Below, piece after piece: positions 1 to 64,000 of a stretch of DNA of 64,000 nt. The notes under the pieces are model-generated. The model ran no database searches. It was not told the origin of the DNA and was given only the letters and a program-made list of their open reading frames with translations. Numbering within the stretch: position 1 is the stretch's first letter; the number at the start of each line of letters is the position of its first letter. Source of the DNA: Natronomonas halophila (GTDB lineage Archaea > Halobacteriota > Halobacteria > Halobacteriales > Haloarculaceae); assembly GCF_013391085.1 (NCBI RefSeq), contig NZ_CP058334.1, forward strand, positions 2,852,001-2,916,000, given 5' to 3'. A program made the position numbers and the translations under genes.

Positions 1-203
1 AACTTCTTCTTCGCGAGATAGGCGACCGCCGCGAGGAAGAGTAGGCCGACAACCGCAGCAAGGGCGCTGCCTTTCTTCGAACCGCCGGTTTCGGCCGGTG
101 GCTCGTCGCTGGCGACGACGTCCTTTTCGCCGTGGCTGTAGGGGGCGTTGGCGGTCAGCGAGGAGTCATCGAGATGGACTTCGAGGAAGGTGAACTCGAC
201 CAT
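1..203 (-). CDS. Small haloarchaeal membrane protein, C-terminus cut by window edge
   Basis: The reading frame starts at the ATG complementary to 201-203 and runs off the left edge, giving at least 67 residues. It begins MVEFTFLEVHLDD, has a soluble acidic N-terminal half, and then a Gly/Ala/Leu-rich membrane span (about residues 45-62) followed by lysines. The start is supported by a TATA element 27 bases upstream, so the transcript is probably leaderless. I recognise the N-terminus as a type seen in many haloarchaea, but no function is known to me. It is divergent from the M42 peptidase. Confidence 0.7.
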   Translation of the reverse strand, partial: MVEFTFLEVHLDDSSLTANAPYSHGEKDVVASDEPPAETGGSKKGSALAAVVGLLFLAAVAYLAKKK

Positions 204-225
204 ACCGATGGTTCGGCGGTCGGAT

Positions 226-235
226 ACTTATATAC
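226..235 (-). promoter_or_regulatory. TATA box of the left-edge gene
   Basis: On the minus strand this reads GTATATAAGT and is centred about 27 bases before the start codon at 203, the expected spacing for a leaderless haloarchaeal transcript. Confidence 0.6.
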
Positions 236-300
236 TCGTGTGACGCCGCGTGCGGCCGAACGGTCCGTAGCGGGGGTTGAGCGGTCCATGCCGGGACGTT

Positions 301-307
301 CTTATAT
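301..307 (+). promoter_or_regulatory. TATA box of the M42 peptidase gene
   Basis: CTTATAT lies about 24 bases before the ATG at 328. It favours that ATG over the in-frame ATG at 277, which lies upstream of the element. Confidence 0.5.
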
Positions 308-327
308 CCGACGCCCGAGGAGACGAT

Positions 328-1392
328 ATGAACGAGCGTCAACGGACGTTCCTCGACGACCTTCTGTCGACCGCTACCCCCTCGGGATTCGAGACCCCGG
401 GACAGCGCGTCTGGCTGGATTACGTCGAGGAGTTCGCCGACGAAACCCGCGTCGACGACTACGGCAATGCCGTCGCCGTCTACGAGGGCGCCCCCGAGGC
501 CCCCTCTATCGCGCTCGCCGGCCACGGCGACGAAATCGGCCTGATGGTCCGCGATATCACCGACGACGGCTTCCTGAAACTCACCCGAATCGGCGGGTCG
601 GACAAGACGGTCACCCGCGGCCAGTACGTCACGGTTTACACCAGCGACGGACCCATCGAGGGCGTCGTCGGACAGGTCGCCATCCATCTCCGGGAGGCCG
701 ACGACAACGAGTACGACGACATCAACGAGCAGTACGTCGATATCGGCGTCGAAGACGAGGCGGAAGCCCGCGAACTCGTCGACGTCGGCGACCCGATTAC
801 CTTCGATACCGAGATAACGGACCTCGCGGACCGCCGCGTCGCGGCCCGCGGGATGGACAACCGGGTCGGCATCTGGACGGCTGCCGAGGCGTTCCGCCGC
901 GCCGTCGAGGCCGAGCCGGACGCGACGGTGTATGCCATCTCGACGGTTCAGGAGGAAATCGGCCTCAAGGGTGCCCGGATGGTCGGCTTCGACCTCGCGC
1001 CGGATGCAGTCATCGCGACGGACGTGACCCACGCGACGGACCAGCCGGATTCGCCCGGAAACAAGGGCGGCGATATCGACCTCGGGGCCGGCCCCGTGGT
1101 CGCCCGCGGCAGCGCGAACCATCCGAAACTGGTGGCTGCGGCCCGGACCGCGGCCGACGATGATGACATCGACGTCCAGTTGCAGGCCTCCGGTTCCTAT
1201 ACCGGAACCGATGCTGACGCCTTCTATACGGCCAAGGGCGGCATCCCGTCGCTAAACGTCGGCCTGCCGAACCGCTATATGCACACGCCCGTGGAGGTAA
1301 TCGACCTCGATGACCTCGATGAGGCGGCCGACCTGCTGGCGGCGGTCGCCGCCCGCGCCGCCGAGTTCGGGCCGTTTTCGGTCGACGTATAG
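328..1392 (+). CDS. M42 family metallo-aminopeptidase
   Basis: 354 residues, the usual size of M42 (TET-type) zinc/cobalt aminopeptidases, which trim N-terminal residues from peptides in the cytosol, probably from proteasome products. Visible metal and catalytic residues are H66 and D68 in AGHGDEIG, D177 in MDNRVG, the pair E209-E210 in VQEEIGLKG, D232 in ATDVTHATD, and a C-terminal His in HTPVEV. The start was chosen at 328 because of the TATA element at 301-307 and because homologues begin near MNERQ. Some relatives are annotated as endoglucanase or deblocking peptidase; the exact peptide preference cannot be read here. Confidence 0.9.
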   Translation: MNERQRTFLDDLLSTATPSGFETPGQRVWLDYVEEFADETRVDDYGNAVAVYEGAPEAPSIALAGHGDEIGLMVRDITDDGFLKLTRIGGSDKTVTRGQYVTVYTSDGPIEGVVGQVAIHLREADDNEYDDINEQYVDIGVEDEAEARELVDVGDPITFDTEITDLADRRVAARGMDNRVGIWTAAEAFRRAVEAEPDATVYAISTVQEEIGLKGARMVGFDLAPDAVIATDVTHATDQPDSPGNKGGDIDLGAGPVVARGSANHPKLVAAARTAADDDDIDVQLQASGSYTGTDADAFYTAKGGIPSLNVGLPNRYMHTPVEVIDLDDLDEAADLLAAVAARAAEFGPFSVDV

Positions 1393-1429
1393 CCGCGTTC
1401 GGCCGCCGTCGCCGCCGTATGCCGGTGCG

Positions 1430-1437
1430 TTTATACT
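1430..1437 (+). promoter_or_regulatory. TATA box of the lsm-rpl37e operon
   Basis: TTTATACT centred about 26 bases before the lsm ATG at 1460, consistent with a leaderless two-gene transcript. Confidence 0.55.
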
Positions 1438-1459
1438 ATCGGCGTGAGCGACTTCCAGT

Positions 1460-1645
1460 ATGACTGACCGTCCGCTCGACGTGCTCGAAGAAACGCTGGG
1501 TTCCGAAGTAAGCGTCACGCTGAAAGGCGGCGAGGTGTACGATGGCGAACTCGCCGGCTACGACCAACACATGAATCTCGTCCTCGAGGAGGGCGACAAC
1601 GTAACCATTATCCGCGGCGATAACGTCGTTTCGATAGAACCATGA
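1460..1645 (+). CDS. lsm: Archaeal Sm-like RNA-binding protein (Lsm)
   Basis: 61 residues forming one compact Sm fold. The Sm1 motif ([20 protein letters not shown]) and the Sm2 motif ([10 protein letters not shown]) are both present. Members assemble into a heptameric ring that binds U-rich RNA and acts in RNA processing and small-RNA regulation. The stop codon overlaps the ATG of rpl37e by four bases (ATGA), so the two are translationally coupled. The lsm-L37e pairing is conserved in haloarchaea, which strongly supports both calls. Confidence 0.93.
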
Positions 1646-1815
1646 CCGGAGCCGGGACCCCAAGTCAGGGTAAGAAGAACAAGACGACACACGTGAAATG
1701 CCGACGCTGCGGCGAGAAGTCCTACCACAGCCGAAAGAAGGTCTGTGCCTCCTGTGGGTTCGGCAAGTCCGCCAAGCGTCGCGACTACGCGTGGCAGTCG
1801 AAGCAGGGCGAATAA
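1642..1815 (+). CDS. rpl37e: 50S ribosomal protein L37e
   Basis: 57 residues, very basic, with a zinc finger of two CxxC pairs ([10 protein letters not shown] and CASCGFG). It is a small structural protein of the large ribosomal subunit that contacts 23S rRNA. The start overlaps the lsm stop. The C-terminus [10 protein letters not shown] is characteristic of the family. The length is normal for archaeal L37e. Confidence 0.96.
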
Positions 1816-1986
1816 CGCCTCGATTTTCCTGCGTTCTCCACCTCGCGTAGCCACGGCACCGTTCTGACGCGCCGAACGCCCCGCGTAGCGCCAGCGATGC
1901 GGTGGCTGTCGGTTTCGACTTAATTATACAGAATCGTGCATACACACGTCCGTGATTACCACCAAAGCACGCACGATGGAGTATGC

Positions 1987-1993
1987 TTTTACC
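1987..1993 (+). promoter_or_regulatory. TATA-like element of purF
   Basis: TTTTACC about 26 bases before the ATG at 2016. It supports that start over the in-frame ATG at 1983. Confidence 0.45.
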
Positions 1994-2015
1994 CTTGGAC
2001 GCGTCACCTCTATCC

Positions 2016-3488
2016 ATGCCAGACGGGCGGCGCTCGGAGGGGCCGACGGAGAAATGCGGCGTGGTCGGCGTCTCGCTCGATGACCGCGAGGCGGCACGAC
2101 CGCTGTACTACGCGCTATACGCGCTCCAGCATCGAGGACAGGAATCGGCGGGTATCGTCACCCACGACGGGTTCCAGCAGCACAGCCACGTCGAGATGGG
2201 ACTCGTCGGAGACGCCTTCGACGAGGGGGACCTTCAGTCGCTGAACGGCGAGACGGGTATCGGCCACGTCCGCTATCCGACCGCCGGCAGCGTCGACTCC
2301 TCGTGTGCCCAGCCCTTTTCAGTCTCGTTCAAATCCGGCTCGCTCGGCCTGAGCCACAACGGGAACCTCGTCAACGCCGACGAGGTCCGCGAGGAACTGG
2401 CCGCCAAGGGCCACGCCTTCACCAGCGACGGCGACACCGAGGTCATCGCCCACGACCTCGCGCGGAACCTGCTGGAGGAGGACCTCATCCGCGCAGTCAA
2501 GCGCACGATGGGCCGGATTCACGGCTCCTACTCGCTGACCATCATGCACGACGACACCGTGTTGGGCGTCCGCGACCCCGAGGGCAATCGCCCGCTCTGT
2601 ATCGGTGAGGTCGACGGTGGCTATATGCTCGCCTCCGAATCCGCCGCCATCGATGTCCTCGACGGGGAGTTCGTCCGCGACGTCAAGCCCGGCGAACTCG
2701 TCGTTCTCGACACCGACGGCAGCGGCTTCGATTCCTATCAACTGGTCGACCAGGACAACACCGCCCACTGTTTCTTCGAACACGTCTACTTCGCCCGACC
2801 GGATTCCCGCATCGACGACAACCTCGTTTACGACGTCCGGCGAGAACTCGGCCGCAAGCTCTGGGAGGAATCCGGCGTCGACAGCGACGTCGTCCTTCCG
2901 GTGCCGGACTCCGGCCGCGCCTTTGCTTCCGGCTACGCGGAGGCCGCACAGGACGAGGGCGCCGACGTGGAGTTCGCCGAGGGCCTGATGAAGAACCGCT
3001 ATGTCGGCCGGACGTTCATCATGCCGACACAGGACGCCCGCGAGCGGGCCGTCCGCCTGAAACTCAACCCGATTCGGGACGTCGTCGAGGGCAAGACCGT
3101 CACCGTCATCGACGACTCCATCGTCCGTGGGACCACCTCGACGCAACTGGTCCAACTGCTGAAGGACGTCGGTGCCGAGGAGGTCCACATGCGCATCGGC
3201 GCGCCGGCCATCGTCGCGCCCTGCTACATGGGCATCGACATGGCCTCTCGCGAGGAACTCATCGCCGCGGGGCAGGAAACCGAGGACATCCGCGAGGAAA
3301 TCGACGCCGACTCCCTTTCGTATCTCTCCATCGACGCCGTCGCCGAGGCGCTCGGCGAATCGCGTGCGGACCTCTGTCTCGGCTGTGTGACCGGCGAGTA
3401 TCCCTACGATATCGAGGGCGAAACCACGGACCGCGACGTCGCGCGACCCGATATCGACGGCGCCGAAGCCGGCATCGCCGACGACTAA
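2016..3488 (+). CDS. purF: Amidophosphoribosyltransferase
   Basis: 490 residues. It catalyses the first committed step of purine synthesis, converting PRPP and glutamine to 5-phosphoribosylamine. The N-terminal class II glutamine amidotransferase domain starts at C14 (EKCGVVGVSLDD) after a short propeptide. ALQHRGQESAGI and HNGNLVN are typical glutaminase motifs. The phosphoribosyltransferase domain carries the PRPP loop VTVIDDSIVRGTTS. C-terminal cysteines (LCLGCVTGEYP) suggest the Fe-S containing, Bacillus-type enzyme. The gene stands alone with its own promoter; the next gene is convergent. Confidence 0.97.
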   Translation: MPDGRRSEGPTEKCGVVGVSLDDREAARPLYYALYALQHRGQESAGIVTHDGFQQHSHVEMGLVGDAFDEGDLQSLNGETGIGHVRYPTAGSVDSSCAQPFSVSFKSGSLGLSHNGNLVNADEVREELAAKGHAFTSDGDTEVIAHDLARNLLEEDLIRAVKRTMGRIHGSYSLTIMHDDTVLGVRDPEGNRPLCIGEVDGGYMLASESAAIDVLDGEFVRDVKPGELVVLDTDGSGFDSYQLVDQDNTAHCFFEHVYFARPDSRIDDNLVYDVRRELGRKLWEESGVDSDVVLPVPDSGRAFASGYAEAAQDEGADVEFAEGLMKNRYVGRTFIMPTQDARERAVRLKLNPIRDVVEGKTVTVIDDSIVRGTTSTQLVQLLKDVGAEEVHMRIGAPAIVAPCYMGIDMASREELIAAGQETEDIREEIDADSLSYLSIDAVAEALGESRADLCLGCVTGEYPYDIEGETTDRDVARPDIDGAEAGIADD

Positions 3489-3493
3489 CGTAC

Positions 3494-4207
3494 TTAAAGC
3501 AGGTTGAGCGTCCGGCCGGCCCACGAGGCCTGCCGGTGGGCGAAGCGCTGGATGGCGACCGTCGGCCGAACCGCGTTGTCGATGACCATCTCGGAGGGGT
3601 CGGTCGGCGATTCTGCGAACACGTGTGTCGTCTCGACGTCGGCGGCGATATCGCCGAGCAACTGGAACATGGCGAAGTACTGGAGCTGTCGCGCCCGGTT
3701 GCCGTCGACGTCGAGGTCGCCCTGCAGCATGGCCGAAAGCGCCGGGCGGCCGTCGACGATGCTTCGCCACGTATCGTAGGTGCCGCGGATGGTGAAGCCG
3801 GCGTCTCGCTCCGCGGGGTCGGTGAGAACGGACGCGCCCGTGCAGGCGCCGTCTTCCAGCGAAAGGTGAGCGTACAGCGTTCCGTCCAGTACGTTCTCCT
3901 CCAGTTGACGCAGAATCCGCTGCGTCTGTTCGGGAAGGCCCTCACGGGCGGCTTCGCCGACGACTGAGGTGATTTCGGCCAACGAGAGTGTCGCCAGTTC
4001 GCTCCGGACGGCTTCGGGGACGCCCTCGAGGATGCGGTCGGGAAGCGACCCGACGGACGTCTCTTCGAGCGGAAGGTCGGTAATGACGAGGCGGATATCA
4101 CCGTCGAAGCCCTTGCCCCAGCCTGTACCGACGTCTTCGAAGGCCCGACTCTCGTCGAGTCGGCGGGCGTATTCGTCCAGCCACTGTTCGGAAGGATAGA
4201 GTGCCAT
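3494..4207 (-). CDS. SCP2-like (sterol carrier protein fold) protein
   Basis: 237 residues, soluble, starting MALYPSEQWLDEYARRLDES. The pattern of an N-terminal helix naming a residue tract, then a beta-rich middle (LYAHLSLEDGACTG) and a C-terminal helical segment with a lipid-pocket-like stretch (SAMLQGDLDVDGN, where the Gly-Asp turn is typical of SCP2) matches haloarchaeal SCP2-domain proteins. These may bind lipids or acyl chains; no ligand is known. An upstream in-frame ATG five codons earlier is less likely. It is convergent with purF. Confidence 0.75.
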   Translation of the reverse strand: MALYPSEQWLDEYARRLDESRAFEDVGTGWGKGFDGDIRLVITDLPLEETSVGSLPDRILEGVPEAVRSELATLSLAEITSVVGEAAREGLPEQTQRILRQLEENVLDGTLYAHLSLEDGACTGASVLTDPAERDAGFTIRGTYDTWRSIVDGRPALSAMLQGDLDVDGNRARQLQYFAMFQLLGDIAADVETTHVFAESPTDPSEMVIDNAVRPTVAIQRFAHRQASWAGRTLNLL

Positions 4208-4294
4208 GGGGAATGCTACCAAGAAGCTCGACCGTCGTGCGTATAAACCCCCCGCCTATTTCGTTTGGTGCGAGGCCTCGAGAACGGCGGGCCG

Positions 4295-4858
4295 TCAGTA
4301 AATCTGATACAGCATCGCGTACACGACGATGCCCATCGCGAAGGAGATGAGCCACAGGCCCGCGGCGATTCGTCCGGCCCGCTTGTGGTTCGTCTCGTAA
4401 ATCGCCGAGACGGGCCGGGTCCCGGCCAGAAGGAGCGCATAGAAGACGAACGGCACACAGACGATAGCCAGCAGGATGTGCACGAGGAGTATCGGCAGGT
4501 AGACGTACGTATGAATCACCGCGGGACCGGGGAACTCCGACGGGCCGAGGATGGCGACCCGATAGAGGTACAGCCCGAGAAACAGGGCGAACAGGCCGAA
4601 ACTCGCCAGCATTAGCGCGCGGTGTTTCGACACCTCGCCGTTGCGGATGGCCCGGACGCCGCCGGTAATCGTCCCAATTGCCACGAGACTGATGACTGCG
4701 TTGACGTGCGGAATCGCCGAAAGTAGCCCCTCCGGCGCGGGCAACGGCTCGGTCGGAATCGCCTGTAACGCCGCTCCGAAGACCACCGCCAGCGATACGA
4801 CGGTCAGCACTGCCGTCAACAGGGGCACGTGCTGTCGCGCCCACCTCCGAGTGTCCAT
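4295..4858 (-). CDS. DUF420 family membrane protein
   Basis: 187 residues with about five membrane spans. The conserved pattern of DUF420, with histidines in membrane-proximal positions (IPHVNAVIS, KHRALMLASF, HTYVYLPILLVHILLA and NHKRAGRIA), is visible. Family members are often encoded with cytochrome oxidase or haem-related genes and may take part in respiratory complex assembly, but their activity is not proven. Here it is not next to oxidase genes. Confidence 0.85.
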   Translation of the reverse strand: MDTRRWARQHVPLLTAVLTVVSLAVVFGAALQAIPTEPLPAPEGLLSAIPHVNAVISLVAIGTITGGVRAIRNGEVSKHRALMLASFGLFALFLGLYLYRVAILGPSEFPGPAVIHTYVYLPILLVHILLAIVCVPFVFYALLLAGTRPVSAIYETNHKRAGRIAAGLWLISFAMGIVVYAMLYQIY

Positions 4859-4951
4859 ATCCCCGCTACGGATGGCCGCCGAATAGGTGTTCGTGATTTG
4901 TCGTGTAGTGTGCTAACGTTTAACACGAATGGGTGCGAAGTCACACGTGGT

Positions 4952-5086
4952 ATGCGCGGGGCACAACCGGAAAACGAACCCATCTACGAGTGTATCGACT
5001 GCGGGGACCGGCAGAAGGACCCGGAGGGCCGCCTCTGTACGTGTGGTGGCTACCTCAAGAACATCGGCGTGAGCCGAAGCCTGTAA
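4952..5086 (+). CDS. Small zinc-ribbon (rubrerythrin-like) protein
   Basis: 44 residues with two cysteine pairs, CIDCG (C14, C17) and CTCGG (C29, C31), the second tighter than the usual CxxC. Such single zinc-ribbon microproteins are abundant in haloarchaea and are often labelled rubrerythrin-like; several are regulators in Haloferax, but this one has no known role. The start at 4952 follows the AT-rich TTTAACACG stretch by about 30 bases, fitting a leaderless transcript. Confidence 0.75.
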   Translation: MRGAQPENEPIYECIDCGDRQKDPEGRLCTCGGYLKNIGVSRSL

Positions 5087-5188
5087 CCTATTTTTCCCGC
5101 GCGGCAGTCGGAGCGGTAGCTATCCGTTTAGCGTCCGTGAGAAGTTTGCGTGGGTGCTGTCTTCGAGCACCCGCACTGTGTTGACAGT

Positions 5189-5272
5189 GCGTGGGACCGG
5201 ATTTGAACCGGCGGACCTCTACAGGACAGCGCCCTCAACGCTGCGCCGTTGGCCTAGCTTGGCTACCCACGC
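5189..5272 (-). tRNA. tRNA-Leu(GAG)
   Basis: 84 bases on the minus strand. The acceptor arms GCGTGGG and CCCACGC pair, the T arm contains GGTTCAAATCC, and the anticodon stem CAGCG/CGCTG encloses a loop with GAG, reading leucine CUC/CUU codons. The long variable arm is right for a class II leucine tRNA. CCA is not encoded. No intron is visible. Confidence 0.95.
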
Positions 5273-5446
5273 ACAGTGTGTCTGTCTGCACTCAACCGTA
5301 ACCCGTCGGATGATAAAAGGGCTTTCCTTTGTGCCGCCGAAGGGGAGCGATTCGCATGGGGCGCGGCGACTCGTCGGCGCTCCTGCGGTGGCCGCAAAGC
5401 CTGCGGTTCCGCACAGTTCAAGTAGATACCTCCACTCATTACGTGT

Positions 5447-5959
5447 ATGGCAAAATACTCGACCGGCGGTGTCGGGGGCGACTCCAGCGGCGCCTGCGAA
5501 CTCTGCGGTGCCGAGGACCGTTCGCTGGAAACCGCGACGGTCGCCGGCGCGGAACTGCAGGTTTGTTCGGAGTGTGCCCGCCACGGTGAGGAGGACGGTT
5601 CCGATGGCTCCGGCGGCTCGTCGTCCGGCAGCGACGGCCGCGAGGAGACGAACCGCCGAAAGAAGGCCGCACAGAACATGGCTAAACTCGACGATGCACG
5701 GAAGGTCGACTCCGACTGGCAGGAGGAGACCGAATACGAGGACGACCCGCTTCCCTATCTCGTCCGCGGCTACGGCGACCGCGTCGAACAGGCCCGGCAG
5801 GACGCGGGCCTCCAGACGGACGAACTCGCCGCGGAACTCGGCGTCGACGAGGAGGACATCGTCGCCGTCGAACAGGGTCGGGCCGCCCGCGCCGGCGTCG
5901 GTGGGTCGCTCATCGAGGCTCTCGAAGACGAACTCGGCATCGAACTCGCCGAGGAATAA
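5447..5959 (+). CDS. Archaeal multiprotein-bridging factor 1 (aMBF1)
   Basis: 170 residues: an N-terminal zinc ribbon (CELCG near residue 17 and CSEC near residue 41), a Ser/Gly-rich acidic linker, and a C-terminal Xre-type helix-turn-helix (about residues 108-165, YGDRVEQARQDAGLQTDELA ... DIVAVEQGRA). This domain order is that of archaeal MBF1, which binds the small ribosomal subunit and may link transcription and translation. It is transcribed away from the tRNA-Leu gene. Confidence 0.88.
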   Translation: MAKYSTGGVGGDSSGACELCGAEDRSLETATVAGAELQVCSECARHGEEDGSDGSGGSSSGSDGREETNRRKKAAQNMAKLDDARKVDSDWQEETEYEDDPLPYLVRGYGDRVEQARQDAGLQTDELAAELGVDEEDIVAVEQGRAARAGVGGSLIEALEDELGIELAEE

Positions 5960-6140
5960 CGACGACCGGTCGCGGCTTATCGCGCTTTGTTCTCGGTCGA
6001 ACCGCTCTCCTGCGGCCGAAGATTACGACAATCTACGAGGAGACGACCCGGATACAGAAGCGGTCATCTCGCGGAAACTGTTAGACTAAGCTGATAACAC
6101 GCCCCATACTATTAACTCGGCGAGGCACTGACTGGGAGTG

Positions 6141-6551
6141 ATGCCAGGTGACGGCGACTCCGAGGTGGTCGAGTTCGATGCCGAGGCCGCGCTGGCGGCA
6201 GCGAACGATGCTATCGGGCCGGAAAAGGTGTTCTCCTGTGTCGTCTACGACGCCGAGTCGTTCCGGACGGCCTACGTCGACGACCGACTCGACGAACTCT
6301 ATGCCGACACGGAGCGTCGCCGGGAGCATTTCGACGAGATTCACTCCTACGTCCACCTCGATTTCACCGAACAGGAACTCTTCGAGGAACTGTTCCGCGA
6401 CCCCGAGGGCGTTCGCGCGTTCGTCACGTACATGGGGACGCTCATCGCCGTCCGTGTCGTCACCGAAAAACAGGGCGTCTTCTTTTCGATTGCCCCCGAC
6501 GCGCCGGTGACGAAACTCGTTAGCGCCGTCGAAACCGAACTCCGGTCGTGA
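6141..6551 (+). CDS. Uncharacterised haloarchaeal protein
   Basis: 136 residues from the ATG at 6141 (a GTG three bases earlier is possible). Soluble, acidic, alpha/beta pattern with SCVVYDAESFRTAYVDDRL and the C-terminal MGTLIAVRVVTEKQGVFFS. I recognise the style of a haloarchaea-specific family of unknown function. It overlaps the following HAD gene by four bases, so the two are co-translated. No catalytic motif is evident. Confidence 0.75.
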   Translation: MPGDGDSEVVEFDAEAALAAANDAIGPEKVFSCVVYDAESFRTAYVDDRLDELYADTERRREHFDEIHSYVHLDFTEQELFEELFRDPEGVRAFVTYMGTLIAVRVVTEKQGVFFSIAPDAPVTKLVSAVETELRS

Positions 6552-7069
6552 ACTACGACACCGTCGTCTTCGACCTCGATGGCACGCTCGTCCGCCTTAC
6601 CGTCGACTGGGACGTCGTCGCCCGCGAGGTCGCACTCGCTCTCGAAGAACGGGACATCGACCCGCCGGACAGCCTCTGGGGAATGCTCGAAACCGCCGAC
6701 GAAAACGGCGCCCGCAAGGCTATCGAACGGATTATCGCCGACCACGAACGCGACGGCGCCCGCGATTCCGAGCGCCTGCCTGCGGCCGACACTATCCCCG
6801 AGGGTCCGGTCGGCGTCTGCTCGCTCAACGCCGAGGAAGCCTGCTATATCGCCCTCGAAACGCACGATATCGGCGGTGTCAGCGCCGTGGTCGGTCGGGA
6901 TACCGTCGCGACGGAAAAGCCCGACCCCGCTCCACTGCTGGAGACCATCGAGCGTCTCGGCGGCGACCCAGCCCGGACGCTCTTCGTCGGCGACACCGAC
7001 CGGGACCGGGAGACGGCCGACCGCGCGGGCACCGACTACGTCGACGTCTCCGATTGGCTCCGGGCGTAG
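6548..7069 (+). CDS. HAD superfamily hydrolase
   Basis: 173 residues with a GTG start inside the preceding stop (GTGA). HAD motif I is VFDLDGTLV (nucleophile D9, D11), the motif III lysine is in TEKPDP, and motif IV is FVGDTDRDRETADRAG. Motif II is weak (VCSLN). The small helical cap between motifs I and II suggests a phosphoglycolate-phosphatase-like enzyme acting on a small phosphorylated metabolite. Its 3' end overlaps the convergent membrane-protein gene by 34 bases. Confidence 0.9.
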   Translation: MNYDTVVFDLDGTLVRLTVDWDVVAREVALALEERDIDPPDSLWGMLETADENGARKAIERIIADHERDGARDSERLPAADTIPEGPVGVCSLNAEEACYIALETHDIGGVSAVVGRDTVATEKPDPAPLLETIERLGGDPARTLFVGDTDRDRETADRAGTDYVDVSDWLRA

Positions 7070-7278
7070 AGGAAGACGGGCACGCCGATACAGATCCAGA
7101 CGACGGCGCCGACGCGAATCGCGAACTCGACGCGCTCGCCCCACGTCGGGAGCGTGGCGAAAAGCGACAGCAGGGCGACGACGGGCGCGCCGACGACGAT
7201 AGTGAGGACGAACGTCGTCTGCATCACCCAGCCGTAGTCGACCCCATCGGGGTCGGTCGTTTCGACGCGAGTCGGCAT
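7036..7278 (-). CDS. Two-span haloarchaeal membrane protein (DUF5822-like)
   Basis: 80 residues: a soluble start (MPTRVETTDPDGVDYGWVMQ), a first span about residues 20-42 and a second about 50-73. The conserved opening resembles the DUF5822 family as I remember it; that name should be checked. Its coding 3' end overlaps the HAD gene on the opposite strand. Function unknown. Confidence 0.75.
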   Translation of the reverse strand: MPTRVETTDPDGVDYGWVMQTTFVLTIVVGAPVVALLSLFATLPTWGERVEFAIRVGAVVWICIGVPVFLYARSQSETST

Positions 7279-7381
7279 TACCGAACGGTCGTGTTTGACA
7301 GGGGTAAGCGGTTACGGTTCCGTCCAGCCTTCCGATGCCCCTCGCTGTGGGTAGTCGCTGCGTCCGCGACCCCGAGGCCGG

Positions 7382-8143
7382 ATGCGTGTTTTCGACAGGC
7401 CCATGCCGTCGGAACCGGACCCCGTCAGCATGGGACTTCTCGCCGAGTACGAACTGTGTTTCGAGCACCTCCCGCTCGTCGAGGTCGCGGCGGCCCTCCC
7501 CGAAGCGACCCTGACCGTCGAGGTCGGCCAACCCAATCAGGGCGGGCCGCCGCCGTTCGACGTCGATATCGCCGGTGAGACGGAAGACGCTATCGAGGAC
7601 GCCTTCGACCGTGCCGCCTTCGTCGAGCGATACTCCCACATCGAGGGCGGGGACGGCCGCCATCGATACCGGATAACGCCGTCTGCCACGATGGACGAGC
7701 AAATCGGCGGCCACGTCGACCGACCGGAGCGCCTTCACGAACTGGCGGATAACGACTCCATCGTCGATTACGTCGAGGTAACTCCCGAGGGCTGGCGACA
7801 GCAACGATGGTTCGCCGACCGTTCGGCCTTCGAGCGCTACTGTGAGTTCTGGCGGCGAAACGCCGACGCCTTCAGACTACGCCGACTGCGAGAAGCCGAC
7901 GGCTTCGGACCGACGCCCGCCAACGGCCTGACCGACCGACAGCGGGAAGCGCTGGCGGCCGCCCACGAGATGGGCTACTTCGAGGTGCCGCGCCGGAGTT
8001 CCCTCGGCGACGTGGCCGATGCCCTCGACATTTCGGCGTCATCGCTTTCCGAACGGCTCCGTCGGGCCCAATCCTCCCTCGTCGAATCCGCCCTCGATGA
8101 GGCCGAACGGGACGGACGACCACTTAAAGGCCCGCAGTCCTGA
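7382..8143 (+). CDS. HTH_10 (bacterio-opsin activator type) transcription regulator
   Basis: 253 residues. An N-terminal sensory-like region (about residues 17-185) is followed by the C-terminal HTH_10 domain: LTDRQREALAAAHEMGYFEV then SLGDVADALDISASSLSERL. The bat-like family regulates haloarchaeal stress, light or metabolic genes; the target is not visible. Start choice is uncertain: in-frame ATGs at 7403 and 7430 (MGLLAEYEL) are also plausible because no clear TATA element fixes it. The next gene, an alpha/beta hydrolase, may be co-regulated. Confidence 0.85.
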   Translation: MRVFDRPMPSEPDPVSMGLLAEYELCFEHLPLVEVAAALPEATLTVEVGQPNQGGPPPFDVDIAGETEDAIEDAFDRAAFVERYSHIEGGDGRHRYRITPSATMDEQIGGHVDRPERLHELADNDSIVDYVEVTPEGWRQQRWFADRSAFERYCEFWRRNADAFRLRRLREADGFGPTPANGLTDRQREALAAAHEMGYFEVPRRSSLGDVADALDISASSLSERLRRAQSSLVESALDEAERDGRPLKGPQS

Positions 8144-8183
8144 GAGTATCGCTCAGGTGTCTCGCCCGCCAACCATCGACGCG

Positions 8184-8945
8184 ATGCAAACGGTATCCTC
8201 CACTGACGGCACCGAGATAGCCTACGAAGTAGACGGCTCCGGCCAACCGCTGGTCCTGCTGCACGGTGGGACCGCCTGTCGGCGCCATTGGGACGCACTC
8301 GTCCCCCATCTCGTCGATTCGTTCACCGTCGTCCGTCCCGACCGGCGTGGGCACGGCGACAGCGGCGACGGCGAGGAGTACGGTCTCGACCGCGAAGTCG
8401 ACGACCTCCGGGCAGTACTGGAGACGGTCGACGGCGAGGCGACCGTCTTCGGCCACTCGTTCGGGGGGTTAGTCGCGCTCGCCGCCGCCGACCTCGCCAT
8501 CGACCGACTGATACTGTACGAACCGGCGCTCCTCGTCGGCGACCATCGGGACGGCGACCTCGCTTCCCGGATGGAAGAGCGCCTCGAAGCCGGACGACGG
8601 CGTGCCGCTATGCGGCTCTTCTACGAGGAATCCAGCGGCCTCGACGATGTCGGACGGATGCCGTGGTGGCCCGACGAGGTCCCGTTCGAACGCGCGGAAA
8701 CCGTCGTCCGTGAGAACTACGCCGTCGAAGCGGCCGCCCTCGACGCGCTTCCATCACCGTCGGTTCCGACGCTCCTTCTGACCGGCGAGAACGGGCCGAC
8801 ACATCTCCGGGAGGCCGTCTTCGCGCTCGATGACCGTCTGTCGGAGAGCCGAGTGGTGGAACTGGACGGCATCGGCCACGTCGGCACTATGCTGGCACCG
8901 GAACGAGTCGCCGACGCCGTGCGTGAGTTCGCCCGGACGGACTGA
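8184..8945 (+). CDS. Alpha/beta-fold hydrolase
   Basis: 253 residues. Oxyanion region LLHGGTACRRHW, the nucleophile elbow GHSFGG with the catalytic serine, and a C-terminal histidine in DGIGHVGTM fit a cytosolic esterase, lipase or haloperoxidase-like enzyme. The acid residue is likely in the LLLTGENG strand. A CTTAAA element at 8122-8127 would also suit a GTG start at 8157, nine codons upstream, so the start is not certain. The substrate cannot be inferred. Confidence 0.88.
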   Translation: MQTVSSTDGTEIAYEVDGSGQPLVLLHGGTACRRHWDALVPHLVDSFTVVRPDRRGHGDSGDGEEYGLDREVDDLRAVLETVDGEATVFGHSFGGLVALAAADLAIDRLILYEPALLVGDHRDGDLASRMEERLEAGRRRAAMRLFYEESSGLDDVGRMPWWPDEVPFERAETVVRENYAVEAAALDALPSPSVPTLLLTGENGPTHLREAVFALDDRLSESRVVELDGIGHVGTMLAPERVADAVREFARTD

Positions 8946-8977
8946 CGTCCGGTCGCCGACCTAAAGCGAGTAACAGC

Positions 8978-8984
8978 GTTTAAC
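8978..8984 (+). promoter_or_regulatory. TATA box of panB
   Basis: GTTTAAC about 28 bases before the panB ATG at 9009, the spacing of a leaderless transcript. Confidence 0.5.
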
Positions 8985-9008
8985 CCCCAGCGCGTCCGAT
9001 TCTCGGTT

Positions 9009-9815
9009 ATGCGAGCGAAGGACATCCGCGCGAAGGCCGGCGAAGAGCCGATAACGATGCTGACGGCCTACGACGCGCCGACGGCGGAACTCGTCGACGA
9101 GGCGGGCATCGACATGATTCTGGTCGGCGACTCGGTCGGCAACGTCAAACTGGGCCACGACTCGACGCTGCCCGTCACCGTCGACCAGATGGCCGACCAC
9201 ACGGCCGCCGTCGCTCGGGCGACCGACGATGCGATGGTCATCGCCGACATGCCGTTTCTCTCCATCGGCGCCGACGAGGCCGACGCCATCGAGAACTGCG
9301 GCCGAATGCTCAAGGAGGCCGACGCCGACGCCGTCAAACTCGAATGCGGCCCCCACACCGTCGACCTTACTCGGCGACTCACCCGCCTCGGGATTCCCGT
9401 ACAGGCCCACCTCGGCCTGACGCCCCAGCGCGAAAACGAGACAGGCCTCTTCCGGCAGGGGACCGACCCCGAGGCCGCCCGCCGCATCCTGGATTTGGCC
9501 CGCGAACACGAGGCCGCGGGCGCCTTCTCGCTCGTCCTCGAACACGTCCCCGCGAACCTCGCCAAGGAGGTGACCGACGCCCTCTCGATTCCCACCATCG
9601 GCATCGGTGCCGGCCCCGACTGTGACGGGCAGGTCCTCGTTATCGACGAGGTGACCGGCCTCTCGGAGGGAACGGCGCCCTTCTCGAAGGCCTTCGGCGA
9701 CGTGCGCAGCGAGATGCAAGAGGCGATTTCGTCGTACGCCGAGGCGGTCGAAACCGGCGAGTTCCCGGCCGAGGAACACAGCCACTACGAGGAAGAGGTC
9801 GACGATATCTACTAA
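9009..9815 (+). CDS. panB: 3-methyl-2-oxobutanoate hydroxymethyltransferase
   Basis: 268 residues, full length. It transfers a hydroxymethyl group from methylenetetrahydrofolate to 2-oxoisovalerate, making ketopantoate for coenzyme A synthesis. Family signatures are MLTAYDAPTAELVDEAGIDM, the metal ligands in VGDSVGNVKLGH and IADMPFLSIG, KLECG, and GIGAGPDCDGQVLV. The folate dependence links it functionally, not physically, to the thyA-folA pair downstream. It is a single gene with its own promoter. Confidence 0.96.
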   Translation: MRAKDIRAKAGEEPITMLTAYDAPTAELVDEAGIDMILVGDSVGNVKLGHDSTLPVTVDQMADHTAAVARATDDAMVIADMPFLSIGADEADAIENCGRMLKEADADAVKLECGPHTVDLTRRLTRLGIPVQAHLGLTPQRENETGLFRQGTDPEAARRILDLAREHEAAGAFSLVLEHVPANLAKEVTDALSIPTIGIGAGPDCDGQVLVIDEVTGLSEGTAPFSKAFGDVRSEMQEAISSYAEAVETGEFPAEEHSHYEEEVDDIY

Positions 9816-9874
9816 GGACGTTCGTCTTCGGGCATTGTGAGGTCCGACGCCTCCCGCGGCCCCTTCTGTGCGGT

Positions 9875-10324
9875 CTATTGAGCGGCGTGGGTGCTTTCCT
9901 TCGGCAGCCGCTCGCCCAGTCGGTGTCGGATGGACATCATCAGGACGCCGACGACGGACGCCACGGGGGCGACGATGAGAACCACGAGGGCGACCAGCAC
10001 GCTCCCTGCCAGGAGTATGGCGAAATCCCAGACGACCGCGAACGCGAGGGACCAGAACACGACCGTCAGGAGCGCCGTTGTCAGTCCGGCTGCCGCTCCG
10101 AGGGAGTACGTATACCGATTCCGTCGCTCGATGACGGCCCACCAGACGGCCGTCCCGATGCCGACGACCGGCAGGGCCAACACGACGCCAGCGTAGCTTT
10201 CCGGAAGGTTCAGAAGCGCCATCAGAGTGGTGCTTATGGGCGCCACGACCCGCACCAGCACGGCGGCACAGAGGAAGGCGTACCCGCCCGCATACAGGGA
10301 CCATTTCGTCGAAGCCGAAACCAT
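9875..10324 (-). CDS. Four-span membrane protein, unknown function
   Basis: 149 residues, starting MVSASTKWSLYAGGYAFLC. Four hydrophobic spans cover about residues 9-30, 43-65, 75-97 and 102-127, and a basic tail follows (RHRLGERLPKE). No family motif is recognised. It is divergent from the next membrane-protein gene, with about 100 bases between them. Confidence 0.7.
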   Translation of the reverse strand: MVSASTKWSLYAGGYAFLCAAVLVRVVAPISTTLMALLNLPESYAGVVLALPVVGIGTAVWWAVIERRNRYTYSLGAAAGLTTALLTVVFWSLAFAVVWDFAILLAGSVLVALVVLIVAPVASVVGVLMMSIRHRLGERLPKESTHAAQ

Positions 10325-10423
10325 ACTCCTTCCTTCAACGTGTCCGTACAAGGGCCTCTGGTAACCTTCAACGGTGTTTTGACCCTCCCGAAAACCTATC
10401 ACCCGGTGGGTTGCAGCGCGTGT

Positions 10424-10891
10424 ATGTCCTCCGCCCTCCACTCCCTCCTCGTCGGCGGCGACCGCTCCGACGCGCCGCCCTATCTGGTGACAGCGCTCGC
10501 GTTCGTCGGGTTCGTGGGTACCGTCGCGGCGTACGCCCTCGAAGTATTCGTCATCTCGGGCGGCATCGTGTGGATTCCCTTCCATGCGGCCGTCGTCGGG
10601 ATGTGTGCCGGCTGTCTGGTCGGGTACTTCCGACGCGGGCTCCTGTTCGGTTGGATTGTCACGTACACGGCCCTGCTCGGCTATCGTGCCGACCACGCCT
10701 TTTTCGGCCTCTCCGGACGGAGCCTCGGCGAACAGGCGGCATATTTCTTCGGCCCGGAGGGGCTGTTGGTCCTCGCGTTCGAAGCGGTCGTGCTGGGCGC
10801 TATCGCGTTCGGTCTCGGCTGGATTGCGCGTGTCGGCATCGACGCGTTCCGGAGCAGTATGGGCGAATCCTCGGTCAGGAAGGGGAATTAG
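10424..10891 (+). CDS. Four-span membrane protein, unknown function
   Basis: 155 residues. Spans lie at about residues 20-42, 48-70, 75-90 and 112-138; the last 15 residues are polar. The AAAACCTAT stretch at 10391-10399 lies about 28 bases before the ATG and could be its promoter. No conserved domain is recognised. Confidence 0.7.
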   Translation: MSSALHSLLVGGDRSDAPPYLVTALAFVGFVGTVAAYALEVFVISGGIVWIPFHAAVVGMCAGCLVGYFRRGLLFGWIVTYTALLGYRADHAFFGLSGRSLGEQAAYFFGPEGLLVLAFEAVVLGAIAFGLGWIARVGIDAFRSSMGESSVRKGN

Positions 10892-10923
10892 GGCCGTCGC
10901 TGTTCCCGCTGGACACCGTGAGG

Positions 10924-11310
10924 TTACGGCGCGCCGGCAATGACGATTCGCACCCGCGCGTCGCTGTGGTTGTGGAGTTGGCGGTTCGTTTCGGGACCGA
11001 CCCGAATCGCCTCGCCGGGTGCCAGCGTCACTTCCTCCTTCGGATTGCCCTCAGGACCCAACTGCACGGTCAGTTCGGGGTCGCCCGGCTCGTCGGCGTC
11101 GCGGGCCTTCTCGCCGCCGACGACGAGGTAGACCTCCTCCTGCTGGTCTTCGGGATGGGTATGGTGTTTGCCCTTCCCGCCGGGTTCCAGCTCGAGCAGG
11201 GTGATGCCGAGGTTCTCGCAGTCCAGCGGGTCACGGAAGAACCACATACCGCCGTACTCCTCGGGAACGACGCTGTCGATGTCGTCGGTGCTCGCGGTCG
11301 CGAAGTCCAT
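10924..11310 (-). CDS. Cupin domain protein
   Basis: 128 residues, one cupin barrel. Motif 1 is visible as GKGKHHTHPEDQQEEVYLVVGGE (quoted in parts: HHTHPEDQQEEVY), with two His and a Glu metal-binding set, and motif 2 ends in TNRQLHNHSDARVRI. Cupins of this sort bind a divalent metal and may be sugar isomerases, dioxygenases or small-molecule sensors; the reaction cannot be told. Confidence 0.85.
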   Translation of the reverse strand: MDFATASTDDIDSVVPEEYGGMWFFRDPLDCENLGITLLELEPGGKGKHHTHPEDQQEEVYLVVGGEKARDADEPGDPELTVQLGPEGNPKEEVTLAPGEAIRVGPETNRQLHNHSDARVRIVIAGAP

Positions 11311-11421
11311 GTCCTTTCGTTGCACGCGCCGTGACTTAAATACCCGCCGCGACGGTGGCGAAGGCTCGTCCGTGGGCCGCCGGCCGCTATTTATAAACGG
11401 CGCGCGCACCCAGATTCGGGT

Positions 11422-12111
11422 ATGGGACAAGCCTATTCGACGCGGACCGGCACGGCACATCCGAAGTTCAGGGAGGTCGGCCTGCCCGCGGCGGCCCTCA
11501 TCGCACTCAACGTACTGCTGATGGCAGTCGTCGCGATGACGCCGCTGGCGGCCATCAACGACCTGATTTTCGGCATCGCGCCCATCGTCGGCCTGCTCGT
11601 CTTCGGTGCGGTCCTGACCGGCGGGAACTACCTCGCCGAGAAGGGCCTCGAATCCGGGGAGATGGGCACGGCCTACGCCGGCATCGCGTTGCTGCAGGCC
11701 GCCTACGGCGTCTTCGGCGGCGGCATCGTCGCCACCGTCGGATCACAGAGTTCCCGTGCGGTCCTGCTGGGGGTTACCCTCGCCATCACCGTTGCGATGA
11801 CAACGGGCGTCGCCGCCTACGTCTACGTCCGCGACAAGAACTTCAGCCACTGGAACAAGTGGTCCCTCGGCGCGTTCGTCATCGGTGCGGTGCTGGTGCT
11901 CGTCGGGACGTTCTTCACGCCCGTCCTCATCGGCGGGTTCGTCTTCATCTTCGCCGGCTTTACGCTCCGACTCGGCTACGAAATCTGGCGCGTCCGCGAC
12001 GATTACCGTGGTGACCAGCCGCTCATCCACTCGCTGGGCATCTACGTGGCCTTCACGGGTGTGTTCGTCCACGTCCTGCAAATCGTCCGGCAGTTCGTGC
12101 TCGAACGGTAA
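11422..12111 (+). CDS. Seven-span membrane protein, Bax-inhibitor-1-like
   Basis: 229 residues with about seven membrane spans starting near residue 22 and ending HVLQIVRQFVLER. The spacing of spans and the near-terminal acidic/polar stretch (DDYRGDQPLIHSLGIYVAFT) recall the Bax inhibitor-1 (UPF0005) family, but I see no decisive motif, so that assignment is tentative. It stands alone, preceded by TTTATAAAC at 11390-11398, about 27 bases before the ATG, a good leaderless promoter. Confidence 0.78.
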   Translation: MGQAYSTRTGTAHPKFREVGLPAAALIALNVLLMAVVAMTPLAAINDLIFGIAPIVGLLVFGAVLTGGNYLAEKGLESGEMGTAYAGIALLQAAYGVFGGGIVATVGSQSSRAVLLGVTLAITVAMTTGVAAYVYVRDKNFSHWNKWSLGAFVIGAVLVLVGTFFTPVLIGGFVFIFAGFTLRLGYEIWRVRDDYRGDQPLIHSLGIYVAFTGVFVHVLQIVRQFVLER

Positions 12112-12171
12112 CTGACGGGCCGGCCGTTTTTATTCGACTTCGTTACGCGCTTCGAGCGCCGCCGTGATGCG

Positions 12172-12342
12172 TTATTGGTTCCTGAGAAGTCGCCAGAGCA
12201 GATACAGTAGCAGGACCGCCCCGACCGCCAGTACCCCGAGAAGGATCTGCTGGATTATGAGGAGGCTGTACGCGAGAATGGCGACGATGACGACTGCGAG
12301 GCCAGCGAGGACGTACCGGTGTCGGTCGGAATCGGAGGGCAT
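12172..12342 (-). CDS. Two-span small membrane protein
   Basis: 56 residues, MPSDSDRHRYVLAGLAVVIV to WRLLRNQ. A short polar head is followed by two closely spaced hydrophobic spans (about residues 10-30 and 32-50) and a basic tail. Base composition at third codon positions is GC-rich as in neighbours, and the stop is followed by the convergent bax-inhibitor-like gene. No function is known. Confidence 0.65.
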   Translation of the reverse strand: MPSDSDRHRYVLAGLAVVIVAILAYSLLIIQQILLGVLAVGAVLLLYLLWRLLRNQ

Positions 12343-12456
12343 GGCCCCGACGACAGTCCCGTCTTCAATAACGCTTTCGTAGGGGCCGGTATCGCGCGCC
12401 CGGTTGGCCGCTGACGGAACCTTTTACCCCCTCCCGGGCAGACTCGGTAGCAACGA

Positions 12457-13485
12457 ATGCGCCAGTATCACGACCTTGTTTCGAACGTCCTCGCCGGTGG
12501 GACGTACAAGCCGAACCGGACCGGCGTCGATACGGTCGCCTCCTTCTCGCATCACTACGAGGTGGACCTCGCCGAGGGCTTTCCCCTGCTGACCACAAAG
12601 CGGATGGACGGCTACCGCTGGAACTCCCTGATTCACGAACTCCTCTGGTATCTCTCCGGGGAGGAACACATCCGCAACCTCCGCGAGGAGACGAAAATCT
12701 GGGACGCGTGGGCCGACGAGGACGGCATGCTCGATACCGCCTACGGCCGCTTCTGGCGGCGCTTCCCGGTCCCCGACGACACGAGTCGACTGCCGGGCGA
12801 GTCCTGGCCCGACGAGAGCCACCGCTGGACGGACACCGAGACGGCGCCGAACGGCGAAGAACGGCAGGTCTTCGACCAGATTCAGTACGTCCTCGACACC
12901 CTGGAGGAAAATCCCAACTCCCGGCGGATGGTCGTCAACGCGTGGCATCCGGCCAACGCGACCGTCTCGACGCTGCCGCCCTGCCACTACACCTTCGTCT
13001 TCAACGTGCAGGGCGACCGCCTGAACGTCCATCTCACCCAGCGCTCGGGTGACATCGCGTTGGGCGTGCCGTTCAATCTCGCCGCCTACTCGATTCTGGC
13101 CCACGCCGTCGCCAACCGCACGGACTTCGAGGTGGGGTCGTTCGGCCACACCATCGTCGACGCCCACATCTACTGCGGGCAGGGCGACCGCGGCGAATGG
13201 TACGGCGAGCACCTCGGGGAACTTCAGGAACGCATCGCGAGCGTCGACGACCGTGACGAGTACGCCGACGTCCGCGCGTGGCTCGAAGACGCGGCGCCCG
13301 CCGAACCCGACGGCGAGAAGAACTACGACCACGTGCCGAACCTGCTCACCCAGTTGACGCGGGAACCGGGCGAGCGGCCGTCGCTGGAGGTGGCGAACAA
13401 GCCGCTGGACGAACTCGAATACGAGGATATCCAGTTGGTCGATTACGACCCCGAACCGGGGCTGGATTTCGCGGTCGCCGAATGA
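12457..13485 (+). CDS. thyA: Thymidylate synthase
   Basis: 342 residues, longer than the bacterial 264-residue form because of an insertion after DTAYGRFWRRFPVP, as in other haloarchaea. It methylates dUMP to dTMP using methylenetetrahydrofolate, producing dihydrofolate. The catalytic cysteine is C176 in STLPPCHYTF; the dUMP-binding residues appear in QRSGDIALGVPFN. The CTTTTACC element at 12420-12427 is the probable promoter. The stop overlaps the folA start by four bases, so the cofactor product is recycled by the next enzyme. Confidence 0.97.
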   Translation: MRQYHDLVSNVLAGGTYKPNRTGVDTVASFSHHYEVDLAEGFPLLTTKRMDGYRWNSLIHELLWYLSGEEHIRNLREETKIWDAWADEDGMLDTAYGRFWRRFPVPDDTSRLPGESWPDESHRWTDTETAPNGEERQVFDQIQYVLDTLEENPNSRRMVVNAWHPANATVSTLPPCHYTFVFNVQGDRLNVHLTQRSGDIALGVPFNLAAYSILAHAVANRTDFEVGSFGHTIVDAHIYCGQGDRGEWYGEHLGELQERIASVDDRDEYADVRAWLEDAAPAEPDGEKNYDHVPNLLTQLTREPGERPSLEVANKPLDELEYEDIQLVDYDPEPGLDFAVAE

Positions 13486-13973
13486 AGCTTTCCTTGGTCG
13501 CGGCCGTCGCGGAGAACGGCGTCATCGGCGTCGACGGCGGGATGCCGTGGCACTACCCCGAGGACCTCGCTCATTTCAAGGAGACAACGATGGACCATCC
13601 CGTCGTCATGGGCCGGACGACCTACGAGTCCATCGAGGCACGTCTCGACGGGCCGCTCCCCGGACGGACGAACGTCGTCCTCTCGGGACGGGAATCCCTC
13701 GATTTGCCGGAGGGGGCGGTCCACGCCCGTGATACCGACGAGGCGCTCGAACTGGCTCGCGAGGCGCTCGACGAGGACCAGAACACGGTCTACGTCGTCG
13801 GCGGGGCGACCGTCTACGAGCAGTTCATCGAGGAGGCCGACGAACTCGTGATTACCGAGGTTCCGGAGGCTCCCGACGGGGACACTCACTTCCCCGAAAT
13901 CGGCGACGAGTGGAACGAAGTGCGCCGCGAGGCCGGCGACGAGGTAGTATTCGTCACCTACGAACGGGCCTGA
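13482..13973 (+). CDS. folA: Dihydrofolate reductase
   Basis: 163 residues. Reduces the dihydrofolate made by ThyA back to tetrahydrofolate with NADPH. Recognisable are the N-terminal strand LSLVAAVAENGVIGVDGG, the substrate-contact MPWHYPEDLAHFKE, the NADPH site MGRTTYES, and YVVGGATVYEQF. ATG overlaps the thyA stop (ATGA), indicating coupled translation. Confidence 0.96.
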   Translation: MKLSLVAAVAENGVIGVDGGMPWHYPEDLAHFKETTMDHPVVMGRTTYESIEARLDGPLPGRTNVVLSGRESLDLPEGAVHARDTDEALELAREALDEDQNTVYVVGGATVYEQFIEEADELVITEVPEAPDGDTHFPEIGDEWNEVRREAGDEVVFVTYERA

Positions 13974-14100
13974 CTCGCCGACTGGCAGTGTGACGACTGG
14001 TTTTGAACGTCCGTTCGAAAACGGCGCCACAGTCGGTGGCTTTGCGGCGGTTTCGTCCCCGACTACCGGGGTTTTAGACGCCGGAGACAGAAGGCGGCGT

Positions 14101-17100
14101 ATGGCCACGGAGGGTGGAGACGAGCAGGGTCGCGCCGACCCGACCACGGACCGGCGCGCCGACTACGATTATCAAGGCGGAGGGGTCGACCGACCCGGGC
14201 TGGTCGACGACCTCGAAGCGCTCGTCGACGGCGAGGTCCGGTTCGACGAGTTCACTCGCACGCTGTATGCGACCGACGCCTCGGCCTACGAGGTGACGCC
14301 AATCGGCGTCGTGTTCCCGACCGATACGGCCGACGTCGTCGCAGTGATGAACTACTGCGAGGAGCGGGCGATTCCCGTCCTCCCGCGCGGCGGCGGCACG
14401 TCGCTTGCGGGTCAGACCGTCAACGAGGCCGTCGTGCTGGATTTCACCCACCACATGGACGGTATCGTCGATATCGACGCCGAAGTCGAGGAAGCGACCG
14501 CCCAACCGGGCGTCCGCCTCGGCGACCTCAACGCGGAACTCGCCGACGAAGGCCTGAAGTTCGCACCGGACCCCGCGTGGGGCGACAAGAGCGCCCTCGG
14601 CGGCGCCATCGGCAACAACTCGACGGGCAGCCACTCGCTGGTCTACGGCAAGACCGACGCCTATATTGAGGAACTCGAAGTCGTCCTCGGAAACGGCACC
14701 GTCCACCGATTCGGGGAGGTGACCCCCGAGGAGTGGCGAAGGCGGGCTGAGGCCGACACCTTCCTCGGGCGGGTCTACGCCGAACTGCTGGATATCGCCG
14801 AGGAGAAAGCCGACACGATACGCTCGGCGTATCCCGAACTCAAACGGAACGTCTCCGGCTACAACCTCGACCGACTCATCGAGGAGTACCGGGCGGTCCA
14901 GGAGGGTGACCGCGAGACGGTCAACCTCGCGCGGGTCTTCGCCGGCAGCGAGGGAACTCTCGGCATCGTCACTGAGGCCACCGTCTCTCTGGAGCCGATT
15001 CCCGAAACGAAGGCGATGGCACTCTTAGCGTACGACGACCTCATCACGGCGCTGGAGGACGTCGCCCCGATTCTGGAGTTCGACCCCGCCGCCGTCGAGG
15101 TGCTGGACGACGTGCTCTTGGACCTCGCCCGCGACACCTCCGAGTTCGGGAAACTCGTCGAGGAGACACTGCCCGAGGGAACGGGAAGTGTCCTGCTCGT
15201 GGAGTTCTACGCCGAGTCGGACGCCGAGGGGCGCGAGAAAGTCGCGGAACTGCTTGCGGACCGCCAGCCCGATACTGCCACCGAGGCCGACGCTGCGGAC
15301 CTCGATACCGCGACCACCGACGCGCCCGTCCGGTCGTTCTACGCCGCCGAGGCCCACGCCGAGGCGGACCGCGAGCGCTTCTGGAAACTCCGGAAGTCGG
15401 GCCTTCCGATTCTGCTCGGCCGAACGACCGACGAGAAACACATCAGTTTCATCGAGGATACGGCCGTCCCGCCGGAACACCTCCCGGAGTACGTCGCGGA
15501 CTTCAAGGAAGTCCTCGCCGAGAACGACACCTTTGCGAGTTTCTACGCCCACGCGGGACCGGGCTGTCTCCACATCCGGCCGTTGGTGAACACCAAGACC
15601 GTCGACGGCATCGAGCAGATGCGGGGAATCGCGGAGGGGGCGACCGACCTCGTGCTGGAGTATGACGGCAGCGTCTCGGGCGAGCACGGCGACGGCCGCG
15701 CCCGCACCGAGTGGAACAGGAAACTCTACGGCGAGGAGGTCTTCGAGGTGTTTCGGAGCCTCAAGAACACGCTGGACCCGTGGTGGCTCCTCAATCCCGG
15801 GCAGGTCTGCGGCGACGCCGAGATGACCGAGAACCTTCGGTTCGACCCCGACTACGAGTTCGACCCCGGCTTCGACCCCGTCCTGCAGTGGGACAACGAC
15901 AACGGTTTTCAGGGGATGGCCGAACTCTGTCACGGCTGTGGCGGCTGTCGCGGCCCACAGGAGACCACCGGCGGCGTGATGTGTCCGACTTACCGGGCGG
16001 CCGACGAGGAGATACAGAGCACGCGCGGCCGTGCGAACGCCCTCCGGGCGGCGATGAGCGGCGACCTCGACGTCGAGGCGACCGACTCCGAGTTCGTCGC
16101 GGAGGTGATGGACCTCTGTGTCGGCTGTAAGGGCTGTGCCAACGACTGCCCCAGCGAGGTCGACATGGCGAAACTGAAAGCCGAAGTCGAGTACGCCCAC
16201 CACCAGAACCACGGTACGTCGCTCCGCGAACGGCTCTTCGCCGAAATCGACTGGACCGCGAAATGGGGCAGTCGGCTGGCGCCCCTCGCGAACCGCGTCG
16301 ATGCGATTCCGGGCGCCCGGGCGCTCTTGGAGAAGACCGTCGGCATCGCACGGGAGCGCTCGCTGCCGACCTTCCGGCGGCAGTCCTTCGCCGACTGGTT
16401 CGAAGAGCGCGGCCCCGCCGTCCCCGCCGGGCAAGCGGAGCGGCGCGTGCTCCTGTTGCCCGACACCTTCACGAACTACACGAACCCCGAGGTGGCGAAG
16501 GCGGCTGTGCGCGTCCTCGAAGCCGCCGACGTCCACGTCGAGGTGCCCGACGTGGGCCCGAGCGGGCGGGCGGCCTTCTCGAAGGGCTTTCTGGAAACCG
16601 CGGCCGAACGCGCCGAGGCAGTCGTCACCACGCTGGCGCCTCGGGTCGAGGACGGTTGGGACGTCGTCGTCTGCGAACCCTCCGACGCCGTCATGATTCA
16701 GGACGATTACGCCGATTTCATCTCCGGAGCGGCCGTCGAACTCGTCGCCGACTACACCTACAGCGTCTGTGAATACCTCGACACGCACCGCCTCGACGAA
16801 CGCTTCGACGTCGCTCCCGACGCCGACAACGCGCCCGAACAGGCGCTCGTCTATCACGGTCACTGCCATCAGAAGGCGACCAAACGGGACCACCACGCCG
16901 TCGGCGTGTTGCGCCGGGTCGGTTACGAGGTCGATCCGCTGGATTCGACCTGCTGTGGGATGGCCGGGTCGTTCGGCTACGAGGCCGAACACTACTTGAT
17001 GAGTCAGGCCATCGGCGAACAACTGTTCGAACAGGTCGACGCCGTCGATGCCGACCCCGTCGCCCCCGGCGCCTCCTGCCGTACCCAACTCGGTGACCGT

Positions 17101-17160
17101 GAGGACGCCGAGACCCCCGACCACCCGATTCAGCGTATCGACGCCGCAATCGAGGCGTGA
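14101..17160 (+). CDS. Fused FAD-linked oxidase and Fe-S/CCG-domain oxidoreductase
   Basis: 1019 residues from the ATG at 14101; an upstream GTG at 13990 is in frame but less likely. Domains: an FAD-binding type 4 domain (about residues 40-280, PRGGGTSLAGQT and GGAIGNNSTGSHS), an FAD-oxidase C-terminal domain to about 580 (SGEHGDGRARTEW), two 4Fe-4S sites (CHGCGGC...CP and CVGCKGCANDCP), and a CCG domain (CHQKATK, CCGMAGSFGYE). This is a GlcD-GlpC-type fusion that oxidises a 2-hydroxyacid such as D-lactate or glycolate and passes electrons to the chain. The donor is not certain. Confidence 0.95.
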   Translation: MATEGGDEQGRADPTTDRRADYDYQGGGVDRPGLVDDLEALVDGEVRFDEFTRTLYATDASAYEVTPIGVVFPTDTADVVAVMNYCEERAIPVLPRGGGTSLAGQTVNEAVVLDFTHHMDGIVDIDAEVEEATAQPGVRLGDLNAELADEGLKFAPDPAWGDKSALGGAIGNNSTGSHSLVYGKTDAYIEELEVVLGNGTVHRFGEVTPEEWRRRAEADTFLGRVYAELLDIAEEKADTIRSAYPELKRNVSGYNLDRLIEEYRAVQEGDRETVNLARVFAGSEGTLGIVTEATVSLEPIPETKAMALLAYDDLITALEDVAPILEFDPAAVEVLDDVLLDLARDTSEFGKLVEETLPEGTGSVLLVEFYAESDAEGREKVAELLADRQPDTATEADAADLDTATTDAPVRSFYAAEAHAEADRERFWKLRKSGLPILLGRTTDEKHISFIEDTAVPPEHLPEYVADFKEVLAENDTFASFYAHAGPGCLHIRPLVNTKTVDGIEQMRGIAEGATDLVLEYDGSVSGEHGDGRARTEWNRKLYGEEVFEVFRSLKNTLDPWWLLNPGQVCGDAEMTENLRFDPDYEFDPGFDPVLQWDNDNGFQGMAELCHGCGGCRGPQETTGGVMCPTYRAADEEIQSTRGRANALRAAMSGDLDVEATDSEFVAEVMDLCVGCKGCANDCPSEVDMAKLKAEVEYAHHQNHGTSLRERLFAEIDWTAKWGSRLAPLANRVDAIPGARALLEKTVGIARERSLPTFRRQSFADWFEERGPAVPAGQAERRVLLLPDTFTNYTNPEVAKAAVRVLEAADVHVEVPDVGPSGRAAFSKGFLETAAERAEAVVTTLAPRVEDGWDVVVCEPSDAVMIQDDYADFISGAAVELVADYTYSVCEYLDTHRLDERFDVAPDADNAPEQALVYHGHCHQKATKRDHHAVGVLRRVGYEVDPLDSTCCGMAGSFGYEAEHYLMSQAIGEQLFEQVDAVDADPVAPGASCRTQLGDREDAETPDHPIQRIDAAIEA

Positions 17161-17165
17161 GGCAC

Positions 17166-17579
17166 TCAGGCCGTACTTTTCCGTAGCCGCTCGGCGAGCA
17201 GTTCGGCGCGGTCCTCGTCCAGCGGTTTCCGTGGTAACGCCAGCGAGAGGTCGTCGTCCTCCCAGCGGGGCAGCAGGTGGACGTGCGCGTGGTCGACGGT
17301 CCCGATGAGCGGTCCGGTGGTGTGGACGACGCTGAAGCCATCGGCACCGAGGTCCGCTCGAAATGCCTCGGCGACGGCATCGACCGTCGCGAAGACGGCC
17401 TCGCTGACGCCGGTCGTGAACACGTCCTCGACGTGTCGCTTCGGGGCGACGAGGACGTGTGCCTCGACGGCCGGGTTGGCATCGAGAAAGGCGACGGTCG
17501 TCTCGTCCTCGTAGACGCGGTAGGCGTCGGCATCGCCGGTGGCGATGCGGCAGAACTCACAGTCGGGAGCGTCGGCCAT
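17166..17579 (-). CDS. HIT family nucleotide hydrolase
   Basis: 137 residues. The histidine triad H97-A-H99-V-H101 (DHAHVHLLP) is intact, and the N-terminal CEFCRI pair with a following His suggests a zinc site as in Hint/Fhit-like proteins. It likely hydrolyses a nucleotide phosphoramidate or dinucleotide polyphosphate. It is convergent with the FAD/Fe-S gene six bases away. Confidence 0.95.
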   Translation of the reverse strand: MADAPDCEFCRIATGDADAYRVYEDETTVAFLDANPAVEAHVLVAPKRHVEDVFTTGVSEAVFATVDAVAEAFRADLGADGFSVVHTTGPLIGTVDHAHVHLLPRWEDDDLSLALPRKPLDEDRAELLAERLRKSTA

Positions 17580-17629
17580 ACTTCATCTAACCCCCGGAAC
17601 GAACTTAGGCGCGGGGGATGTCGGTGGGC

Positions 17630-17637
17630 TAATATGT
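17630..17637 (+). promoter_or_regulatory. TATA box of the 46-residue protein gene
   Basis: CTAATATG centred about 26 bases before the GTG at 17659. It supports a leaderless transcript starting at that GTG. Confidence 0.5.
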
Positions 17638-17658
17638 CTAACCACGCTACATATCGCC

Positions 17659-17799
17659 GTGCGAGCGTACAAACTCCTCCTCGCGACGCTGCTTCTCGTC
17701 TTTCTGCTGGCCGTCGTCGTCGAAGGCACGGCCTTGGAAGTCCTCCAGAACCTGTGGGAGAACTTCGAAGACGCCCTGTCGATGTCCATCCACAGATGA
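17659..17799 (+). CDS. Single-span small membrane protein
   Basis: 46 residues from GTG: a basic start (MRAYK), a hydrophobic span about residues 5-23, and an amphipathic acidic helix (LEVLQNLWENFEDAL). The start is chosen from the well-placed TATA element at 17630. Function unknown; it may regulate a membrane partner, but this is only inference from its shape. Confidence 0.55.
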   Translation: MRAYKLLLATLLLVFLLAVVVEGTALEVLQNLWENFEDALSMSIHR

Positions 17800-17842
17800 G
17801 AAGATAGATGTTTTATAAGACGTCGGTGTGGTGTTCGTAGCA

Positions 17843-19090
17843 ATGAGTAGGTCATGTGGGTCGCGCGCGTCCGCCGTGTTGCTGGCGTGTGCCTTCGCCG
17901 TCGTGCTGGTCTCGGCGGCGGTTCTGGGCGGCGCGGCACCGGTCGCCGCCAGCGACGGCCAGGCGGCCGAGACGCGACTCACACAGAGCGTCGACGCCGA
18001 CCGCGTCGAGTTCCGCGTGACCGTCTACGAGAACGGCTCCGCCGAGTGGCTCTTCCGCTACGAACAGCAACTCGAATCCGACACCGAACGTAGCGATTTC
18101 GAGACCTTCGCCGAGGAGTTCAACACCAACGAGACCGACCTCTATCTGAACTTTCGGGACCGTGCGTCGTCGCTGACGGCCTCGGGGGCCAACGCCACCG
18201 GCCGTGACATGCGCGCGGAGGCCTTCGCCAAGGACGCCTACATCGAGGAACGCGGCATCGACGCCAGCCGCGAGTTCGGCATCGTCGAGATGTCCTTCCA
18301 GTGGACCGCCCTGGCCGCCGAGGAGAACGGCCGTCTCGTCGTCGGCGACGTCTTCGACGGCGGCCTCTACGTTGGCTCGGACCAGGCCATCGTCTTCTCT
18401 CATGGCCCGAACCTCCAGTTCCAGTCGGTCCAACCCGATGACGCTACCTATTCGGCCGGCACGCTGGCCGAAAGCGACTCGGTGACCTGGGAAGGCGAAC
18501 GCTCCTTCAACGACAACCGGCCGCGGGTCGTCCTCGCGGAGGAGGGCACGGCCCCCGTGACGGCGACGTCGGCGCCGACCGGGACTGACCCCGGATGGCT
18601 GTTGCCGAGTGCGGCCCTCGTCATCGTGTTGTTGCTCGGTGTCGTCGCGGCGCTCGCTTACCGTTCCGGGGCGCTGCCACCGTCGGATGGGGATGCTGCC
18701 GCCGAATCCGGCCCTCCCGATGGTGATGGGGGTGCCGCCAGTGACACGGAGGCCGCCGAGGCGGCCGGTGCTGGCGCTGCGGGCGCGGAGGCCGACGCCG
18801 ACTCCGAGGGGCAAGCCGACGAGGCGGCCGCCGGTGCGACCGTCTCCGAGGAGGACCTCATGTCCGACGAGGAGCGGGTCGTCTCGCTGCTGGAGGCCCA
18901 CGGCGGCCGCATGAAGCAGGTCAACATCGTCGAGGAGACCGGCTGGTCGAAATCGAAGGTGTCGATGCTGCTCTCGGAGATGGAAGACGAGGGCACGATT
19001 TCGAAACTCCGGGTCGGCCGGGAGAACATCGTCTCGCTTTCGGGCCACGAACCCGACGCGGCCGGCTCGCCCTTCGAGGACGGGTCGTAG
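17843..19090 (+). CDS. Membrane-tethered winged-helix protein
   Basis: 415 residues: signal peptide (about 1-35, ending VAAS), an extracellular beta-rich domain (about 40-240) of a haloarchaeal type that I think is DUF7345, one span near 253-273, an acidic Ala/Glu-rich linker, and a C-terminal winged helix (about 340-405: RVVSLLEAHGGRMKQVNIVE, SKSKVSMLLSEMEDEG). The layout suggests a one-component regulator with an outside sensor and a DNA-binding tail inside. TTTTATAAG at 17810-17818 is about 28 bases upstream. The next gene, also regulatory, is on the same strand. Confidence 0.85.
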   Translation: MSRSCGSRASAVLLACAFAVVLVSAAVLGGAAPVAASDGQAAETRLTQSVDADRVEFRVTVYENGSAEWLFRYEQQLESDTERSDFETFAEEFNTNETDLYLNFRDRASSLTASGANATGRDMRAEAFAKDAYIEERGIDASREFGIVEMSFQWTALAAEENGRLVVGDVFDGGLYVGSDQAIVFSHGPNLQFQSVQPDDATYSAGTLAESDSVTWEGERSFNDNRPRVVLAEEGTAPVTATSAPTGTDPGWLLPSAALVIVLLLGVVAALAYRSGALPPSDGDAAAESGPPDGDGGAASDTEAAEAAGAGAAGAEADADSEGQADEAAAGATVSEEDLMSDEERVVSLLEAHGGRMKQVNIVEETGWSKSKVSMLLSEMEDEGTISKLRVGRENIVSLSGHEPDAAGSPFEDGS

Positions 19091-19131
19091 CCGACTCGCG
19101 GTATTACTTCCCCGGTGTAATCGGCAGGAAG

Positions 19132-19139
19132 TTTTTATT
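19132..19139 (+). promoter_or_regulatory. TATA box of the PAS/HTH_10 sensor
   Basis: TTTTTATT about 26 bases before the ATG at 19161. Confidence 0.55.
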
Positions 19140-19160
19140 CCCGTCCGAACTTGACAGACC

Positions 19161-22100
19161 ATGGAGCGTATAGAGGGAGACGAAACCACCGAGCGGTCCG
19201 GTGAAGGGATGGGGGGCCCGTATCACCGCCTCGTCGATGACCTCACCGATGGGGTGTTCCGACTCGACGCCGACGGTTCGTTCGAGGCGGTCAACGAGGC
19301 GTTCGCCGAGTTGGCGGGTCGCGAGCGTTCGGCCCTCCGCGGAACGAACTTCGGGGTCGCCTTCTCCGAGACAGCCACCGAGCGCATCGACGGGCTGTTG
19401 CGGTCGTTGGTGTCGGCCGACGACGCCGATACCGATACCATCTCCGTCGACGTCCGGACGGCGGACGGCGGGACGGTTCGCTGTGAGTTGCGCGTGTCCG
19501 TTATCGCCGAGGATGGGTCCCTCGCGGGCGCGTCGGGAATTTTGCGACGGCAGGCGGATACCGCCGACGAGTCGAACGGTGAGGACCCCGACGCCGTCTT
19601 CGACCGGCTTACCGATGCCGTCTTCGCGCTCGACCGGGAGGGGAAGTTTACCTACGTCAACGACCGGGCCGAGCGGGTTCTGGGCGAACCGGAATCGGAA
19701 CTGCTCGATACCGTCGCCTGGGAGCTGTTTTCGGGGAGTCGACGCGCCCAGTTCGAACAGCACTGCGAGGAGGCGCTTCGGACGCAGGAGCCGACCGCCT
19801 TCGAGGAGTTCAACCCGGACCTCGAGACGTGGTTCGACGTGCGGATTCACCCCTCCGAATCCGGCGTCTCGGTCCACTTCCGGGATATCACCGAGCGCAA
19901 GGAGCAGGAGGCGGAACTCAACGAGCGCGAACAGCGTCTCGTGATGCTCGCCGAGAGCCTGACCGAAATCGTCTGGATGGCCTCGCCGGACGGCGAGGAA
20001 ATCGTCTTCATCAACTCCGCCTACGAGGACGTCTGGGGCCGCGAGACAGACGAACTCCACGACGACGCGATGGCCTTCCTCGAAGGGGTCCACCCGGAGG
20101 ACCGCGACCGGGTTCGCGAGGCCTTCGGAGCCCTCCCCGAGGAGGAGTACGACGAGACGTTCCGTGTCGTCCAGCCGGATGGTACCGTCCGCTGGGTCGA
20201 GTCCCACGGGTCGGCCGTCGAGAACGACCAGGGTGAGGTCGTCCGCATCGTCGGCACCGCACAGGACATCACCGAGCGCCGACAGGCCCAGCAGGCACTC
20301 CGCGAACGGGAGCGACAACTCTCGACGCTGATGAGCAACGTCCCCGGCATGGTCTATCGCCGCCGGGGCGACGACGGCTGGCCGATGGAGTTCGTCAGCG
20401 AGGGCTGTACTGACCTGACGGGCTATGACCCCGAGACGCTCGAAGACGGCAGCGTCGTCTGGGGCGAGGACGTCGTCGTCGCCGAGGACCGCGCGGACCA
20501 TCGCGAGGAAATCATGGCCCACGTCGAGAGCCGCGAGTCCTTCGCGGTCACCTACCGTATCGAGACGGCAGCGGGCGAAACCAGGTGGGTTCGCGAGCAG
20601 GGCCGCGGCGTCTTCGACGACGGCACCCTCGAATCCCTCGAAGGCGTCGTTACCGACGTGACCGAGCGGGTCCAGTACGAACGGACCCTCGAACGGCGCG
20701 AACAGCGGCTTCGGGAGACCTACGATATCATCGCGGACAACGACCGGTCCTTCGAGGCCCAACTCGACGGACTACTGGAGGTCGGCCGCGAAGTGACCGA
20801 CGCCGAATACGCCGCGTTGGGTCGGATTCACGACGACGAGTACGTCTTCGATTCGGTCATCGCACCCGACGGCGACGTGGAACCGGGCGACGTAGTCCCG
20901 CTGTCGACGCGGGTCTGTGAACGGACCGCTGACGAGGAATCGTCGCTCCGTCTCGACGACATCAAGGCGGAGGCGCCCGACCTCGTCGACCGCGGCGGCT
21001 ACGAGGCCAGCGACGTGAACTGCTATCTCGGCGCGCCGGTCTTCGTCGACGGCGAGGTCTACGGCGTGCTCTGCTTTTACGGGCCGGAGGGCGGCGAGGG
21101 CCGCTTTACCGAGTGGCAGTCGACCTTCGCGGATATCATGAGTCGGTGGATCGGCACCGAACTGGAGACCAAACGCCACACCGAGCAACTGGCGGCGCTG
21201 AACGAACTCAACGGCGTCGTCCGCGGCGTCTCGGATGCGGTTATCGACCAGTCGACCCGCGAGGAAATCGAGGAGATAACCTGCCAGCGACTCGCGGAAT
21301 CGGATTCCTACCAGTTCGCGTGGCTGGGCGAACCGAACACGAAGACCCAGCGTATCGAACCGCGCGCCGAAGTCGGTGCCGAGGGGTATCTCGACGATAT
21401 CGAGTTCTCGGTCGACCCCGACGCGCCGGAAAGCGACGGCCCGACAGCAGCGGCGCTTCGGTCCGGCGACATCGAAACCGTCCGGAACGTCCAGAGTGAC
21501 CCCGACTACGAGCCGTGGCAGGCGGCCGCCGAGGAACGCGGGTTCCGGGCAGCGGCCGCGGTGCCCGTCGTCCACGAGGAGACGACCTACGGCGTGTTGA
21601 ACGTCTACACCGAACGAAACGACGCCTTCGAGCGCGAGGAGCGGGTCGTCCTCGAACACCTCGGCGAACTCGTCGGCCACGCCATCGCCGCCGTCGAGCG
21701 GAAGCGCGCGCTGATGACCGACGAAATCGTCGAACTGGAGTTCGCCGCCTCGAACGTCTTTGCGCGCCGAAACGAGGACCTCCCGGAGGGAACTGTCTCC
21801 TTCGACCGGTCGATTCCGACCGGTGACGGCCAGTACCTCGTCTATGCGACCGCAGACGGCGACGTGGTCGACTCGCTTGAAACGGTAGCCGACGCCATCC
21901 CGCTCGCCGAGTCGATTACGACCATCGAAACGACCGGCGAGGGGACGTATCAGCTCCATCTCTCCGAGCCGCCGGTCATTTCGACGATTGCCTCCCTCGG
22001 CGGCGCCGTCGAGCGGGCGGTCATGGAGGATGGCGACTTCCGGATGACGGTCCACGTCCCGAGCGGAACCGACGTACGGCAGGTTATCGATACGGTACAG

Positions 22101-22373
22101 GAAGCGCTCCCGCAGGCCGAACCGCTGGCCCGGCGGCAGGTGCCACACGCGGACAGTTCGGCCGGCAGCGGCGTCAACACCGACCTCGATATCGACCTGA
22201 CCGAACGCCAGCGGGCCGCGGTCGAGGCCGCTTACTTCGCGGGCTTCTTCGAGTGGCCCCGCGACAGTTCCGGCGAGGAGGTCGCCGAGTCGCTGGATAT
22301 CACGTCACCGACCTTCCACCAGCACGTCCGGGCCGCCGAGAACAAGGTTTTCAGCGCGCTGTTCGATGGGTAA
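19161..22373 (+). CDS. Multi-PAS/GAF sensor with HTH_10 output domain
   Basis: 1070 residues. Successive PAS-like domains start near residues 20, 140, 260 and 385 (for example DAVFALDREGKFTYVNDRAE and AQDITERRQAQ, DITERKEQE linkers), followed by two GAF domains (about 510-670 and 690-850), the bacterio-opsin-activator mixed domain, and a C-terminal HTH_10 (LTERQRAAVEAAYFAGFFEW, SPTFHQHVRAAENKVF). There is no histidine kinase core, so it is a one-component sensor-regulator like Bat. Ligands and targets are unknown. No cysteine-rich haem or flavin motif stands out. Confidence 0.93.
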   Translation: MERIEGDETTERSGEGMGGPYHRLVDDLTDGVFRLDADGSFEAVNEAFAELAGRERSALRGTNFGVAFSETATERIDGLLRSLVSADDADTDTISVDVRTADGGTVRCELRVSVIAEDGSLAGASGILRRQADTADESNGEDPDAVFDRLTDAVFALDREGKFTYVNDRAERVLGEPESELLDTVAWELFSGSRRAQFEQHCEEALRTQEPTAFEEFNPDLETWFDVRIHPSESGVSVHFRDITERKEQEAELNEREQRLVMLAESLTEIVWMASPDGEEIVFINSAYEDVWGRETDELHDDAMAFLEGVHPEDRDRVREAFGALPEEEYDETFRVVQPDGTVRWVESHGSAVENDQGEVVRIVGTAQDITERRQAQQALRERERQLSTLMSNVPGMVYRRRGDDGWPMEFVSEGCTDLTGYDPETLEDGSVVWGEDVVVAEDRADHREEIMAHVESRESFAVTYRIETAAGETRWVREQGRGVFDDGTLESLEGVVTDVTERVQYERTLERREQRLRETYDIIADNDRSFEAQLDGLLEVGREVTDAEYAALGRIHDDEYVFDSVIAPDGDVEPGDVVPLSTRVCERTADEESSLRLDDIKAEAPDLVDRGGYEASDVNCYLGAPVFVDGEVYGVLCFYGPEGGEGRFTEWQSTFADIMSRWIGTELETKRHTEQLAALNELNGVVRGVSDAVIDQSTREEIEEITCQRLAESDSYQFAWLGEPNTKTQRIEPRAEVGAEGYLDDIEFSVDPDAPESDGPTAAALRSGDIETVRNVQSDPDYEPWQAAAEERGFRAAAAVPVVHEETTYGVLNVYTERNDAFEREERVVLEHLGELVGHAIAAVERKRALMTDEIVELEFAASNVFARRNEDLPEGTVSFDRSIPTGDGQYLVYATADGDVVDSLETVADAIPLAESITTIETTGEGTYQLHLSEPPVISTIASLGGAVERAVMEDGDFRMTVHVPSGTDVRQVIDTVQEALPQAEPLARRQVPHADSSAGSGVNTDLDIDLTERQRAAVEAAYFAGFFEWPRDSSGEEVAESLDITSPTFHQHVRAAENKVFSALFDG

Positions 22374-22700
22374 TTACGCGGATTCGACGAACGCGACGAC
22401 GGATTCGGTTTCCTCGAAGCCGTCCGCGCGCGTTGCGACCGGCTCGCCGTCCTTGAACAGCACCAGCGTCGGCACCGACCCGATATCGAATCGGTCGAGC
22501 AACGAGAGGTCCTCGCGTGGGTTCAGCATGGCGACGGCGGCGTCGGTCGCGCGGGCGACGTTGCCGAGGATGGGCTCCATCGCCTGGCACTTCGGACAGC
22601 CCTTGGTGTAGAACTCCACGAGGGCGAGGTCGTGGTCGGCCACGAAGCGGTCGAGGTCCTCGCCGTCGGTGAGTCGTTCCGGGCGGGTGGTTTCTTGCAT
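22374..22700 (-). CDS. Thioredoxin-like protein
   Basis: 108 residues, one thioredoxin domain. The redox-active site is C35-P-K-C38 (YTKGCPKCQAM), and the cis-Pro loop is GSVPTLVLF. It lies convergent with the sensor gene, abutting its stop codon. CPKC is unusual compared with the standard CGPC, so redox potential may differ; the role as a cytosolic disulfide reductase is inferred from the fold. Confidence 0.92.
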   Translation of the reverse strand: MQETTRPERLTDGEDLDRFVADHDLALVEFYTKGCPKCQAMEPILGNVARATDAAVAMLNPREDLSLLDRFDIGSVPTLVLFKDGEPVATRADGFEETESVVAFVESA

Positions 22701-22803
22701 ACTCAGTCGTAGGCGGTCGGCGCTGAAACCCCTATCGGCGAGGTGTGTCGCCCCCGGACAACCGGGCCGGGGACTTATTTCCACGGCCGGCAAACGGACG
22801 AGT

Positions 22804-23046
22804 ATGAGTGATTTGTCGGACGACATCCGGTCGGCGTTCGAGGGAACGAAATACACCGTCGCTGACGTGACCGAAAACCGCGGGCAGATGCGTATCGAAC
22901 TGCTGGAGCCCGACGCCGAAGCCGACGCCCTCCGAGAGGTACTGGATACGGTCGTCGACGTCGACGACGTGTTCGGTCCGAACGTGACGACCGAATCGGC
23001 CGATGGACAGGGCGTCCGAACCGTCATCACGTTTCGGAAGCGATAG
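22804..23046 (+). CDS. Uncharacterised small haloarchaeal protein
   Basis: 80 residues, MSDLSDDIRSAFEGTKYTV to VRTVITFRKR. An acidic alpha-beta pattern without cysteines or membrane spans. The layout (two helices and a beta hairpin) looks like a small ferredoxin-like fold, but I cannot name a family. It precedes psmA on the same strand with its own 185-base gap. Confidence 0.72.
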   Translation: MSDLSDDIRSAFEGTKYTVADVTENRGQMRIELLEPDAEADALREVLDTVVDVDDVFGPNVTTESADGQGVRTVITFRKR

Positions 23047-23165
23047 GCGGCTTTCGGCGGTCGAACGACTCCGTCCAAGCCGTCGACTGCCCAAACGTAC
23101 TTGAGGCTTGACCCCAGCGGCGTAACGCTCTTTACACTCGACCGAAGGTCGGGGCAAGGTTATCC

Positions 23166-23188
23166 CATTATAAGGAACGTATATATGG
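23166..23188 (+). promoter_or_regulatory. Two TATA-like elements upstream of psmA
   Basis: CATTATAAGG (23166-23175) and CGTATATATGG (23178-23188) lie 43-65 bases before the psmA ATG. That is further than for a leaderless gene, so psmA probably has a short 5' leader with two candidate start sites. Confidence 0.45.
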
Positions 23189-23230
23189 GGGCACCCTAAC
23201 CCGGGGTAAGGCCCTCTGGCCTCTCACACT

Positions 23231-23965
23231 ATGCAAGGAAATTCACAACAGCAGGCCTACGACCGGGGAATCACCATCTTCTCTCCGGACGGACGGCTCT
23301 ATCAGGTCGAATACGCACGGGAAGCGGTCTCCCGTGGGACCGCCAGCGTCGGCGTTCGCACGTCCGAGGGTGTCGTTCTCGCCGCCAACCGGCGGGTTCG
23401 CTCACCGCTCATGGAACGGTCCTCGGTCGAAAAGCTCCACAAGATCGACGAGCACGTCGGCATCGCCAGCGCCGGCCACGTGGCCGACGCCCGCCAGCTC
23501 ATCGACTTCGCGCGGCGGCGCGCCCAGACGGAACGCCTCCGTTACAGCGAACCGATTCCCATCGAGACGCTGACGAAGTCGGTCACCGACCACATTCAGG
23601 AGTACACCCAGACGGGCGGCGCGCGCCCGTTCGGTGTCGCCCTGCTGGTCGGCGGCATCTACGACGGCGAACCGCGCCTCTTCGAGACGGACCCCTCCGG
23701 GACGCCCTACGAGTGGAAGGCGACCGCGGTCGGCGGCGACCGCGAGGAACTGCAGGAAACGCTCGAAGCCGGCTACAGCGAGGACATCGGCCTCGAAGAC
23801 GGCATCGAACTCGCTGTCGAGGCGCTCGTCTCCGCGAACGAGGACCTCGAACCCGGCAACGTCGAACTCTCGACGATAGATGCCGACACCGAGAGCTTCG
23901 AGACGCTCTCGACCGACGAGGTCGAGACGTACTTCACCGATATCGAGGGTGAAACCGATGAATAA
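23231..23965 (+). CDS. psmA: Proteasome alpha subunit
   Basis: 244 residues. It forms the outer heptameric rings of the 20S proteasome, gating access to the chamber and docking PAN ATPases. The N-terminal gate (YDRGITIFSPDGRLYQVEYA) is diagnostic. The C-terminus is acidic, typical of haloarchaea. The stop overlaps the psmB ATG by eight bases, so the two core subunits are translated together. Confidence 0.98.
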   Translation: MQGNSQQQAYDRGITIFSPDGRLYQVEYAREAVSRGTASVGVRTSEGVVLAANRRVRSPLMERSSVEKLHKIDEHVGIASAGHVADARQLIDFARRRAQTERLRYSEPIPIETLTKSVTDHIQEYTQTGGARPFGVALLVGGIYDGEPRLFETDPSGTPYEWKATAVGGDREELQETLEAGYSEDIGLEDGIELAVEALVSANEDLEPGNVELSTIDADTESFETLSTDEVETYFTDIEGETDE

Positions 23966-24647
23966 CGACGGACTCGGCGAGATGGACTCCCCGTACGAAC
24001 CGGAACTCGGCGAAGTGCCGTCCACGCCCGGCGAGGACGAGACGGTCAACAAGACCGGAACGACGACGGTCGGCATCGCCACCGAGGACGGCGTCGCCAT
24101 CGCGACGGACATGCGCGCCTCCCTCGGCGGCCGCTTCGTCTCCAACAAGAACGTCCAGAAGGTCGAGCAGATTCACCCGACGGCGGCGCTGACGCTTGTC
24201 GGCTCCGTCGGTGGCGCCCAGTCGTTCATCCGCTCGCTGCGCGCGGAATCCTCGCTGTACGAGACCCGGCGCAACAAGCCGATGAACATCGAGGCACTGG
24301 CCACGCTCGCGGGCAACCTCGCCCGCGGCGGCCCGTTCCGCGCCATCCGCCCCATCCTCGGCGGTGTCGACGACGACGGCAGCCACGTCTACTCCATCGA
24401 CCCCGCCGGCGGCGTCATGGCCGACGACTACACGGTCACCGGCAGCGGGATGCAACTCGCCTACGGTGTTCTCGAAAACGACTACGAACCCGACCTCGAC
24501 ATCGACACGGCGACGACGCTGTCGGCCCGTGCCGTCGAGGCGGCCGTCGAACGTGACACCGGCTCCGGCAACGGCGTCTACCTCGCGACGGTCACCGACG
24601 AGGGCGTCGACATCCGCGGTCACAAGGACTTCGACGAGGTCCTATAA
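23958..24647 (+). CDS. psmB: Proteasome beta subunit
   Basis: 229 residues. The start at 23958 overlaps the psmA stop. A propeptide of about 34 residues precedes the catalytic Thr35 (TGTTTVGIAT), which is exposed by self-cleavage. Conserved residues include D in ATDMRAS, K in NKNVQK, and the GSVGGAQS turn. It supplies the chymotrypsin-like proteolytic sites of the inner rings. A T-rich stretch (GATTTTTGTC, 24663-24672) after the stop may end the transcript. Confidence 0.98.
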   Translation: MNNDGLGEMDSPYEPELGEVPSTPGEDETVNKTGTTTVGIATEDGVAIATDMRASLGGRFVSNKNVQKVEQIHPTAALTLVGSVGGAQSFIRSLRAESSLYETRRNKPMNIEALATLAGNLARGGPFRAIRPILGGVDDDGSHVYSIDPAGGVMADDYTVTGSGMQLAYGVLENDYEPDLDIDTATTLSARAVEAAVERDTGSGNGVYLATVTDEGVDIRGHKDFDEVL

Positions 24648-24769
24648 CCGGCCATTTCCGCGGATTTTTGTCTCGCCTGTGCCCGGTCTCTCGATGTGAA
24701 ACCACAACAGGGCTACGCCGAAACGCAACCGTTATACGTTCCTCCCGGTTACGAAGAGATGCGCTGAAC

Positions 24770-24844
24770 GCTCCGTTGGTGTAGTCCGGCCAATCATCTT
24801 GCCCTCTCACGGCAAGGACCAGGGTTCGAATCCCTGACGGAGCA
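24770..24844 (+). tRNA. tRNA-Glu(CTC)
   Basis: 75 bases. GCTCCGT pairs with ACGGAGC; the anticodon loop CTCTCAC carries CTC, reading GAG; the T arm is GGGTTCGAATCCC. Unlike the tRNA-Leu here, it lies on the plus strand. CCA is not encoded. An integrase-like fragment lies 160 bases downstream, suggesting the 3' end of this tRNA was once an integration site. Confidence 0.97.
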
Positions 24845-25189
24845 TCCCTTTCCTTCCGCGGTCTGCCGATTCTATCCCGTGCATTAACCTGAGGTAAACG
24901 AACGATGCACGGCAACTCAGTAACTCGGAACGGGTCATCCCGACGCCACCCTTCGATTTCACGAATTGCGTCGGCTACTCAGTTCACCGGATTCTTCGAA
25001 CAGGCTCATGAGTGAACGCAACACTAGCAACACGGTCGACGGCATCACGCTCGTGACCGACCCCGAGGCGGCCTACCTCAACGAACGCCAGCTGGTTGAC
25101 TATCGCTGCGTATCTTCGATGAGAGCAGAACGATATCGATTCCCCTCTGACCCGAAGATTATTGTCTCGTAAGACGTGACATGTAACGT
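24845..25189. other. Gene-free spacer after tRNA-Glu
   Basis: No intact gene. It contains an integrase-like stub (25008-25172), and a putative TATA region (TGTCTCGTAAGACG, 25163-25176) before the nucleotidyltransferase. I see no second copy of the tRNA-Glu 3' end within what I could read downstream, so no att pair is claimed. Confidence 0.55.
25008..25172 (+). pseudogene. N-terminal stub of a tyrosine integrase (likely)
   Basis: A 54-codon frame whose first part (GITLVTDPEAAYLNERQLVD) resembles the start of haloarchaeal XerC/D-like integrases, which I recall as opening with a DPE-x-YLNERQLVDYR segment. Similarity stops after about residue 33, and the rest (CVSSMRAERYRFPSD) is unlike the family; the catalytic domain is absent. 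Position beside a tRNA gene fits an integration relic. The assignment relies on memory of the family, so confidence is moderate. Confidence 0.5.
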
Positions 25190-25870
25190 ATGACGAGACA
25201 GGAAGATACGGCCGCCCAGACGGAACAGGCGACGGTCGGTCTACCCATACCGACGCCGGATCCGGATTTATTCCGTCACGCGGCGACCGACGACCTCCTC
25301 CAACTGTTACTCGATACTCCCTATGAGCAATTCACCATCCGGGAGTTGGCTCGCCTCACCGACAACGCCGCCCAGTCGGTGAAACGGGCCGTCGACGTTC
25401 TCGAACCCAATGGTCTAGTTGTGACCGAGACAGAGGGAAACCGCCGTCTTGTCGGCATCAATCGTGCCCGTGTTTCGAAGCCGGACGATCCAGTCCTGCG
25501 GATTCCACAGGTCGAGTTTCACCCACCCGTCCGTGCTGCTCTCGACCGGCTCCAAGCCGAACTCGACGGTGTCGAGGGCATTCTAGTCTTCGGCAGCGTC
25601 GCCCGGGGGCGGGCCGACAGACAGAGCGATATCGACCTGTGGGTGCTGGCTAGTGACCGCGGCCAGCAGCACCGGGCCAACGAACTCGCGAAGGAACTCG
25701 GAGGGGAACGGTTCGACGGTGACCGCTACGAGTTCCAGATTCTCGTCGAGACACCGGACTCGGCCAGCGAGCACGGCGACCGACTCGAAGACGTGTTCAC
25801 CGACGCAATCACGCTTGTCGATAGCGAGACGCTCCGGAAACTCAAGCGCGAGGTGCTGAGCGGTGCCTAA
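25190..25870 (+). CDS. Winged-helix nucleotidyltransferase (MNT antitoxin-like)
   Basis: 226 residues. A winged helix (about 33-90, IRELARLTDNAAQSVKRAVD) is followed by a minimal nucleotidyltransferase fold with G135-S136 and D147-x-D149 (FGSVARGRADRQSDIDLWV), and a third acidic residue E181. In known MNT-HEPN systems such an enzyme neutralises the HEPN toxin by nucleotidylating it. The next gene overlaps by eight bases and is HEPN-like, giving the classic pair. The fused winged helix may provide autoregulation. Confidence 0.88.
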   Translation: MTRQEDTAAQTEQATVGLPIPTPDPDLFRHAATDDLLQLLLDTPYEQFTIRELARLTDNAAQSVKRAVDVLEPNGLVVTETEGNRRLVGINRARVSKPDDPVLRIPQVEFHPPVRAALDRLQAELDGVEGILVFGSVARGRADRQSDIDLWVLASDRGQQHRANELAKELGGERFDGDRYEFQILVETPDSASEHGDRLEDVFTDAITLVDSETLRKLKREVLSGA

Positions 25871-26375
25871 CGAACCGGACGCCCTTGTGGAGGCACTGGC
25901 CCATACTGAAGACGCGTTCAGCGGTCAACTGGGACGCCCGGAGTACGAAGCGGGACTCGACCCGAGCGACAACGAGGCCGACGTGATTCAACTTCGGAAG
26001 GCGTGCCGGCTACTTGACGCGTGTCGGCTCCTCCGGGAACACGACGGGTATCACACCAGCGTCATCGAGATGTCGTTCGCGGCTATCGAGCGCACGCTCG
26101 AATTCTACGCACTCACCGCGTCCAACGACACGATCGACGACTTCCGTGAAGGCCACGACCGCGCCTATGACCGTGGTGCCGAACTCGGCCTCGTGACCGA
26201 AGAGACTGCCCGGCGGATGAAACAGCTGTACCGTGACAACCGAGCGGCGTCGTACTACCGCGATACTGTCGCGGCCGCCCAGCAAGCGGATGCGCTATTT
26301 GACCTTGCCGTCACGCTTCACGAGTACGTCCAGAACTTCGCCCAGTTCTCACACCAGTGCCGCTGTCAAGAATAA
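25863..26375 (+). CDS. HEPN-like toxin partner of the nucleotidyltransferase
   Basis: 170 residues from a GTG overlapping the nucleotidyltransferase stop. All-alpha, with the segment YRDNRAASYYRD (residues 123-134) at the position where HEPN proteins carry an R-x4-6-H/Y RNase motif; here R127 or R124 and Y131/Y132 stand in for the canonical His. HEPN toxins cut RNA. The pairing and overlap support the call; the variant motif leaves room for an inactive or non-RNase member. Confidence 0.75.
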   Translation: MPNEPDALVEALAHTEDAFSGQLGRPEYEAGLDPSDNEADVIQLRKACRLLDACRLLREHDGYHTSVIEMSFAAIERTLEFYALTASNDTIDDFREGHDRAYDRGAELGLVTEETARRMKQLYRDNRAASYYRDTVAAAQQADALFDLAVTLHEYVQNFAQFSHQCRCQE

Positions 26376-26533
26376 CAGCTGTTGCTTGGGAGGTTTCGCA
26401 GACCAAGCACGTTCGAAGGATTCACACATAACCACGCAGTCCTTTGGTTTCGTGGTTTGCCACCGGCCCACAGGACTCGATACTGACCCCGATTCAGTCG
26501 TATAGTTCGGTGATATGGTCGATGGTCTCGGAA

Positions 26534-27001
26534 CTACGGAATTACCGGAAGCGCTTCTCCGTGGTCTCGGACTCCATCGACATGTCGTCTCACATCGGGC
26601 CACTTCAGTGAACGAACATCCTCGAGTGACGCTTGTCGCGGCTCACGATAATACACCAGATCGACTTCCGACTCGAGGACCTCCTCTTGCCGGGGCGTAA
26701 TCATCCTGCTGAACGATGATTCGTCGGTCCCGTAATCCCCCACGTCGAGAATGTCGAACGTGATTCCGTCCATCCCTTCGACGTACGTGGATAGCTTTCG
26801 GAACGTCTCGTCAGAACCGATGTAGGTTATCTTGAGATAATCGTCGGCAGTAAAGCGGACGTGTGTCTCGACTATCAGGCGTGATTCTCGCTTGAGTTCC
26901 AAACCTCGACGAACCGCTTCGGTCGGTTCGAACTGACTGACAGCCATCCAGCGGTCCTCGCCAGCGACAAGATATTCGATGACGTACGGGGACGTCTCCA
27001 T
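26534..27001 (-). CDS. Shortened HTH_10 regulator
   Basis: 155 residues. The N-terminal bat-like region (METSPYVIEYLVAGEDRW) and the first half of HTH_10 (MITPRQEEVLESEVDLVYYR, then ASLEDV) are recognisable. After ASLEDV the usual helix-turn-helix (an AxxLxxSxSTV-type stretch) is missing and the protein ends GEALPVIP. Other frames do not restore it clearly. It may be a small internal deletion in a former regulator, or a short active form. Confidence 0.6.
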   Translation of the reverse strand: METSPYVIEYLVAGEDRWMAVSQFEPTEAVRRGLELKRESRLIVETHVRFTADDYLKITYIGSDETFRKLSTYVEGMDGITFDILDVGDYGTDESSFSRMITPRQEEVLESEVDLVYYREPRQASLEDVRSLKWPDVRRHVDGVRDHGEALPVIP

Positions 27002-27202
27002 GATTTGGCGGTACCGCTCCTGACTGCGCTTGCCTCGGCAAATAGCAGTACGGTATCATCAGCGAGAAGTTCGACGCGGTGGATGGAATGCAGGAGATTA
27101 AACTGCCACGGATGCTCGAAACAGGGGGCCCCTACTTATATTCCATCACTGGTGAGGCAGTGCGCCTACCAGACTCCGCCCCGAACTGATACCCTGTAGA
27201 CG

Positions 27203-27439
27203 ATGCAACAGCAACGACGTTCAACCGCCGACCGACCCGTGGATGAGGCGGTTACAGCCCTCCCCGATGACGCCATCGTCCGCCGTGATTCCCACGCGAA
27301 CGCCCCCGCGGTGGTCATTCGCGGATCATCGTTCTCGAACCTGTCGGCGCTTCCAGCGATGGCGGAAGGCGAGTACGTCGCTGATCTGGTCGCGACGTTC
27401 GGCAGTCTCGACACAATCATGGGGGAGGTCGACCGGTGA
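27203..27439 (+). CDS. Uncharacterised small protein
   Basis: 78 residues beginning [20 protein letters not shown]. It has a mixed alpha/beta appearance with [20 protein letters not shown] in the middle and no metal-binding motif. Its stop overlaps the next gene's GTG (GTGA), so they are probably made together. No family name can be assigned. Confidence 0.6.
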
Positions 27440-27744
27440 CGATGACTACCTCGTTGCCGTGGGGAGCCTCCGACCAGCAGGTGACCTGCATCGCCTGCGG
27501 CGAGACGCTCGACCGTGAGGACGCCCGCGAGTACGACAAACACGGTGACCGCTGGAACCGCGAGGACAAGGCCTTCGAGTATCTCTGCAAGCCCTGCTAC
27601 CGTGATTGCTGCCATCAGGGCCGCGAGGGACTCGAAGAGACGCTCGTGGCCGCGGACGCCGGTCGAACCGACCGCGAGACGTTCCTCAGACGGTTCTGCG
27701 AACTAACGGTCGACGACGCGGAACCGAACCGGACGGGGTCGTAG
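27436..27744 (+). CDS. Zinc-finger-like haloarchaeal protein
   Basis: 102 residues (alternative ATG at 27442). Four cysteine positions, CIACGET and [11 protein letters not shown], separated by an aromatic/basic segment ([11 protein letters not shown]), form a likely zinc ribbon. I recognise a widespread haloarchaeal family whose function is unknown. Coupled to the preceding gene by start-stop overlap. Confidence 0.7.
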
Positions 27745-27861
27745 CAGTACATCTCGGCTTTCGGCGGAGTGCCCACCCTGCGCTGCAAACGAGCACTACC
27801 CTGGCCACCAAGCATTCGGAACCCGACGACTCAAGGCCTTGCGGGCACCGATGTACAGTAT

Positions 27862-28428
27862 ATGTTTCCGTGGGGCCACGCTGCTGTTGGGTATCTCTTC
27901 TATGCGCTACTCGTTCGGTCTCGTGGCGAGGGGGTACCGCTCGGTGGGCCGGTCTTGGCGCTGGCCATCGGAACGCAGTTCCCGGACATCATCGATAAGC
28001 CGTTCGGCTGGTATCTCGAGTTCGGGCTGATCCCGTCGGGCCGGTCGCTTTTCCACTCCCTGTTTGTCGCGACTGGCATCGTTCTCGGAATCGCGCTGCT
28101 AACGCGACGCTACGGCCGAGCGGAACTTGGCATCGCCTTTGCGGTCGGCTATCTCTCCCACCTGGCTTCCGACGGTCTGTATCCGGCCCTCGCTGGGGAG
28201 TGGAGCGGACTTGCCTATCTCGTCTGGCCGCTCATCGAACAGCCCCCGGAGACCGGCTACTCGATTCTGGAAATGTTGATTACCGGTGCGCAAACCCCGA
28301 TAGGGATTTTTGAGTTCGGACTGTTCGCCGTCGCTGCGAGCCTTTGGACATACGACCGAATGCCGGGACTTCTGATGGTCTATAATAATCTGGTCCGCGC
28401 ACTCGCTTTCAGTCGACGTGGCTCGTAA
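27862..28428 (+). CDS. YdjM/DUF457-type membrane metal-dependent hydrolase
   Basis: 188 residues, starting MFPWGHAAVGYL. Four or five spans, with the conserved polar residues of this family in or near the membrane: the first His in WGHAAVG, FPDIIDKP, HSLFVATG and SHLASDGLYP. Family members are predicted inner-membrane hydrolases related to LexA-regulated YdjM; the substrate is unknown. The last 20 bases overlap the convergent ABC ATPase gene. Confidence 0.85.
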   Translation: MFPWGHAAVGYLFYALLVRSRGEGVPLGGPVLALAIGTQFPDIIDKPFGWYLEFGLIPSGRSLFHSLFVATGIVLGIALLTRRYGRAELGIAFAVGYLSHLASDGLYPALAGEWSGLAYLVWPLIEQPPETGYSILEMLITGAQTPIGIFEFGLFAVAASLWTYDRMPGLLMVYNNLVRALAFSRRGS

Positions 28429-29110
28429 CCTCGGTCGTATCGTCAGTTGTGTGGCTGATACGGCCGTCTTCAAGCCGGACGACACGGTCGAAGCGGTCGG
28501 CTAACCGTGGGTCGTGACTGATGACGACGAGTGCGACGCCCGTCGATTCGTGTAAGTCGAACAGTAACTCGAGGACGCGCTCTTCGGTGGCTGGATCGAG
28601 TTGCCCGGTCGGTTCGTCGGCGAGGACGACGTCCGGCCGATTCGCGAGCGCCCGAGCGATGGCGACACGCTGTTTCTCGCCGCCGCTCAGTTCGCGGGGG
28701 TGGCTATCCGCGAGATTCGAGATATCGAGTCGCTCGAAGAGTTCGTCGAGCCACTCCTCGTCGCGTTCGCCGACGTGCTCTTGGGGCAGGGCGGCGTTTT
28801 CGCGAGCGGTGAGGTCATCGATGAGCTTGAAATCCTGAAAGACGATGCCGACGGTGTCGCGGCGTACCTGTGCGCGCTGTCGTTCGGAGAGGGTGGCCGT
28901 ATCCGTTCCGTTAACATAGAGGGAGCCATCGGTCGGCGGTTCGAGCAAGCCGAGGACGTTGAAGAGTGTGGTCTTCCCGGCGCCGCTTTCCCCACGGATG
29001 AGCACGCGTGCGGCCGCGGGAATCGTCAGCGAAATATCCGAGAGGAGGTCCGTTCCATCGACGGACAGAGAGAGCGCGTCCGCACGCAGAATCGACTCGT
29101 CAGAGGACAT
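28409..29110 (-). CDS. ABC transporter ATPase (LolD/MacB type), distal
   Basis: 233 residues. Walker A is GESGAGKTT, signature LSGGEKQRVAIARAL, Walker B VVLADEPTGQLD, and the H-loop is VVISHDP. The pattern is of ATPases that drive FtsX/MacB-type permeases, which perform mechanical work on envelope lipids or proteins rather than ordinary transport. It is the last gene of a five-gene minus-strand unit, 50 bases after the permease gene. Confidence 0.93.
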   Translation of the reverse strand: MSSDESILRADALSLSVDGTDLLSDISLTIPAAARVLIRGESGAGKTTLFNVLGLLEPPTDGSLYVNGTDTATLSERQRAQVRRDTVGIVFQDFKLIDDLTARENAALPQEHVGERDEEWLDELFERLDISNLADSHPRELSGGEKQRVAIARALANRPDVVLADEPTGQLDPATEERVLELLFDLHESTGVALVVISHDPRLADRFDRVVRLEDGRISHTTDDTTEVTSHVD

Positions 29111-29160
29111 TACGTCTGCAACCGGCCGCCCGCCGGCTAAAGCTATCGGTTAAGCCGATG

Positions 29161-30381
29161 TCACCGCGAGAGGTGTTCCAGCGGTGAGACGCGCGCCACG
29201 AGGAGGCCGGCGACGAGGGCGCCGACGAGTCCCAGCGCAAGCGCGATGCCACCGCCAACTGCCGCCGTCCACGACGGCATCGAGATGAACTCCAGGCCCG
29301 TAACCGAGACCACGACACGATTCAGACCACGCACGGCTGGCGCTGCCGTTGCGATGCCGAGGGCGGCACCGAGCGTTGCGATTGTCAGCCCCTGAGCAAC
29401 CACGACACGGAGTAACAGCCCGGTCGAAACGCCGACTGCCCGGAGTGCAGCCAACGCTTCCCGTTGCTGGTAGACGAACAGGCCGAGCACGTTACTCACG
29501 AGCGCGATGCCGCCGAGAATCGCGAGTACGACGATGGTGAACGCGCTGGCGAGTAACGCGGATTGACTCCGAAGGACGGATTCGAACTGCTCTTGGTTCG
29601 TACGAACCTCGTATTCCGGATACGCATCTTGAAGGTCCGTCTGGACCGCCGTCTCGTCCGCCCCGTCCTCGACGGTCACGAGAACCGTTGCTGCTGGGTC
29701 CGTTCCCGTCGTGCCCGATACTTCCTGTAGTTCGCTGAGATGCAGCATGACCGTCGGCGTGCCCAGATACCGCGCCACGTCGTTCGAGATGCCGACGACG
29801 GTGAATTCGTTGTTGTCGGCCGCCGCGAGGGTCCCGCCGACGTGAATCGTGTCGCCCACTTCGACGCCGAGTTGCTCCGCTGCCCGCTTGTCGAGCAATA
29901 CCTCGTTTGTCATCTGGCCGTTGTAACTGCCGTTGGCGTAGTGGGTATCCGTCGTCTGGAACGTCTGGCCACGCGTCGTCTGAAAGGCGCTGCCGTCACC
30001 CGTGATACCGGCGCCGACGATTGTTTCATAGTCGCCGGGTTCGGTGCCGACGTAGACGGACTGGAAACTGAGTGCGCGGGCATCCTTGACGCCGTCGGTG
30101 CGTTCGATATCGGCGGCAACGTCGTGTGCGCCGAGGATGTTGGCGTCGATACCGCCAACAGTGCCCGGGGCGAACGTGACCGAGCCAGCGGTGACCCAGA
30201 GGTCGCCGCCGATGCGCGTGAATCCGGCGCCGCCGATATCGAGCACGCTGAAGCCGAGGCTCAACAGCAGAATCGTGGCGAGCACGGCGACCGCGACGCC
30301 GATAATCCCGAGCGTCGCCCGTACCCAGCGATGCCGGAGTTGGGCGAGAGCAATACCGATCGCGGGGCGGAGCTTTCTCAT
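29161..30381 (-). CDS. FtsX/MacB-type permease 2
   Basis: 406 residues: one N-terminal span (about 18-42), a large extracytoplasmic domain (about 45-275), and three C-terminal spans (about 278-305, 325-350, 372-398). The C-terminal FtsX domain (VLGLFVYQQREALAALRAVG) matches the MacB-like class. It starts four bases before the stop of the upstream permease, so the two permeases are coupled and could form a heterodimer. Confidence 0.9.
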   Translation of the reverse strand: MRKLRPAIGIALAQLRHRWVRATLGIIGVAVAVLATILLLSLGFSVLDIGGAGFTRIGGDLWVTAGSVTFAPGTVGGIDANILGAHDVAADIERTDGVKDARALSFQSVYVGTEPGDYETIVGAGITGDGSAFQTTRGQTFQTTDTHYANGSYNGQMTNEVLLDKRAAEQLGVEVGDTIHVGGTLAAADNNEFTVVGISNDVARYLGTPTVMLHLSELQEVSGTTGTDPAATVLVTVEDGADETAVQTDLQDAYPEYEVRTNQEQFESVLRSQSALLASAFTIVVLAILGGIALVSNVLGLFVYQQREALAALRAVGVSTGLLLRVVVAQGLTIATLGAALGIATAAPAVRGLNRVVVSVTGLEFISMPSWTAAVGGGIALALGLVGALVAGLLVARVSPLEHLSR

Positions 30382-31595
30382 CGGAGCGTCACCTCGCCCC
30401 GCGAGCGCCAGTCGACGATGAGCAGATACGGCAGCGATAGCAGGCCGATGAGCATCGCGACGCCGATTCCGAATGGGACGAACCGTGGGTCAAGCGTCGC
30501 GACCGGCGCGCCGAAGCGAGCCATCGCGAGCCGGTTCACGACCAGCGCGCCGATACCCCAGATACCGACACCGAGGCCACCCCCGTAGAGGGAGACGACA
30601 CCGAGTTCCGTACCGATGATGCCGGCTCGACTCCGGCCGGCGATGCCGAGTGCGGCCATCAGCTGTCGGCCCTTCGAGTCGGCCGCCAGTTCGAAGCCGA
30701 AGGCGGTACTCACCAGAAGCACGCCGGTGGTCATCGAGATGATGAGCGCGGCCAACGCCATCGCCGTCGGAAGTCGTGAGTCGGTTCCCTGCTGGGAGAG
30801 CATGCCGCCGCGCGTCTCGACGGTCGTTTTCGGATAGAGTCCCGCGAGTGCCTGTTCGGTCTCCGCTGACGGTTGGTCGGCCACGACGACGAGTTGACTG
30901 GCGCTGTCCTGCTGTTGGGCGCCCGTGATGGCCTGCAGTTCACTGAGATGGGCGACGAGAATCGGCAGTTGCGTGAGGCCGGCACTTCTGGGCGTTCTGA
31001 CGGCAGTCGTCGTGAACGAACGCGACGTACCTCTCACGGTGAGTTCAGTCCCGGAGTCGGCGCCGAGTTCGGTCGCCGCGCTTTCGGAGATGACTGCCTC
31101 GCCCGTCCAGGTGCCGTTGTACCCACCATCAGCGTAGTAAGGGTCGCCCGGTTGGAGACCCTCCGTCGATAGCGGCGCGATGCCGTCGTACTCGGCTGAG
31201 GGAATCACGCCGATCGCGAGCACGTAGACGCGCTCGCCATTCGGGCCCTCCAACTGGACGAAATCGATCAACATCGGCGACGTATGAGCTATATCGTCGC
31301 GTTCCGTGAGGCGAGCAGCGGTCGGATGTACCGAGCCCAGTTGGGCGCTCTCGACGTTCATGACCGCGCTGGAGGCGCCTTCAGGAACGACCCAGTAGTC
31401 GGCCTCGTCACCGGCCGAGGGGTCGGCAGCCAGACCGAGACTGACACTCGCGACGAGCAACAGAACGGCGACCGGCAGCGCGATACCGAGGACGGAGATG
31501 AGGGTCTGTCGCCCACCGCCGTGGCTGAGACGATAGTGGACGCGACGCCAACCGACCCCGAGGAGACCAGTCCACCGCGAGAGCCGGCTACCCAT
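30378..31595 (-). CDS. FtsX/MacB-type permease 1
   Basis: 405 residues from the ATG at 31595; a longer frame exists upstream but would overlap the ATPase further. One N-terminal span (about 30-50), an extracytoplasmic domain, and three C-terminal spans (around 290-310, 335-360, 375-400). It shares its layout with permease 2 but is clearly diverged (for example GRQTLISVLGIALPVAVLL). It overlaps the preceding ATPase stop by eight bases. Confidence 0.88.
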   Translation of the reverse strand: MGSRLSRWTGLLGVGWRRVHYRLSHGGGRQTLISVLGIALPVAVLLLVASVSLGLAADPSAGDEADYWVVPEGASSAVMNVESAQLGSVHPTAARLTERDDIAHTSPMLIDFVQLEGPNGERVYVLAIGVIPSAEYDGIAPLSTEGLQPGDPYYADGGYNGTWTGEAVISESAATELGADSGTELTVRGTSRSFTTTAVRTPRSAGLTQLPILVAHLSELQAITGAQQQDSASQLVVVADQPSAETEQALAGLYPKTTVETRGGMLSQQGTDSRLPTAMALAALIISMTTGVLLVSTAFGFELAADSKGRQLMAALGIAGRSRAGIIGTELGVVSLYGGGLGVGIWGIGALVVNRLAMARFGAPVATLDPRFVPFGIGVAMLIGLLSLPYLLIVDWRSRGEVTLR

Positions 31596-32298
31596 CCTCG
31601 ACCACCCGACCGTCACGGAGTTCGATACGACGGTCCGCAGCGGCGGCGATGCTTTCATCGTGTGACGCGACGACTACCGCTCGGCCTTCTTCGGGGAGTT
31701 CCTGCAGCAGCTCGAGGACGTTCCGCCCGGTCTGCGTATCGAGTTCACCGGTCGGTTCGTCCGCCAAAACGAGCGAAGGCTGGGTTACGAGCGCCCGTGC
31801 GATGGCGACGCGCTGCTGTTCGCCGCCGCTGAGTTCGTCCGGACGATGTGTGAGTCGGTCCTCCATCCCGACGCGTTCGAGCAGGTCGGAAGCACGCTCA
31901 CGCCGGGTTTTGGTGCCGACGCCCTGTTCGACGAGTGGCAATGCGACGTTCGCCCGCGCCGACAGCGCCGGGAGCAGGTGGAAGCGCTGAAAGACGATAC
32001 CGACTTCGTCGCGCCGCAATCGGACACGCTCCTTGCCGGAACACGCGCTGAGATCAGTGTCCGCGACTGTAACGCGTCCTTCGGTTGGCGTATCGAGTCC
32101 GGCCAGCAGGTGCAACAGCGTCGATTTACCGCTGCCGCTGGCGCCCGTAATACAGACGAACTCGCCAGCGTCGATACTGAGAGAAACGTCCTTGAGTGCC
32201 TGAACGGTTGGTTTGCTGCGACGAAAGCGGCCGTTGCTGCCGCCATAAACGCGGCTCACTGCGTCGCACGTGGCAACTGGCGTGGCGGGCGTCGACAT
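31588..32298 (-). CDS. ABC transporter ATPase (LolD/MacB type), proximal
   Basis: 236 residues. Walker A GASGSGKST, signature LSGGEQQRVAIARAL, Walker B LVLADEPTGELD. It is the first ATPase after the surface-protein gene and overlaps permease 1. Two ATPases and two permeases imply either an asymmetric ABC complex or two related complexes. Substrate not evident, but the upstream surface protein is a natural candidate. Confidence 0.93.
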   Translation of the reverse strand: MSTPATPVATCDAVSRVYGGSNGRFRRSKPTVQALKDVSLSIDAGEFVCITGASGSGKSTLLHLLAGLDTPTEGRVTVADTDLSACSGKERVRLRRDEVGIVFQRFHLLPALSARANVALPLVEQGVGTKTRRERASDLLERVGMEDRLTHRPDELSGGEQQRVAIARALVTQPSLVLADEPTGELDTQTGRNVLELLQELPEEGRAVVVASHDESIAAAADRRIELRDGRVVEDG

Positions 32299-32346
32299 TC
32301 GAGTCGCGAGGAAATGCGGCGGAGGCTGACAAAAACGGTTCGGTGG

Positions 32347-35300
32347 CTACGCCTGCCGTCGCCGGTAGATGTAGATGACGAAGGCCGCGTTAATCACCAG
32401 CAGGAGTACCACAGCCACGTAGACGAACGGACTCCGGCCGTCGTCACCGACGGGGGTCGCAGTTTCGGTCGTCGTTGCTGTCTGTGGCGTGTCAGGCACG
32501 GTCACTTCGAGCGTGCCTGCGAAGACCCCGCCAACCGCGATATCGTAGCTACCCGCTTCATCGAAGCTTTCGGTGAACGTGACGGTCGTTGATTCGCCGC
32601 TCACAACCGTGACGTCTTGGGTGGCTACCGTCTCGCCGTCGACGGTGAGTTCGATCGTTTCGGTGCCGTTCCCGTCGCCTTGGTTTTCGACGGTTGCCTC
32701 AATGTCGACCGACTCACTGGCCTGAATCTGATTCTCACTGAGCGAGGCCTCCGTCACCTGCATATCGGGTTCCTGCTGGGCAATCGCGTACACCGAGAAG
32801 CCGTCGGTACTGGCCCGGAAACTCGTCGTTGTCGGACCGGTATCGCTCACTTCCGTCTCGAAGCGCTCCCACTCGCTCGTGGTCTCGTTGTACCGGTAGA
32901 GCGCGACGTTGCTCGGGTCGCCGCCTGCGATGCGGTCGTTCTCGACTTCGAAGTTGAACGTCGACCGGCGGAACGTTGCCGGGTTCGTGGTGTAGCTGAT
33001 GTTGGCATACAGGAGTGGCGATGCCTCAGCACCGATCGGCTCGGCGCTCGCCGGCACAGCTCGGTTCGTGTCCACGGTGACGTTATAGCCGCTTGAGGTA
33101 CGGGACATCACGTTGAGCGTGGTGAACCGCGCACCTGCGGTGCGGGATTCGTTGGTTTCCGGCACCTCGAAGGTGAGGTTCAGGTCGGAGGCGTTGTCCG
33201 GAACCTCGAACTCGGCACGGTTCGTGTTGTTGCGTGCGAGTCGACCGGGAATCGTCATCTCCGTCGGTTCAGTCGGGACCGGCGGGGCGACAATGCCCCC
33301 GCCGCCACTGCCTCCCCCACCAGGGTCGCCACCCCCACCGGGGTCGCCACCACCCGGGGGCGTCGTACTCGACTCAGTAACGGTGAGCGTCCCGGCCGAC
33401 GTGCCGCTGACGCCGATCGAATAGTCACCGGGGGTGTTGAACGTCCGCGTGAACGTGACCGTTTCCGTCGCGCCTGGACCAACGGTGACGTCCTTCTGTG
33501 CGACCTGCGTGCCGTCGACGGTCAGGTTGGCCGTGAACGTACCCGTCACGGTGCCGCTGTTCTGGACTGTTGCGGTGATATCGACGGAATTCCCTTCGGT
33601 GATTTCGGTACTGCTCAGGGAAGCATCCGTGACGGTAAAGCTGGATGCCCCGATACCGACGATGCCGTCCGTCGTGCTGAACTCGCCGTTATCGGCGGCA
33701 GCAACGTGGACGTACCTGTAATCGCCGAGGTTCCAGTTCGGCCCCGTCTGGAGCGTCAACGTCGTCTGGTCGCCAGCCGTCGTACTCGCCGCAGTCGCGT
33801 TGATCGCGGTGACGTCGTCGACGATGGTGAACTCACCAGCGAGGAAGCTGGTGTTTGATTCGAACGAATCACCGTTGTACGTCCCGTTGACGACGCCGCT
33901 CTGGAAGAGCAGTTCGGAGGCATTGACCGTGACTGTCTGGCTCGCCACACCGGGCGGAGTCACTTCGATAGTGACGTTCCCACTCGCTGACGAGAAGTCA
34001 TCGTTGAACGTCAGGTTGTAGTCGGTGACCGTCACGAGGCTGTTGATGAACGTATCCTCGTGGTACATCAACACCGTATGGTCGACACCGCTAGCTTGAC
34101 CGAGGTTGGCGTCCACATCGAACGTGACGGGGTCCCCAGCGGACACGACTGGTGTCTGAGGTTTGGCACTCGAAGCCGTCGTCTGGACGGCGATCCCTTC
34201 GACGCCGATGATTGTCTGGTCGTTCTCGTTCAGATCGAACGTGAGGTTCCCGTTCTGCGGCTGGAACCCATCCCCCGTCTGTCTGGCAACGAGGACTGCC
34301 ACGTACGTGCCGTTCCGTTGCGGCGTGAAGTCGATTGCATTGGCGAGTTGCCCCGTATTGTTCAATTGGGTATGCGTGACCTGTACCACCTCTATGTCTT
34401 TGCTGCCGAACGTGACGTTTTCGGTGGTCGTGTTGACCTCGAGCGAAACGTTCCCGCCCCCGTTACCGGCGAGTCGCCCGATGACCAACTGTGCGTCTTC
34501 GTTAGCGAACATGTCCATGTTCGCCGCGCCGTCGGTCTTCTGGAACGTGAAGGGGACCGTCTCGCTGGTGTTATAGGTAGCGAGGCTCCCACGGTTGAGC
34601 GAGATATCAGTACCACTCTCCCGGATTGAGATATCAGGAAGGCGTACGCTCGTTGCAGCGGTATCCGTACCAGCGCGAAGCGGGAGGGCGGCACGTTCCC
34701 ATGCACACAGCCCCACGAAGTCGGTGAGAGGACCGCTGATGGTTTCGTTCTGGATGTCGATTTCCACAGTATCGCTTGGAACTATATCGGCCAGTTCATT
34801 GCCGACGCGGTCACCAGAGCCATCGCAGGTGCTTTTACCGCCAATTGCGGGCGCAAAGCGAACGTTAGAGACACCGCTCGTACTGCTTTCGGAGACCGTA
34901 TCACCGCTTCCGTCCGCGATGACAGTCGATTCGGGGTCACGAAGGCCACTTGAGGGTCCGTCCGAAGCCCCCCAGTAGTTCAGCCGTGCGTCGAAGACGG
35001 CGCTACCATTCTGGTTATCGACTCCTACCCCATTGTTTCGGATGACGTTTCGCGTCAGTGAGAAGCCGGTATCGCGTGAAAGGTCCCCAGCTGGGTCAAC
35101 GTAGACGCCCGTATCGCTATCGTTGATGAGGTTCTCCGTGACCGAGACGTTATCGTACGTCGTCCCTCCGCGTGTGGTGATGTTCACGCCGTTCGTATTA
35201 TTCGAGATGAACGTCTGTCGGATTTCGACGTTACTGAGAGAGCCGTCAGAGAGGTTCAGCCCGATTCCATCTTGATTCTCCCTGAAGAGCGAATCGTTTG

Positions 35301-35901
35301 CCCGGAAATTCGAGATCGTACCGCCGTTTCTGACGACTAATTCCAGCCCAGGACCGCCGTTGTCACTCACAGCTACTTCCTCGATTGTCACATCGTTCGT
35401 GGTATCTTCGGAGTAGACGATGACACCACGGGATGAGTTCGTGACAGTCACATTCGTAATCGATGTCGACGCAGTACTATTGACGAAAATCCCGTCGGTA
35501 GTCCCGTTTACAGTCGTATTGGAGATCGTCACGGAATCAGCATTCTCGACCGTAATTCCCGCCAAATTGTACCCGTCGAGGGCGAATCCGTCGACGGTAG
35601 CCCCCTGCGACGTGACGCGAACGCCCCTCTCCAAGCCCGCTCCATCAAGCCTGACAGTTCCGATCGCCTCAAGAGTGATAGAATTATTGACAACTATATC
35701 TTGGTTGTATGGCCCGCCCTCAACACACACCGTTTCCCCCGCGTTTGCGTTATTGATTGCACTTTGGATATCCCCGCCGGAAACCGTCTTGTCACAGTGA
35801 CTCGATGCCCCCACGCTGGTCGGAACAGCGGCAAAAAGTAACACTCCCGTGATGAAGACAAAAAGGAGTGTCACCCCCACTTGGTACCGCTTTTTCGTCA
35901 T
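32347..35901 (-). CDS. Large beta-helix/CARDB surface protein
   Basis: 1184 residues. A signal peptide (about 1-32) precedes a NosD-like right-handed beta-helix (about 35-320, many repeats of the kind NADSVTISNTTVNGTTDGI). Then come a middle domain, a CARDB adhesion domain (about 755-845), a Gly/Pro-rich linker, a PGF-pre-PGF-like domain (about 880-1040), a second CARDB (about 1045-1135), and a C-terminal span with a basic tail (YIYRRRQA). Asn-x-Ser/Thr sites are frequent, fitting N-glycosylation. It heads the operon with the ABC genes, 48 bases upstream of the ATPase. Its ligand is unknown. Confidence 0.9.
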   Translation of the reverse strand: MTKKRYQVGVTLLFVFITGVLLFAAVPTSVGASSHCDKTVSGGDIQSAINNANAGETVCVEGGPYNQDIVVNNSITLEAIGTVRLDGAGLERGVRVTSQGATVDGFALDGYNLAGITVENADSVTISNTTVNGTTDGIFVNSTASTSITNVTVTNSSRGVIVYSEDTTNDVTIEEVAVSDNGGPGLELVVRNGGTISNFRANDSLFRENQDGIGLNLSDGSLSNVEIRQTFISNNTNGVNITTRGGTTYDNVSVTENLINDSDTGVYVDPAGDLSRDTGFSLTRNVIRNNGVGVDNQNGSAVFDARLNYWGASDGPSSGLRDPESTVIADGSGDTVSESSTSGVSNVRFAPAIGGKSTCDGSGDRVGNELADIVPSDTVEIDIQNETISGPLTDFVGLCAWERAALPLRAGTDTAATSVRLPDISIRESGTDISLNRGSLATYNTSETVPFTFQKTDGAANMDMFANEDAQLVIGRLAGNGGGNVSLEVNTTTENVTFGSKDIEVVQVTHTQLNNTGQLANAIDFTPQRNGTYVAVLVARQTGDGFQPQNGNLTFDLNENDQTIIGVEGIAVQTTASSAKPQTPVVSAGDPVTFDVDANLGQASGVDHTVLMYHEDTFINSLVTVTDYNLTFNDDFSSASGNVTIEVTPPGVASQTVTVNASELLFQSGVVNGTYNGDSFESNTSFLAGEFTIVDDVTAINATAASTTAGDQTTLTLQTGPNWNLGDYRYVHVAAADNGEFSTTDGIVGIGASSFTVTDASLSSTEITEGNSVDITATVQNSGTVTGTFTANLTVDGTQVAQKDVTVGPGATETVTFTRTFNTPGDYSIGVSGTSAGTLTVTESSTTPPGGGDPGGGGDPGGGGSGGGGIVAPPVPTEPTEMTIPGRLARNNTNRAEFEVPDNASDLNLTFEVPETNESRTAGARFTTLNVMSRTSSGYNVTVDTNRAVPASAEPIGAEASPLLYANISYTTNPATFRRSTFNFEVENDRIAGGDPSNVALYRYNETTSEWERFETEVSDTGPTTTSFRASTDGFSVYAIAQQEPDMQVTEASLSENQIQASESVDIEATVENQGDGNGTETIELTVDGETVATQDVTVVSGESTTVTFTESFDEAGSYDIAVGGVFAGTLEVTVPDTPQTATTTETATPVGDDGRSPFVYVAVVLLLVINAAFVIYIYRRRQA

Positions 35902-36046
35902 AGTTGGATGTCGAAGTGAATAAAGCGTGCTACCAAAACAGTTGTGGTGCCATTATATTGATCCTGACAGATAGATGTCTTAATTCTCTATTCCGTGCAG
36001 CTAGTGTGGAAAGTATTTTCAGCCAGGTTGCAGTCATAATAGCCGA

Positions 36047-37108
36047 ATGAAACGTCGTTCTACCGTCCTGGTGGTGGGTGTCGTCCTCCTCTGTCTGTCC
36101 GCTGGCGCCGTCGGTCAGACCGGGTACTCGATGTCAGTCGATGATACGACGGACGTTCCTGACCGAAGTATCGAGCTGGAGGGTAGCGAATACCAAATCA
36201 CGGAGATAGTCCAACGTACGTCTGGTCAATCGATTGCTGTGACCACGACAGCACCTGCTTCGGATTCCGAATACCGCGTCCGGCTTCGAAATTCCGACCT
36301 CGATCTGGTAGCGACCAGAGCGATGACGGGCGACGGTTCGGCTACAATACCGACGGATTGCGAGAGTTGTACGCCGGGAACCTACGTACTCGAGTTGGCC
36401 GTGGGAGGCGACCGGAAACTGATCAAGCCGGTCGTGATTGCAGGCTACGACGTGCAATTGGAGATCACCGATAGCGCCGACCAGGGAGATACGGTTACCG
36501 CGACGGTTACCGTCGAGGAAACCGAACTCGATAGTCAACCTGCGGCCGTCGAAGTCGCACTCGGCAACGAGGGCGGAGAAGAGCGTCGTGTCACGGCAAC
36601 ACGGGACTCCGGGAACACCTATACGGCCGATATATCGTTAGACGGGCTCGATACTGGCACCTATCACGTCTTCGCGGGGGCGATGAGTGATGAGTACGTG
36701 GGCGATAGCGACAAGCAAGAAGCCCTCGCTATTTCACAGAGCCAAACCCTCGAGGTAACGCAGTCGAGTGATGGGTCCACAGGTGGAGATAGTAGCGGTT
36801 CGACCGGCGGCACAGGCACGGGCGGTTCAAGTGGTTCGGATACCACGCAAACGGCAACGCCGAGCCAAAACGGCACGGCAACGGCCACACCGACCACTTC
36901 GACCCCGACGACTGAAACCCGAACTGCAACGCCGACGACCGAAACGGTGACGGCAACGGACTCCCCGACGCCAACCGATTCGGGTGTCATCACGCCGAAC
37001 AATGGGACGGCCTCGCCGACCGAGAGTGATGGCGCTGCACCGACGATTCCGCTCGTCGTGGCCGTATTGTCCGTAGTCGGAATCGGGTTGCGTCGGTACG
37101 GCCGATAA
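36047..37108 (+). CDS. Secreted, membrane-anchored stalk protein
   Basis: 353 residues. A signal peptide (about 1-23, ending VGQ) is followed by a beta-rich domain (25-240), a Ser/Gly then Thr/Pro-rich stalk (about 245-325, probably O-glycosylated), and a short C-terminal span ending GIGLRRYGR. The tail resembles the haloarchaeal pattern of a span plus basic residues, but no PGF motif is seen. It is divergent from the large surface protein gene, and begins the DUF4350/MoxR run. Confidence 0.8.
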   Translation: MKRRSTVLVVGVVLLCLSAGAVGQTGYSMSVDDTTDVPDRSIELEGSEYQITEIVQRTSGQSIAVTTTAPASDSEYRVRLRNSDLDLVATRAMTGDGSATIPTDCESCTPGTYVLELAVGGDRKLIKPVVIAGYDVQLEITDSADQGDTVTATVTVEETELDSQPAAVEVALGNEGGEERRVTATRDSGNTYTADISLDGLDTGTYHVFAGAMSDEYVGDSDKQEALAISQSQTLEVTQSSDGSTGGDSSGSTGGTGTGGSSGSDTTQTATPSQNGTATATPTTSTPTTETRTATPTTETVTATDSPTPTDSGVITPNNGTASPTESDGAAPTIPLVVAVLSVVGIGLRRYGR

Positions 37109-37154
37109 ACTCCGAGCCGACAGTTTCGTATTGACGGGGCCGAAAGGGTCGCCG

Positions 37155-37433
37155 ATGGCAACACGACGACGTCTTCAGTTCATCCAAGCACAGATCGCTT
37201 GGATGCTGGCTCTCGTCGTCGTGCTCGCTGCTCTCGGCTCCCTCGAATTGGAGTTATTTTTCGTCCTCTCGCTGGTCGGCTTTCTGATGGTCATCGAACT
37301 CACGGCACCGATTGCCGTAACGCCAACGTGGCGACGGCGATTGCCGTGGTTTATCGCGATCGGTCTCATCGTGTTCGGCGTCATCGTGGTTCGGCGCATC
37401 CTCGAAATCCTCCCGCCGGGGGTGTTCGGATGA
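37155..37433 (+). CDS. Three-span membrane protein
   Basis: 92 residues with spans at about 14-34, 36-53 and 65-85, and a conserved-looking basic segment between spans 2 and 3 (TPTWRRRLPWF). Its stop overlaps the DUF4350 start (ATGA). The family is unknown; position suggests it belongs to the same membrane assembly. Confidence 0.75.
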   Translation: MATRRRLQFIQAQIAWMLALVVVLAALGSLELELFFVLSLVGFLMVIELTAPIAVTPTWRRRLPWFIAIGLIVFGVIVVRRILEILPPGVFG

Positions 37434-38467
37434 AAACCGATGCGCCGCAGGCCGCACTTGCGGCACTGGTCCTCGCGGTAGTCGTCGTGCTCCTTGTTGG
37501 CGGTGCAACCTCCGGCGTTGCGTTCGGTTCGTTCAATCCGCAATGGGACGGGACGAGCGACCTCCGAACGACCGCCGAGCAGACTGGTTCCGAACCGACC
37601 GTCATGCAGAATACGACGGAATATGTTGCGTACGGTTCGGACGATATCGCGTTCGTCCTCGCGCCGTCGCGTGAATACGACCGAACCCATACGAACCGAA
37701 TCCGCGGGTTCCTCGAGCGGGGCGGGACGCTCGTTGTCGCCGACCGGGATGGCCCACACGGATCGACGCTACTGAATCGGGTCGGTGCCGATGCCCGACC
37801 CAACGGGAACGGGACCGTCCTTCGTGACGAGCGGAATTATCATCGAAGTCCTGCGTTGCCAGTCGCGACGCCCGTGGAAAACGCCTCGATCATCGCTGGC
37901 GTCGAGTCGGTGACGCTGAACCACGGGACCGCCGTCGAACCGAATGGTGCGACGCCGGTCGTCACTACGTCTGAGTTCGCCTATCTCGACAGTGATGGAA
38001 ACGAATCGCTGTCGGAGAACGAGTCTTTAGCCTCGTATCCCGTCGTAACGACCGAATCGGTCGGCGACGGCCGCGTTATCGTCGTCGGCGACCCGAGTAT
38101 CTTCATCAACGTCATGCAAGACGACCTTGGAAACCGAGCGTTCGTCGAAGCACTCGTCGACGATACCAACCACACCATCGTCGACGTCTCTCACGGCTCG
38201 TCACCTCCGCCACTCGTTGCCGCACTACTGGCTATTCGTGATTCGGTACTGCTGCAGATCGGACTGGGCCTTGGTGGCCTCGCAATCGTTGGGCTTATCG
38301 GCCGAATCGTCGGACGCAGAGAGCCAGCCGAGAACGCTGCCGAAGCGGACCCGCATGCGCTCTCGGAGGGGCTGAATCGACTGTACGAAGACGTCGACCG
38401 CGACCGCCTCGAACGCGTGACGAAAGGGATTATACGTACTCGTGTCGAACCCGACGACGATGAGTGA
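37430..38467 (+). CDS. DUF4350 domain membrane protein
   Basis: 345 residues. An N-terminal anchor (about 8-30), a Rossmann-like extracytoplasmic domain (RIRGFLERGGTLVVADRDG; GDGRVIVVGDPS), one span (about 275-298) and a cytosolic tail. DUF4350 proteins occur next to MoxR and DUF58 genes in many prokaryotes. It overlaps the three-span protein upstream (four bases) and the MoxR gene downstream (eight bases). Confidence 0.85.
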   Translation: MKTDAPQAALAALVLAVVVVLLVGGATSGVAFGSFNPQWDGTSDLRTTAEQTGSEPTVMQNTTEYVAYGSDDIAFVLAPSREYDRTHTNRIRGFLERGGTLVVADRDGPHGSTLLNRVGADARPNGNGTVLRDERNYHRSPALPVATPVENASIIAGVESVTLNHGTAVEPNGATPVVTTSEFAYLDSDGNESLSENESLASYPVVTTESVGDGRVIVVGDPSIFINVMQDDLGNRAFVEALVDDTNHTIVDVSHGSSPPPLVAALLAIRDSVLLQIGLGLGGLAIVGLIGRIVGRREPAENAAEADPHALSEGLNRLYEDVDRDRLERVTKGIIRTRVEPDDDE

Positions 38468-39503
38468 CCCGGGGGCGCTGTATGACGCTATTCGCGGGGA
38501 AGTAGAGACGGTACTGATCGGCAACGAGGACATCATCGAGGGCCTGACCGTCGCGTTGCTCTCTGACGGCCACGTTTTGCTGGAAGGCGTGCCCGGCATC
38601 GCCAAAACGACCGCCGCGGCGCTCTTTGCGCGCGCCTCTGGCCTCGAACATACCCGAATTCAGATGACCCCCGACGTACTGCCTGCGGACATTACTGGCA
38701 CACAGGTGTATCGGGAGCCGACCGGGGAGTTCGAAACCCGGAAGGGCCCAATCTTCTCGAACGTCGTGCTCGCCGACGAGATCAACCGGGCGACGCCGAA
38801 GACCCAGAGCGCCCTGCTGGAGGCGATGGCCGAACGGACCGTGACGATCGAGGGCGAGAGCTACGAACTGCCGTCCCCGTTCCTGCTGGTCGCCACCCAG
38901 AACCCGATCGAGATGGAGGGGACCTTCGCGCTGCCCGAAGCCCAGCGCGACCGGTTCCAACAGAAGTTGACGATGGGCCTGCCGAGCCGTGATAACGAAC
39001 GCGATCTCTTGGACCGGTTCGACGAGACGCCGTCACTGGGGACGACATCGGTCGAACAGGTCGTCGAACCGGACGACATTCTGGCCGCTCGAGAGGCCGT
39101 CGATGACGTATACGTGGATGAGGCGGTCAAAGAATACGTCCTCGAACTGGTCGGCGCGACGCGAGACCACGACAGCGTCGAACACGGGGCTTCGCCGCGT
39201 GCCTCGCTGGCCTTCCTGCGAGCCGGGAAGGCACGTGCGGCGATTCACGACCGTGAGTACGTCATCCCGGATGACGTCAAATCCCTCGCCGAATCCATTC
39301 TGGTGCATCGGCTCGTTCTGCAGACCGACGCCGAAATCGGCGGAACAGCACCGGAAGACATCGTCGCGGATATTCTCACCTCCGTCAGTGCGCCGTCCGG
39401 CGCGGACTACGACGGACCGGTTCCGACTGATACCGACGAGACCGGGGCTTCAGAAGCGGATCAGAAACCGGCCCCCGACGGCGGCACCGGCGACGCGGAG
39501 TAA
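38460..39503 (+). CDS. MoxR family AAA+ ATPase
   Basis: 347 residues. Walker A GVPGIAKTTAAALFARAS, Walker B NVVLADEINRATPKTQSALL, sensor 1 FLLVATQNPIE, and the arginine finger region LPEAQRDRF are intact. MoxR ATPases act as chaperones that mature or insert partner proteins, typically encoded with DUF58 and VWA proteins. A GTG at 38442 is an alternative start. The DUF58 gene here is about 1.4 kb away on the opposite strand. Confidence 0.95.
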   Translation: MSDPGALYDAIRGEVETVLIGNEDIIEGLTVALLSDGHVLLEGVPGIAKTTAAALFARASGLEHTRIQMTPDVLPADITGTQVYREPTGEFETRKGPIFSNVVLADEINRATPKTQSALLEAMAERTVTIEGESYELPSPFLLVATQNPIEMEGTFALPEAQRDRFQQKLTMGLPSRDNERDLLDRFDETPSLGTTSVEQVVEPDDILAAREAVDDVYVDEAVKEYVLELVGATRDHDSVEHGASPRASLAFLRAGKARAAIHDREYVIPDDVKSLAESILVHRLVLQTDAEIGGTAPEDIVADILTSVSAPSGADYDGPVPTDTDETGASEADQKPAPDGGTGDAE

Positions 39504-40388
39504 TTACGCAGTTCGGTTGCTGACATCATCGCCCCAGCGACAGGTAACGAGCCAGTCACCGCGCTCGCCGCTGTCATCGACCTCGACAGTAACCGGTTCA
39601 TCGAGTTCGACGGCCAGCGTCGCTGCGAATACGGAGGCGACGGGATGGTCGAATCGGTCAACCGGGCCGTAGGCACTACCGGAGACGGTGAGTGTCGCCC
39701 GGCCGGATTCGGCGTCAGTCTCGACACCATCGACCAATTCGAACTGCTCAACGAGGGCATCGCCGACGGTCGCCGCGATATCGCCGGGTGACTCGGGAAG
39801 CGTGCCCGCCGCATCCTCGATAGACTCGTAGAGCGGGACGCCGGTCGGCGCCAGGGAAATCCCCGGGTGGTTGCCGGCGACGAACGGCTCCGATAACGCC
39901 GCCGAGTCAGGAAGGCCGCCGCTGTCAGTCACCGAGACGTAGAGCCGGGCCGGTGCGGCATCGCCTTCCGTGGGGACGACGACGGGGTCGCCACGGAGGT
40001 CGAGGTCATCGACGATCGCGGCTTCGTTGTCCGCGAGCGTGCCGTAGATCTGTTCGCCCACCGAGGCCGCCACGAACCGCTCCGGCGTGAGGAAGTATGT
40101 GAGAATGGTCCCGAAGACGCCGGTCCCGCCGAGTGCGATGAGGACGGTCCGAAGCGACGGGAGAACGTAGGCGGCAGCGAGCGCCAAGAGCCCGACGACC
40201 AGCAGTCCGACAGCTGTGCGTCGGTACTGTCGGCGCTGGGCGGCTTCGACGGCCGTCCGAAGCCGCTCGTTTTCGGCCTCCAGCGTCTCGATTCGGGCGA
40301 GGAGTTCGGAGCGGTCGGCTTCCGTGTCGCTGGTGTCTGTCACGGATCGGTTCTCGGCATTTGGTTCGACGTCGGTGTCGGCGCTCAT
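39504..40388 (-). CDS. Coiled-coil membrane protein with haloarchaeal C-terminal domain
   Basis: 294 residues: a disordered acidic N-terminus, a coiled coil (about 28-55, LLARIETLEAENERLRTAVE), two spans (about 60-100), and a soluble C-terminal domain (110-290) that looks like a conserved haloarchaeal domain of unknown function. It overlaps the upstream small membrane protein by four bases and meets moxR tail to tail. Confidence 0.75.
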   Translation of the reverse strand: MSADTDVEPNAENRSVTDTSDTEADRSELLARIETLEAENERLRTAVEAAQRRQYRRTAVGLLVVGLLALAAAYVLPSLRTVLIALGGTGVFGTILTYFLTPERFVAASVGEQIYGTLADNEAAIVDDLDLRGDPVVVPTEGDAAPARLYVSVTDSGGLPDSAALSEPFVAGNHPGISLAPTGVPLYESIEDAAGTLPESPGDIAATVGDALVEQFELVDGVETDAESGRATLTVSGSAYGPVDRFDHPVASVFAATLAVELDEPVTVEVDDSGERGDWLVTCRWGDDVSNRTA

Positions 40389-40852
40389 GCTTCGGCCTCC
40401 CCGAGCAGTCCGAGTCGAACGAGTTCGTATCGATGGAACGCGTACGCGAGGAGTGCGAACCCACCGAGGAGGACGACAGCGCCCGCCCACAGCGGTTCGG
40501 CACGCCAGATGGCCGCGAGGGCGGCCGCCGATGGGAGGAGCACCACGATCCCGACAGCCGACGTCCGGGCCGGCCACTCGATGACGAGGTCAGCGACGAA
40601 CAGCGCCAACAACGAGCCCACGGCCAGCGCGTCGACGAGGCCGCTACCCGATGCCAAGATAGCCGACAGGAGACCACCGACAGCGACCGCATACGGCGTC
40701 GAAGCGAGCAGCCAGACGAGAGCGACGAGGGCGGTGATGCCGATGCTGGCGACACCGACGGTTGTCCAGAGTGCGGCCGCGACGATAACGAGAGCGCTGG
40801 CGCTGACGAGCAGGTTCGAGAGTCGGCGCCGGACCGCTGAGAGACGCGACAT
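40385..40852 (-). CDS. Multi-span membrane protein, unknown function
   Basis: 155 residues with about five spans and a C-terminal polar tail (YELVRLGLLGEAEA). No motif is recognised. It overlaps the coiled-coil protein gene by four bases and follows the DUF58 gene on the same strand with a 89-base gap, so the three may be one transcript. Confidence 0.7.
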   Translation of the reverse strand: MSRLSAVRRRLSNLLVSASALVIVAAALWTTVGVASIGITALVALVWLLASTPYAVAVGGLLSAILASGSGLVDALAVGSLLALFVADLVIEWPARTSAVGIVVLLPSAAALAAIWRAEPLWAGAVVLLGGFALLAYAFHRYELVRLGLLGEAEA

Positions 40853-40941
40853 CTGCGTTCGGTCGTGTGATACGGCAGGGGCGGTATAGGTATATTGGTC
40901 GCTCGACGAGTCGATCTTTCATCTCGATGCCTCCGCCACGC

Positions 40942-42333
40942 TCACGCAGTCGAGGCGCCTTCGATGGCGGTGGCTTCTAACACGGTATCCAATCGGTCGC
41001 CCGGCGCGACCTCCATGGCGCGAACGCCCTCGAGATTGGCCAGCGTTCGTCGGAATCGCTCGAAGCCGCCGTAGCGTTCGGCCGCTCGTGGCAGCTCGGC
41101 GAGCGACCCGGGTTCGTAAAGGACGCGTGGGGCAAGAAAGACCGAGATGGGGTTATCGGCTGGTTTCGCGGCACCGACTGCGTTCCGGACGTCGGCTCGG
41201 TCGGCATCATCCGTAAACACTGCGAACTGGACGGTGCCAGAGTGATGTTGACGTGCTGACCGAACTGCAGCTGTGACCGGGTCGGCGCTGCTCGCAGCGG
41301 GCGGTCGCGCGCCGGTGTACGTCGCGAGCGTCCGCCCGAACGTCGTCTCCCGGTCAAGTTGGCGTGACCGGACCGCAAGCGGCGGTGTGCGACGTCGGCG
41401 CCCACTGTCGGATTCGGAGGTGAGGTCCGAAATAGCCTCTCGAACCCGTTCGAGGCCTCGCGTACTCGAGGTCGGTGCCACGAGTCGACGAACTCCGTCG
41501 TCGTCGATACCGAAACAGCCGACCGGATCACCGAGGGATTTCGCGGCAGCGAGATAGTTCAGGGCAGCCGCCCGAAGGTAATCCATCGCCGTTTCGCCAT
41601 CGGTACCGATATCAAGGCCGCTCCGGGCGTCGATGATGAGAATCGTCGCGAGGTCGGTTTCGGCTTCGAACTCGCGGACGTGTGTCGTCGGGAGTCGAGC
41701 GGTGGCTTTCCAGTCGATTCGGTTTGCGGATTCGGCGGTGGTATACTCTCGGAGTTCCGCTGGCACGAGACCGCCTTCGCCGCGGCTCCCAGTATGCTCG
41801 CCGAACGAAGCAGCGATCGTATCTCCACCTTCACCCACATGGACGCGACGTGGACGACGCGGTTCGACGCGCAGTTGCTTTGGGGGACCGCGTGCCAGTC
41901 GCTCGGAGAACAGCCCGATTGGGTCACGAATCTCGAACTCAGGCGAGGATACTCGATGGGTGCCAGCTACCGGCGAGCGAAGGCTCACCTGAATCAAATC
42001 GCCGAACTCGTGATCCACCTCAGATTCCGAGATGAGGCCGGCAGACATCTGTGGCCGAACCGTGACGGACAGCGAGGCCGGCGTTCCGTCGACGGTGATC
42101 GAGAGCACGGCTGGGTCGTCGACGACTGTCGCTTCCCGGTCGAACGATTGGGTGACGGCCAGTGAGTCATCGAACCGCGACAGCGCATGCACGAAGGCGA
42201 CCTGTGAGGCGAGCAGCCATGCGAAGACGGCCGCTGCCGGAACGAACAGAAGCGGTCGCGCAAAGAGGACGGCGGCCGCCGTGAGTACGACTCCGACGCC
42301 TGCCGTCCCCCAGAAGCGACGCGTCGGCTGCAC
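40942..42333 (-). CDS. DUF58 domain protein
   Basis: 463 residues. Two N-terminal spans (about 8-45), a beta-sandwich (65-165), and the DUF58 signature around residue 200 (LREYTTAESANRIDWKATAR) followed by a VWA-like region (LATILIIDARSGLDIG). DUF58 proteins are paired with MoxR ATPases across prokaryotes. Its role in archaea is unknown, possibly in envelope assembly. It is divergent from the DUF4129 gene. Confidence 0.9.
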   Translation of the reverse strand: MQPTRRFWGTAGVGVVLTAAAVLFARPLLFVPAAAVFAWLLASQVAFVHALSRFDDSLAVTQSFDREATVVDDPAVLSITVDGTPASLSVTVRPQMSAGLISESEVDHEFGDLIQVSLRSPVAGTHRVSSPEFEIRDPIGLFSERLARGPPKQLRVEPRRPRRVHVGEGGDTIAASFGEHTGSRGEGGLVPAELREYTTAESANRIDWKATARLPTTHVREFEAETDLATILIIDARSGLDIGTDGETAMDYLRAAALNYLAAAKSLGDPVGCFGIDDDGVRRLVAPTSSTRGLERVREAISDLTSESDSGRRRRTPPLAVRSRQLDRETTFGRTLATYTGARPPAASSADPVTAAVRSARQHHSGTVQFAVFTDDADRADVRNAVGAAKPADNPISVFLAPRVLYEPGSLAELPRAAERYGGFERFRRTLANLEGVRAMEVAPGDRLDTVLEATAIEGASTA

Positions 42334-42424
42334 GGCCGGGTCGTGGATGGCTGCGGGTTTGAACCTTTCCGTCGTCGCTGCACGGAAGAGTTCTTAACTG
42401 TCGGCCACTCACAGACGGCTGACT

Positions 42425-44458
42425 GTGTCGCGCACGCTTCGGGTGGTCGTAATTGTGGGGATCCTTCTGTTCTCCCTAGGGGTGGCCGGCGTTGCAGTGG
42501 CCGACGAACCCCAGCACGAACACCCCGATGAGACGGGCGGTGACGGCGATTTGGCGGCCGTCGAGCAATGGCTGGGCGACAACATGGGCGAGATACACGC
42601 CGACTGTTCTGAGGGAATCAGCGTCGGGAACTTCGATGCGTGCGAAGACCTCGATGAGGAGTACAAATCGTATCTTGATCGGTACGTGACGGTTGCGGGC
42701 GATGTCGACGGTGGGGAATCCGATGAACGCGCCGAGCGCTTCAACAAAACCCGCCGGCAGCAGGCCGAGCTGGCCGAGTTGATGCAGGAGTTCAACCGAA
42801 CGTACGAATCGTACAAAGTAGCACGGGCTACCGGCGACGAAACGCGTGCTCGGGCGGACGCACGGGAATTGCGGCGCTTGGCGGATCGGATTCGTGAACT
42901 CGGTGGCGAGATAGCAGTAAACTTTCGAAGACTCGATAGTGCTACCAGTGCAGACTTGAACACGGCGGCAGACGAAACGGAGGCTTCGACGCGTGAGGTA
43001 GTGCTTCTAACCAACAGCATCGAACAGGAGACCTTCGAGACAACGCGAACAAACATCTCCGCCGATCGGGTTGCGACATTCCACACCCCGGCTGTCATAA
43101 CTGGAACGGTTCGTAACTCGACCGGAACGCCGCTTTCGAACGCCACGGTCACGGTTTCGGGTGACGCCCTGCAGACGACCGTCCAAACGAATGCGACAGG
43201 TCAATTCCGAGCATCGTATCGGCCAACGGTGGTCGAAACAGGCACGAAGACCCTCACTGTGAACTACGTGCCCGATGATGCTGATGAGTACCTCGGTTCG
43301 AACGCGACGGCCACCGTTGAGGTTCGTCCGGTCGATTCATCGGTGACTCTCGTGAACGCTACGACGGCCGCTCGGTTCAGCGAGGCGGTCAGGGTACGTG
43401 GGCGTGTTCACTCGGGCGAACAGTCGGTGCCTGGGGTTCTCGTCGTCGTCTCCGTTGGTGACGAGGTTTTGATGACGACTCGAACCGACCAATCGGGTGC
43501 GTTCGAGGCGACGACACGCCTCCCGGCCAACATTTCAACTGGTGAGCGGACTCTCTCGGTTCGGGCGTCGGAGCCCGGACACGCGATTACGCCGTCTCGG
43601 ACACGAACCTCGCTTGTGGTCTCTCCGACCTCGACGAACCTCTCCGCTAACGCCGTACCGACCGATGGTTCGAACGGCATCAGGATTACGGGAAACCTGA
43701 CAGCCAGCAATACCGATACAATCGGTGAGCGGCCGCTAACGATTACCGTTGGTGGCGATGTATACAACGCCACGACGAATGTGGACGGCGAATACGCGCT
43801 GACCGTGGCCGCATCCGAGGGCCAACACGACATCGTCGTTCGCTACGACGAGGCTGGAACGAACCTTCAGCCAGCGACAGCTGATGCATTAGTAGAACTC
43901 GATAACCCTCCCGCAGATGGGGCTACCGACACTCTTGATGCTAATACCGAGACCCTCTCGTCGTTCATCCGGAATTCCCCGGTTCTCGCTGGTATCGCAG
44001 GACTACTAGTTCTGGTAGGCGCGGTTATTGGGCTGTTCGTCTGGCGCTCCCGACGTGCTGGCTTCATCGATGAACCGGACGATCCAGACGAGACGATAGT
44101 AGATGAGGGCGTCGCGACAGAAGCAGCAGAGGGGGATCAAAGCACGGCGTTACTCGATGCAGCACGGGAACAACTCGACGGATCGCCGAAGGACGCGGTT
44201 CAGGCAGCCTATGCAATGGCTCGAGCAAGGCTAGGCGGCTCGTCGACCGAGAGTACTGTCGCACGAACCCATTGGGAGTTTTATCACAGTGTCAGCGACG
44301 ATCTGGATGACGAACGTGCCGCGGCGCTTCGCTCGGTGACTGAAGCTTTCGAGCAAGCGACCTTCGCCCCCGAGGGGATTGATGCCTCCGAGGCCGCCGC
44401 CGCCCTCGACGACGCCGAGCGGTGTCTCGCCGCGGGCGACGGGGGAACAACCGACTGA
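42425..44458 (+). CDS. DUF4129-type membrane protein with Ig-like extracellular domains
   Basis: 677 residues from a GTG start; TTCTTAACT at 42390-42398 is the probable promoter. A signal peptide (1-27), a coiled-coil helical region (95-190), three Ig-like/carboxypeptidase-regulatory repeats (about 215-310, 310-400, 400-490, e.g. TGTVRNSTGTPLSNATVTVS), a span (520-542), and a cytosolic DUF4129-like tail (570-665). Such proteins belong to the MoxR-DUF58 neighbourhood. Confidence 0.85.
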   Translation: MSRTLRVVVIVGILLFSLGVAGVAVADEPQHEHPDETGGDGDLAAVEQWLGDNMGEIHADCSEGISVGNFDACEDLDEEYKSYLDRYVTVAGDVDGGESDERAERFNKTRRQQAELAELMQEFNRTYESYKVARATGDETRARADARELRRLADRIRELGGEIAVNFRRLDSATSADLNTAADETEASTREVVLLTNSIEQETFETTRTNISADRVATFHTPAVITGTVRNSTGTPLSNATVTVSGDALQTTVQTNATGQFRASYRPTVVETGTKTLTVNYVPDDADEYLGSNATATVEVRPVDSSVTLVNATTAARFSEAVRVRGRVHSGEQSVPGVLVVVSVGDEVLMTTRTDQSGAFEATTRLPANISTGERTLSVRASEPGHAITPSRTRTSLVVSPTSTNLSANAVPTDGSNGIRITGNLTASNTDTIGERPLTITVGGDVYNATTNVDGEYALTVAASEGQHDIVVRYDEAGTNLQPATADALVELDNPPADGATDTLDANTETLSSFIRNSPVLAGIAGLLVLVGAVIGLFVWRSRRAGFIDEPDDPDETIVDEGVATEAAEGDQSTALLDAAREQLDGSPKDAVQAAYAMARARLGGSSTESTVARTHWEFYHSVSDDLDDERAAALRSVTEAFEQATFAPEGIDASEAAAALDDAERCLAAGDGGTTD

Positions 44459-44482
44459 TTTTTCCCGGGCGGTCTCATTCCG

Positions 44483-45571
44483 ATGGATATGACACGCGGT
44501 CGGGGGCTCTGGCTGATGTTGCCGAAGCAATTGCGGAATCTTCCCGCCGATCTCACGGCCGTCCTGACCGTCGTTGCACTAACGAATCTCACTGTCTTTC
44601 TGCCTGTCCTCAACGAAACGCCGGTTCGCATTATCGTCGGACTGGCCTTCGTACTGTTTATTCCCGGCTACGCCTTCATCGCCGCGCTGTTTCCGGAGAC
44701 CGGCGAAGCACCGACTCGTGACGATGAAGCCGAACGAACGGTTGCCCACGACACAGACGGGAAGAATGAGGGGCAACTCCGTGACCGTGGTATCGACGGC
44801 ATCGAGCGTATCGCGCTCTCGTTCGGGCTTTCGGTCGCCATCGTTCCCCTCATCGGACTTGCGCTGAATTTCACACCGTTCGGGGTTCGGTTAGTACCGA
44901 TCCTGGTAAGCCTTAGCGGCTTTACCGTTATCACGACAGCGATTGCTGCGAAACGCCGCTGGAGTCTCCCGGAAGACGAGCGGTTTCGCGTACCGTATCG
45001 TGAGTGGTACGCCGCCGGGAAGTCCGAGATATTCGCCCCGGCCTCGACCGCAGATGCGGCGCTGAACGTCGCGCTCGGTGTCGCGATGCTGGTGGCGATC
45101 TCGAGCGTCGTCTACGCGGTTGCGGTACCGCCACAGGGCGAACAGTTCACCGAGTTTTACGTCCTCTCTGAGGACAGCGACGGTGAATTAGTCGCCGACA
45201 ACTATCCCGAGGAACTGGTCGCCGGTGAGCCAGCGTCGTTGCACGTCGGCATCGAGAACCGTGAGTACGAGACCATCGATTACACGGTGGTGGTCCAACT
45301 ACAGGAGGTGGCAGGCGAGGGCAACGCATCTACCGTCACAAATCGTGCTGAAATCGACAGGTGGTCGACGACGCTCCCCGGCAACGAGAGTAAGATTAGC
45401 CAGCGGGAATTCGTCGTGGATGATGCAACGGCTGCAGAATTCGAAGGCGCGGACCGACGACTGGCGTTCCTGCTGTATAATGGAGCACCTCCCACCCAAC
45501 CAACCCGAGAGAACTCCTATCGGAACCTCCACCTGTGGGTGAACGTGACGGCTGACGAGAGCGCGTCCTGA
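44483..45571 (+). CDS. DUF1616 membrane protein
   Basis: 362 residues. Four spans (about 22-42, 46-68, 112-150, 190-215), a cytosolic loop rich in acids, and an extracellular C-terminal beta domain (220-355) with Asn-x-Ser/Thr sites. The DUF1616 motif region (RIIVGLAFVLFIPGYAFIAA) is recognisable. In archaea the family is often near surface or glycosylation genes. ATG at 44489 is an alternative start. It is 24 bases after the DUF4129 gene, likely co-transcribed. Confidence 0.85.
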   Translation: MDMTRGRGLWLMLPKQLRNLPADLTAVLTVVALTNLTVFLPVLNETPVRIIVGLAFVLFIPGYAFIAALFPETGEAPTRDDEAERTVAHDTDGKNEGQLRDRGIDGIERIALSFGLSVAIVPLIGLALNFTPFGVRLVPILVSLSGFTVITTAIAAKRRWSLPEDERFRVPYREWYAAGKSEIFAPASTADAALNVALGVAMLVAISSVVYAVAVPPQGEQFTEFYVLSEDSDGELVADNYPEELVAGEPASLHVGIENREYETIDYTVVVQLQEVAGEGNASTVTNRAEIDRWSTTLPGNESKISQREFVVDDATAAEFEGADRRLAFLLYNGAPPTQPTRENSYRNLHLWVNVTADESAS

Positions 45572-45726
45572 CGAGGAGATGTTGGTTTCAGAAACGACAC
45601 GACGTGACCTAGTTCTGGTGAGGGGGCCCGTCCCGGCGTCTAACATGCGTTCGTTGCTTGATTCAGACAGGACAGAAGCTCTCGGTGATCTTCTCGCCAG
45701 TCCGGAATCGAATCTCCGCCTGTGAA

Positions 45727-45753
45727 CCGCCTCGGGGCTTGACCCCGAGGCGG
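45727..45753. repeat. 11-bp-stem hairpin, copy 1 of a recurring palindrome
   Basis: Arm CCGCCTCGGGG (45727-45737), five-base loop CTTGA, and the exact complementary arm (45743-45753). A second copy with identical core and loop lies at 48202-48224, so it is a repeated element rather than a one-off terminator. Haloarchaea carry palindrome-associated transposon remnants of this sort. Confidence 0.7.
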
Positions 45754-45875
45754 TGCACGGGCACAAACCCGGGAGGCAGATCGTGTATCGGTCAGCCGTC
45801 GAGAATGATTGGTTCCTCGCGACCGTCCGTAGTCCACTTAAAGACATTAGCCGCTCCAACTGGAATACCAGGGAT

Positions 45876-46013
45876 ATGCATGGGCTAGAACATTGGTTCG
45901 GCTTCATCCGGGCCTGGATCATCGTTGGGTTGGTCATCTTCGGCCTCTGGACCTTGCTTGAGGTCATCTATCTTTCTGCGAGGAGAGAATCCCGCCGTTT
46001 ACGGCGGGAGTGA
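45876..46013 (+). CDS. Possible 45-residue membrane peptide
   Basis: ATG at 45876, a 20-residue hydrophobic span (about 12-32) and a very basic tail (RRESRRLRRE) that is read from the hairpin at 45991. A CTTAAAG element lies about 35 bases upstream. The tail being built from a repeat makes this likely a chance frame. Confidence 0.28.
   Translation: MHGLEHWFGFIRAWIIVGLVIFGLWTLLEVIYLSARRESRRLRRE
45991..46008. repeat. 7-bp hairpin resembling an IS200/IS605 right end
   Basis: CCCGCCG, loop TTTA, CGGCGGG, within the context AGAGAATC ... GAGTGAAG. The same context (GAGAATCCCGCC ... GGGCGGGAGTGAA) flanks the hairpin at 57087-57152. No transposase is attached, so it is a remnant or minimal element end. 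Confidence 0.5.
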
Positions 46014-46211
46014 AGCCGACAACGCGGATGTCAATCACGGTTGAAGACAGTTCGGATATTCACTGCCGATCTCCACTATTAAGTCGGTTTGTCTACATCG
46101 GCTATATATGGCGATTGAGGTCACTCGCACCGACGTTGGTTCTATTTTCAGCGGGCCACTCGCATCAACCAACTGAGTTTCAATAGAGCCAATTGAGACT
46201 CAACGAAGGCG

Positions 46212-46631
46212 TCAGTCGTAGTAACTCACGCGCTCGACGACTTCCGCGAAGGCAACGTTCTCACGTACATCGGTGATCTCGATGGCGACACGCTCGCCCT
46301 GTTCAGTATCGGGAACGATGACGACGAAACCACGCTCGATACGGGCGATACCGTCGCCTTGGTCGCCAATATCGTCAATCTCTACTCGTCGGGTTTCGCC
46401 TTCCTCGACGGGTGGTTTCTGGAGGCCACTCTCACGGCCTTGTCGAGTATCTGTGTCTTCACTCTCATCCGCTTCGTTCGATGGTGACGGAAGAATCGCC
46501 ACGCGATGCGTCTCACCTTGCTGAATGTTGTCAAATCGAACTTCTTGTTCTGGTATTTCGATCAGATATGACTCATCTCGCTTTTCGATAGTGGCAGAGA
46601 ACAGACAGCGAAGTTGGTCGGAAATTTCCAT
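46212..46631 (-). CDS. TRAM domain RNA-binding protein
   Basis: 139 residues starting MEISDQLRCLFSATIEKRDE. The C-terminal TRAM domain (about 75-135) shows the diagnostic IGDQGDGIARIERGFVVIVP and GERVAIEITDVRENVAFAEV. The N-terminal segment and acidic linker match long-form haloarchaeal TRAM proteins, which bind tRNA or act as RNA chaperones. An upstream in-frame ATG is possible. It sits at the edge of the acquired region. Confidence 0.85.
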   Translation of the reverse strand: MEISDQLRCLFSATIEKRDESYLIEIPEQEVRFDNIQQGETHRVAILPSPSNEADESEDTDTRQGRESGLQKPPVEEGETRRVEIDDIGDQGDGIARIERGFVVIVPDTEQGERVAIEITDVRENVAFAEVVERVSYYD

Positions 46632-46978
46632 CAATAGTATCGTAGACGAGATACCGAGACAGAACACTTCATTCTATTGTCTGACGGATCACGGCGCTAC
46701 AACGTCCTTACTGGCCGGACAGCCGGTTCACACCGGTTCCACGTTGAATTCAGGAACCCACCTGTCGGCCATTACAGGTGTTTCACGTACCACGTTGCAT
46801 GACTCATCGCCTTAGATATGCACCTGAGATGTAGTTTCTTGTATTGAAATGGGTGAATTCCACCATAAATCTCTATGAGATATGGTGATGCTCGTTCTCG
46901 AGACTATCGATATCAAACTCTGTGGCGCACATATATGGCCCAATAAAATATATGCGTGGGTGGGGCATAGCGTGGTGT
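46632..46978. other. Divergent promoter region
   Basis: 347 bases between the TRAM gene and the winged-helix gene. It is AT-richer than the average and holds the TATA element at 46942 for the plus gene. No gene or repeat of note is seen in it. Confidence 0.5.
46942..46953 (+). promoter_or_regulatory. TATA box of the winged-helix/TumE-like pair
   Basis: AATAAAATATAT centred about 30 bases before the ATG at 46979. Confidence 0.55.
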
Positions 46979-47659
46979 ATGACCGACGAGCCACCATCTC
47001 CGGACGGGCCCGACGAGTTCCCCACCGAAGAGGAACTCCCGGACGAACCGGTAACTGTCGATGATATTGACCCGTTCACTGTTGATGACGGTGCCTTCGA
47101 GGACATCGATGACTTCGCAGCCGCAGAGTGGAAAGAAGATACGACTGCGGACGAGCGACTTCGAACGGTCATCAACAGAACGACCACCCCGAAATCCGCT
47201 GGCGACATCGCCGACACAGCCCTCGTCTCAGAAACAAAAGCTAGAACCTCGCTCAACAAGCTTGCCGAAGAGGGTATCGTGAGAAGCCATCAGACAGACT
47301 CCGGAAAGCTATACGAGCGAGACCCTGAGTGGCATCTCCTCAAACAGATCAGACAGCTCGCCGGGAGCGAAACGCTCGTCGATCAAATCCAGCGAATAAA
47401 ACAGGAACTCGCAGGGTACAAAGCTAAATACGACTCAACCGAGCCAGAGGAACTCCTGGTTTCGGACAAGGAACTCACCCCGGAGGAACTCGACGACGTG
47501 TCTCACTGGCGGACAGCAAAACGAGAACTCACCCACCTCAGAGCCGCATACCGTCTCAAAGAGGCAAAAGAACACGCATACACCGGACCGGAATCGAGGG
47601 ACAAACAGTCGGGTAAGCAGACCACGGCCCCCGATCGCGAGCAGTCCCCGCTCCAGTAA
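46979..47659 (+). CDS. Winged-helix protein, candidate antitoxin
   Basis: 226 residues. Acidic N-terminus (MTDEPPSPDGPDEF), a winged helix (about 60-115, TPKSAGDIADTALVSETKAR then LAEEGIVRSHQTDSGK), then a coiled coil (about 120-170). It resembles a haloarchaeal HTH family (as I recall, DUF7342) often on plasmids. Stop and next start share TAATG, so the next protein is a tight partner. Antitoxin role is inferred from this arrangement only. Confidence 0.72.
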   Translation: MTDEPPSPDGPDEFPTEEELPDEPVTVDDIDPFTVDDGAFEDIDDFAAAEWKEDTTADERLRTVINRTTTPKSAGDIADTALVSETKARTSLNKLAEEGIVRSHQTDSGKLYERDPEWHLLKQIRQLAGSETLVDQIQRIKQELAGYKAKYDSTEPEELLVSDKELTPEELDDVSHWRTAKRELTHLRAAYRLKEAKEHAYTGPESRDKQSGKQTTAPDREQSPLQ

Positions 47660-48132
47660 TGAGGATGGGCAATGGCTCTCCAATCGATTCGGCGGCGATT
47701 GATGAGAGCGTAGAGCAGATGCGCAAGCAACTCGACAACGGAGTTGTCAACGTCCAGTTCCGGTATCAGAAAGGTCAACCGTTCAAACAGCGGGACGGAA
47801 AAGACCACAGAGCGGCACGGGTTACTGTTACCCCTGGAATCCACGAGCAGGGTGGGTATTTTGATATGCAGTGGTGGGCGAATGGAGACTACAAATACCA
47901 CTATCGAGAGGAAGGACTGGAATTCAGGTTCGGGCGCGAAGTAATGAATGAAACCACCAATAAGCCAGTACGGCATTTCCATCCGCCGAGCAATCTCGAC
48001 AAACACCGACAATCCTGTATCGGGATTGAACAACCACCGAGCCTTGTCACAATTGCTGTACTGAAGACGTGGTGGACAGCGGTCGAGAACGGTGACGAGA
48101 CCTTGGTGAACGCACAGGACGGCTTGCCGTAG
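47659..48132 (+). CDS. TumE/DUF6516-like protein, candidate toxin
   Basis: 157 residues, start overlapping the winged-helix stop. A beta-rich core with GGYFDMQWWANGDYKYHYRE, EGLEFRFGREVM, and HFHPPSNLD resembles the TumE/DUF6516 toxin group, where a Tyr/His-rich sheet carries the presumed active site. The similarity is by eye; nothing proves toxicity. With the winged-helix protein it makes a candidate toxin-antitoxin module. Confidence 0.58.
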   Translation: MRMGNGSPIDSAAIDESVEQMRKQLDNGVVNVQFRYQKGQPFKQRDGKDHRAARVTVTPGIHEQGGYFDMQWWANGDYKYHYREEGLEFRFGREVMNETTNKPVRHFHPPSNLDKHRQSCIGIEQPPSLVTIAVLKTWWTAVENGDETLVNAQDGLP

Positions 48133-48462
48133 TTAGAAAACGTTAGGTAGTCAGTCGGTGTTCTTGGTCTGTCTTTGTTCTACAGGCGGAGCAGGCCGAG
48201 TGCCTCGGGGCTTGACCCCGAGGCGGTTCACTGGAACCCATAGCTTCAGAAACTCTGCCGCTCAATTCGCACGCTCGCCTTCGCGGCTTATTACGAATCT
48301 CGAGTTCCGGTATCTCGTCTTCTGAACCGGTTAGAACGAGGGCCTGTTCTCTCGCAAGGTCGTGGCTGCGCGCGCAGCGAACGGTAGTGAGCGAGCACGG
48401 AGCGGAGGGTGGGGCGGTGGGCGAGGAGTGGTGGCCGCATAAAAACGAGGGAGCCGACTCCC
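48133..48462. other. Gene-free spacer between convergent genes
   Basis: 330 bases holding the hairpin copy at 48202-48224 and a GAGCG-rich tract near 48390. No coding frame looks real. Confidence 0.5.
48202..48224. repeat. Hairpin, copy 2 of the recurring palindrome
   Basis: Arm GCCTCGGGG, loop CTTGA, complementary arm CCCCGAGGC. Core and loop are identical to the copy at 45727-45753; the outermost two base pairs are lost here. The two copies flank the TRAM, winged-helix and TumE-like genes. Confidence 0.65.
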
Positions 48463-49527
48463 TCAGTCGGCCTGGACGAGCCCCGTCACGGCGTCGTCGG
48501 GCTCGACTGCGAACCGCGCTTGCCCGATATCGTGCACCTCACGCGAGTAATTCCGAATCTGGTACTGCGACGTGGGCACGACCGTCGACGCCGCCTCGAC
48601 CACCTCGTCTTGCGTCAGGTGTTTCTCGGGTGTGAGCCGATCCGCGGCGTAGACGGCCGCCCCGGCCATCGCCATCCGGTGGGTGCCTGACCCGATGGCC
48701 TCACTATCGGCCACGTCCAGCAACCGCTCGCCGACACGCACCAGTTCGATCGCCGCCTCGACGTCGAGGACGGCATCCAGCGCTGCGACGACCCGATCGA
48801 CCGCCCTGTCTCGCACCGGCGGCGCGTCCACGTTCGTCTCGAGTCTGACCTTCCGGGCGCCGGCACACACCCGATCCAGCGACGCCTTCGCATGACGGGC
48901 AACATCGTCCGGTTCGCGCTCGATACCGTGATTTCGCGCCGCTAGAAGCACCGCCCCGGCGGCCAGGCCTTCCCACGGCATCCGCCCACCCGGGAGTCGC
49001 TCACGCTTGGCCTGCTTTAGATATCGACCGGCATCGGTCTGGACGTGCTCGGGGAGCGCGAGGTTGGCGCCGAGCATCCCGATATCCTTCATGCCCTCGT
49101 TCAGCCGCTGGTCGCGCTTGTCATGCATCGTGAACCGCTTGTGTCGCTGCCGCAGACGCTCCATGCGATCCTTTCGCTCCGAGCTCAGCTGGTTGCCCTT
49201 CCCGTCGGTGTTGAGGAAGAAGGTTGTATGGAGGCCCTTGTCGACCCGCAACTGGTTCGTCGGCTCACACGACCACTCGCCGTTCCGACTTTTGTTATCC
49301 GGCGCGTGATCCACCAGGGTCGGCGTCCGATCCAACGTCTCGATGCTCACGACGAGTCCGCAGTCCGCACACACCGACTCATGGTCCGGCTTCCGCACGC
49401 TGCCACCGCATTCCGGACACGTCGCCTGCCACTCAGCGCCACGGACGTCGACGACAACCGCTTCATCGCTATCGTTCGTCTCCTGTTCGCCCGAATCTTC
49501 AAGTTCGATAACTCGCTTAGAACTCAT
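48463..49527 (-). CDS. tfb: Transcription initiation factor TFB (orphan copy)
   Basis: 354 residues. The N-terminal zinc ribbon C37-x2-C40 ... C53-x2-C56 (CPECG and CADCG), a B-finger region, and two cyclin-like repeats (about 120-220 and 225-325) define archaeal TFB. The second repeat is more diverged (LDVADSEAIGSGTHRMAM). The start at 49527 gives the usual haloarchaeal N-terminus. Haloarchaea keep several TFBs with distinct promoter sets; this one lies in acquired DNA next to a HerA-like ATPase, so it may direct the element's own genes. Confidence 0.9.
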   Translation of the reverse strand: MSSKRVIELEDSGEQETNDSDEAVVVDVRGAEWQATCPECGGSVRKPDHESVCADCGLVVSIETLDRTPTLVDHAPDNKSRNGEWSCEPTNQLRVDKGLHTTFFLNTDGKGNQLSSERKDRMERLRQRHKRFTMHDKRDQRLNEGMKDIGMLGANLALPEHVQTDAGRYLKQAKRERLPGGRMPWEGLAAGAVLLAARNHGIEREPDDVARHAKASLDRVCAGARKVRLETNVDAPPVRDRAVDRVVAALDAVLDVEAAIELVRVGERLLDVADSEAIGSGTHRMAMAGAAVYAADRLTPEKHLTQDEVVEAASTVVPTSQYQIRNYSREVHDIGQARFAVEPDDAVTGLVQAD

Positions 49528-49624
49528 TGGGTCTAATCGACCTGAAGGCGCTCGCTGAGTGCCCGACCCCGCGATGCCACTACATCGCGGGTTTTCCACG
49601 GAACCGGACCGACCAGTCACGGCT

Positions 49625-49680
49625 GCGCGCTCTCGCTCGCGCCTTCGCGAGCGCCCTCCTGGGCGCGAGCGAGAGCGCGC
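49625..49680. repeat. Perfect 19-base inverted repeat
   Basis: Left arm GCGCGCTCTCGCTCGCGCC (49625-49643) and its exact reverse complement at 49662-49680, separated by 18 bases. A stem of this length in DNA without a gene suggests an element end, replication site or strong structured RNA. Confidence 0.75.
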
Positions 49681-49999
49681 CTACGTGAGGTGCCACAATC
49701 AAGCCGCGCGCGGTGAGACCGCCCGGAACGCGCGTCCAGCGGAGTAAGCGTCGCGGGGTGAGCACCGATCGGAGCGCAGCCCCCGGCGCTTACCCGCTGG
49801 CGCGAGACCATATCCATTTCAGCCCGGAACGGCGACTGAGCGCCAGCGAGGGAGCCGCACGCCCGGAATGGTCGGTCGCGAGCGCGTGGAGGGCGGCAGC
49901 ACCGAGCGCGGCGAACCGTCGGTCACACACCCGGGCAACCGTTCATTCCAGCCCCGGCCGGCTGACCCACGAGAGCGATGCTGCAAGCCCGCCGGCGAA

Positions 50000-50032
50000 T
50001 TAACCAACACGAGGCGGGATTTTGTTGGTTAA
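50000..50032. repeat. Perfect 10-base inverted repeat, operator or att-like
   Basis: TTAACCAACA (50000-50009) and TGTTGGTTAA (50023-50032) with 13 bases between. It is AT-rich within a GC-rich tract, so it stands out as a protein-binding palindrome. Confidence 0.65.
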
Positions 50033-50128
50033 CACGCTGGGAAACAATTACCGGCGAGCGTCGGTCAGATGGGCTACCAGTGCCAGAGAGCAAGCAAGAG
50101 CGGCGGCTAAAACGGAATATTGTGGGGC

Positions 50129-50668
50129 CTACAGCCGTTGCTCGATGGCGTCGGCCAGGTCCTCCGCGCCACGTTGTCGATACTGCTTCATCTGTCGTCT
50201 GAGCCGACTCCGACGCAGCGTCCCCCAGTCGCCGCGCTTGATGGCGGTCTGCAACACCGTCCAGGGGATCCCGCGGGGCGGCTCGGTCCCCTCGTCGACA
50301 GGCGAGTAATCGAGCACCGTCAGATCATGAGTGTCGAGAACGCGCTGTTGGTTCTGCCAGGTGATATCGAGTTCGACGAGCGCTTCGCCGAACCCGTTGG
50401 TCGGGTCCGGGAGTGACTCGATCTCGCAGTCGGGGCACCGCAACAGATCCGGGTGCCAGACACCGATGATCGAATAACCCTCGAAGACGGTCATCGAGTC
50501 GCCGACTACACAACACTCGTACTGGACGCGCCGGTCGCAGTCGATCGCGCGCGGCGCCTCGTGGGGAATATCACAGACGACGTCGACGGAGCCGCGACCG
50601 ATCGGCCAGCCGTGCAACTGGTCCGTGAGTACGGAAGCGACGTCCATAACCACTCCTTCTGAATCCAT
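50129..50668 (-). CDS. Uncharacterised cysteine-containing protein
   Basis: 179 residues, start MDSEGVVMDVASVL (a second ATG at 50647 is possible). Cysteines at about 30, 44, 52-53 and a CPDC pair near residue 78 suggest metal binding (HPDLLRCPDCEIESLPDP). The C-terminus is basic and helical (TLRRSRLRRQMKQYRQRGAE). It is divergent from the HerA-like gene, 87 bases apart, and upstream of TFB. No family recognised. Confidence 0.65.
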   Translation of the reverse strand: MDSEGVVMDVASVLTDQLHGWPIGRGSVDVVCDIPHEAPRAIDCDRRVQYECCVVGDSMTVFEGYSIIGVWHPDLLRCPDCEIESLPDPTNGFGEALVELDITWQNQQRVLDTHDLTVLDYSPVDEGTEPPRGIPWTVLQTAIKRGDWGTLRRSRLRRQMKQYRQRGAEDLADAIEQRL

Positions 50669-50714
50669 AGTAATCAATATTATTACTTGTTGAATTATAA
50701 CTTGAATAGCCACT

Positions 50715-50724
50715 ATATTAAACT
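50715..50724 (+). promoter_or_regulatory. TATA box of the HerA-like ATPase gene
   Basis: TATATTAAAC, about 37 bases before the ATG at 50756, implying a short leader, or a GTG start at 50735. Confidence 0.45.
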
Positions 50725-50755
50725 GTCTGGCAGAGTGATACGTGAACCACGAGGC

Positions 50756-53700
50756 ATGAGACCCGGGAATCCCCGCCCTGTAACGACGCGCATCGAGGCG
50801 CCGACACAGACGGGAGCGGAGACGCAGCGCTACATCGAGATCACGCCCGCCGAAACGACGCCGACCCCGCGGACGGTCCAGCGCGGCTTCAGGCGACTGT
50901 ACGCGCATCTCCAGCCGGAGGATTCAGGTGGCCTACTCGGGTTGTTCGGCGACCAGCCGGCGACGCTCGAATTCCTGCTGGTCAGCGCTGGCGGCGAGGC
51001 CGCTCCGATGCGGTATCTCGTCGGGACCACGGAGAACGAGGCCGATCTGTCGGGTCTGGAGACGATCCTGCGGAGCGTCTTTCCGAACAGCTACGACCTG
51101 GACCGCGTCGAGTGCCACCCGGAGGCACTGTTGTCGCCGGCGACGACTGGGGAGGCTGACACGACGGACGATATCCACGAAAACGGACCCTATGTCGCTG
51201 GCATAAGGTTCACGCCGGACTGTGACCATCCACTGGATTGGCAGACGCGGCTGGCCACCTATGGTGATGGCGATCGACGCGACCGAGATAGCCGCCCGGA
51301 GTATCGCCGCGGCGCTCGCAGCCGGACCTCCAGGGAGGCGCGCCAGGCGGACGAAAGCGACGAGGGAACGCCACTCGCCGGACTCGCCGAGACGATGGCG
51401 ACTGCCGAGTTCCCCATCGTCTATCAGGTGCTGTTGCGGCCGAAAGCCGACTGGTCGGCCGAACTCGAGGATCGACGGTTCCGCATCGAGGAGGGCCGCG
51501 ATTCCGTCGCCGCGCGCGTCTTTGAGGACCTCATCGGCTCACCCGGGTATGATGAGGACGATACCGGGGAGCGTCGGCTCTCGGCGACGGCCGCCCAGCG
51601 CCTCGACGAACTCCGCGCGAAGGACGCCCGCCGCTCCTTCGAGGTGACCGCCCGCGCGGCGGTCGTCGCCCCGCCGTCGTACTGGGAGACGCCGCGGCCG
51701 GTCCACGAGACCGCTCGAAGACTCGCGACCACGCTGTCGCCGGCCGGCCACACCACACAGGACGTGACCGGCCGCATCCGCACTGACGAGGGCTTTCACG
51801 ACGGCTGTGTGCCGCCCGGCCAGCGCGTCCTCGAGGCGCTCGTCGACCGCGAGCGGGCGCCGTCGCCACCCACCAGCGAACTGAAAGCCAAGTTCGGCAG
51901 CGACGCCCACGCGCTTGTCGCCGACGTTGCGGAGGCGCCCTCGCTGTGCGTCCTCGGCGGCGCGGGCTTGCCGGCGACCGCCCAGCGCGGGCTCGACCCG
52001 ACGGCAAGCGAACGCACCGCGATCGTGCCGCCCGCCCCGCGGACGCTGCAGCGGTACCGCGGCGAGGGCATGTATCTCGGCCACGTCAAGGACGCCGACG
52101 GCCAGACGCAGACCGACCGGCTCGTGTTGCCGCCGGAGCTCCAGACCACGCACAGCCTGGTGCTGGGGAAATCCGGGTCCGGGAAGTCGGTTTTGGCCCA
52201 GACGGCGCTGCGCACGAACCACGCGGCAACGGATGGCCCGACGATCATCGTCGATCGGAAGGGCGACGGCCTCCCAGAGGAGTACCTCCAGACCCATTAC
52301 CGGGAGTACGACGACCTCGAGGACGTCCTCTACTTCGACTGTAGCCGGCTGTTGCCCGCGCTGTCGATCCTGGATATCCGGCCGGATCTCGAGGTGGGCC
52401 GTCCTCGCGTCTCGGCCATCGAGGACCGGGCGGATTTCCTGGAGGAGGTTCTCCGGATGCGGGCGACAGAGGAGACCTACGAGCGCTCGATTCGGTCGCC
52501 GGATATCCTGCAGTATCTGCTGAAGGCGGGTTTCGACACGGTTCACGGCGACGACGTGCTCACGTACGCCGAACTGCAGGGGATGGTGACGCGGCTGCAG
52601 GACCAGCGCGAGCCGCCGGCGGCGAGCCATCCAGCGGTCGCCGACGGCCTCACGTCCGTCGCCGCGAACGCCTCCCGCTCCTTCGACGACGTGATGGAGG
52701 CCGTCAAGGCCCGCCTCGAGAAACTCCAGACCGACAGCCGCCTCTATCGCCTGTTCAACTACGCGCCGGAGGATCGTGACGGCGACATGCCGCTGTTCTC
52801 GTTCGACGAACTGCTGGATGAGGACGTCGTCATCGTCTTCGACACGAGCGACATGCGGGCGGACAGCCAGAAGGCGTTCGTACTGGTCGTCCTCGCGCAG
52901 TTGTGGGACGCATTGAAGCGCCGCGAACAGGCTCGCGGGAACAGCACGGGTCAACCGGCGGCGGCCGACGGTGGCGCAACGGACCGGCAGTCTGACGACG
53001 GTGACTCGGTGTCGGAGTCGCCCTTGGATACGGCCACCGGCAAGGATGCCCAGGCGTCGGCCGATAGCGGTGGTGAGCCGCCGCTGGTGAATCTGTTCAT
53101 CGAGGAGGCGGCCGAGGTGGCGGCGTCGGATCTCGTAACGCAGTTCCTGCGGCAGGCCCGCGGCTTCAACTGTGCGGTCACGCTCGCGATGCAGTTTCCC
53201 GAACAGTTGCGTCATGAGCATCCTGAAGCCTACGAGGAGTTGCTGAACGACGTGTCGACGATCATCGCGGGCAACGTCGGCCACGACCGGCGGCTCGCAG
53301 AGCGGTTCGCGACCGACGACATGCCGGCCGACGCGGTCGCAAACCGATTACGCGCCCTCGAGAAGGGCGAATGGCTGGTGACGCTGCCGGCGCCGTTCGG
53401 TGACGCCGAGCCCCGGCCGTTCCTCATTGAATCGGCGCCGCTGCCGCCCGGCCATCCCGACGGCCCTGAGCCGCTGTCGCCGGCGCGGGAAACCGCGTTC
53501 AAGGGCGCCCTCGACGTCTGCCAGCACCGCACCGCCACGGAGTACGGTCTCCCGATTCAGCGCGACCGACCGGTCACGACCGACCACTCCGAGGCCGGCC
53601 ACACTCCGGCGGATGCGATACCCGCTACAGACACGGACGCCGAGGCGGAGACGGAGCCGTCGATCCAGCTTCACGAGCTCCGGAGTGCGCTACCACACAC

Positions 53701-54634
53701 GAAGCGCCTGCCCGAGATGCTCACGTACGACGCCGATGCCCACAGCATTAGCTGTGAGGGGTGTGGCACGAGCTATGCGGCCAGCTTTGACAAGCTCCGG
53801 GACGCCATCGAGTGCTGCAACAGCCTCGATATCGTCGATCGGGACGACATCCCGATCTGTGACGTGCCGCTGACGCTCAGCCCCGAGGACTGTCTCGACT
53901 CGCCGTATTCCGTTCAGCAGTTGCTCTTCCTGCAGGCCGTCGTTACCGCCAAACGCGGCGGCTACGACCCCGACCTGGAGTACGACCTCCGGCGGGATTC
54001 GATGGTGCGGCTCCGCGAGTACATCAGCATCGAGCAGGACGCCGTCGACGAACTCGTCGCCGACGGGCTATTGAACCGCGACGGCGACCATCCACACCGC
54101 CTGTACACGGTGACCCACGCGGGCCTGGAACTCATCGACGAGCAACGTCGGGAAGGCATCACCCACGGCGACGGTATCGGCGATCTCGGTGAATCCAGCC
54201 TTCACCGCGTCATGGTGCTTGACGGCGCGGCGTTGCTCGACCAGGAATTCGTCGACGACACCGAGTCGGCGGCCGTCGAGGTGCGGACCTACTACGAGAC
54301 GGACGGCTACCGTTATGACGCGGTCGCGCTGGACAGTAGTGGCGAGATCGTCGCGGCCGTCGAGGCCGAGCGGACGAATCACGACCTGCTCGATGCCGCC
54401 CCGGAGGACTACGACAAGCTCGCCGCGGTCGATCCCGAGGCGGCGATCTGGATCGTCGAGAACCGCAGCGGCGCCCATGCCGTCCTCGAGGCGTTGAACA
54501 ACCCGAACGACAACGTGCAGCGCATCGAGAAAACCTATAGCGAGTCGACTGCGCCGCGATTCTTCAAGATTGACTCGCCCGGGCTCACGGATGTCCACAC
54601 GCTCGGCTACCTTCGGAATTCGGTTCTCGAGTAA
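50756..54634 (+). CDS. HerA/VirB4-like ATPase with C-terminal winged-helix and nuclease-like domains
   Basis: 1292 residues. N-terminal domain (1-440) of unknown fold; a P-loop motor with Walker A GKSGSGKS (residues 471-478) and Walker B VNLFIEEAAEV (near 783), with an acidic insertion (about 715-770) between. Then a zinc knuckle (CEGCG, 1000-1003, and ECC near 1022), a winged helix (about 1050-1130) and a C-terminal region with D1188 and E1203-x-E1205 spaced like PD-(D/E)xK nucleases. It probably pumps or processes DNA for a mobile element. The nuclease call is a guess. Confidence 0.85.
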   Translation: MRPGNPRPVTTRIEAPTQTGAETQRYIEITPAETTPTPRTVQRGFRRLYAHLQPEDSGGLLGLFGDQPATLEFLLVSAGGEAAPMRYLVGTTENEADLSGLETILRSVFPNSYDLDRVECHPEALLSPATTGEADTTDDIHENGPYVAGIRFTPDCDHPLDWQTRLATYGDGDRRDRDSRPEYRRGARSRTSREARQADESDEGTPLAGLAETMATAEFPIVYQVLLRPKADWSAELEDRRFRIEEGRDSVAARVFEDLIGSPGYDEDDTGERRLSATAAQRLDELRAKDARRSFEVTARAAVVAPPSYWETPRPVHETARRLATTLSPAGHTTQDVTGRIRTDEGFHDGCVPPGQRVLEALVDRERAPSPPTSELKAKFGSDAHALVADVAEAPSLCVLGGAGLPATAQRGLDPTASERTAIVPPAPRTLQRYRGEGMYLGHVKDADGQTQTDRLVLPPELQTTHSLVLGKSGSGKSVLAQTALRTNHAATDGPTIIVDRKGDGLPEEYLQTHYREYDDLEDVLYFDCSRLLPALSILDIRPDLEVGRPRVSAIEDRADFLEEVLRMRATEETYERSIRSPDILQYLLKAGFDTVHGDDVLTYAELQGMVTRLQDQREPPAASHPAVADGLTSVAANASRSFDDVMEAVKARLEKLQTDSRLYRLFNYAPEDRDGDMPLFSFDELLDEDVVIVFDTSDMRADSQKAFVLVVLAQLWDALKRREQARGNSTGQPAAADGGATDRQSDDGDSVSESPLDTATGKDAQASADSGGEPPLVNLFIEEAAEVAASDLVTQFLRQARGFNCAVTLAMQFPEQLRHEHPEAYEELLNDVSTIIAGNVGHDRRLAERFATDDMPADAVANRLRALEKGEWLVTLPAPFGDAEPRPFLIESAPLPPGHPDGPEPLSPARETAFKGALDVCQHRTATEYGLPIQRDRPVTTDHSEAGHTPADAIPATDTDAEAETEPSIQLHELRSALPHTKRLPEMLTYDADAHSISCEGCGTSYAASFDKLRDAIECCNSLDIVDRDDIPICDVPLTLSPEDCLDSPYSVQQLLFLQAVVTAKRGGYDPDLEYDLRRDSMVRLREYISIEQDAVDELVADGLLNRDGDHPHRLYTVTHAGLELIDEQRREGITHGDGIGDLGESSLHRVMVLDGAALLDQEFVDDTESAAVEVRTYYETDGYRYDAVALDSSGEIVAAVEAERTNHDLLDAAPEDYDKLAAVDPEAAIWIVENRSGAHAVLEALNNPNDNVQRIEKTYSESTAPRFFKIDSPGLTDVHTLGYLRNSVLE

Positions 54635-54782
54635 TCGCCTGCTTCAACGAGCTGGATGTGGCCTTTCTGAACCTTTACAGTTCATTCAGGCTATAGACCT
54701 CCTCCGCGTGAATGCGGAGGAATCCCACTACAGCAAATGAGGCTCGGAGTGGTGGGCCGGAACCCACTACCGGTAGTTAACC

Positions 54783-54829
54783 GGTATTCATGCAGAAAGC
54801 CGCGCCGTTCACGGCGCGGAGGATGTCAC
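54783..54829. repeat. Solo IS200/IS605 right-end-like sequence
   Basis: About 47 bases nearly matching the segment after tnpB at 58928-58977 (GGTATTC, CATGC, then GTTCACGGCGCGGAGGATGT). Here the hairpin is perfect: CCGCGCCG, TTCA, CGGCGCGG (54800-54819). No tnpA or tnpB accompanies it, so it is a solo end or a residual guide-RNA scaffold. Confidence 0.6.
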
Positions 54830-54852
54830 CTGTTGGTTGCTTCGGCGTACAA

Positions 54853-55137
54853 TCAGTCATCGTCCGCAGTGTACGCTCCACCACGGCGCTTGATTCGAGC
54901 AACCACGATGCGCCGTTCGTTCTGACGGAACGTCACGGCGAGACGGAACCCTCCAACACGTACTTTCTTTCGTGGACTGTTCTGGAGTGGTTCGCCGTAA
55001 TCGGGTGGGTCACGCCACGGGGAATCGACGATTTCGTCGAGTTTGTCGAGAATACGGTCTTGCTCGTGTGGGTCGAGCGCGGCGAGGTCATCCTGGGCCT
55101 TCGATGAGAGTTCCCACGTCCAGTCGCCGTCACTCAT
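54853..55137 (-). CDS. RelE/ParE family toxin
   Basis: 94 residues. The RelE fold pattern: WTWELSSKAQDDLAALDPHE, a middle LQNSPRKKVRVGGFRLAVTF, and IVVARIKRRGGAY. Such toxins cleave ribosome-bound mRNA. The gene overlaps the ribbon-helix-helix antitoxin by eight bases, in the order antitoxin-toxin. It lies just after the solo right-end-like sequence. Confidence 0.88.
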   Translation of the reverse strand: MSDGDWTWELSSKAQDDLAALDPHEQDRILDKLDEIVDSPWRDPPDYGEPLQNSPRKKVRVGGFRLAVTFRQNERRIVVARIKRRGGAYTADDD

Positions 55138-55414
55138 CGCCGTCCGTGCCGAACCGCTCGCGCGCCTCCTCGGCGCTCATGGTCCGCCCCTGGCGGACAT
55201 CCTCTTCGGCTTCGAGGAGGGCGACGAGTTCGTCGCGGTCGAACGTCGGGAACTCGATCGCGTCGCGCAGCGTGTACCGGATGAACTCGCTCCGACTGTT
55301 GAAGCCGCGTCCCTGCCACGTCTCGTCTATCTCGTCGAGAAACGACTGGGTGACCTTGAAGTTCACCGTGACGATCTCGTCGTCGCCGTTCTCTTTTGTG
55401 GTTGCTCCAGACAT
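55130..55414 (-). CDS. Ribbon-helix-helix antitoxin
   Basis: 94 residues from the ATG at 55414. The ribbon-helix-helix segment is VTVNFKVTQSFLDEIDETW ... RSEFIRYTLRDAIE, and the acidic tail (VRQGRTMSAEEARERF) would wrap the RelE toxin. Expected to repress its own operon by binding a promoter palindrome in the region above 55415. Confidence 0.85.
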   Translation of the reverse strand: MSGATTKENGDDEIVTVNFKVTQSFLDEIDETWQGRGFNSRSEFIRYTLRDAIEFPTFDRDELVALLEAEEDVRQGRTMSAEEARERFGTDGDE

Positions 55415-55657
55415 ACGCAAGAGTTACAGCCGTATTACCAAGTTTGTTTCGCTGGTAGAGACGGCTCCTGAAGGGCTCAATGTAGTGAAGACCGCTCCCG
55501 AGATCACGATTCCCGCAAGCAACAGGCCACTAGCCTTCCCGGCGACCTAATGCCAATCCATTTAGGCCCTCTCCTTAGCCCCGCTCACCAGCACGTATTG
55601 TCTGGATGGGTAGACCACGGGCGGGTAGGCAACGTGGCCCCCATTCGGGATCATTCC

Positions 55658-56419
55658 ATGTCCGAGCAAGATACTGATTCAGGAACGCGTCGGCGCACAA
55701 TCCTCAAAGTAGGTGGTGGCGCAATCGGGGGAGTCGCAATCAGCGGTGGGGCGCTCCTCTACAGCAGCCAGCCGGCCGCCGCAGCCACACAGGTCAACAC
55801 GATGGCCACAGTGGAACTCGACTCCAACCAACAGGACGTGACAGCCGTGACGATCGCTCCTGAGATCGGCTTCCAGTGGAGCGACTTCTCCGACGGCGTG
55901 AGCCACTTCCAGCTCGACGTCGAGGTCACGACCGAGGCCGGCCTCGACGAGACAGCCATGAACAACCTGCTGCCGGATGGTGAATCAATCGACGCTAGCA
56001 CCGTCAAAACGAACTGGAGTAATCAGTCGAGTAAAACCAGCGCCGTCGATGTCGTCGGGAGTAGTGAATTCATCACCGACGGCAGCAATAACAGCGATGT
56101 CTCCGACGTGACGGCCGGCAGTAATACGAGTTTCAGTGACCATGCGGGGACGGGAACGGTCAATCTCACCGAACAGGGCCTCGCCAGTAATTCGTTTTCA
56201 CCGGGCCTCTATCCGCAGAACGTCGGCGACGACGTAGCCGCCGGCGCCCGAGTGACGATCAACATCACGCTCGATGTGCGGGACGAGAGCGCTAGCAGTT
56301 CGCCGAGTGAGGCGACAATCGACTACGACACGATCGAGTACGGTGTCATCGTGGACAACCCGAGCGCCAGCGGAAGCGGAGGCGATACAACCCTGAATAG
56401 TGATGCAAGCGGCGAGTGA
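55658..56419 (+). CDS. Tat-exported protein of unknown function
   Basis: 253 residues. Twin-arginine signal GTRRRTILKVGGGAIGGV (about 8-36) with an Ala-rich cleavage region. The mature part (45-245) is a Ser/Asp/Thr-rich beta protein (EIGFQWSDFSDGVSHFQLDV) typical of haloarchaeal extracellular proteins. The region is poor in cysteine. It could be a pilin-independent surface or envelope-binding protein. No family recognised. Confidence 0.78.
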   Translation: MSEQDTDSGTRRRTILKVGGGAIGGVAISGGALLYSSQPAAAATQVNTMATVELDSNQQDVTAVTIAPEIGFQWSDFSDGVSHFQLDVEVTTEAGLDETAMNNLLPDGESIDASTVKTNWSNQSSKTSAVDVVGSSEFITDGSNNSDVSDVTAGSNTSFSDHAGTGTVNLTEQGLASNSFSPGLYPQNVGDDVAAGARVTINITLDVRDESASSSPSEATIDYDTIEYGVIVDNPSASGSGGDTTLNSDASGE

Positions 56420-56706
56420 AATCAAGCGACCTCTTCTCTACATTTCTAAAATGCTCCGATTGGAACGGTTCTGAACCCATTTCGGCGATCGATAGATAAC
56501 GTGGAGATGTATCAAATGGTGTCCTCCTCTACTCCGTAACCGACGGTCGTTCTCTCCTCGCAGCTCGATCGCTATCGGATGTCAACGAGGCACGAGGTCC
56601 ATAATCAGCCGCTTTGTTCGAAAGCTGGGGGTATTTCCGGATGACCCGGAGATGAACGCCTCCGAGCGAACTCCGATGGCTGGGTTCGACCGCCAGACCA
56701 CACTGA

Positions 56707-56726
56707 GACCGGTTCGGAAACCGGTC
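56707..56726. repeat. Perfect 8-bp hairpin
   Basis: GACCGGTT, loop CGGA, AACCGGTC. It may be a terminator-like or protein-binding palindrome; it has no visible gene partner. Confidence 0.5.
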
Positions 56727-57086
56727 GGAGCCCGGGGAGAGACAGCGTCAGGAGCAGCCCGGAGGGTGGAGCCGCCGATGCATGATTGATCGTCACGATA
56801 GCAGGGGGATACGCCCGTCGGCAGACCGACACAGCCACGATGAGGGCGTGCCACTCTCCGGAAACTACCCCGCCCGCGGCCAGTAACAACTCCGTATCAT
56901 CACCAGAGCTGCCGCGAACACCGACTAACAACCAGTAGCGTCCGGCAGCCGACCCGACAACACCCGTGCTACGCCGCTATAATTGTGATAGCTGTGTGGG
57001 TTGTGACGATACGTACACGCCTTACTCACCACCGTCTGGAGGAAATCAAATATTGGGCCTCTACTATCTTGATTCAGCGAGAGAAT

Positions 57087-57152
57087 CCCGCCCTTCCAGT
57101 GAGTGACGAGTGTTTCGACGCTCAGTCGGAACCGAGGAGCGATCAGGGCGGG
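57087..57152. repeat. Split right-end-like hairpin
   Basis: CCCGCCC (57087-57093) and GGGCGGG (57146-57152), 52 bases apart, in the same outer context (GAGAATC before, GAGTGAA after) as the tight hairpin at 45991-46008. It looks like a hairpin whose loop was enlarged by an insertion. Confidence 0.45.
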
Positions 57153-57259
57153 AGTGAATCGCGTAAGCTCTGTGCAACGAACCACTCGGTTTCTCCCTGC
57201 TGAATACCTCACGTCACAAGAATTATCTGTCTTGGGTGTCTCATATTTGCTAAGGCCAA

Positions 57260-57652
57260 ATGGAGTATCATCTGCAAACCGGGTCGCATACAGTGTACGC
57301 GCTTCAGTATCACTTCGTGACTGTCACGAAGTACCGTGCCGATATTCTCACGGATGAGCGGCTTGAGCGTGTCGCTGAAATCGCCCACGATATTGCAGAC
57401 GACTTCGAGGCCGACATCAAGAACGTGGACGGAGGAACCGACCACGTTCACATCCTGTTTCGGACCAAACCAACCACAGACCTCACGAAGTTCATCAACT
57501 CGCTCAAAGGCGTCACGTCCCGACGGATTCGGTCGGAGTTTCCCGAAGTGACACAGACGCTTGAAGATGCGTTCTGGCAACCGGGATACTTCCTCGCCAC
57601 GACCGGCCAAGTGAGCATTGACGTGCTGATGGACTACGTGGACGGCCAGTAG
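57260..57652 (+). CDS. tnpA: IS200/IS605 TnpA, HUH Y1 transposase
   Basis: 130 residues. The HUH motif is H62-V-H64 (GTDHVHILFRT) and the catalytic tyrosine is Y126 (VLMDYVDGQ). It cuts and rejoins single-stranded DNA at the element ends. Full length and without frameshifts, so the element may be mobile. Immediately followed by tnpB with one base between stop and start. Confidence 0.96.
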   Translation: MEYHLQTGSHTVYALQYHFVTVTKYRADILTDERLERVAEIAHDIADDFEADIKNVDGGTDHVHILFRTKPTTDLTKFINSLKGVTSRRIRSEFPEVTQTLEDAFWQPGYFLATTGQVSIDVLMDYVDGQ

Positions 57653-57653
57653 C

Positions 57654-58925
57654 ATGACCGCAACAACCACGAAAACTCTGGAGGCGACACTCGCCCCACC
57701 GACAGCACACAAAGAGCGGAAACTGTGTGACCTGCTCGAAACCTACCGTGAGGGACTTCACGAGGCGTTCGACGCCGGGTGTGACACGATGAGCGCAACC
57801 AGCGACGTGGTGACGCCTTACGACCTACCGTATCAGGCGAAAGCGGCCCTGTGCAGCTACGTCCCGCAACTTCACGACACCTACGACGCACAGGAGTTAG
57901 ACGACGACCATCCGGTTCGGCTCACCAACCAAGCCGCCGAGTTTGACCACTCGGCGGCGCGTGACTACGAGTTCACATGGTGGGCACCGCAACCCGGTCG
58001 CGGGACGAATTTCTGGATACCGCTTCGTATCAATCCCGAACAAGACGGTTTGTGGCACGACCTCGTACACGGTGACGCTTCGGCGGGACAACTCCGACTG
58101 CAACGCAACCGCACGTCGTGGACACTCCACGTCACCGTCGAGTTCCCGGTCGAACAACCGGAGTACGAACCGGCAGACGACGATGTAACACCAGTCGGCT
58201 TCGACATTGGCGAAGCACACCTGCTCGCGGGCTGTGCTTGCGAGCAGGGGGCTCCGACTGACCCACTACTCATCAACGGTGGTCGCGCCCGTCACCTTCG
58301 CAAAGAGATGTTCACGACGCTCAAGCGACTCCAAGAGCGTGACGCCGCACAGTGGCGGATAGACGAGCGATTTGACCACTACCAGAACGCACTCACTGAC
58401 ATCATCGAGAAGGCGTCTCGACGTGCCGTCGAGTACGCCTGTCGATTCGAGAAGCCAGTCCTCGTGCTGGAAGACCTCTCGGACATCCGCAAAGACCTCG
58501 ATTACGGCGAGTGGATGAACCGACGGCTCCACGCATGGGCGTTCGCTCGGCTTCAACAGCGCATCGAGGACAAAGCACGAGAGGCGGGGCTTCCGGTCAG
58601 ATACGTCCGACCGGAGTACACGAGCCAGACGTGTCACGAGTGCGGTCACATCGGGCACCGGAACGGTGACGAGTTCCGGTGCCAGAACGACGTGTGTTGG
58701 GTATCGGAGTACCACGCAGACATCAACGCGGCGGTCAACATCGCTGACCGCCACGACCCGTGGGGTGAGAGCCTGCCGCTGAAACCGGCGGGCGATGACA
58801 TCTCACGGGATGGGAGCGCCTGTGACAGCGCCACGACCCACCGAGAGACGAGCGAGGAACCCTCGCAGATGACTCTCTCGACTTTCCACGGGTCGGAACC
58901 CTCTGCCAGCAACAGCGAAACGTAG
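57654..58925 (+). CDS. tnpB: IS200/IS605 TnpB, RNA-guided nuclease
   Basis: 423 residues, normal size. The RuvC-like triad is D184 (VGFDIGEAHL), E273 (VLEDLSDI) and D356 (YHADINAAVN). The zinc finger is CHECG and CQNDVC just before the last aspartate. TnpB uses a guide RNA made from its own 3' end to cut DNA and keep the element in place. All catalytic residues are present, so it is probably active. The C-terminal tail after the RuvC domain is about 55 residues. Confidence 0.96.
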   Translation: MTATTTKTLEATLAPPTAHKERKLCDLLETYREGLHEAFDAGCDTMSATSDVVTPYDLPYQAKAALCSYVPQLHDTYDAQELDDDHPVRLTNQAAEFDHSAARDYEFTWWAPQPGRGTNFWIPLRINPEQDGLWHDLVHGDASAGQLRLQRNRTSWTLHVTVEFPVEQPEYEPADDDVTPVGFDIGEAHLLAGCACEQGAPTDPLLINGGRARHLRKEMFTTLKRLQERDAAQWRIDERFDHYQNALTDIIEKASRRAVEYACRFEKPVLVLEDLSDIRKDLDYGEWMNRRLHAWAFARLQQRIEDKAREAGLPVRYVRPEYTSQTCHECGHIGHRNGDEFRCQNDVCWVSEYHADINAAVNIADRHDPWGESLPLKPAGDDISRDGSACDSATTHRETSEEPSQMTLSTFHGSEPSASNSET

Positions 58926-58927
58926 CT

Positions 58928-58977
58928 GGTATTCCCATGCCGGGAAGCCGCGACGTTCACGGCGCGGAGGATGTCAC
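58928..58977 (+). ncRNA. Probable 3' part of the TnpB omega RNA / right end
   Basis: The block after the tnpB stop contains a near-hairpin (GCCGCGACG, TTCA, CGGCGCGG) and GGAGGATGTCAC. It closely matches the solo copy at 54783-54829. The position, at the 3' end of tnpB, is where known omega RNAs end; the RNA itself is inferred. Confidence 0.5.
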
Positions 58978-59872
58978 GCTGAGGGTAGGAGGGAGTGCAG
59001 TTCGTTTTCAGCGGGTAGCAGGCAGATGTCCGCAGAGGCTGGTATGTTCGAAATCCGAGAGGCGCGACGTTGTGTAACGACCGATAGAATCGAGACCATC
59101 CATCAGTCGCTCTCGACTGCGGATCAGGATTAACAATCGCGCTGAACGGTCGGTATCCTAGTCTGAAACGGTTCGGAGGGGAACGAGGCCCTGTACGATG
59201 GGAGGAAAACACCTCTTCTGAGGGCGCTTGTCACCCGCGATTGCAAATCCCGAAACCGCAGGACAGGAACCGATTGTTCTCCTTTACTGGACTCTCTTCG
59301 CGCACCCAAACGCTGCGAACAATCTCAGATATCTGTATTCCCGAAACGCCACTATTTCGGCATCTAAACGACCTCTATCGCCGCCTTTCGCATCGATACT
59401 CGCCCTCATATTGACGGCCGAAACAACCGATGTACAATCCAAAAACCGCATGCCAGCAACCGATTGTTGAAATATTTCTCTAAATACCCCCAGTATCCAG
59501 ACCTATTGTTCCTCTCCTAATGAGAAATCAGCCCATAGAGATGTTCTTCCGACCAATGAGTTCGATTGTTACAGCACCGCCTCCGTAACAGCACCACAGC
59601 ACCCACACATATTCGCGGGGCTGAACGCCGCTTGTTTTGCCATTTAATCTGCGCTAATTCCCGGAACACGCTGTTCAATATTTCTCATCCGCTAACTGAA
59701 GATTGTATATCGCTCCATCTCGCTGGACCTGAAACGGGGGTTGGGCCGGGTGGTGGATGAACGATAAAATCCGTGTAGAGTTTGACGGCGTGAAGGCCCT
59801 TTGATTAAACTGGTCTCCTCTTGCCGGGAGGACGACGGGAATCCCTCCGAGACGGAATCCGGTCAGAGACCA
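58978..59872. other. AT-richer non-coding tract with direct repeats
   Basis: About 890 bases between the insertion sequence and the primase gene, clearly lower in GC than elsewhere (59230-59720 especially). It contains direct repeats at 59253/59443 and the 10-base copies at 59471/59677. No frame in it looks coding. A replication origin of a former plasmid is one possibility. Confidence 0.6.
59253..59686. repeat. Cluster of short direct repeats
   Basis: A 26-base unit starting AAACCGCA and ending AACCGATTGTT occurs at 59253-59278 and 59443-59468 (23 of 26 bases equal). AATATTTCTC occurs at 59471-59480 and 59677-59686. CGATTGTT recurs at 59563-59570. The repeats are in the same direction, as iterons would be. 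Confidence 0.6.
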
Positions 59873-61012
59873 CTATCGCCAGCTGAAGAGTGACCCTTCG
59901 GAGTCGCGTTCGTCTTCCAGTTCCGCTTCGAGGGCCTTTCGACGGGAGCGCTCCTTCTCCAGTTCGGCCTCCAGTTTCGCTTTCTCTTCGAGCACCTCAC
60001 GAAGCCGTTGTTCGAGCTCCTCGATGCGCTCGACTCGCTCCCGTTCGCCGGAACCGAGAGTGGACGGCTCCGTTGCCAGTGGCTCTGCCCGTGTCGACGA
60101 TATTGTCGAGTCGCCTACGGGTTCGTAGAACTCGCTAGTGCCGGCGATCACCCGCTCGATCGTTTTCTCGCCGTACGTACTCCCGTCCGCGAAGTGCTGT
60201 TCGTCCCACTTCTCACGCATCAGCCCTGAGTCCCGAAACAGTCGGTCGATCTGTCGGGCATCGCCGCCGGTCCAGAACGCCAGCAGCGAGCACAGCGCCA
60301 TATCGGCTTCCGAGTGGCTCTCGTAGCCGCTGGTGTTCCCGCGGTAGAGTGCTTCGAACTTGTCGCCGTTTGCGGCGTTCTTCGCTTTCCGGAGGAGTTC
60401 CTCGTCGTCGATCCCCCCATGTGTCTGGCCGTTTCTGGCGGCCTGGTCGGACGCTGACGTTCCTTGGTCGTCGGGTGCGAGGTACTCGTCATATACAGTC
60501 ACAAGCGCGTCTTCGCGTTTCTTGATCGCTGTAGGCGTCCCGTCGACGTGGTCGGCGGTCACGGTGAAGAAGCGCGCCGTCTCGTAGAGTTCTAGGTCGC
60601 CCTTCCGATTGTGGCCCTCCGGAAGCGACCCAGTCACGAGGACGTGATAGCCGGTTCCCGAGGGACTGACCTCAGTGAAGGAATCAAGCGTCTCGATGAC
60701 GTCCTTGGCCCACTCGTCCGGATGGCCAGTCTCGGGGTCCCGGCAGTCGTCGAGATCGACGCCGACGATGGGGTCTGCCTCTGTGAACACGAAGCCGAGG
60801 CCGTCCTCCTGCCCGAACTGTACTTGCTCGCGAGCTGTCCCGAACGCGGCCCATGTTTCGGGGTCGGTCGTGGACGCGAACTCGCCACTACTGGGATCGA
60901 TCGGGACCTTTGTCGTCTTCCCATCGCGTTCTTCAGCACGCCAGCAGAGCCACTGGTCGTACTCCAGGAGTGTCTCCGGAATCGCGTCTCTCGTCGGTGG
61001 AGCTGAGGACAC
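59873..61012 (-). CDS. Primase-polymerase (AEP, phage NrS-1 type) with coiled-coil tail
   Basis: 379 residues. The AEP catalytic residues are visible: D86-L-D88 (VGVDLDDCRD), the SPSGTGYH motif ending at H123, and RFFTVT (147-152). A PriCT-like helical region (about 200-290) and a basic/acidic coiled coil (about 310-370, LEQRLREVLEEKAKLEAEL) follow. It would make primers for replication of an element. The SF3 helicase domain usually fused in NrS-1 polymerases is absent, as is any separate helicase here. Confidence 0.82.
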   Translation of the reverse strand: MSSAPPTRDAIPETLLEYDQWLCWRAEERDGKTTKVPIDPSSGEFASTTDPETWAAFGTAREQVQFGQEDGLGFVFTEADPIVGVDLDDCRDPETGHPDEWAKDVIETLDSFTEVSPSGTGYHVLVTGSLPEGHNRKGDLELYETARFFTVTADHVDGTPTAIKKREDALVTVYDEYLAPDDQGTSASDQAARNGQTHGGIDDEELLRKAKNAANGDKFEALYRGNTSGYESHSEADMALCSLLAFWTGGDARQIDRLFRDSGLMREKWDEQHFADGSTYGEKTIERVIAGTSEFYEPVGDSTISSTRAEPLATEPSTLGSGERERVERIEELEQRLREVLEEKAKLEAELEKERSRRKALEAELEDERDSEGSLFSWR

Positions 61013-61243
61013 GACTATAGATTGCTAGATGTCCAGTCAAAATAAAATAATTCCCGTCGAGCGACTGGCGCTATACGCGGAACCATAGAACCCCTACCGA
61101 AACGGAGACGCGGATCTCGGGCTCTGAACACGATTCCGGGATAACCGTCCAACGCCTCCCGGTGAGAATCGACGGCGCCCGGACACTGGAGGGCTTCATG
61201 CCGCCGGTATCAATGAGCGCGTCTGGAGGCTAGATAGCCGTCG

Positions 61244-62131
61244 TTAGACCAGCGTTTTGAGGCCCTCTTCAAGCTCGATTTCGGGTTCGTAGCCGAGTCG
61301 GTCACGGGCCTTGTCGATGTCCGCTCGACTGTGGTCGATATCGCCTTCTCGAGGGTCGGTGTGGACGATCTTCGAGTCGCTGCCGACGGCGTTACGGATC
61401 AGTTCCGCGAGTTCGCGAATCGTGATGGAGTCGCCGGTGCCGACGTTGTATGCTTCGCCGACGGCATCGGTTTCCGCGGCCAGCAGGTTCGCTTGGACCA
61501 CGTCTTCGATGTGAACGAAATCCCGGGTCTGGGTGCCATCGCCGTGGACGGTTATCGGGTCACCGTTGCGTGCCTGCTCGAAGAAGACCTTGATAACGCC
61601 GTAGTCGCCGCCGGTCTGGTCCGGCCCATAGACGTTGAAATAGCGGAGGGCGACCGTCTCCAGCCCGTAGAGGTCGTGGTACCGTCGGGTGTAGTGGTCA
61701 GTGGCCAGTTTGTCGATGCCGTACGGCGAGGTCGGTTCCAGCGAATGTGCTTCGGAGACGGGGATTTCTTCGGGGTGGCCATAGATCGCAGCGCTGGAGG
61801 CGGCCACGACCCGTGCATCGTGTCGTCGGGCGGCTTCGAGGACGTTTAGCGTGCCCGTCGCGTTCGTCGCGTGGCTTGCTTTCGGGTGATCGATTGATTC
61901 GGCCACGCTGACCAGCGCCGCCTCGTGGAAGACGACGTCCGTGTCGGCGACGGCGTCGGCAACCGTCTCCTCGTTTCGGATATCCCCCTGGATGACTTCA
62001 ACCTTGATTGGGGCCTCTCCGGTCGGTGCCGCATCGAGAATCGCCACGTCGTTCGTCTCGTGGAGTGCGTCGACGAGATGGCTGCCGATAAATCCCGCCC
62101 CGCCCGTCACCAACACGCGTTCTCCGTCCAT
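61244..62131 (-). CDS. NAD-dependent sugar-nucleotide epimerase/dehydratase
   Basis: 295 residues from the ATG at 62131. GAGFIGSHL is the NAD-binding loop; the catalytic Y-x3-K is in SPYGIDKLA; SSAAIYG and RYFNVYGPDQTGG are typical of GalE-like UDP-glucose/galactose epimerases. It probably makes sugar donors for N-glycosylation of surface proteins, given the nearby nucleotidyltransferase. Substrate unproven. Confidence 0.93.
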   Translation of the reverse strand: MDGERVLVTGGAGFIGSHLVDALHETNDVAILDAAPTGEAPIKVEVIQGDIRNEETVADAVADTDVVFHEAALVSVAESIDHPKASHATNATGTLNVLEAARRHDARVVAASSAAIYGHPEEIPVSEAHSLEPTSPYGIDKLATDHYTRRYHDLYGLETVALRYFNVYGPDQTGGDYGVIKVFFEQARNGDPITVHGDGTQTRDFVHIEDVVQANLLAAETDAVGEAYNVGTGDSITIRELAELIRNAVGSDSKIVHTDPREGDIDHSRADIDKARDRLGYEPEIELEEGLKTLV

Positions 62132-62252
62132 GGTGGATGCTTTCAGGAGGGCACCAAGAGGGTTGTGAACCAACGCCGGTAACCAGTCTCCGGGTGGTTG
62201 ATTCTGCCGTAGTCGAACTTATTATAGGACTGCTGTAATTCTGAACGATCGT

Positions 62253-62690
62253 ATGGGGTGGGTACGGAACGCCGAGGAGAACGCCGGTGGGAGCGGACAG
62301 TCCCCGGTTCGAGTCAGACGTGGGGTCAAAGCGTTGGTAACCAGCGGTTCAGCGGTGTTGCTCGTCAAAGAGCGACACAACGACGGGACCCACTTTTGGA
62401 CCGTGCCAGGCGGCGGCGTTCGGTCCGGCGAATCGCACCTGCAGGCGCTTCGCCGCGAGCTGCGCGAGGAACTCGATTGTGAGGTACGTATCGGCGATAC
62501 AGCTGGCGCGGTTTGGTACGCACATCGCTCTGAGGCAGCGTTGGTCTCGAGGTATACGGTCATGGACTGTGATATTGTCTCGCGGCCATCGCCGACCCTC
62601 AGAGAGGGCGTCTCCGAGTACCGCTGGGCAGATCCTGGGTCGCTTCCACCGCGGACGCTTCCACAACTCCGCCAATTCTTATGTGATTAA
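62253..62690 (+). CDS. Nudix hydrolase
   Basis: 145 residues. Nudix box G-x5-E-x7-REL-x-EEL (GGVRSGE, SHLQALR, RELREELD) is intact. The first Nudix strand is RRGVKALVTSGSAVLLVKER. It cleaves nucleoside diphosphate-linked compounds; possible substrates include nucleotide sugars because of its neighbours, but this is inference. Convergent with the next gene. Confidence 0.92.
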   Translation: MGWVRNAEENAGGSGQSPVRVRRGVKALVTSGSAVLLVKERHNDGTHFWTVPGGGVRSGESHLQALRRELREELDCEVRIGDTAGAVWYAHRSEAALVSRYTVMDCDIVSRPSPTLREGVSEYRWADPGSLPPRTLPQLRQFLCD

Positions 62691-62702
62691 AAAGAGCCGC
62701 GG

Positions 62703-63460
62703 TTAGTCGTCTGTCTCGCTGGGGGCTGCCTCAGAGCGAGGCTCTTCGAGGCCGTCGGAGAGACGGCGTTCGGCTTCCTCTTGATCTTCGGGATAGCCGA
62801 CGTCGATCCGCCAGCCCTCCAGCCCAATCGCGTCGATCGTGCGGCCGGACTGAATGAGGAGGTTAATCGCATCAGAGAGTTCGTACTCGCCACGGTCCGA
62901 CGGCTGGACGAGATGACAGGCATGGAAGATTGCTGGCGAGAACGTGTAGAAGCCGTCATCACGAGATTGGACGGCGGATCGTCGGGCTTTTCGACGACGT
63001 CCGTGATTTCGCCGTAGTCGTTCGTGTCACAAACACCGTAGCGGGAGGCCTCCTCCCTCGGCACCTCCTCGACGAGGAACGCAGCATCGGTCCGGTTCTC
63101 TTGCTGACGTTTCACGACGTCGGCGAGGTTGGCCTCGAAGATGTTGTCCCCGAGGATGAGCATGAAGTCGTCGTCAACGTGGTCTTCGACTGTCAGCAGG
63201 GCGTGGGCAAGCCCCTGCTGTTCTCGCTGGTGGGTGTAGGTGATCGGGACACCCTCGTATTCGTCGCCGTAGTGGTCGATAATCTTCTCCTTGAGATAGC
63301 CAACGACGACGACGAGTTCGTCGGCTCCGAGTTCGAGGAGTTGGTCAAAACAGTGAGTGAGAAGCGGCTTGTCGTTGACTTCGACCATCCCTTTCGGTTT
63401 GTCGTCCGTGAGTGGCCGGAGACGAGTCCCCTTCCCCGCAGCGAGTACGACCGCTTTCAT
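62703..63460 (-). pseudogene. Sugar-1-phosphate nucleotidyltransferase with a frameshift
   Basis: N-terminal two thirds read MKAVVLAAGKGTRLRPLTDD (start 63460), with the signature and catalytic region of AglF/RfbA-like enzymes. After residue ~165 (NLVMT) the frame is lost: the minus strand reads ATGACGGCTTC where ATGACGGGCTTC would restore GFYTFSPAIFHACHLVQ and a normal C-terminus ending at the stop 62703-62705. One G is missing at about 62953-62954. Without it the length would be about 252 residues, as in Haloferax AglF. Real mutation or sequencing error is not distinguishable. Confidence 0.85.
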
Positions 63461-63596
63461 TGTAGTACCACTTTCGAGTGAACGAAGTCCGTTAAGCGTT
63501 TCGAGACATACGGGTCGAAAGCACTGGGGGCATCGACCAGTATCGTCAAACGATTTAGGGTGAAGTTTAGAAGGAAATGATTGCATAGTAAGAGAT

Positions 63597-63839
63597 ATGT
63601 CCGAATTCCCGCGGGAGATTGATTTACAGCGGACTCCGGATTTTCTCTTCGAGACCGGCAGTATTCTGTCGTTGGTCTGCAGCGTTCTGTTTATCGTAGC
63701 TTTACTATCGACAGCTGCACTTACGTACTTCACCAGCGGGTTCCCGACGATCGGTGTCCTCGCATCGGCAACGTTCGGGCTGTTGGCGTTCCTTGGAGTT
63801 GGACTGCTGTACTGGAGTTCGAAACTCGCCGAGGTCTAA
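63597..63839 (+). CDS. Two-span small membrane protein
   Basis: 80 residues, MSEFPREIDLQRTPDFLFET followed by two hydrophobic spans (about 23-48 and 52-73). It follows a 137-base AT-rich gap and is divergent from the nucleotidyltransferase. No function is known. The sequence after 63840 shows no clear gene in the window. Confidence 0.65.
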   Translation: MSEFPREIDLQRTPDFLFETGSILSLVCSVLFIVALLSTAALTYFTSGFPTIGVLASATFGLLAFLGVGLLYWSSKLAEV

Positions 63840-64000
63840 CTCTCCGGAGGCTCGGCCAAACCTCGCGAACCGTTTTGTATTACCCAGACACCTGCTGCGA
63901 TAATTTCGACGACCACCGCTGGCCAGCGATCACCACGCAGATAGAGCATGGCCGTCGGTAGATGATACTCGGTGCGTGGTCATAGGACCGGATCGGCGTA

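Follow-up and report, generated by a model that had tools for sequence, protein, structure and literature searches.

A VirB4-type ATPase with a fused predicted nuclease module, near a TFB with a conserved leader, in a Natronomonas chromosome

The window analysed here (the whole 64-kb stretch of DNA, from a 3.21-Mb haloarchaeal chromosome of Natronomonas) carries a 1292-aa ATPase, predicted to be of VirB4 type with a fused C-terminal nuclease module and assigned to subfamily A below (50756–54634, plus strand). Close to it on the minus strand lie the genes for a 172-aa cysteine protein (50129–50647, or to 50668 if an upstream ATG is used) and a 354-aa element-type TFB (48463–49527). For the TFB start codon, 49527 is the best position; the open frame extends upstream of this position, and we read the upstream part as leader RNA. 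The first-pass annotation had placed all three genes head to head around an 87-base promoter region. The gap is present (50669–50755), but only the cysteine protein and the ATPase face each other across it, with the TFB start 0.6 kb further on, and there was no obvious promoter motif common to the upstream regions of the ATPase and TFB genes. Because no Pfam family covers the cysteine protein and its homologues, seen in 12 of 142 genomes, are all weak, we place it outside any conserved module.

Several genes of mobile-element character accompany this core. A DUF7342 HTH gene (to 47659) and a small partner gene (from 47659) occupy 46979–48132 on the plus strand; relatives of the pair occur near the ATPase in 14 of 57 loci versus none of 24 control regions, which here and below are chromosomal regions that were not matched for island content. 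Genes in all fetched regions were called with a simple script. One relative of the small partner gave a weak TumE toxin match. Immediately downstream of the ATPase are a ParE-type toxin gene and a ribbon-helix-helix antitoxin gene (54853–55414), and an IS200/IS605-type TnpA/TnpB pair lies at 57260–58925; of the 57 loci, 17 have TnpB relatives close to the ATPase, versus 0 of 24 controls. Two sub-threshold matches to the Rfam family HgcC (54739–54842 and 58868–58990; 31.5 and 24.2 bits, gathering score 50), one of them at the 3′ end of TnpB, are perhaps a TnpB guide-RNA-like end and its copy. About 5 kb from the ATPase, a minus-strand gene encodes a 379-aa NrS-1-type primase-polymerase (59873–61012; PF22763, E 1e-31). 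No VirB4, VirB6, relaxase or integrase gene was found near the window copy of the ATPase, no integrase was recognised by eye among the predicted genes of the window, and the window contains no direct repeats of tRNA-Glu or tRNA-Leu that would mark attachment sites.

By sequence, a HerA/DUF87 motor alone passes the Pfam cut-off in the ATPase, and the curated VirB4 model TIGR00929 stays below its own (E 0.045, 12 of 643 bits). In the predicted structure, the N-terminal domain (residues 13–418; 50792–52009, plus strand; pLDDT about 60–90) adopts the VirB4/TrwK N-terminal fold, matching TrwK (8rtb_A) with a VIA-align Z of 15.1 over 264 residues at 4.8 Å, and the part of the protein upstream of the C-terminal module scores Z about 15 against TrwK/VirB4. 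TrwB, DndH and HerA score clearly lower than TrwK and match the motor part only. Confidence in the motor domain is modest (mean pLDDT 64), and both of our predicted structures, this one and that of the C-terminus, rest on shallow alignments; read at that level, the window ATPase is a VirB4-type conjugation motor. Conservation scored on 54 relatives fetched from genomes includes a Walker A motif, GKSGSGKS (residues 471–478; 52166–52189, plus strand), with G474, G476 and K477 invariant in 54/54, and a Walker B motif, VNLFIEEA (778–785; 53087–53110, plus strand), in which E783 is kept in 52/54 and E784 in 53/54. A CxxC...CC zinc knuckle follows (1000–1021, with C1035 nearby; 53753–53860, plus strand), whose C1000 and C1003 occur in all 54, C1020 in 51 and C1021 in 47. 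Relatives of the ATPase were found on 143 plasmid records and, often in multiple copies, in 82 of the family's 146 genomes; this genome has a second one at 2.01 Mb, and IMG/VR viral contigs yielded none. We also observed a protein of about 480 aa (L061, 6310–7767; also in L055, L119, L120 and L121), by eye a motor that has lost its P-loop, with GCYVxG in place of GKSGSGKS; it has no Pfam match and in one case is encoded immediately upstream of the ATPase.

The C-terminus was modelled with AlphaFold2 from the last 323 residues and 16 homologues (mean pLDDT 83, about 82–96 in the nuclease core). The model contains a MarR-like winged helix (about residues 1043–1126; 53882–54133, plus strand; pLDDT 84–94), which has many MarR-family structural matches at Z about 6–7, and then a PD-(D/E)XK-type core of alpha-beta-beta-beta-alpha-beta topology (about residues 1148–1248; 54197–54499, plus strand). 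D1188 lies on strand 2 and E1203-x-E1205 at the end of strand 3, giving an E-x-E motif instead of E-x-K; D1143, E1146, H1150, D1188, E1203, E1205 and D1220 are invariant in 54/54 relatives. Structural neighbours of the core are nearly all PD-(D/E)XK proteins, from families as varied as AF1548, Can2, Cdn1, PaqCI, EcoT38I, McrC-type and EndoMS/NucS. Since each such match reaches only about Z 6, the assignment rests on the topology, the motif and the consistency of the neighbour list taken together. A PDB sequence search with the C-terminal profile returned nothing, and comparison of the model with BFVD structures gave no match at E ≤ 0.001. The first-pass annotation had read the C-terminus as nuclease-like and had seen motor, zinc knuckle, winged helix and nuclease joined in one chain; a PD-(D/E)XK core is indeed present in the predicted model, and all four elements are there and conserved far beyond chance among the 54 relatives. 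On this modelled fold we take the C-terminus to hold a PD-(D/E)XK-type core and to be a predicted nuclease. A stand-alone protein of about 290 aa with winged helix and D-ExE motif, related to the ATPase C-terminus and lacking the motor, is encoded in two loci (L183, 7936–8811; L184, 7987–8862).

A winged helix followed by a restriction-nuclease-type domain also describes the MOB_C relaxases, whose conjugative plasmids carry a coupling protein gene and then a gene for a winged-helix/restriction-type relaxase (PMC12857230). MobC of CloDF13 and TraX of pAD1 are encoded immediately downstream of the coupling protein, and in four of four MOB_C plasmids the gene order, motor then nuclease, matches the domain order of our ATPase; coupling ATPase and relaxase are separate proteins there, whereas the window ATPase is one chain. 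The likeness of the two domain pairs is a resemblance only, and by eye they share the order H, D, ExER, (I/V)W. PF13814 (Replic_Relax) gave no match at E 1 in 17 members of the ATPase family and none above cut-off in haloarchaea, with MobC as positive control matching at 8e-22; hhalign of the ATPase module against profiles of four MobC proteins gave P 0.1, with 4 of 150 column shuffles scoring as high, and unrelated winged-helix families outscore MobC against the module. Membership of the module in MOB_C was therefore rejected, homology not being established by a family model that is absent and a profile comparison that is not significant. With MobC profiles not significant and unrelated families scoring higher, the H-D-ExER order is a mere lead, and the module may be said to work like a relaxase, not to be one.

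The relatives of the ATPase fall into two subfamilies with different surroundings. Members of subfamily A, 36–48% identical to the window ATPase, are solitary, and their neighbourhoods contain no T4SS genes except for one weak match. Those of subfamily B, about 30% identical, sit in haloarchaeal T4SS operons, which we surveyed in 18 operon neighbourhoods fetched from genomes (the L180 operon being fragmentary) and one plasmid. The operon order is three uncharacterised genes, VirB6/TrbL (PF19590, E 4e-229), VirB4, the B ATPase and a primase. In 19 of 19 cases examined, the B ATPase is directly followed on its own strand by a primase-family gene or, three times, by a gene of about 670 aa in that slot; the primases are archaeo-eukaryotic (with the nuclease form of the ATPase) or of the NrS-1 primase-polymerase type (eight cases). 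B proteins themselves come in two builds, one with the nuclease module and one whose C-terminus ends in a D5 primase-type wing instead (L170, L172, L174–L182; one member, L175, matches PF03288 at E 2e-6). That the nuclease-less variants carry this wing at the same place suggests a C-terminal slot for DNA-processing domains. The window primase-polymerase (59873–61012) is 52–57% identical to genes directly behind subfamily-B ATPases, and its family recurs in 13 of 57 subfamily-A loci versus 0 of 24 controls. The second ATPase of a T4SS operon is a coupling protein by position only, and its fold is VirB4-like. In this genome, a complete-looking T4SS operon (G000:C1:1944568-1951383; L249) has no second ATPase behind VirB4. 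A subfamily-A ATPase lies 65 kb from the operon here and 32 kb from one of this kind in another genome (G117), and we infer that such operons fit a subfamily-A ATPase serving a channel encoded elsewhere.

The window TFB has a zinc ribbon, one clear cyclin repeat and VDKGL replacing the usual HD(K/R)GL. Haloarchaea have many TFBs, and orthologues of this one (at least 49% identity to the window TFB, full-length or broken) were therefore counted apart from the others. Nine of about 17 such orthologues in 142 genomes have a subfamily-A ATPase within 20 kb (in the window, G118, G131, G122 twice, G047, G049, G067 and G143); other orthologues are in islands without the ATPase. By our estimate, the surroundings of the ATPase make up about half a percent of the DNA searched, so even pronounced clustering of accessory genes in islands does not readily account for the linkage. 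It is this orthologue-based count, well above chance, that carries the linkage of TFB and ATPase; any TFB within about 8 kb of the ATPase was found in 16 of 57 loci versus 2 of 24 controls, a comparison not decisive alone. The ATPase tree contains a six-member clade, drawn from three genera, in which 6/6 loci hold a window-type TFB. The window ATPase forms a long branch outside that clade, from which we conclude that TFB and ATPase have changed partners on at least some occasions. Since the majority of ATPase homologues lack a TFB within about 8 kb, the TFB is a common companion of the ATPase, not an obligatory one. The pairing suggested in the first-pass annotation thus stands as a linkage well above chance and falls short as a rule, a TFB being present in only 16 of 57 loci; that annotation had also named in advance what would reduce the locus to an ordinary plasmid ATPase, a model lacking a nuclease core and homologues lacking a TFB neighbour, and the outcome is mixed, with the core present and the TFB optional.

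The roughly 125 nt ahead of the TFB start codon show conservation across genera and, in the window, a predicted folding z of −4.3. The structured leader delimited there (49528–49651, minus strand; 116.8 bits to model R1) ends at the start codon, and leader lengths differ by non-multiples of three, so that the reading frame is not kept. Its predicted fold comprises an outer stem, GAAGGCGC/GCGCCTTC, inner helices, a very variable hairpin and a small hairpin just before the start codon. The variable hairpin has perfect pairing in all 15 sequences, and arms swapped between sequences pair at 48%. For these 15 leaders, in an alignment that was not model-fitted and whose variable-hairpin columns were picked from the hairpins of each sequence, the covariation score was 0.175 versus 0.094 ± 0.012 in shuffles; for 66 distinct leaders, in an alignment fitted to a covariance model and thus leaning towards it, the score was 0.209 versus 0.083 ± 0.006. 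The 66 sequences contain 103 double-changed cells versus 30, with change on both sides in 16 of 26 pairs, and the signal is lost once the partners are shifted by one to three columns. Covariation on the raw MAFFT alignment missed two variable hairpins because the aligner had split their arms.

The covariance model, built from the 15 leaders and used to find further copies, stops precisely at the start codon in all 75 matches examined. Behind these 75 leaders lie 60 genes for an OB-fold DNA-binding protein and 15 for a TFB (14 of window type). The OB-fold proteins and leader-bearing TFBs often share an N-terminal stretch, MSSxNxxxxEVSVxEQ; with both kinds of protein starting so similarly, the leader together with the first codons looks like a unit that can be exchanged. 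Of the family's 136 genomes, 62 contain the leader. It lies within about 8 kb of the ATPase in 31 of 57 loci versus 0 of 24 control regions, and no Rfam family scores above its gathering threshold on it. From sequence comparison, then, we consider the TFB leader a previously uncatalogued, covarying putative cis-element RNA. An inverted repeat read from the sequence, GGCGCGCTCTCGCTCGCGCC (49662–49681) and GGCGCGAGCGAGAGCGCGC (49625–49643; whole repeat 49625–49681, minus strand), is conserved across genera upstream of the TFB (alignment A8); it shares bases with the 5′ arm of the stem that closes the leader and might fold into a competing hairpin.

TFIIB beside T4SS ATPases is known in thaumarchaeal ICEs and, according to earlier work cited there, in other archaea (PMC6563490). 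The suggestion of a machine not described under a known name was accordingly too strong, since there are published archaeal elements in which TFIIB accompanies VirB4/VirD4 ATPases (PMC6563490). Those ICEs and the window locus share a TFIIB beside a conjugation ATPase and no recognised relaxase (PMC6563490); our locus differs in being haloarchaeal, in the nuclease predicted to be fused to the ATPase and in the predicted folded leader of its TFB, and no pairing with ParB was seen. VirB4/TrwK and VirD4-type T4SS ATPases share the N-terminal domain and motor fold, and subfamily B shares their place in operons, whereas the window ATPase differs in its fused zinc knuckle, winged helix and predicted PD-(D/E)XK module and in the solitary position of subfamily A. 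Fusexin-bearing integrated haloarchaeal elements likewise carry HerA, VirB4 and TraG-type ATPases (PMC9259645), and the ORF25 ATPase of pR1SE-type plasmid-vesicle plasmids, likened here by description, is a VirB4/HerA/TrwB-like haloarchaeal plasmid motor proposed to be a DNA loader (PMC10818511).

Taken together, we read the locus, with a probability of about 0.5, as the DNA-processing section of a conjugation-type mobile element of haloarchaea that resides in the chromosome without channel genes of its own. Under such a scheme, the winged helix and zinc knuckle would recognise element DNA, the nuclease domain would cut one or both of its strands and the motor would pump the DNA to a T4SS provided from elsewhere in the cell, the ATPase acting as coupling protein and nicking enzyme in one chain. 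The primase-polymerase would rebuild the complementary strand, and the OB-fold protein, encoded here elsewhere in the genome, would coat single strands. At element promoters, TFB would bring in RNA polymerase, and the output of TFB and OB-fold protein would be set by the leader RNA. A bolder proposal, to which we give roughly half as much credence, is that the winged-helix/PD-(D/E)XK module, built into the motor, may be the missing DNA-nicking relaxase equivalent of haloarchaeal conjugation, with the leader RNA acting post-transcriptionally as a joint switch of TFB and OB-fold protein for transfer.

Related motors also occur in defence systems, which makes an anti-virus or anti-plasmid role the main rival: a HerA-like motor with a fused nuclease would degrade foreign DNA, as in HerA-Sir2, HerA-DUF4297, DndH or Mad8 of MADS. 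The best PADLOC match on the motor is mad8 (E 3.7e-12), the ATPase has structural matches to the DndH C-domain and to HerA-Sir2 complexes, and it is a solitary gene in variable islands alongside toxin-antitoxin genes. However, PADLOC found no MADS, Dnd or Ssp partner genes among eight window genes, HerA complexes match the motor part only while the N-terminus is VirB4-like, and close cousins of the ATPase sit in T4SS operons with primases, so we think defence unlikely. Because subfamily B occupies T4SS operons, directly ahead of a primase gene, and the window ATPase has a primase of that primase family 5 kb away, mobile-element DNA transfer or processing is favoured over it.

HerA-type motors elsewhere resolve or resect DNA within the cell, and the primase-polymerase and OB-fold neighbours would suit a helper of replication, repair or partition that handles element DNA in this way inside one cell, with no transfer. 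A VirB4-type N-terminus and a slot in T4SS operons would be unexpected for a purely internal enzyme, and we hold this to be slightly less probable again than defence. Broken copies do exist (split ATPases in L012 and L031, a split TFB in L066), and the lack of channel genes near the window ATPase would also suit a decayed, functionless remnant of a conjugative element that came to lie near the TFB by chance. Against this, catalytic and Walker residues are invariant in 54/54 relatives over deep divergence and the window frame is intact, making decay the least probable of these explanations, and an improbable one.

In archaeal conjugative plasmids and ICEs, VirB4/VirD4 ATPases are present and a recognised relaxase is missing (PMC6563490, PMC12857230). 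If the locus is the DNA-processing part of a conjugation-type element, the predicted nuclease fused to a second T4SS ATPase would be a concrete candidate for the archaeal nicking enzyme, and a testable one, since relatives occur on plasmids of culturable strains. A motor-nuclease this widespread could help to explain how archaea transfer DNA between cells without a known nicking enzyme, and a putative leader RNA found on just two kinds of gene would offer a ready test case for control, at the RNA level, of an archaeal general transcription factor.
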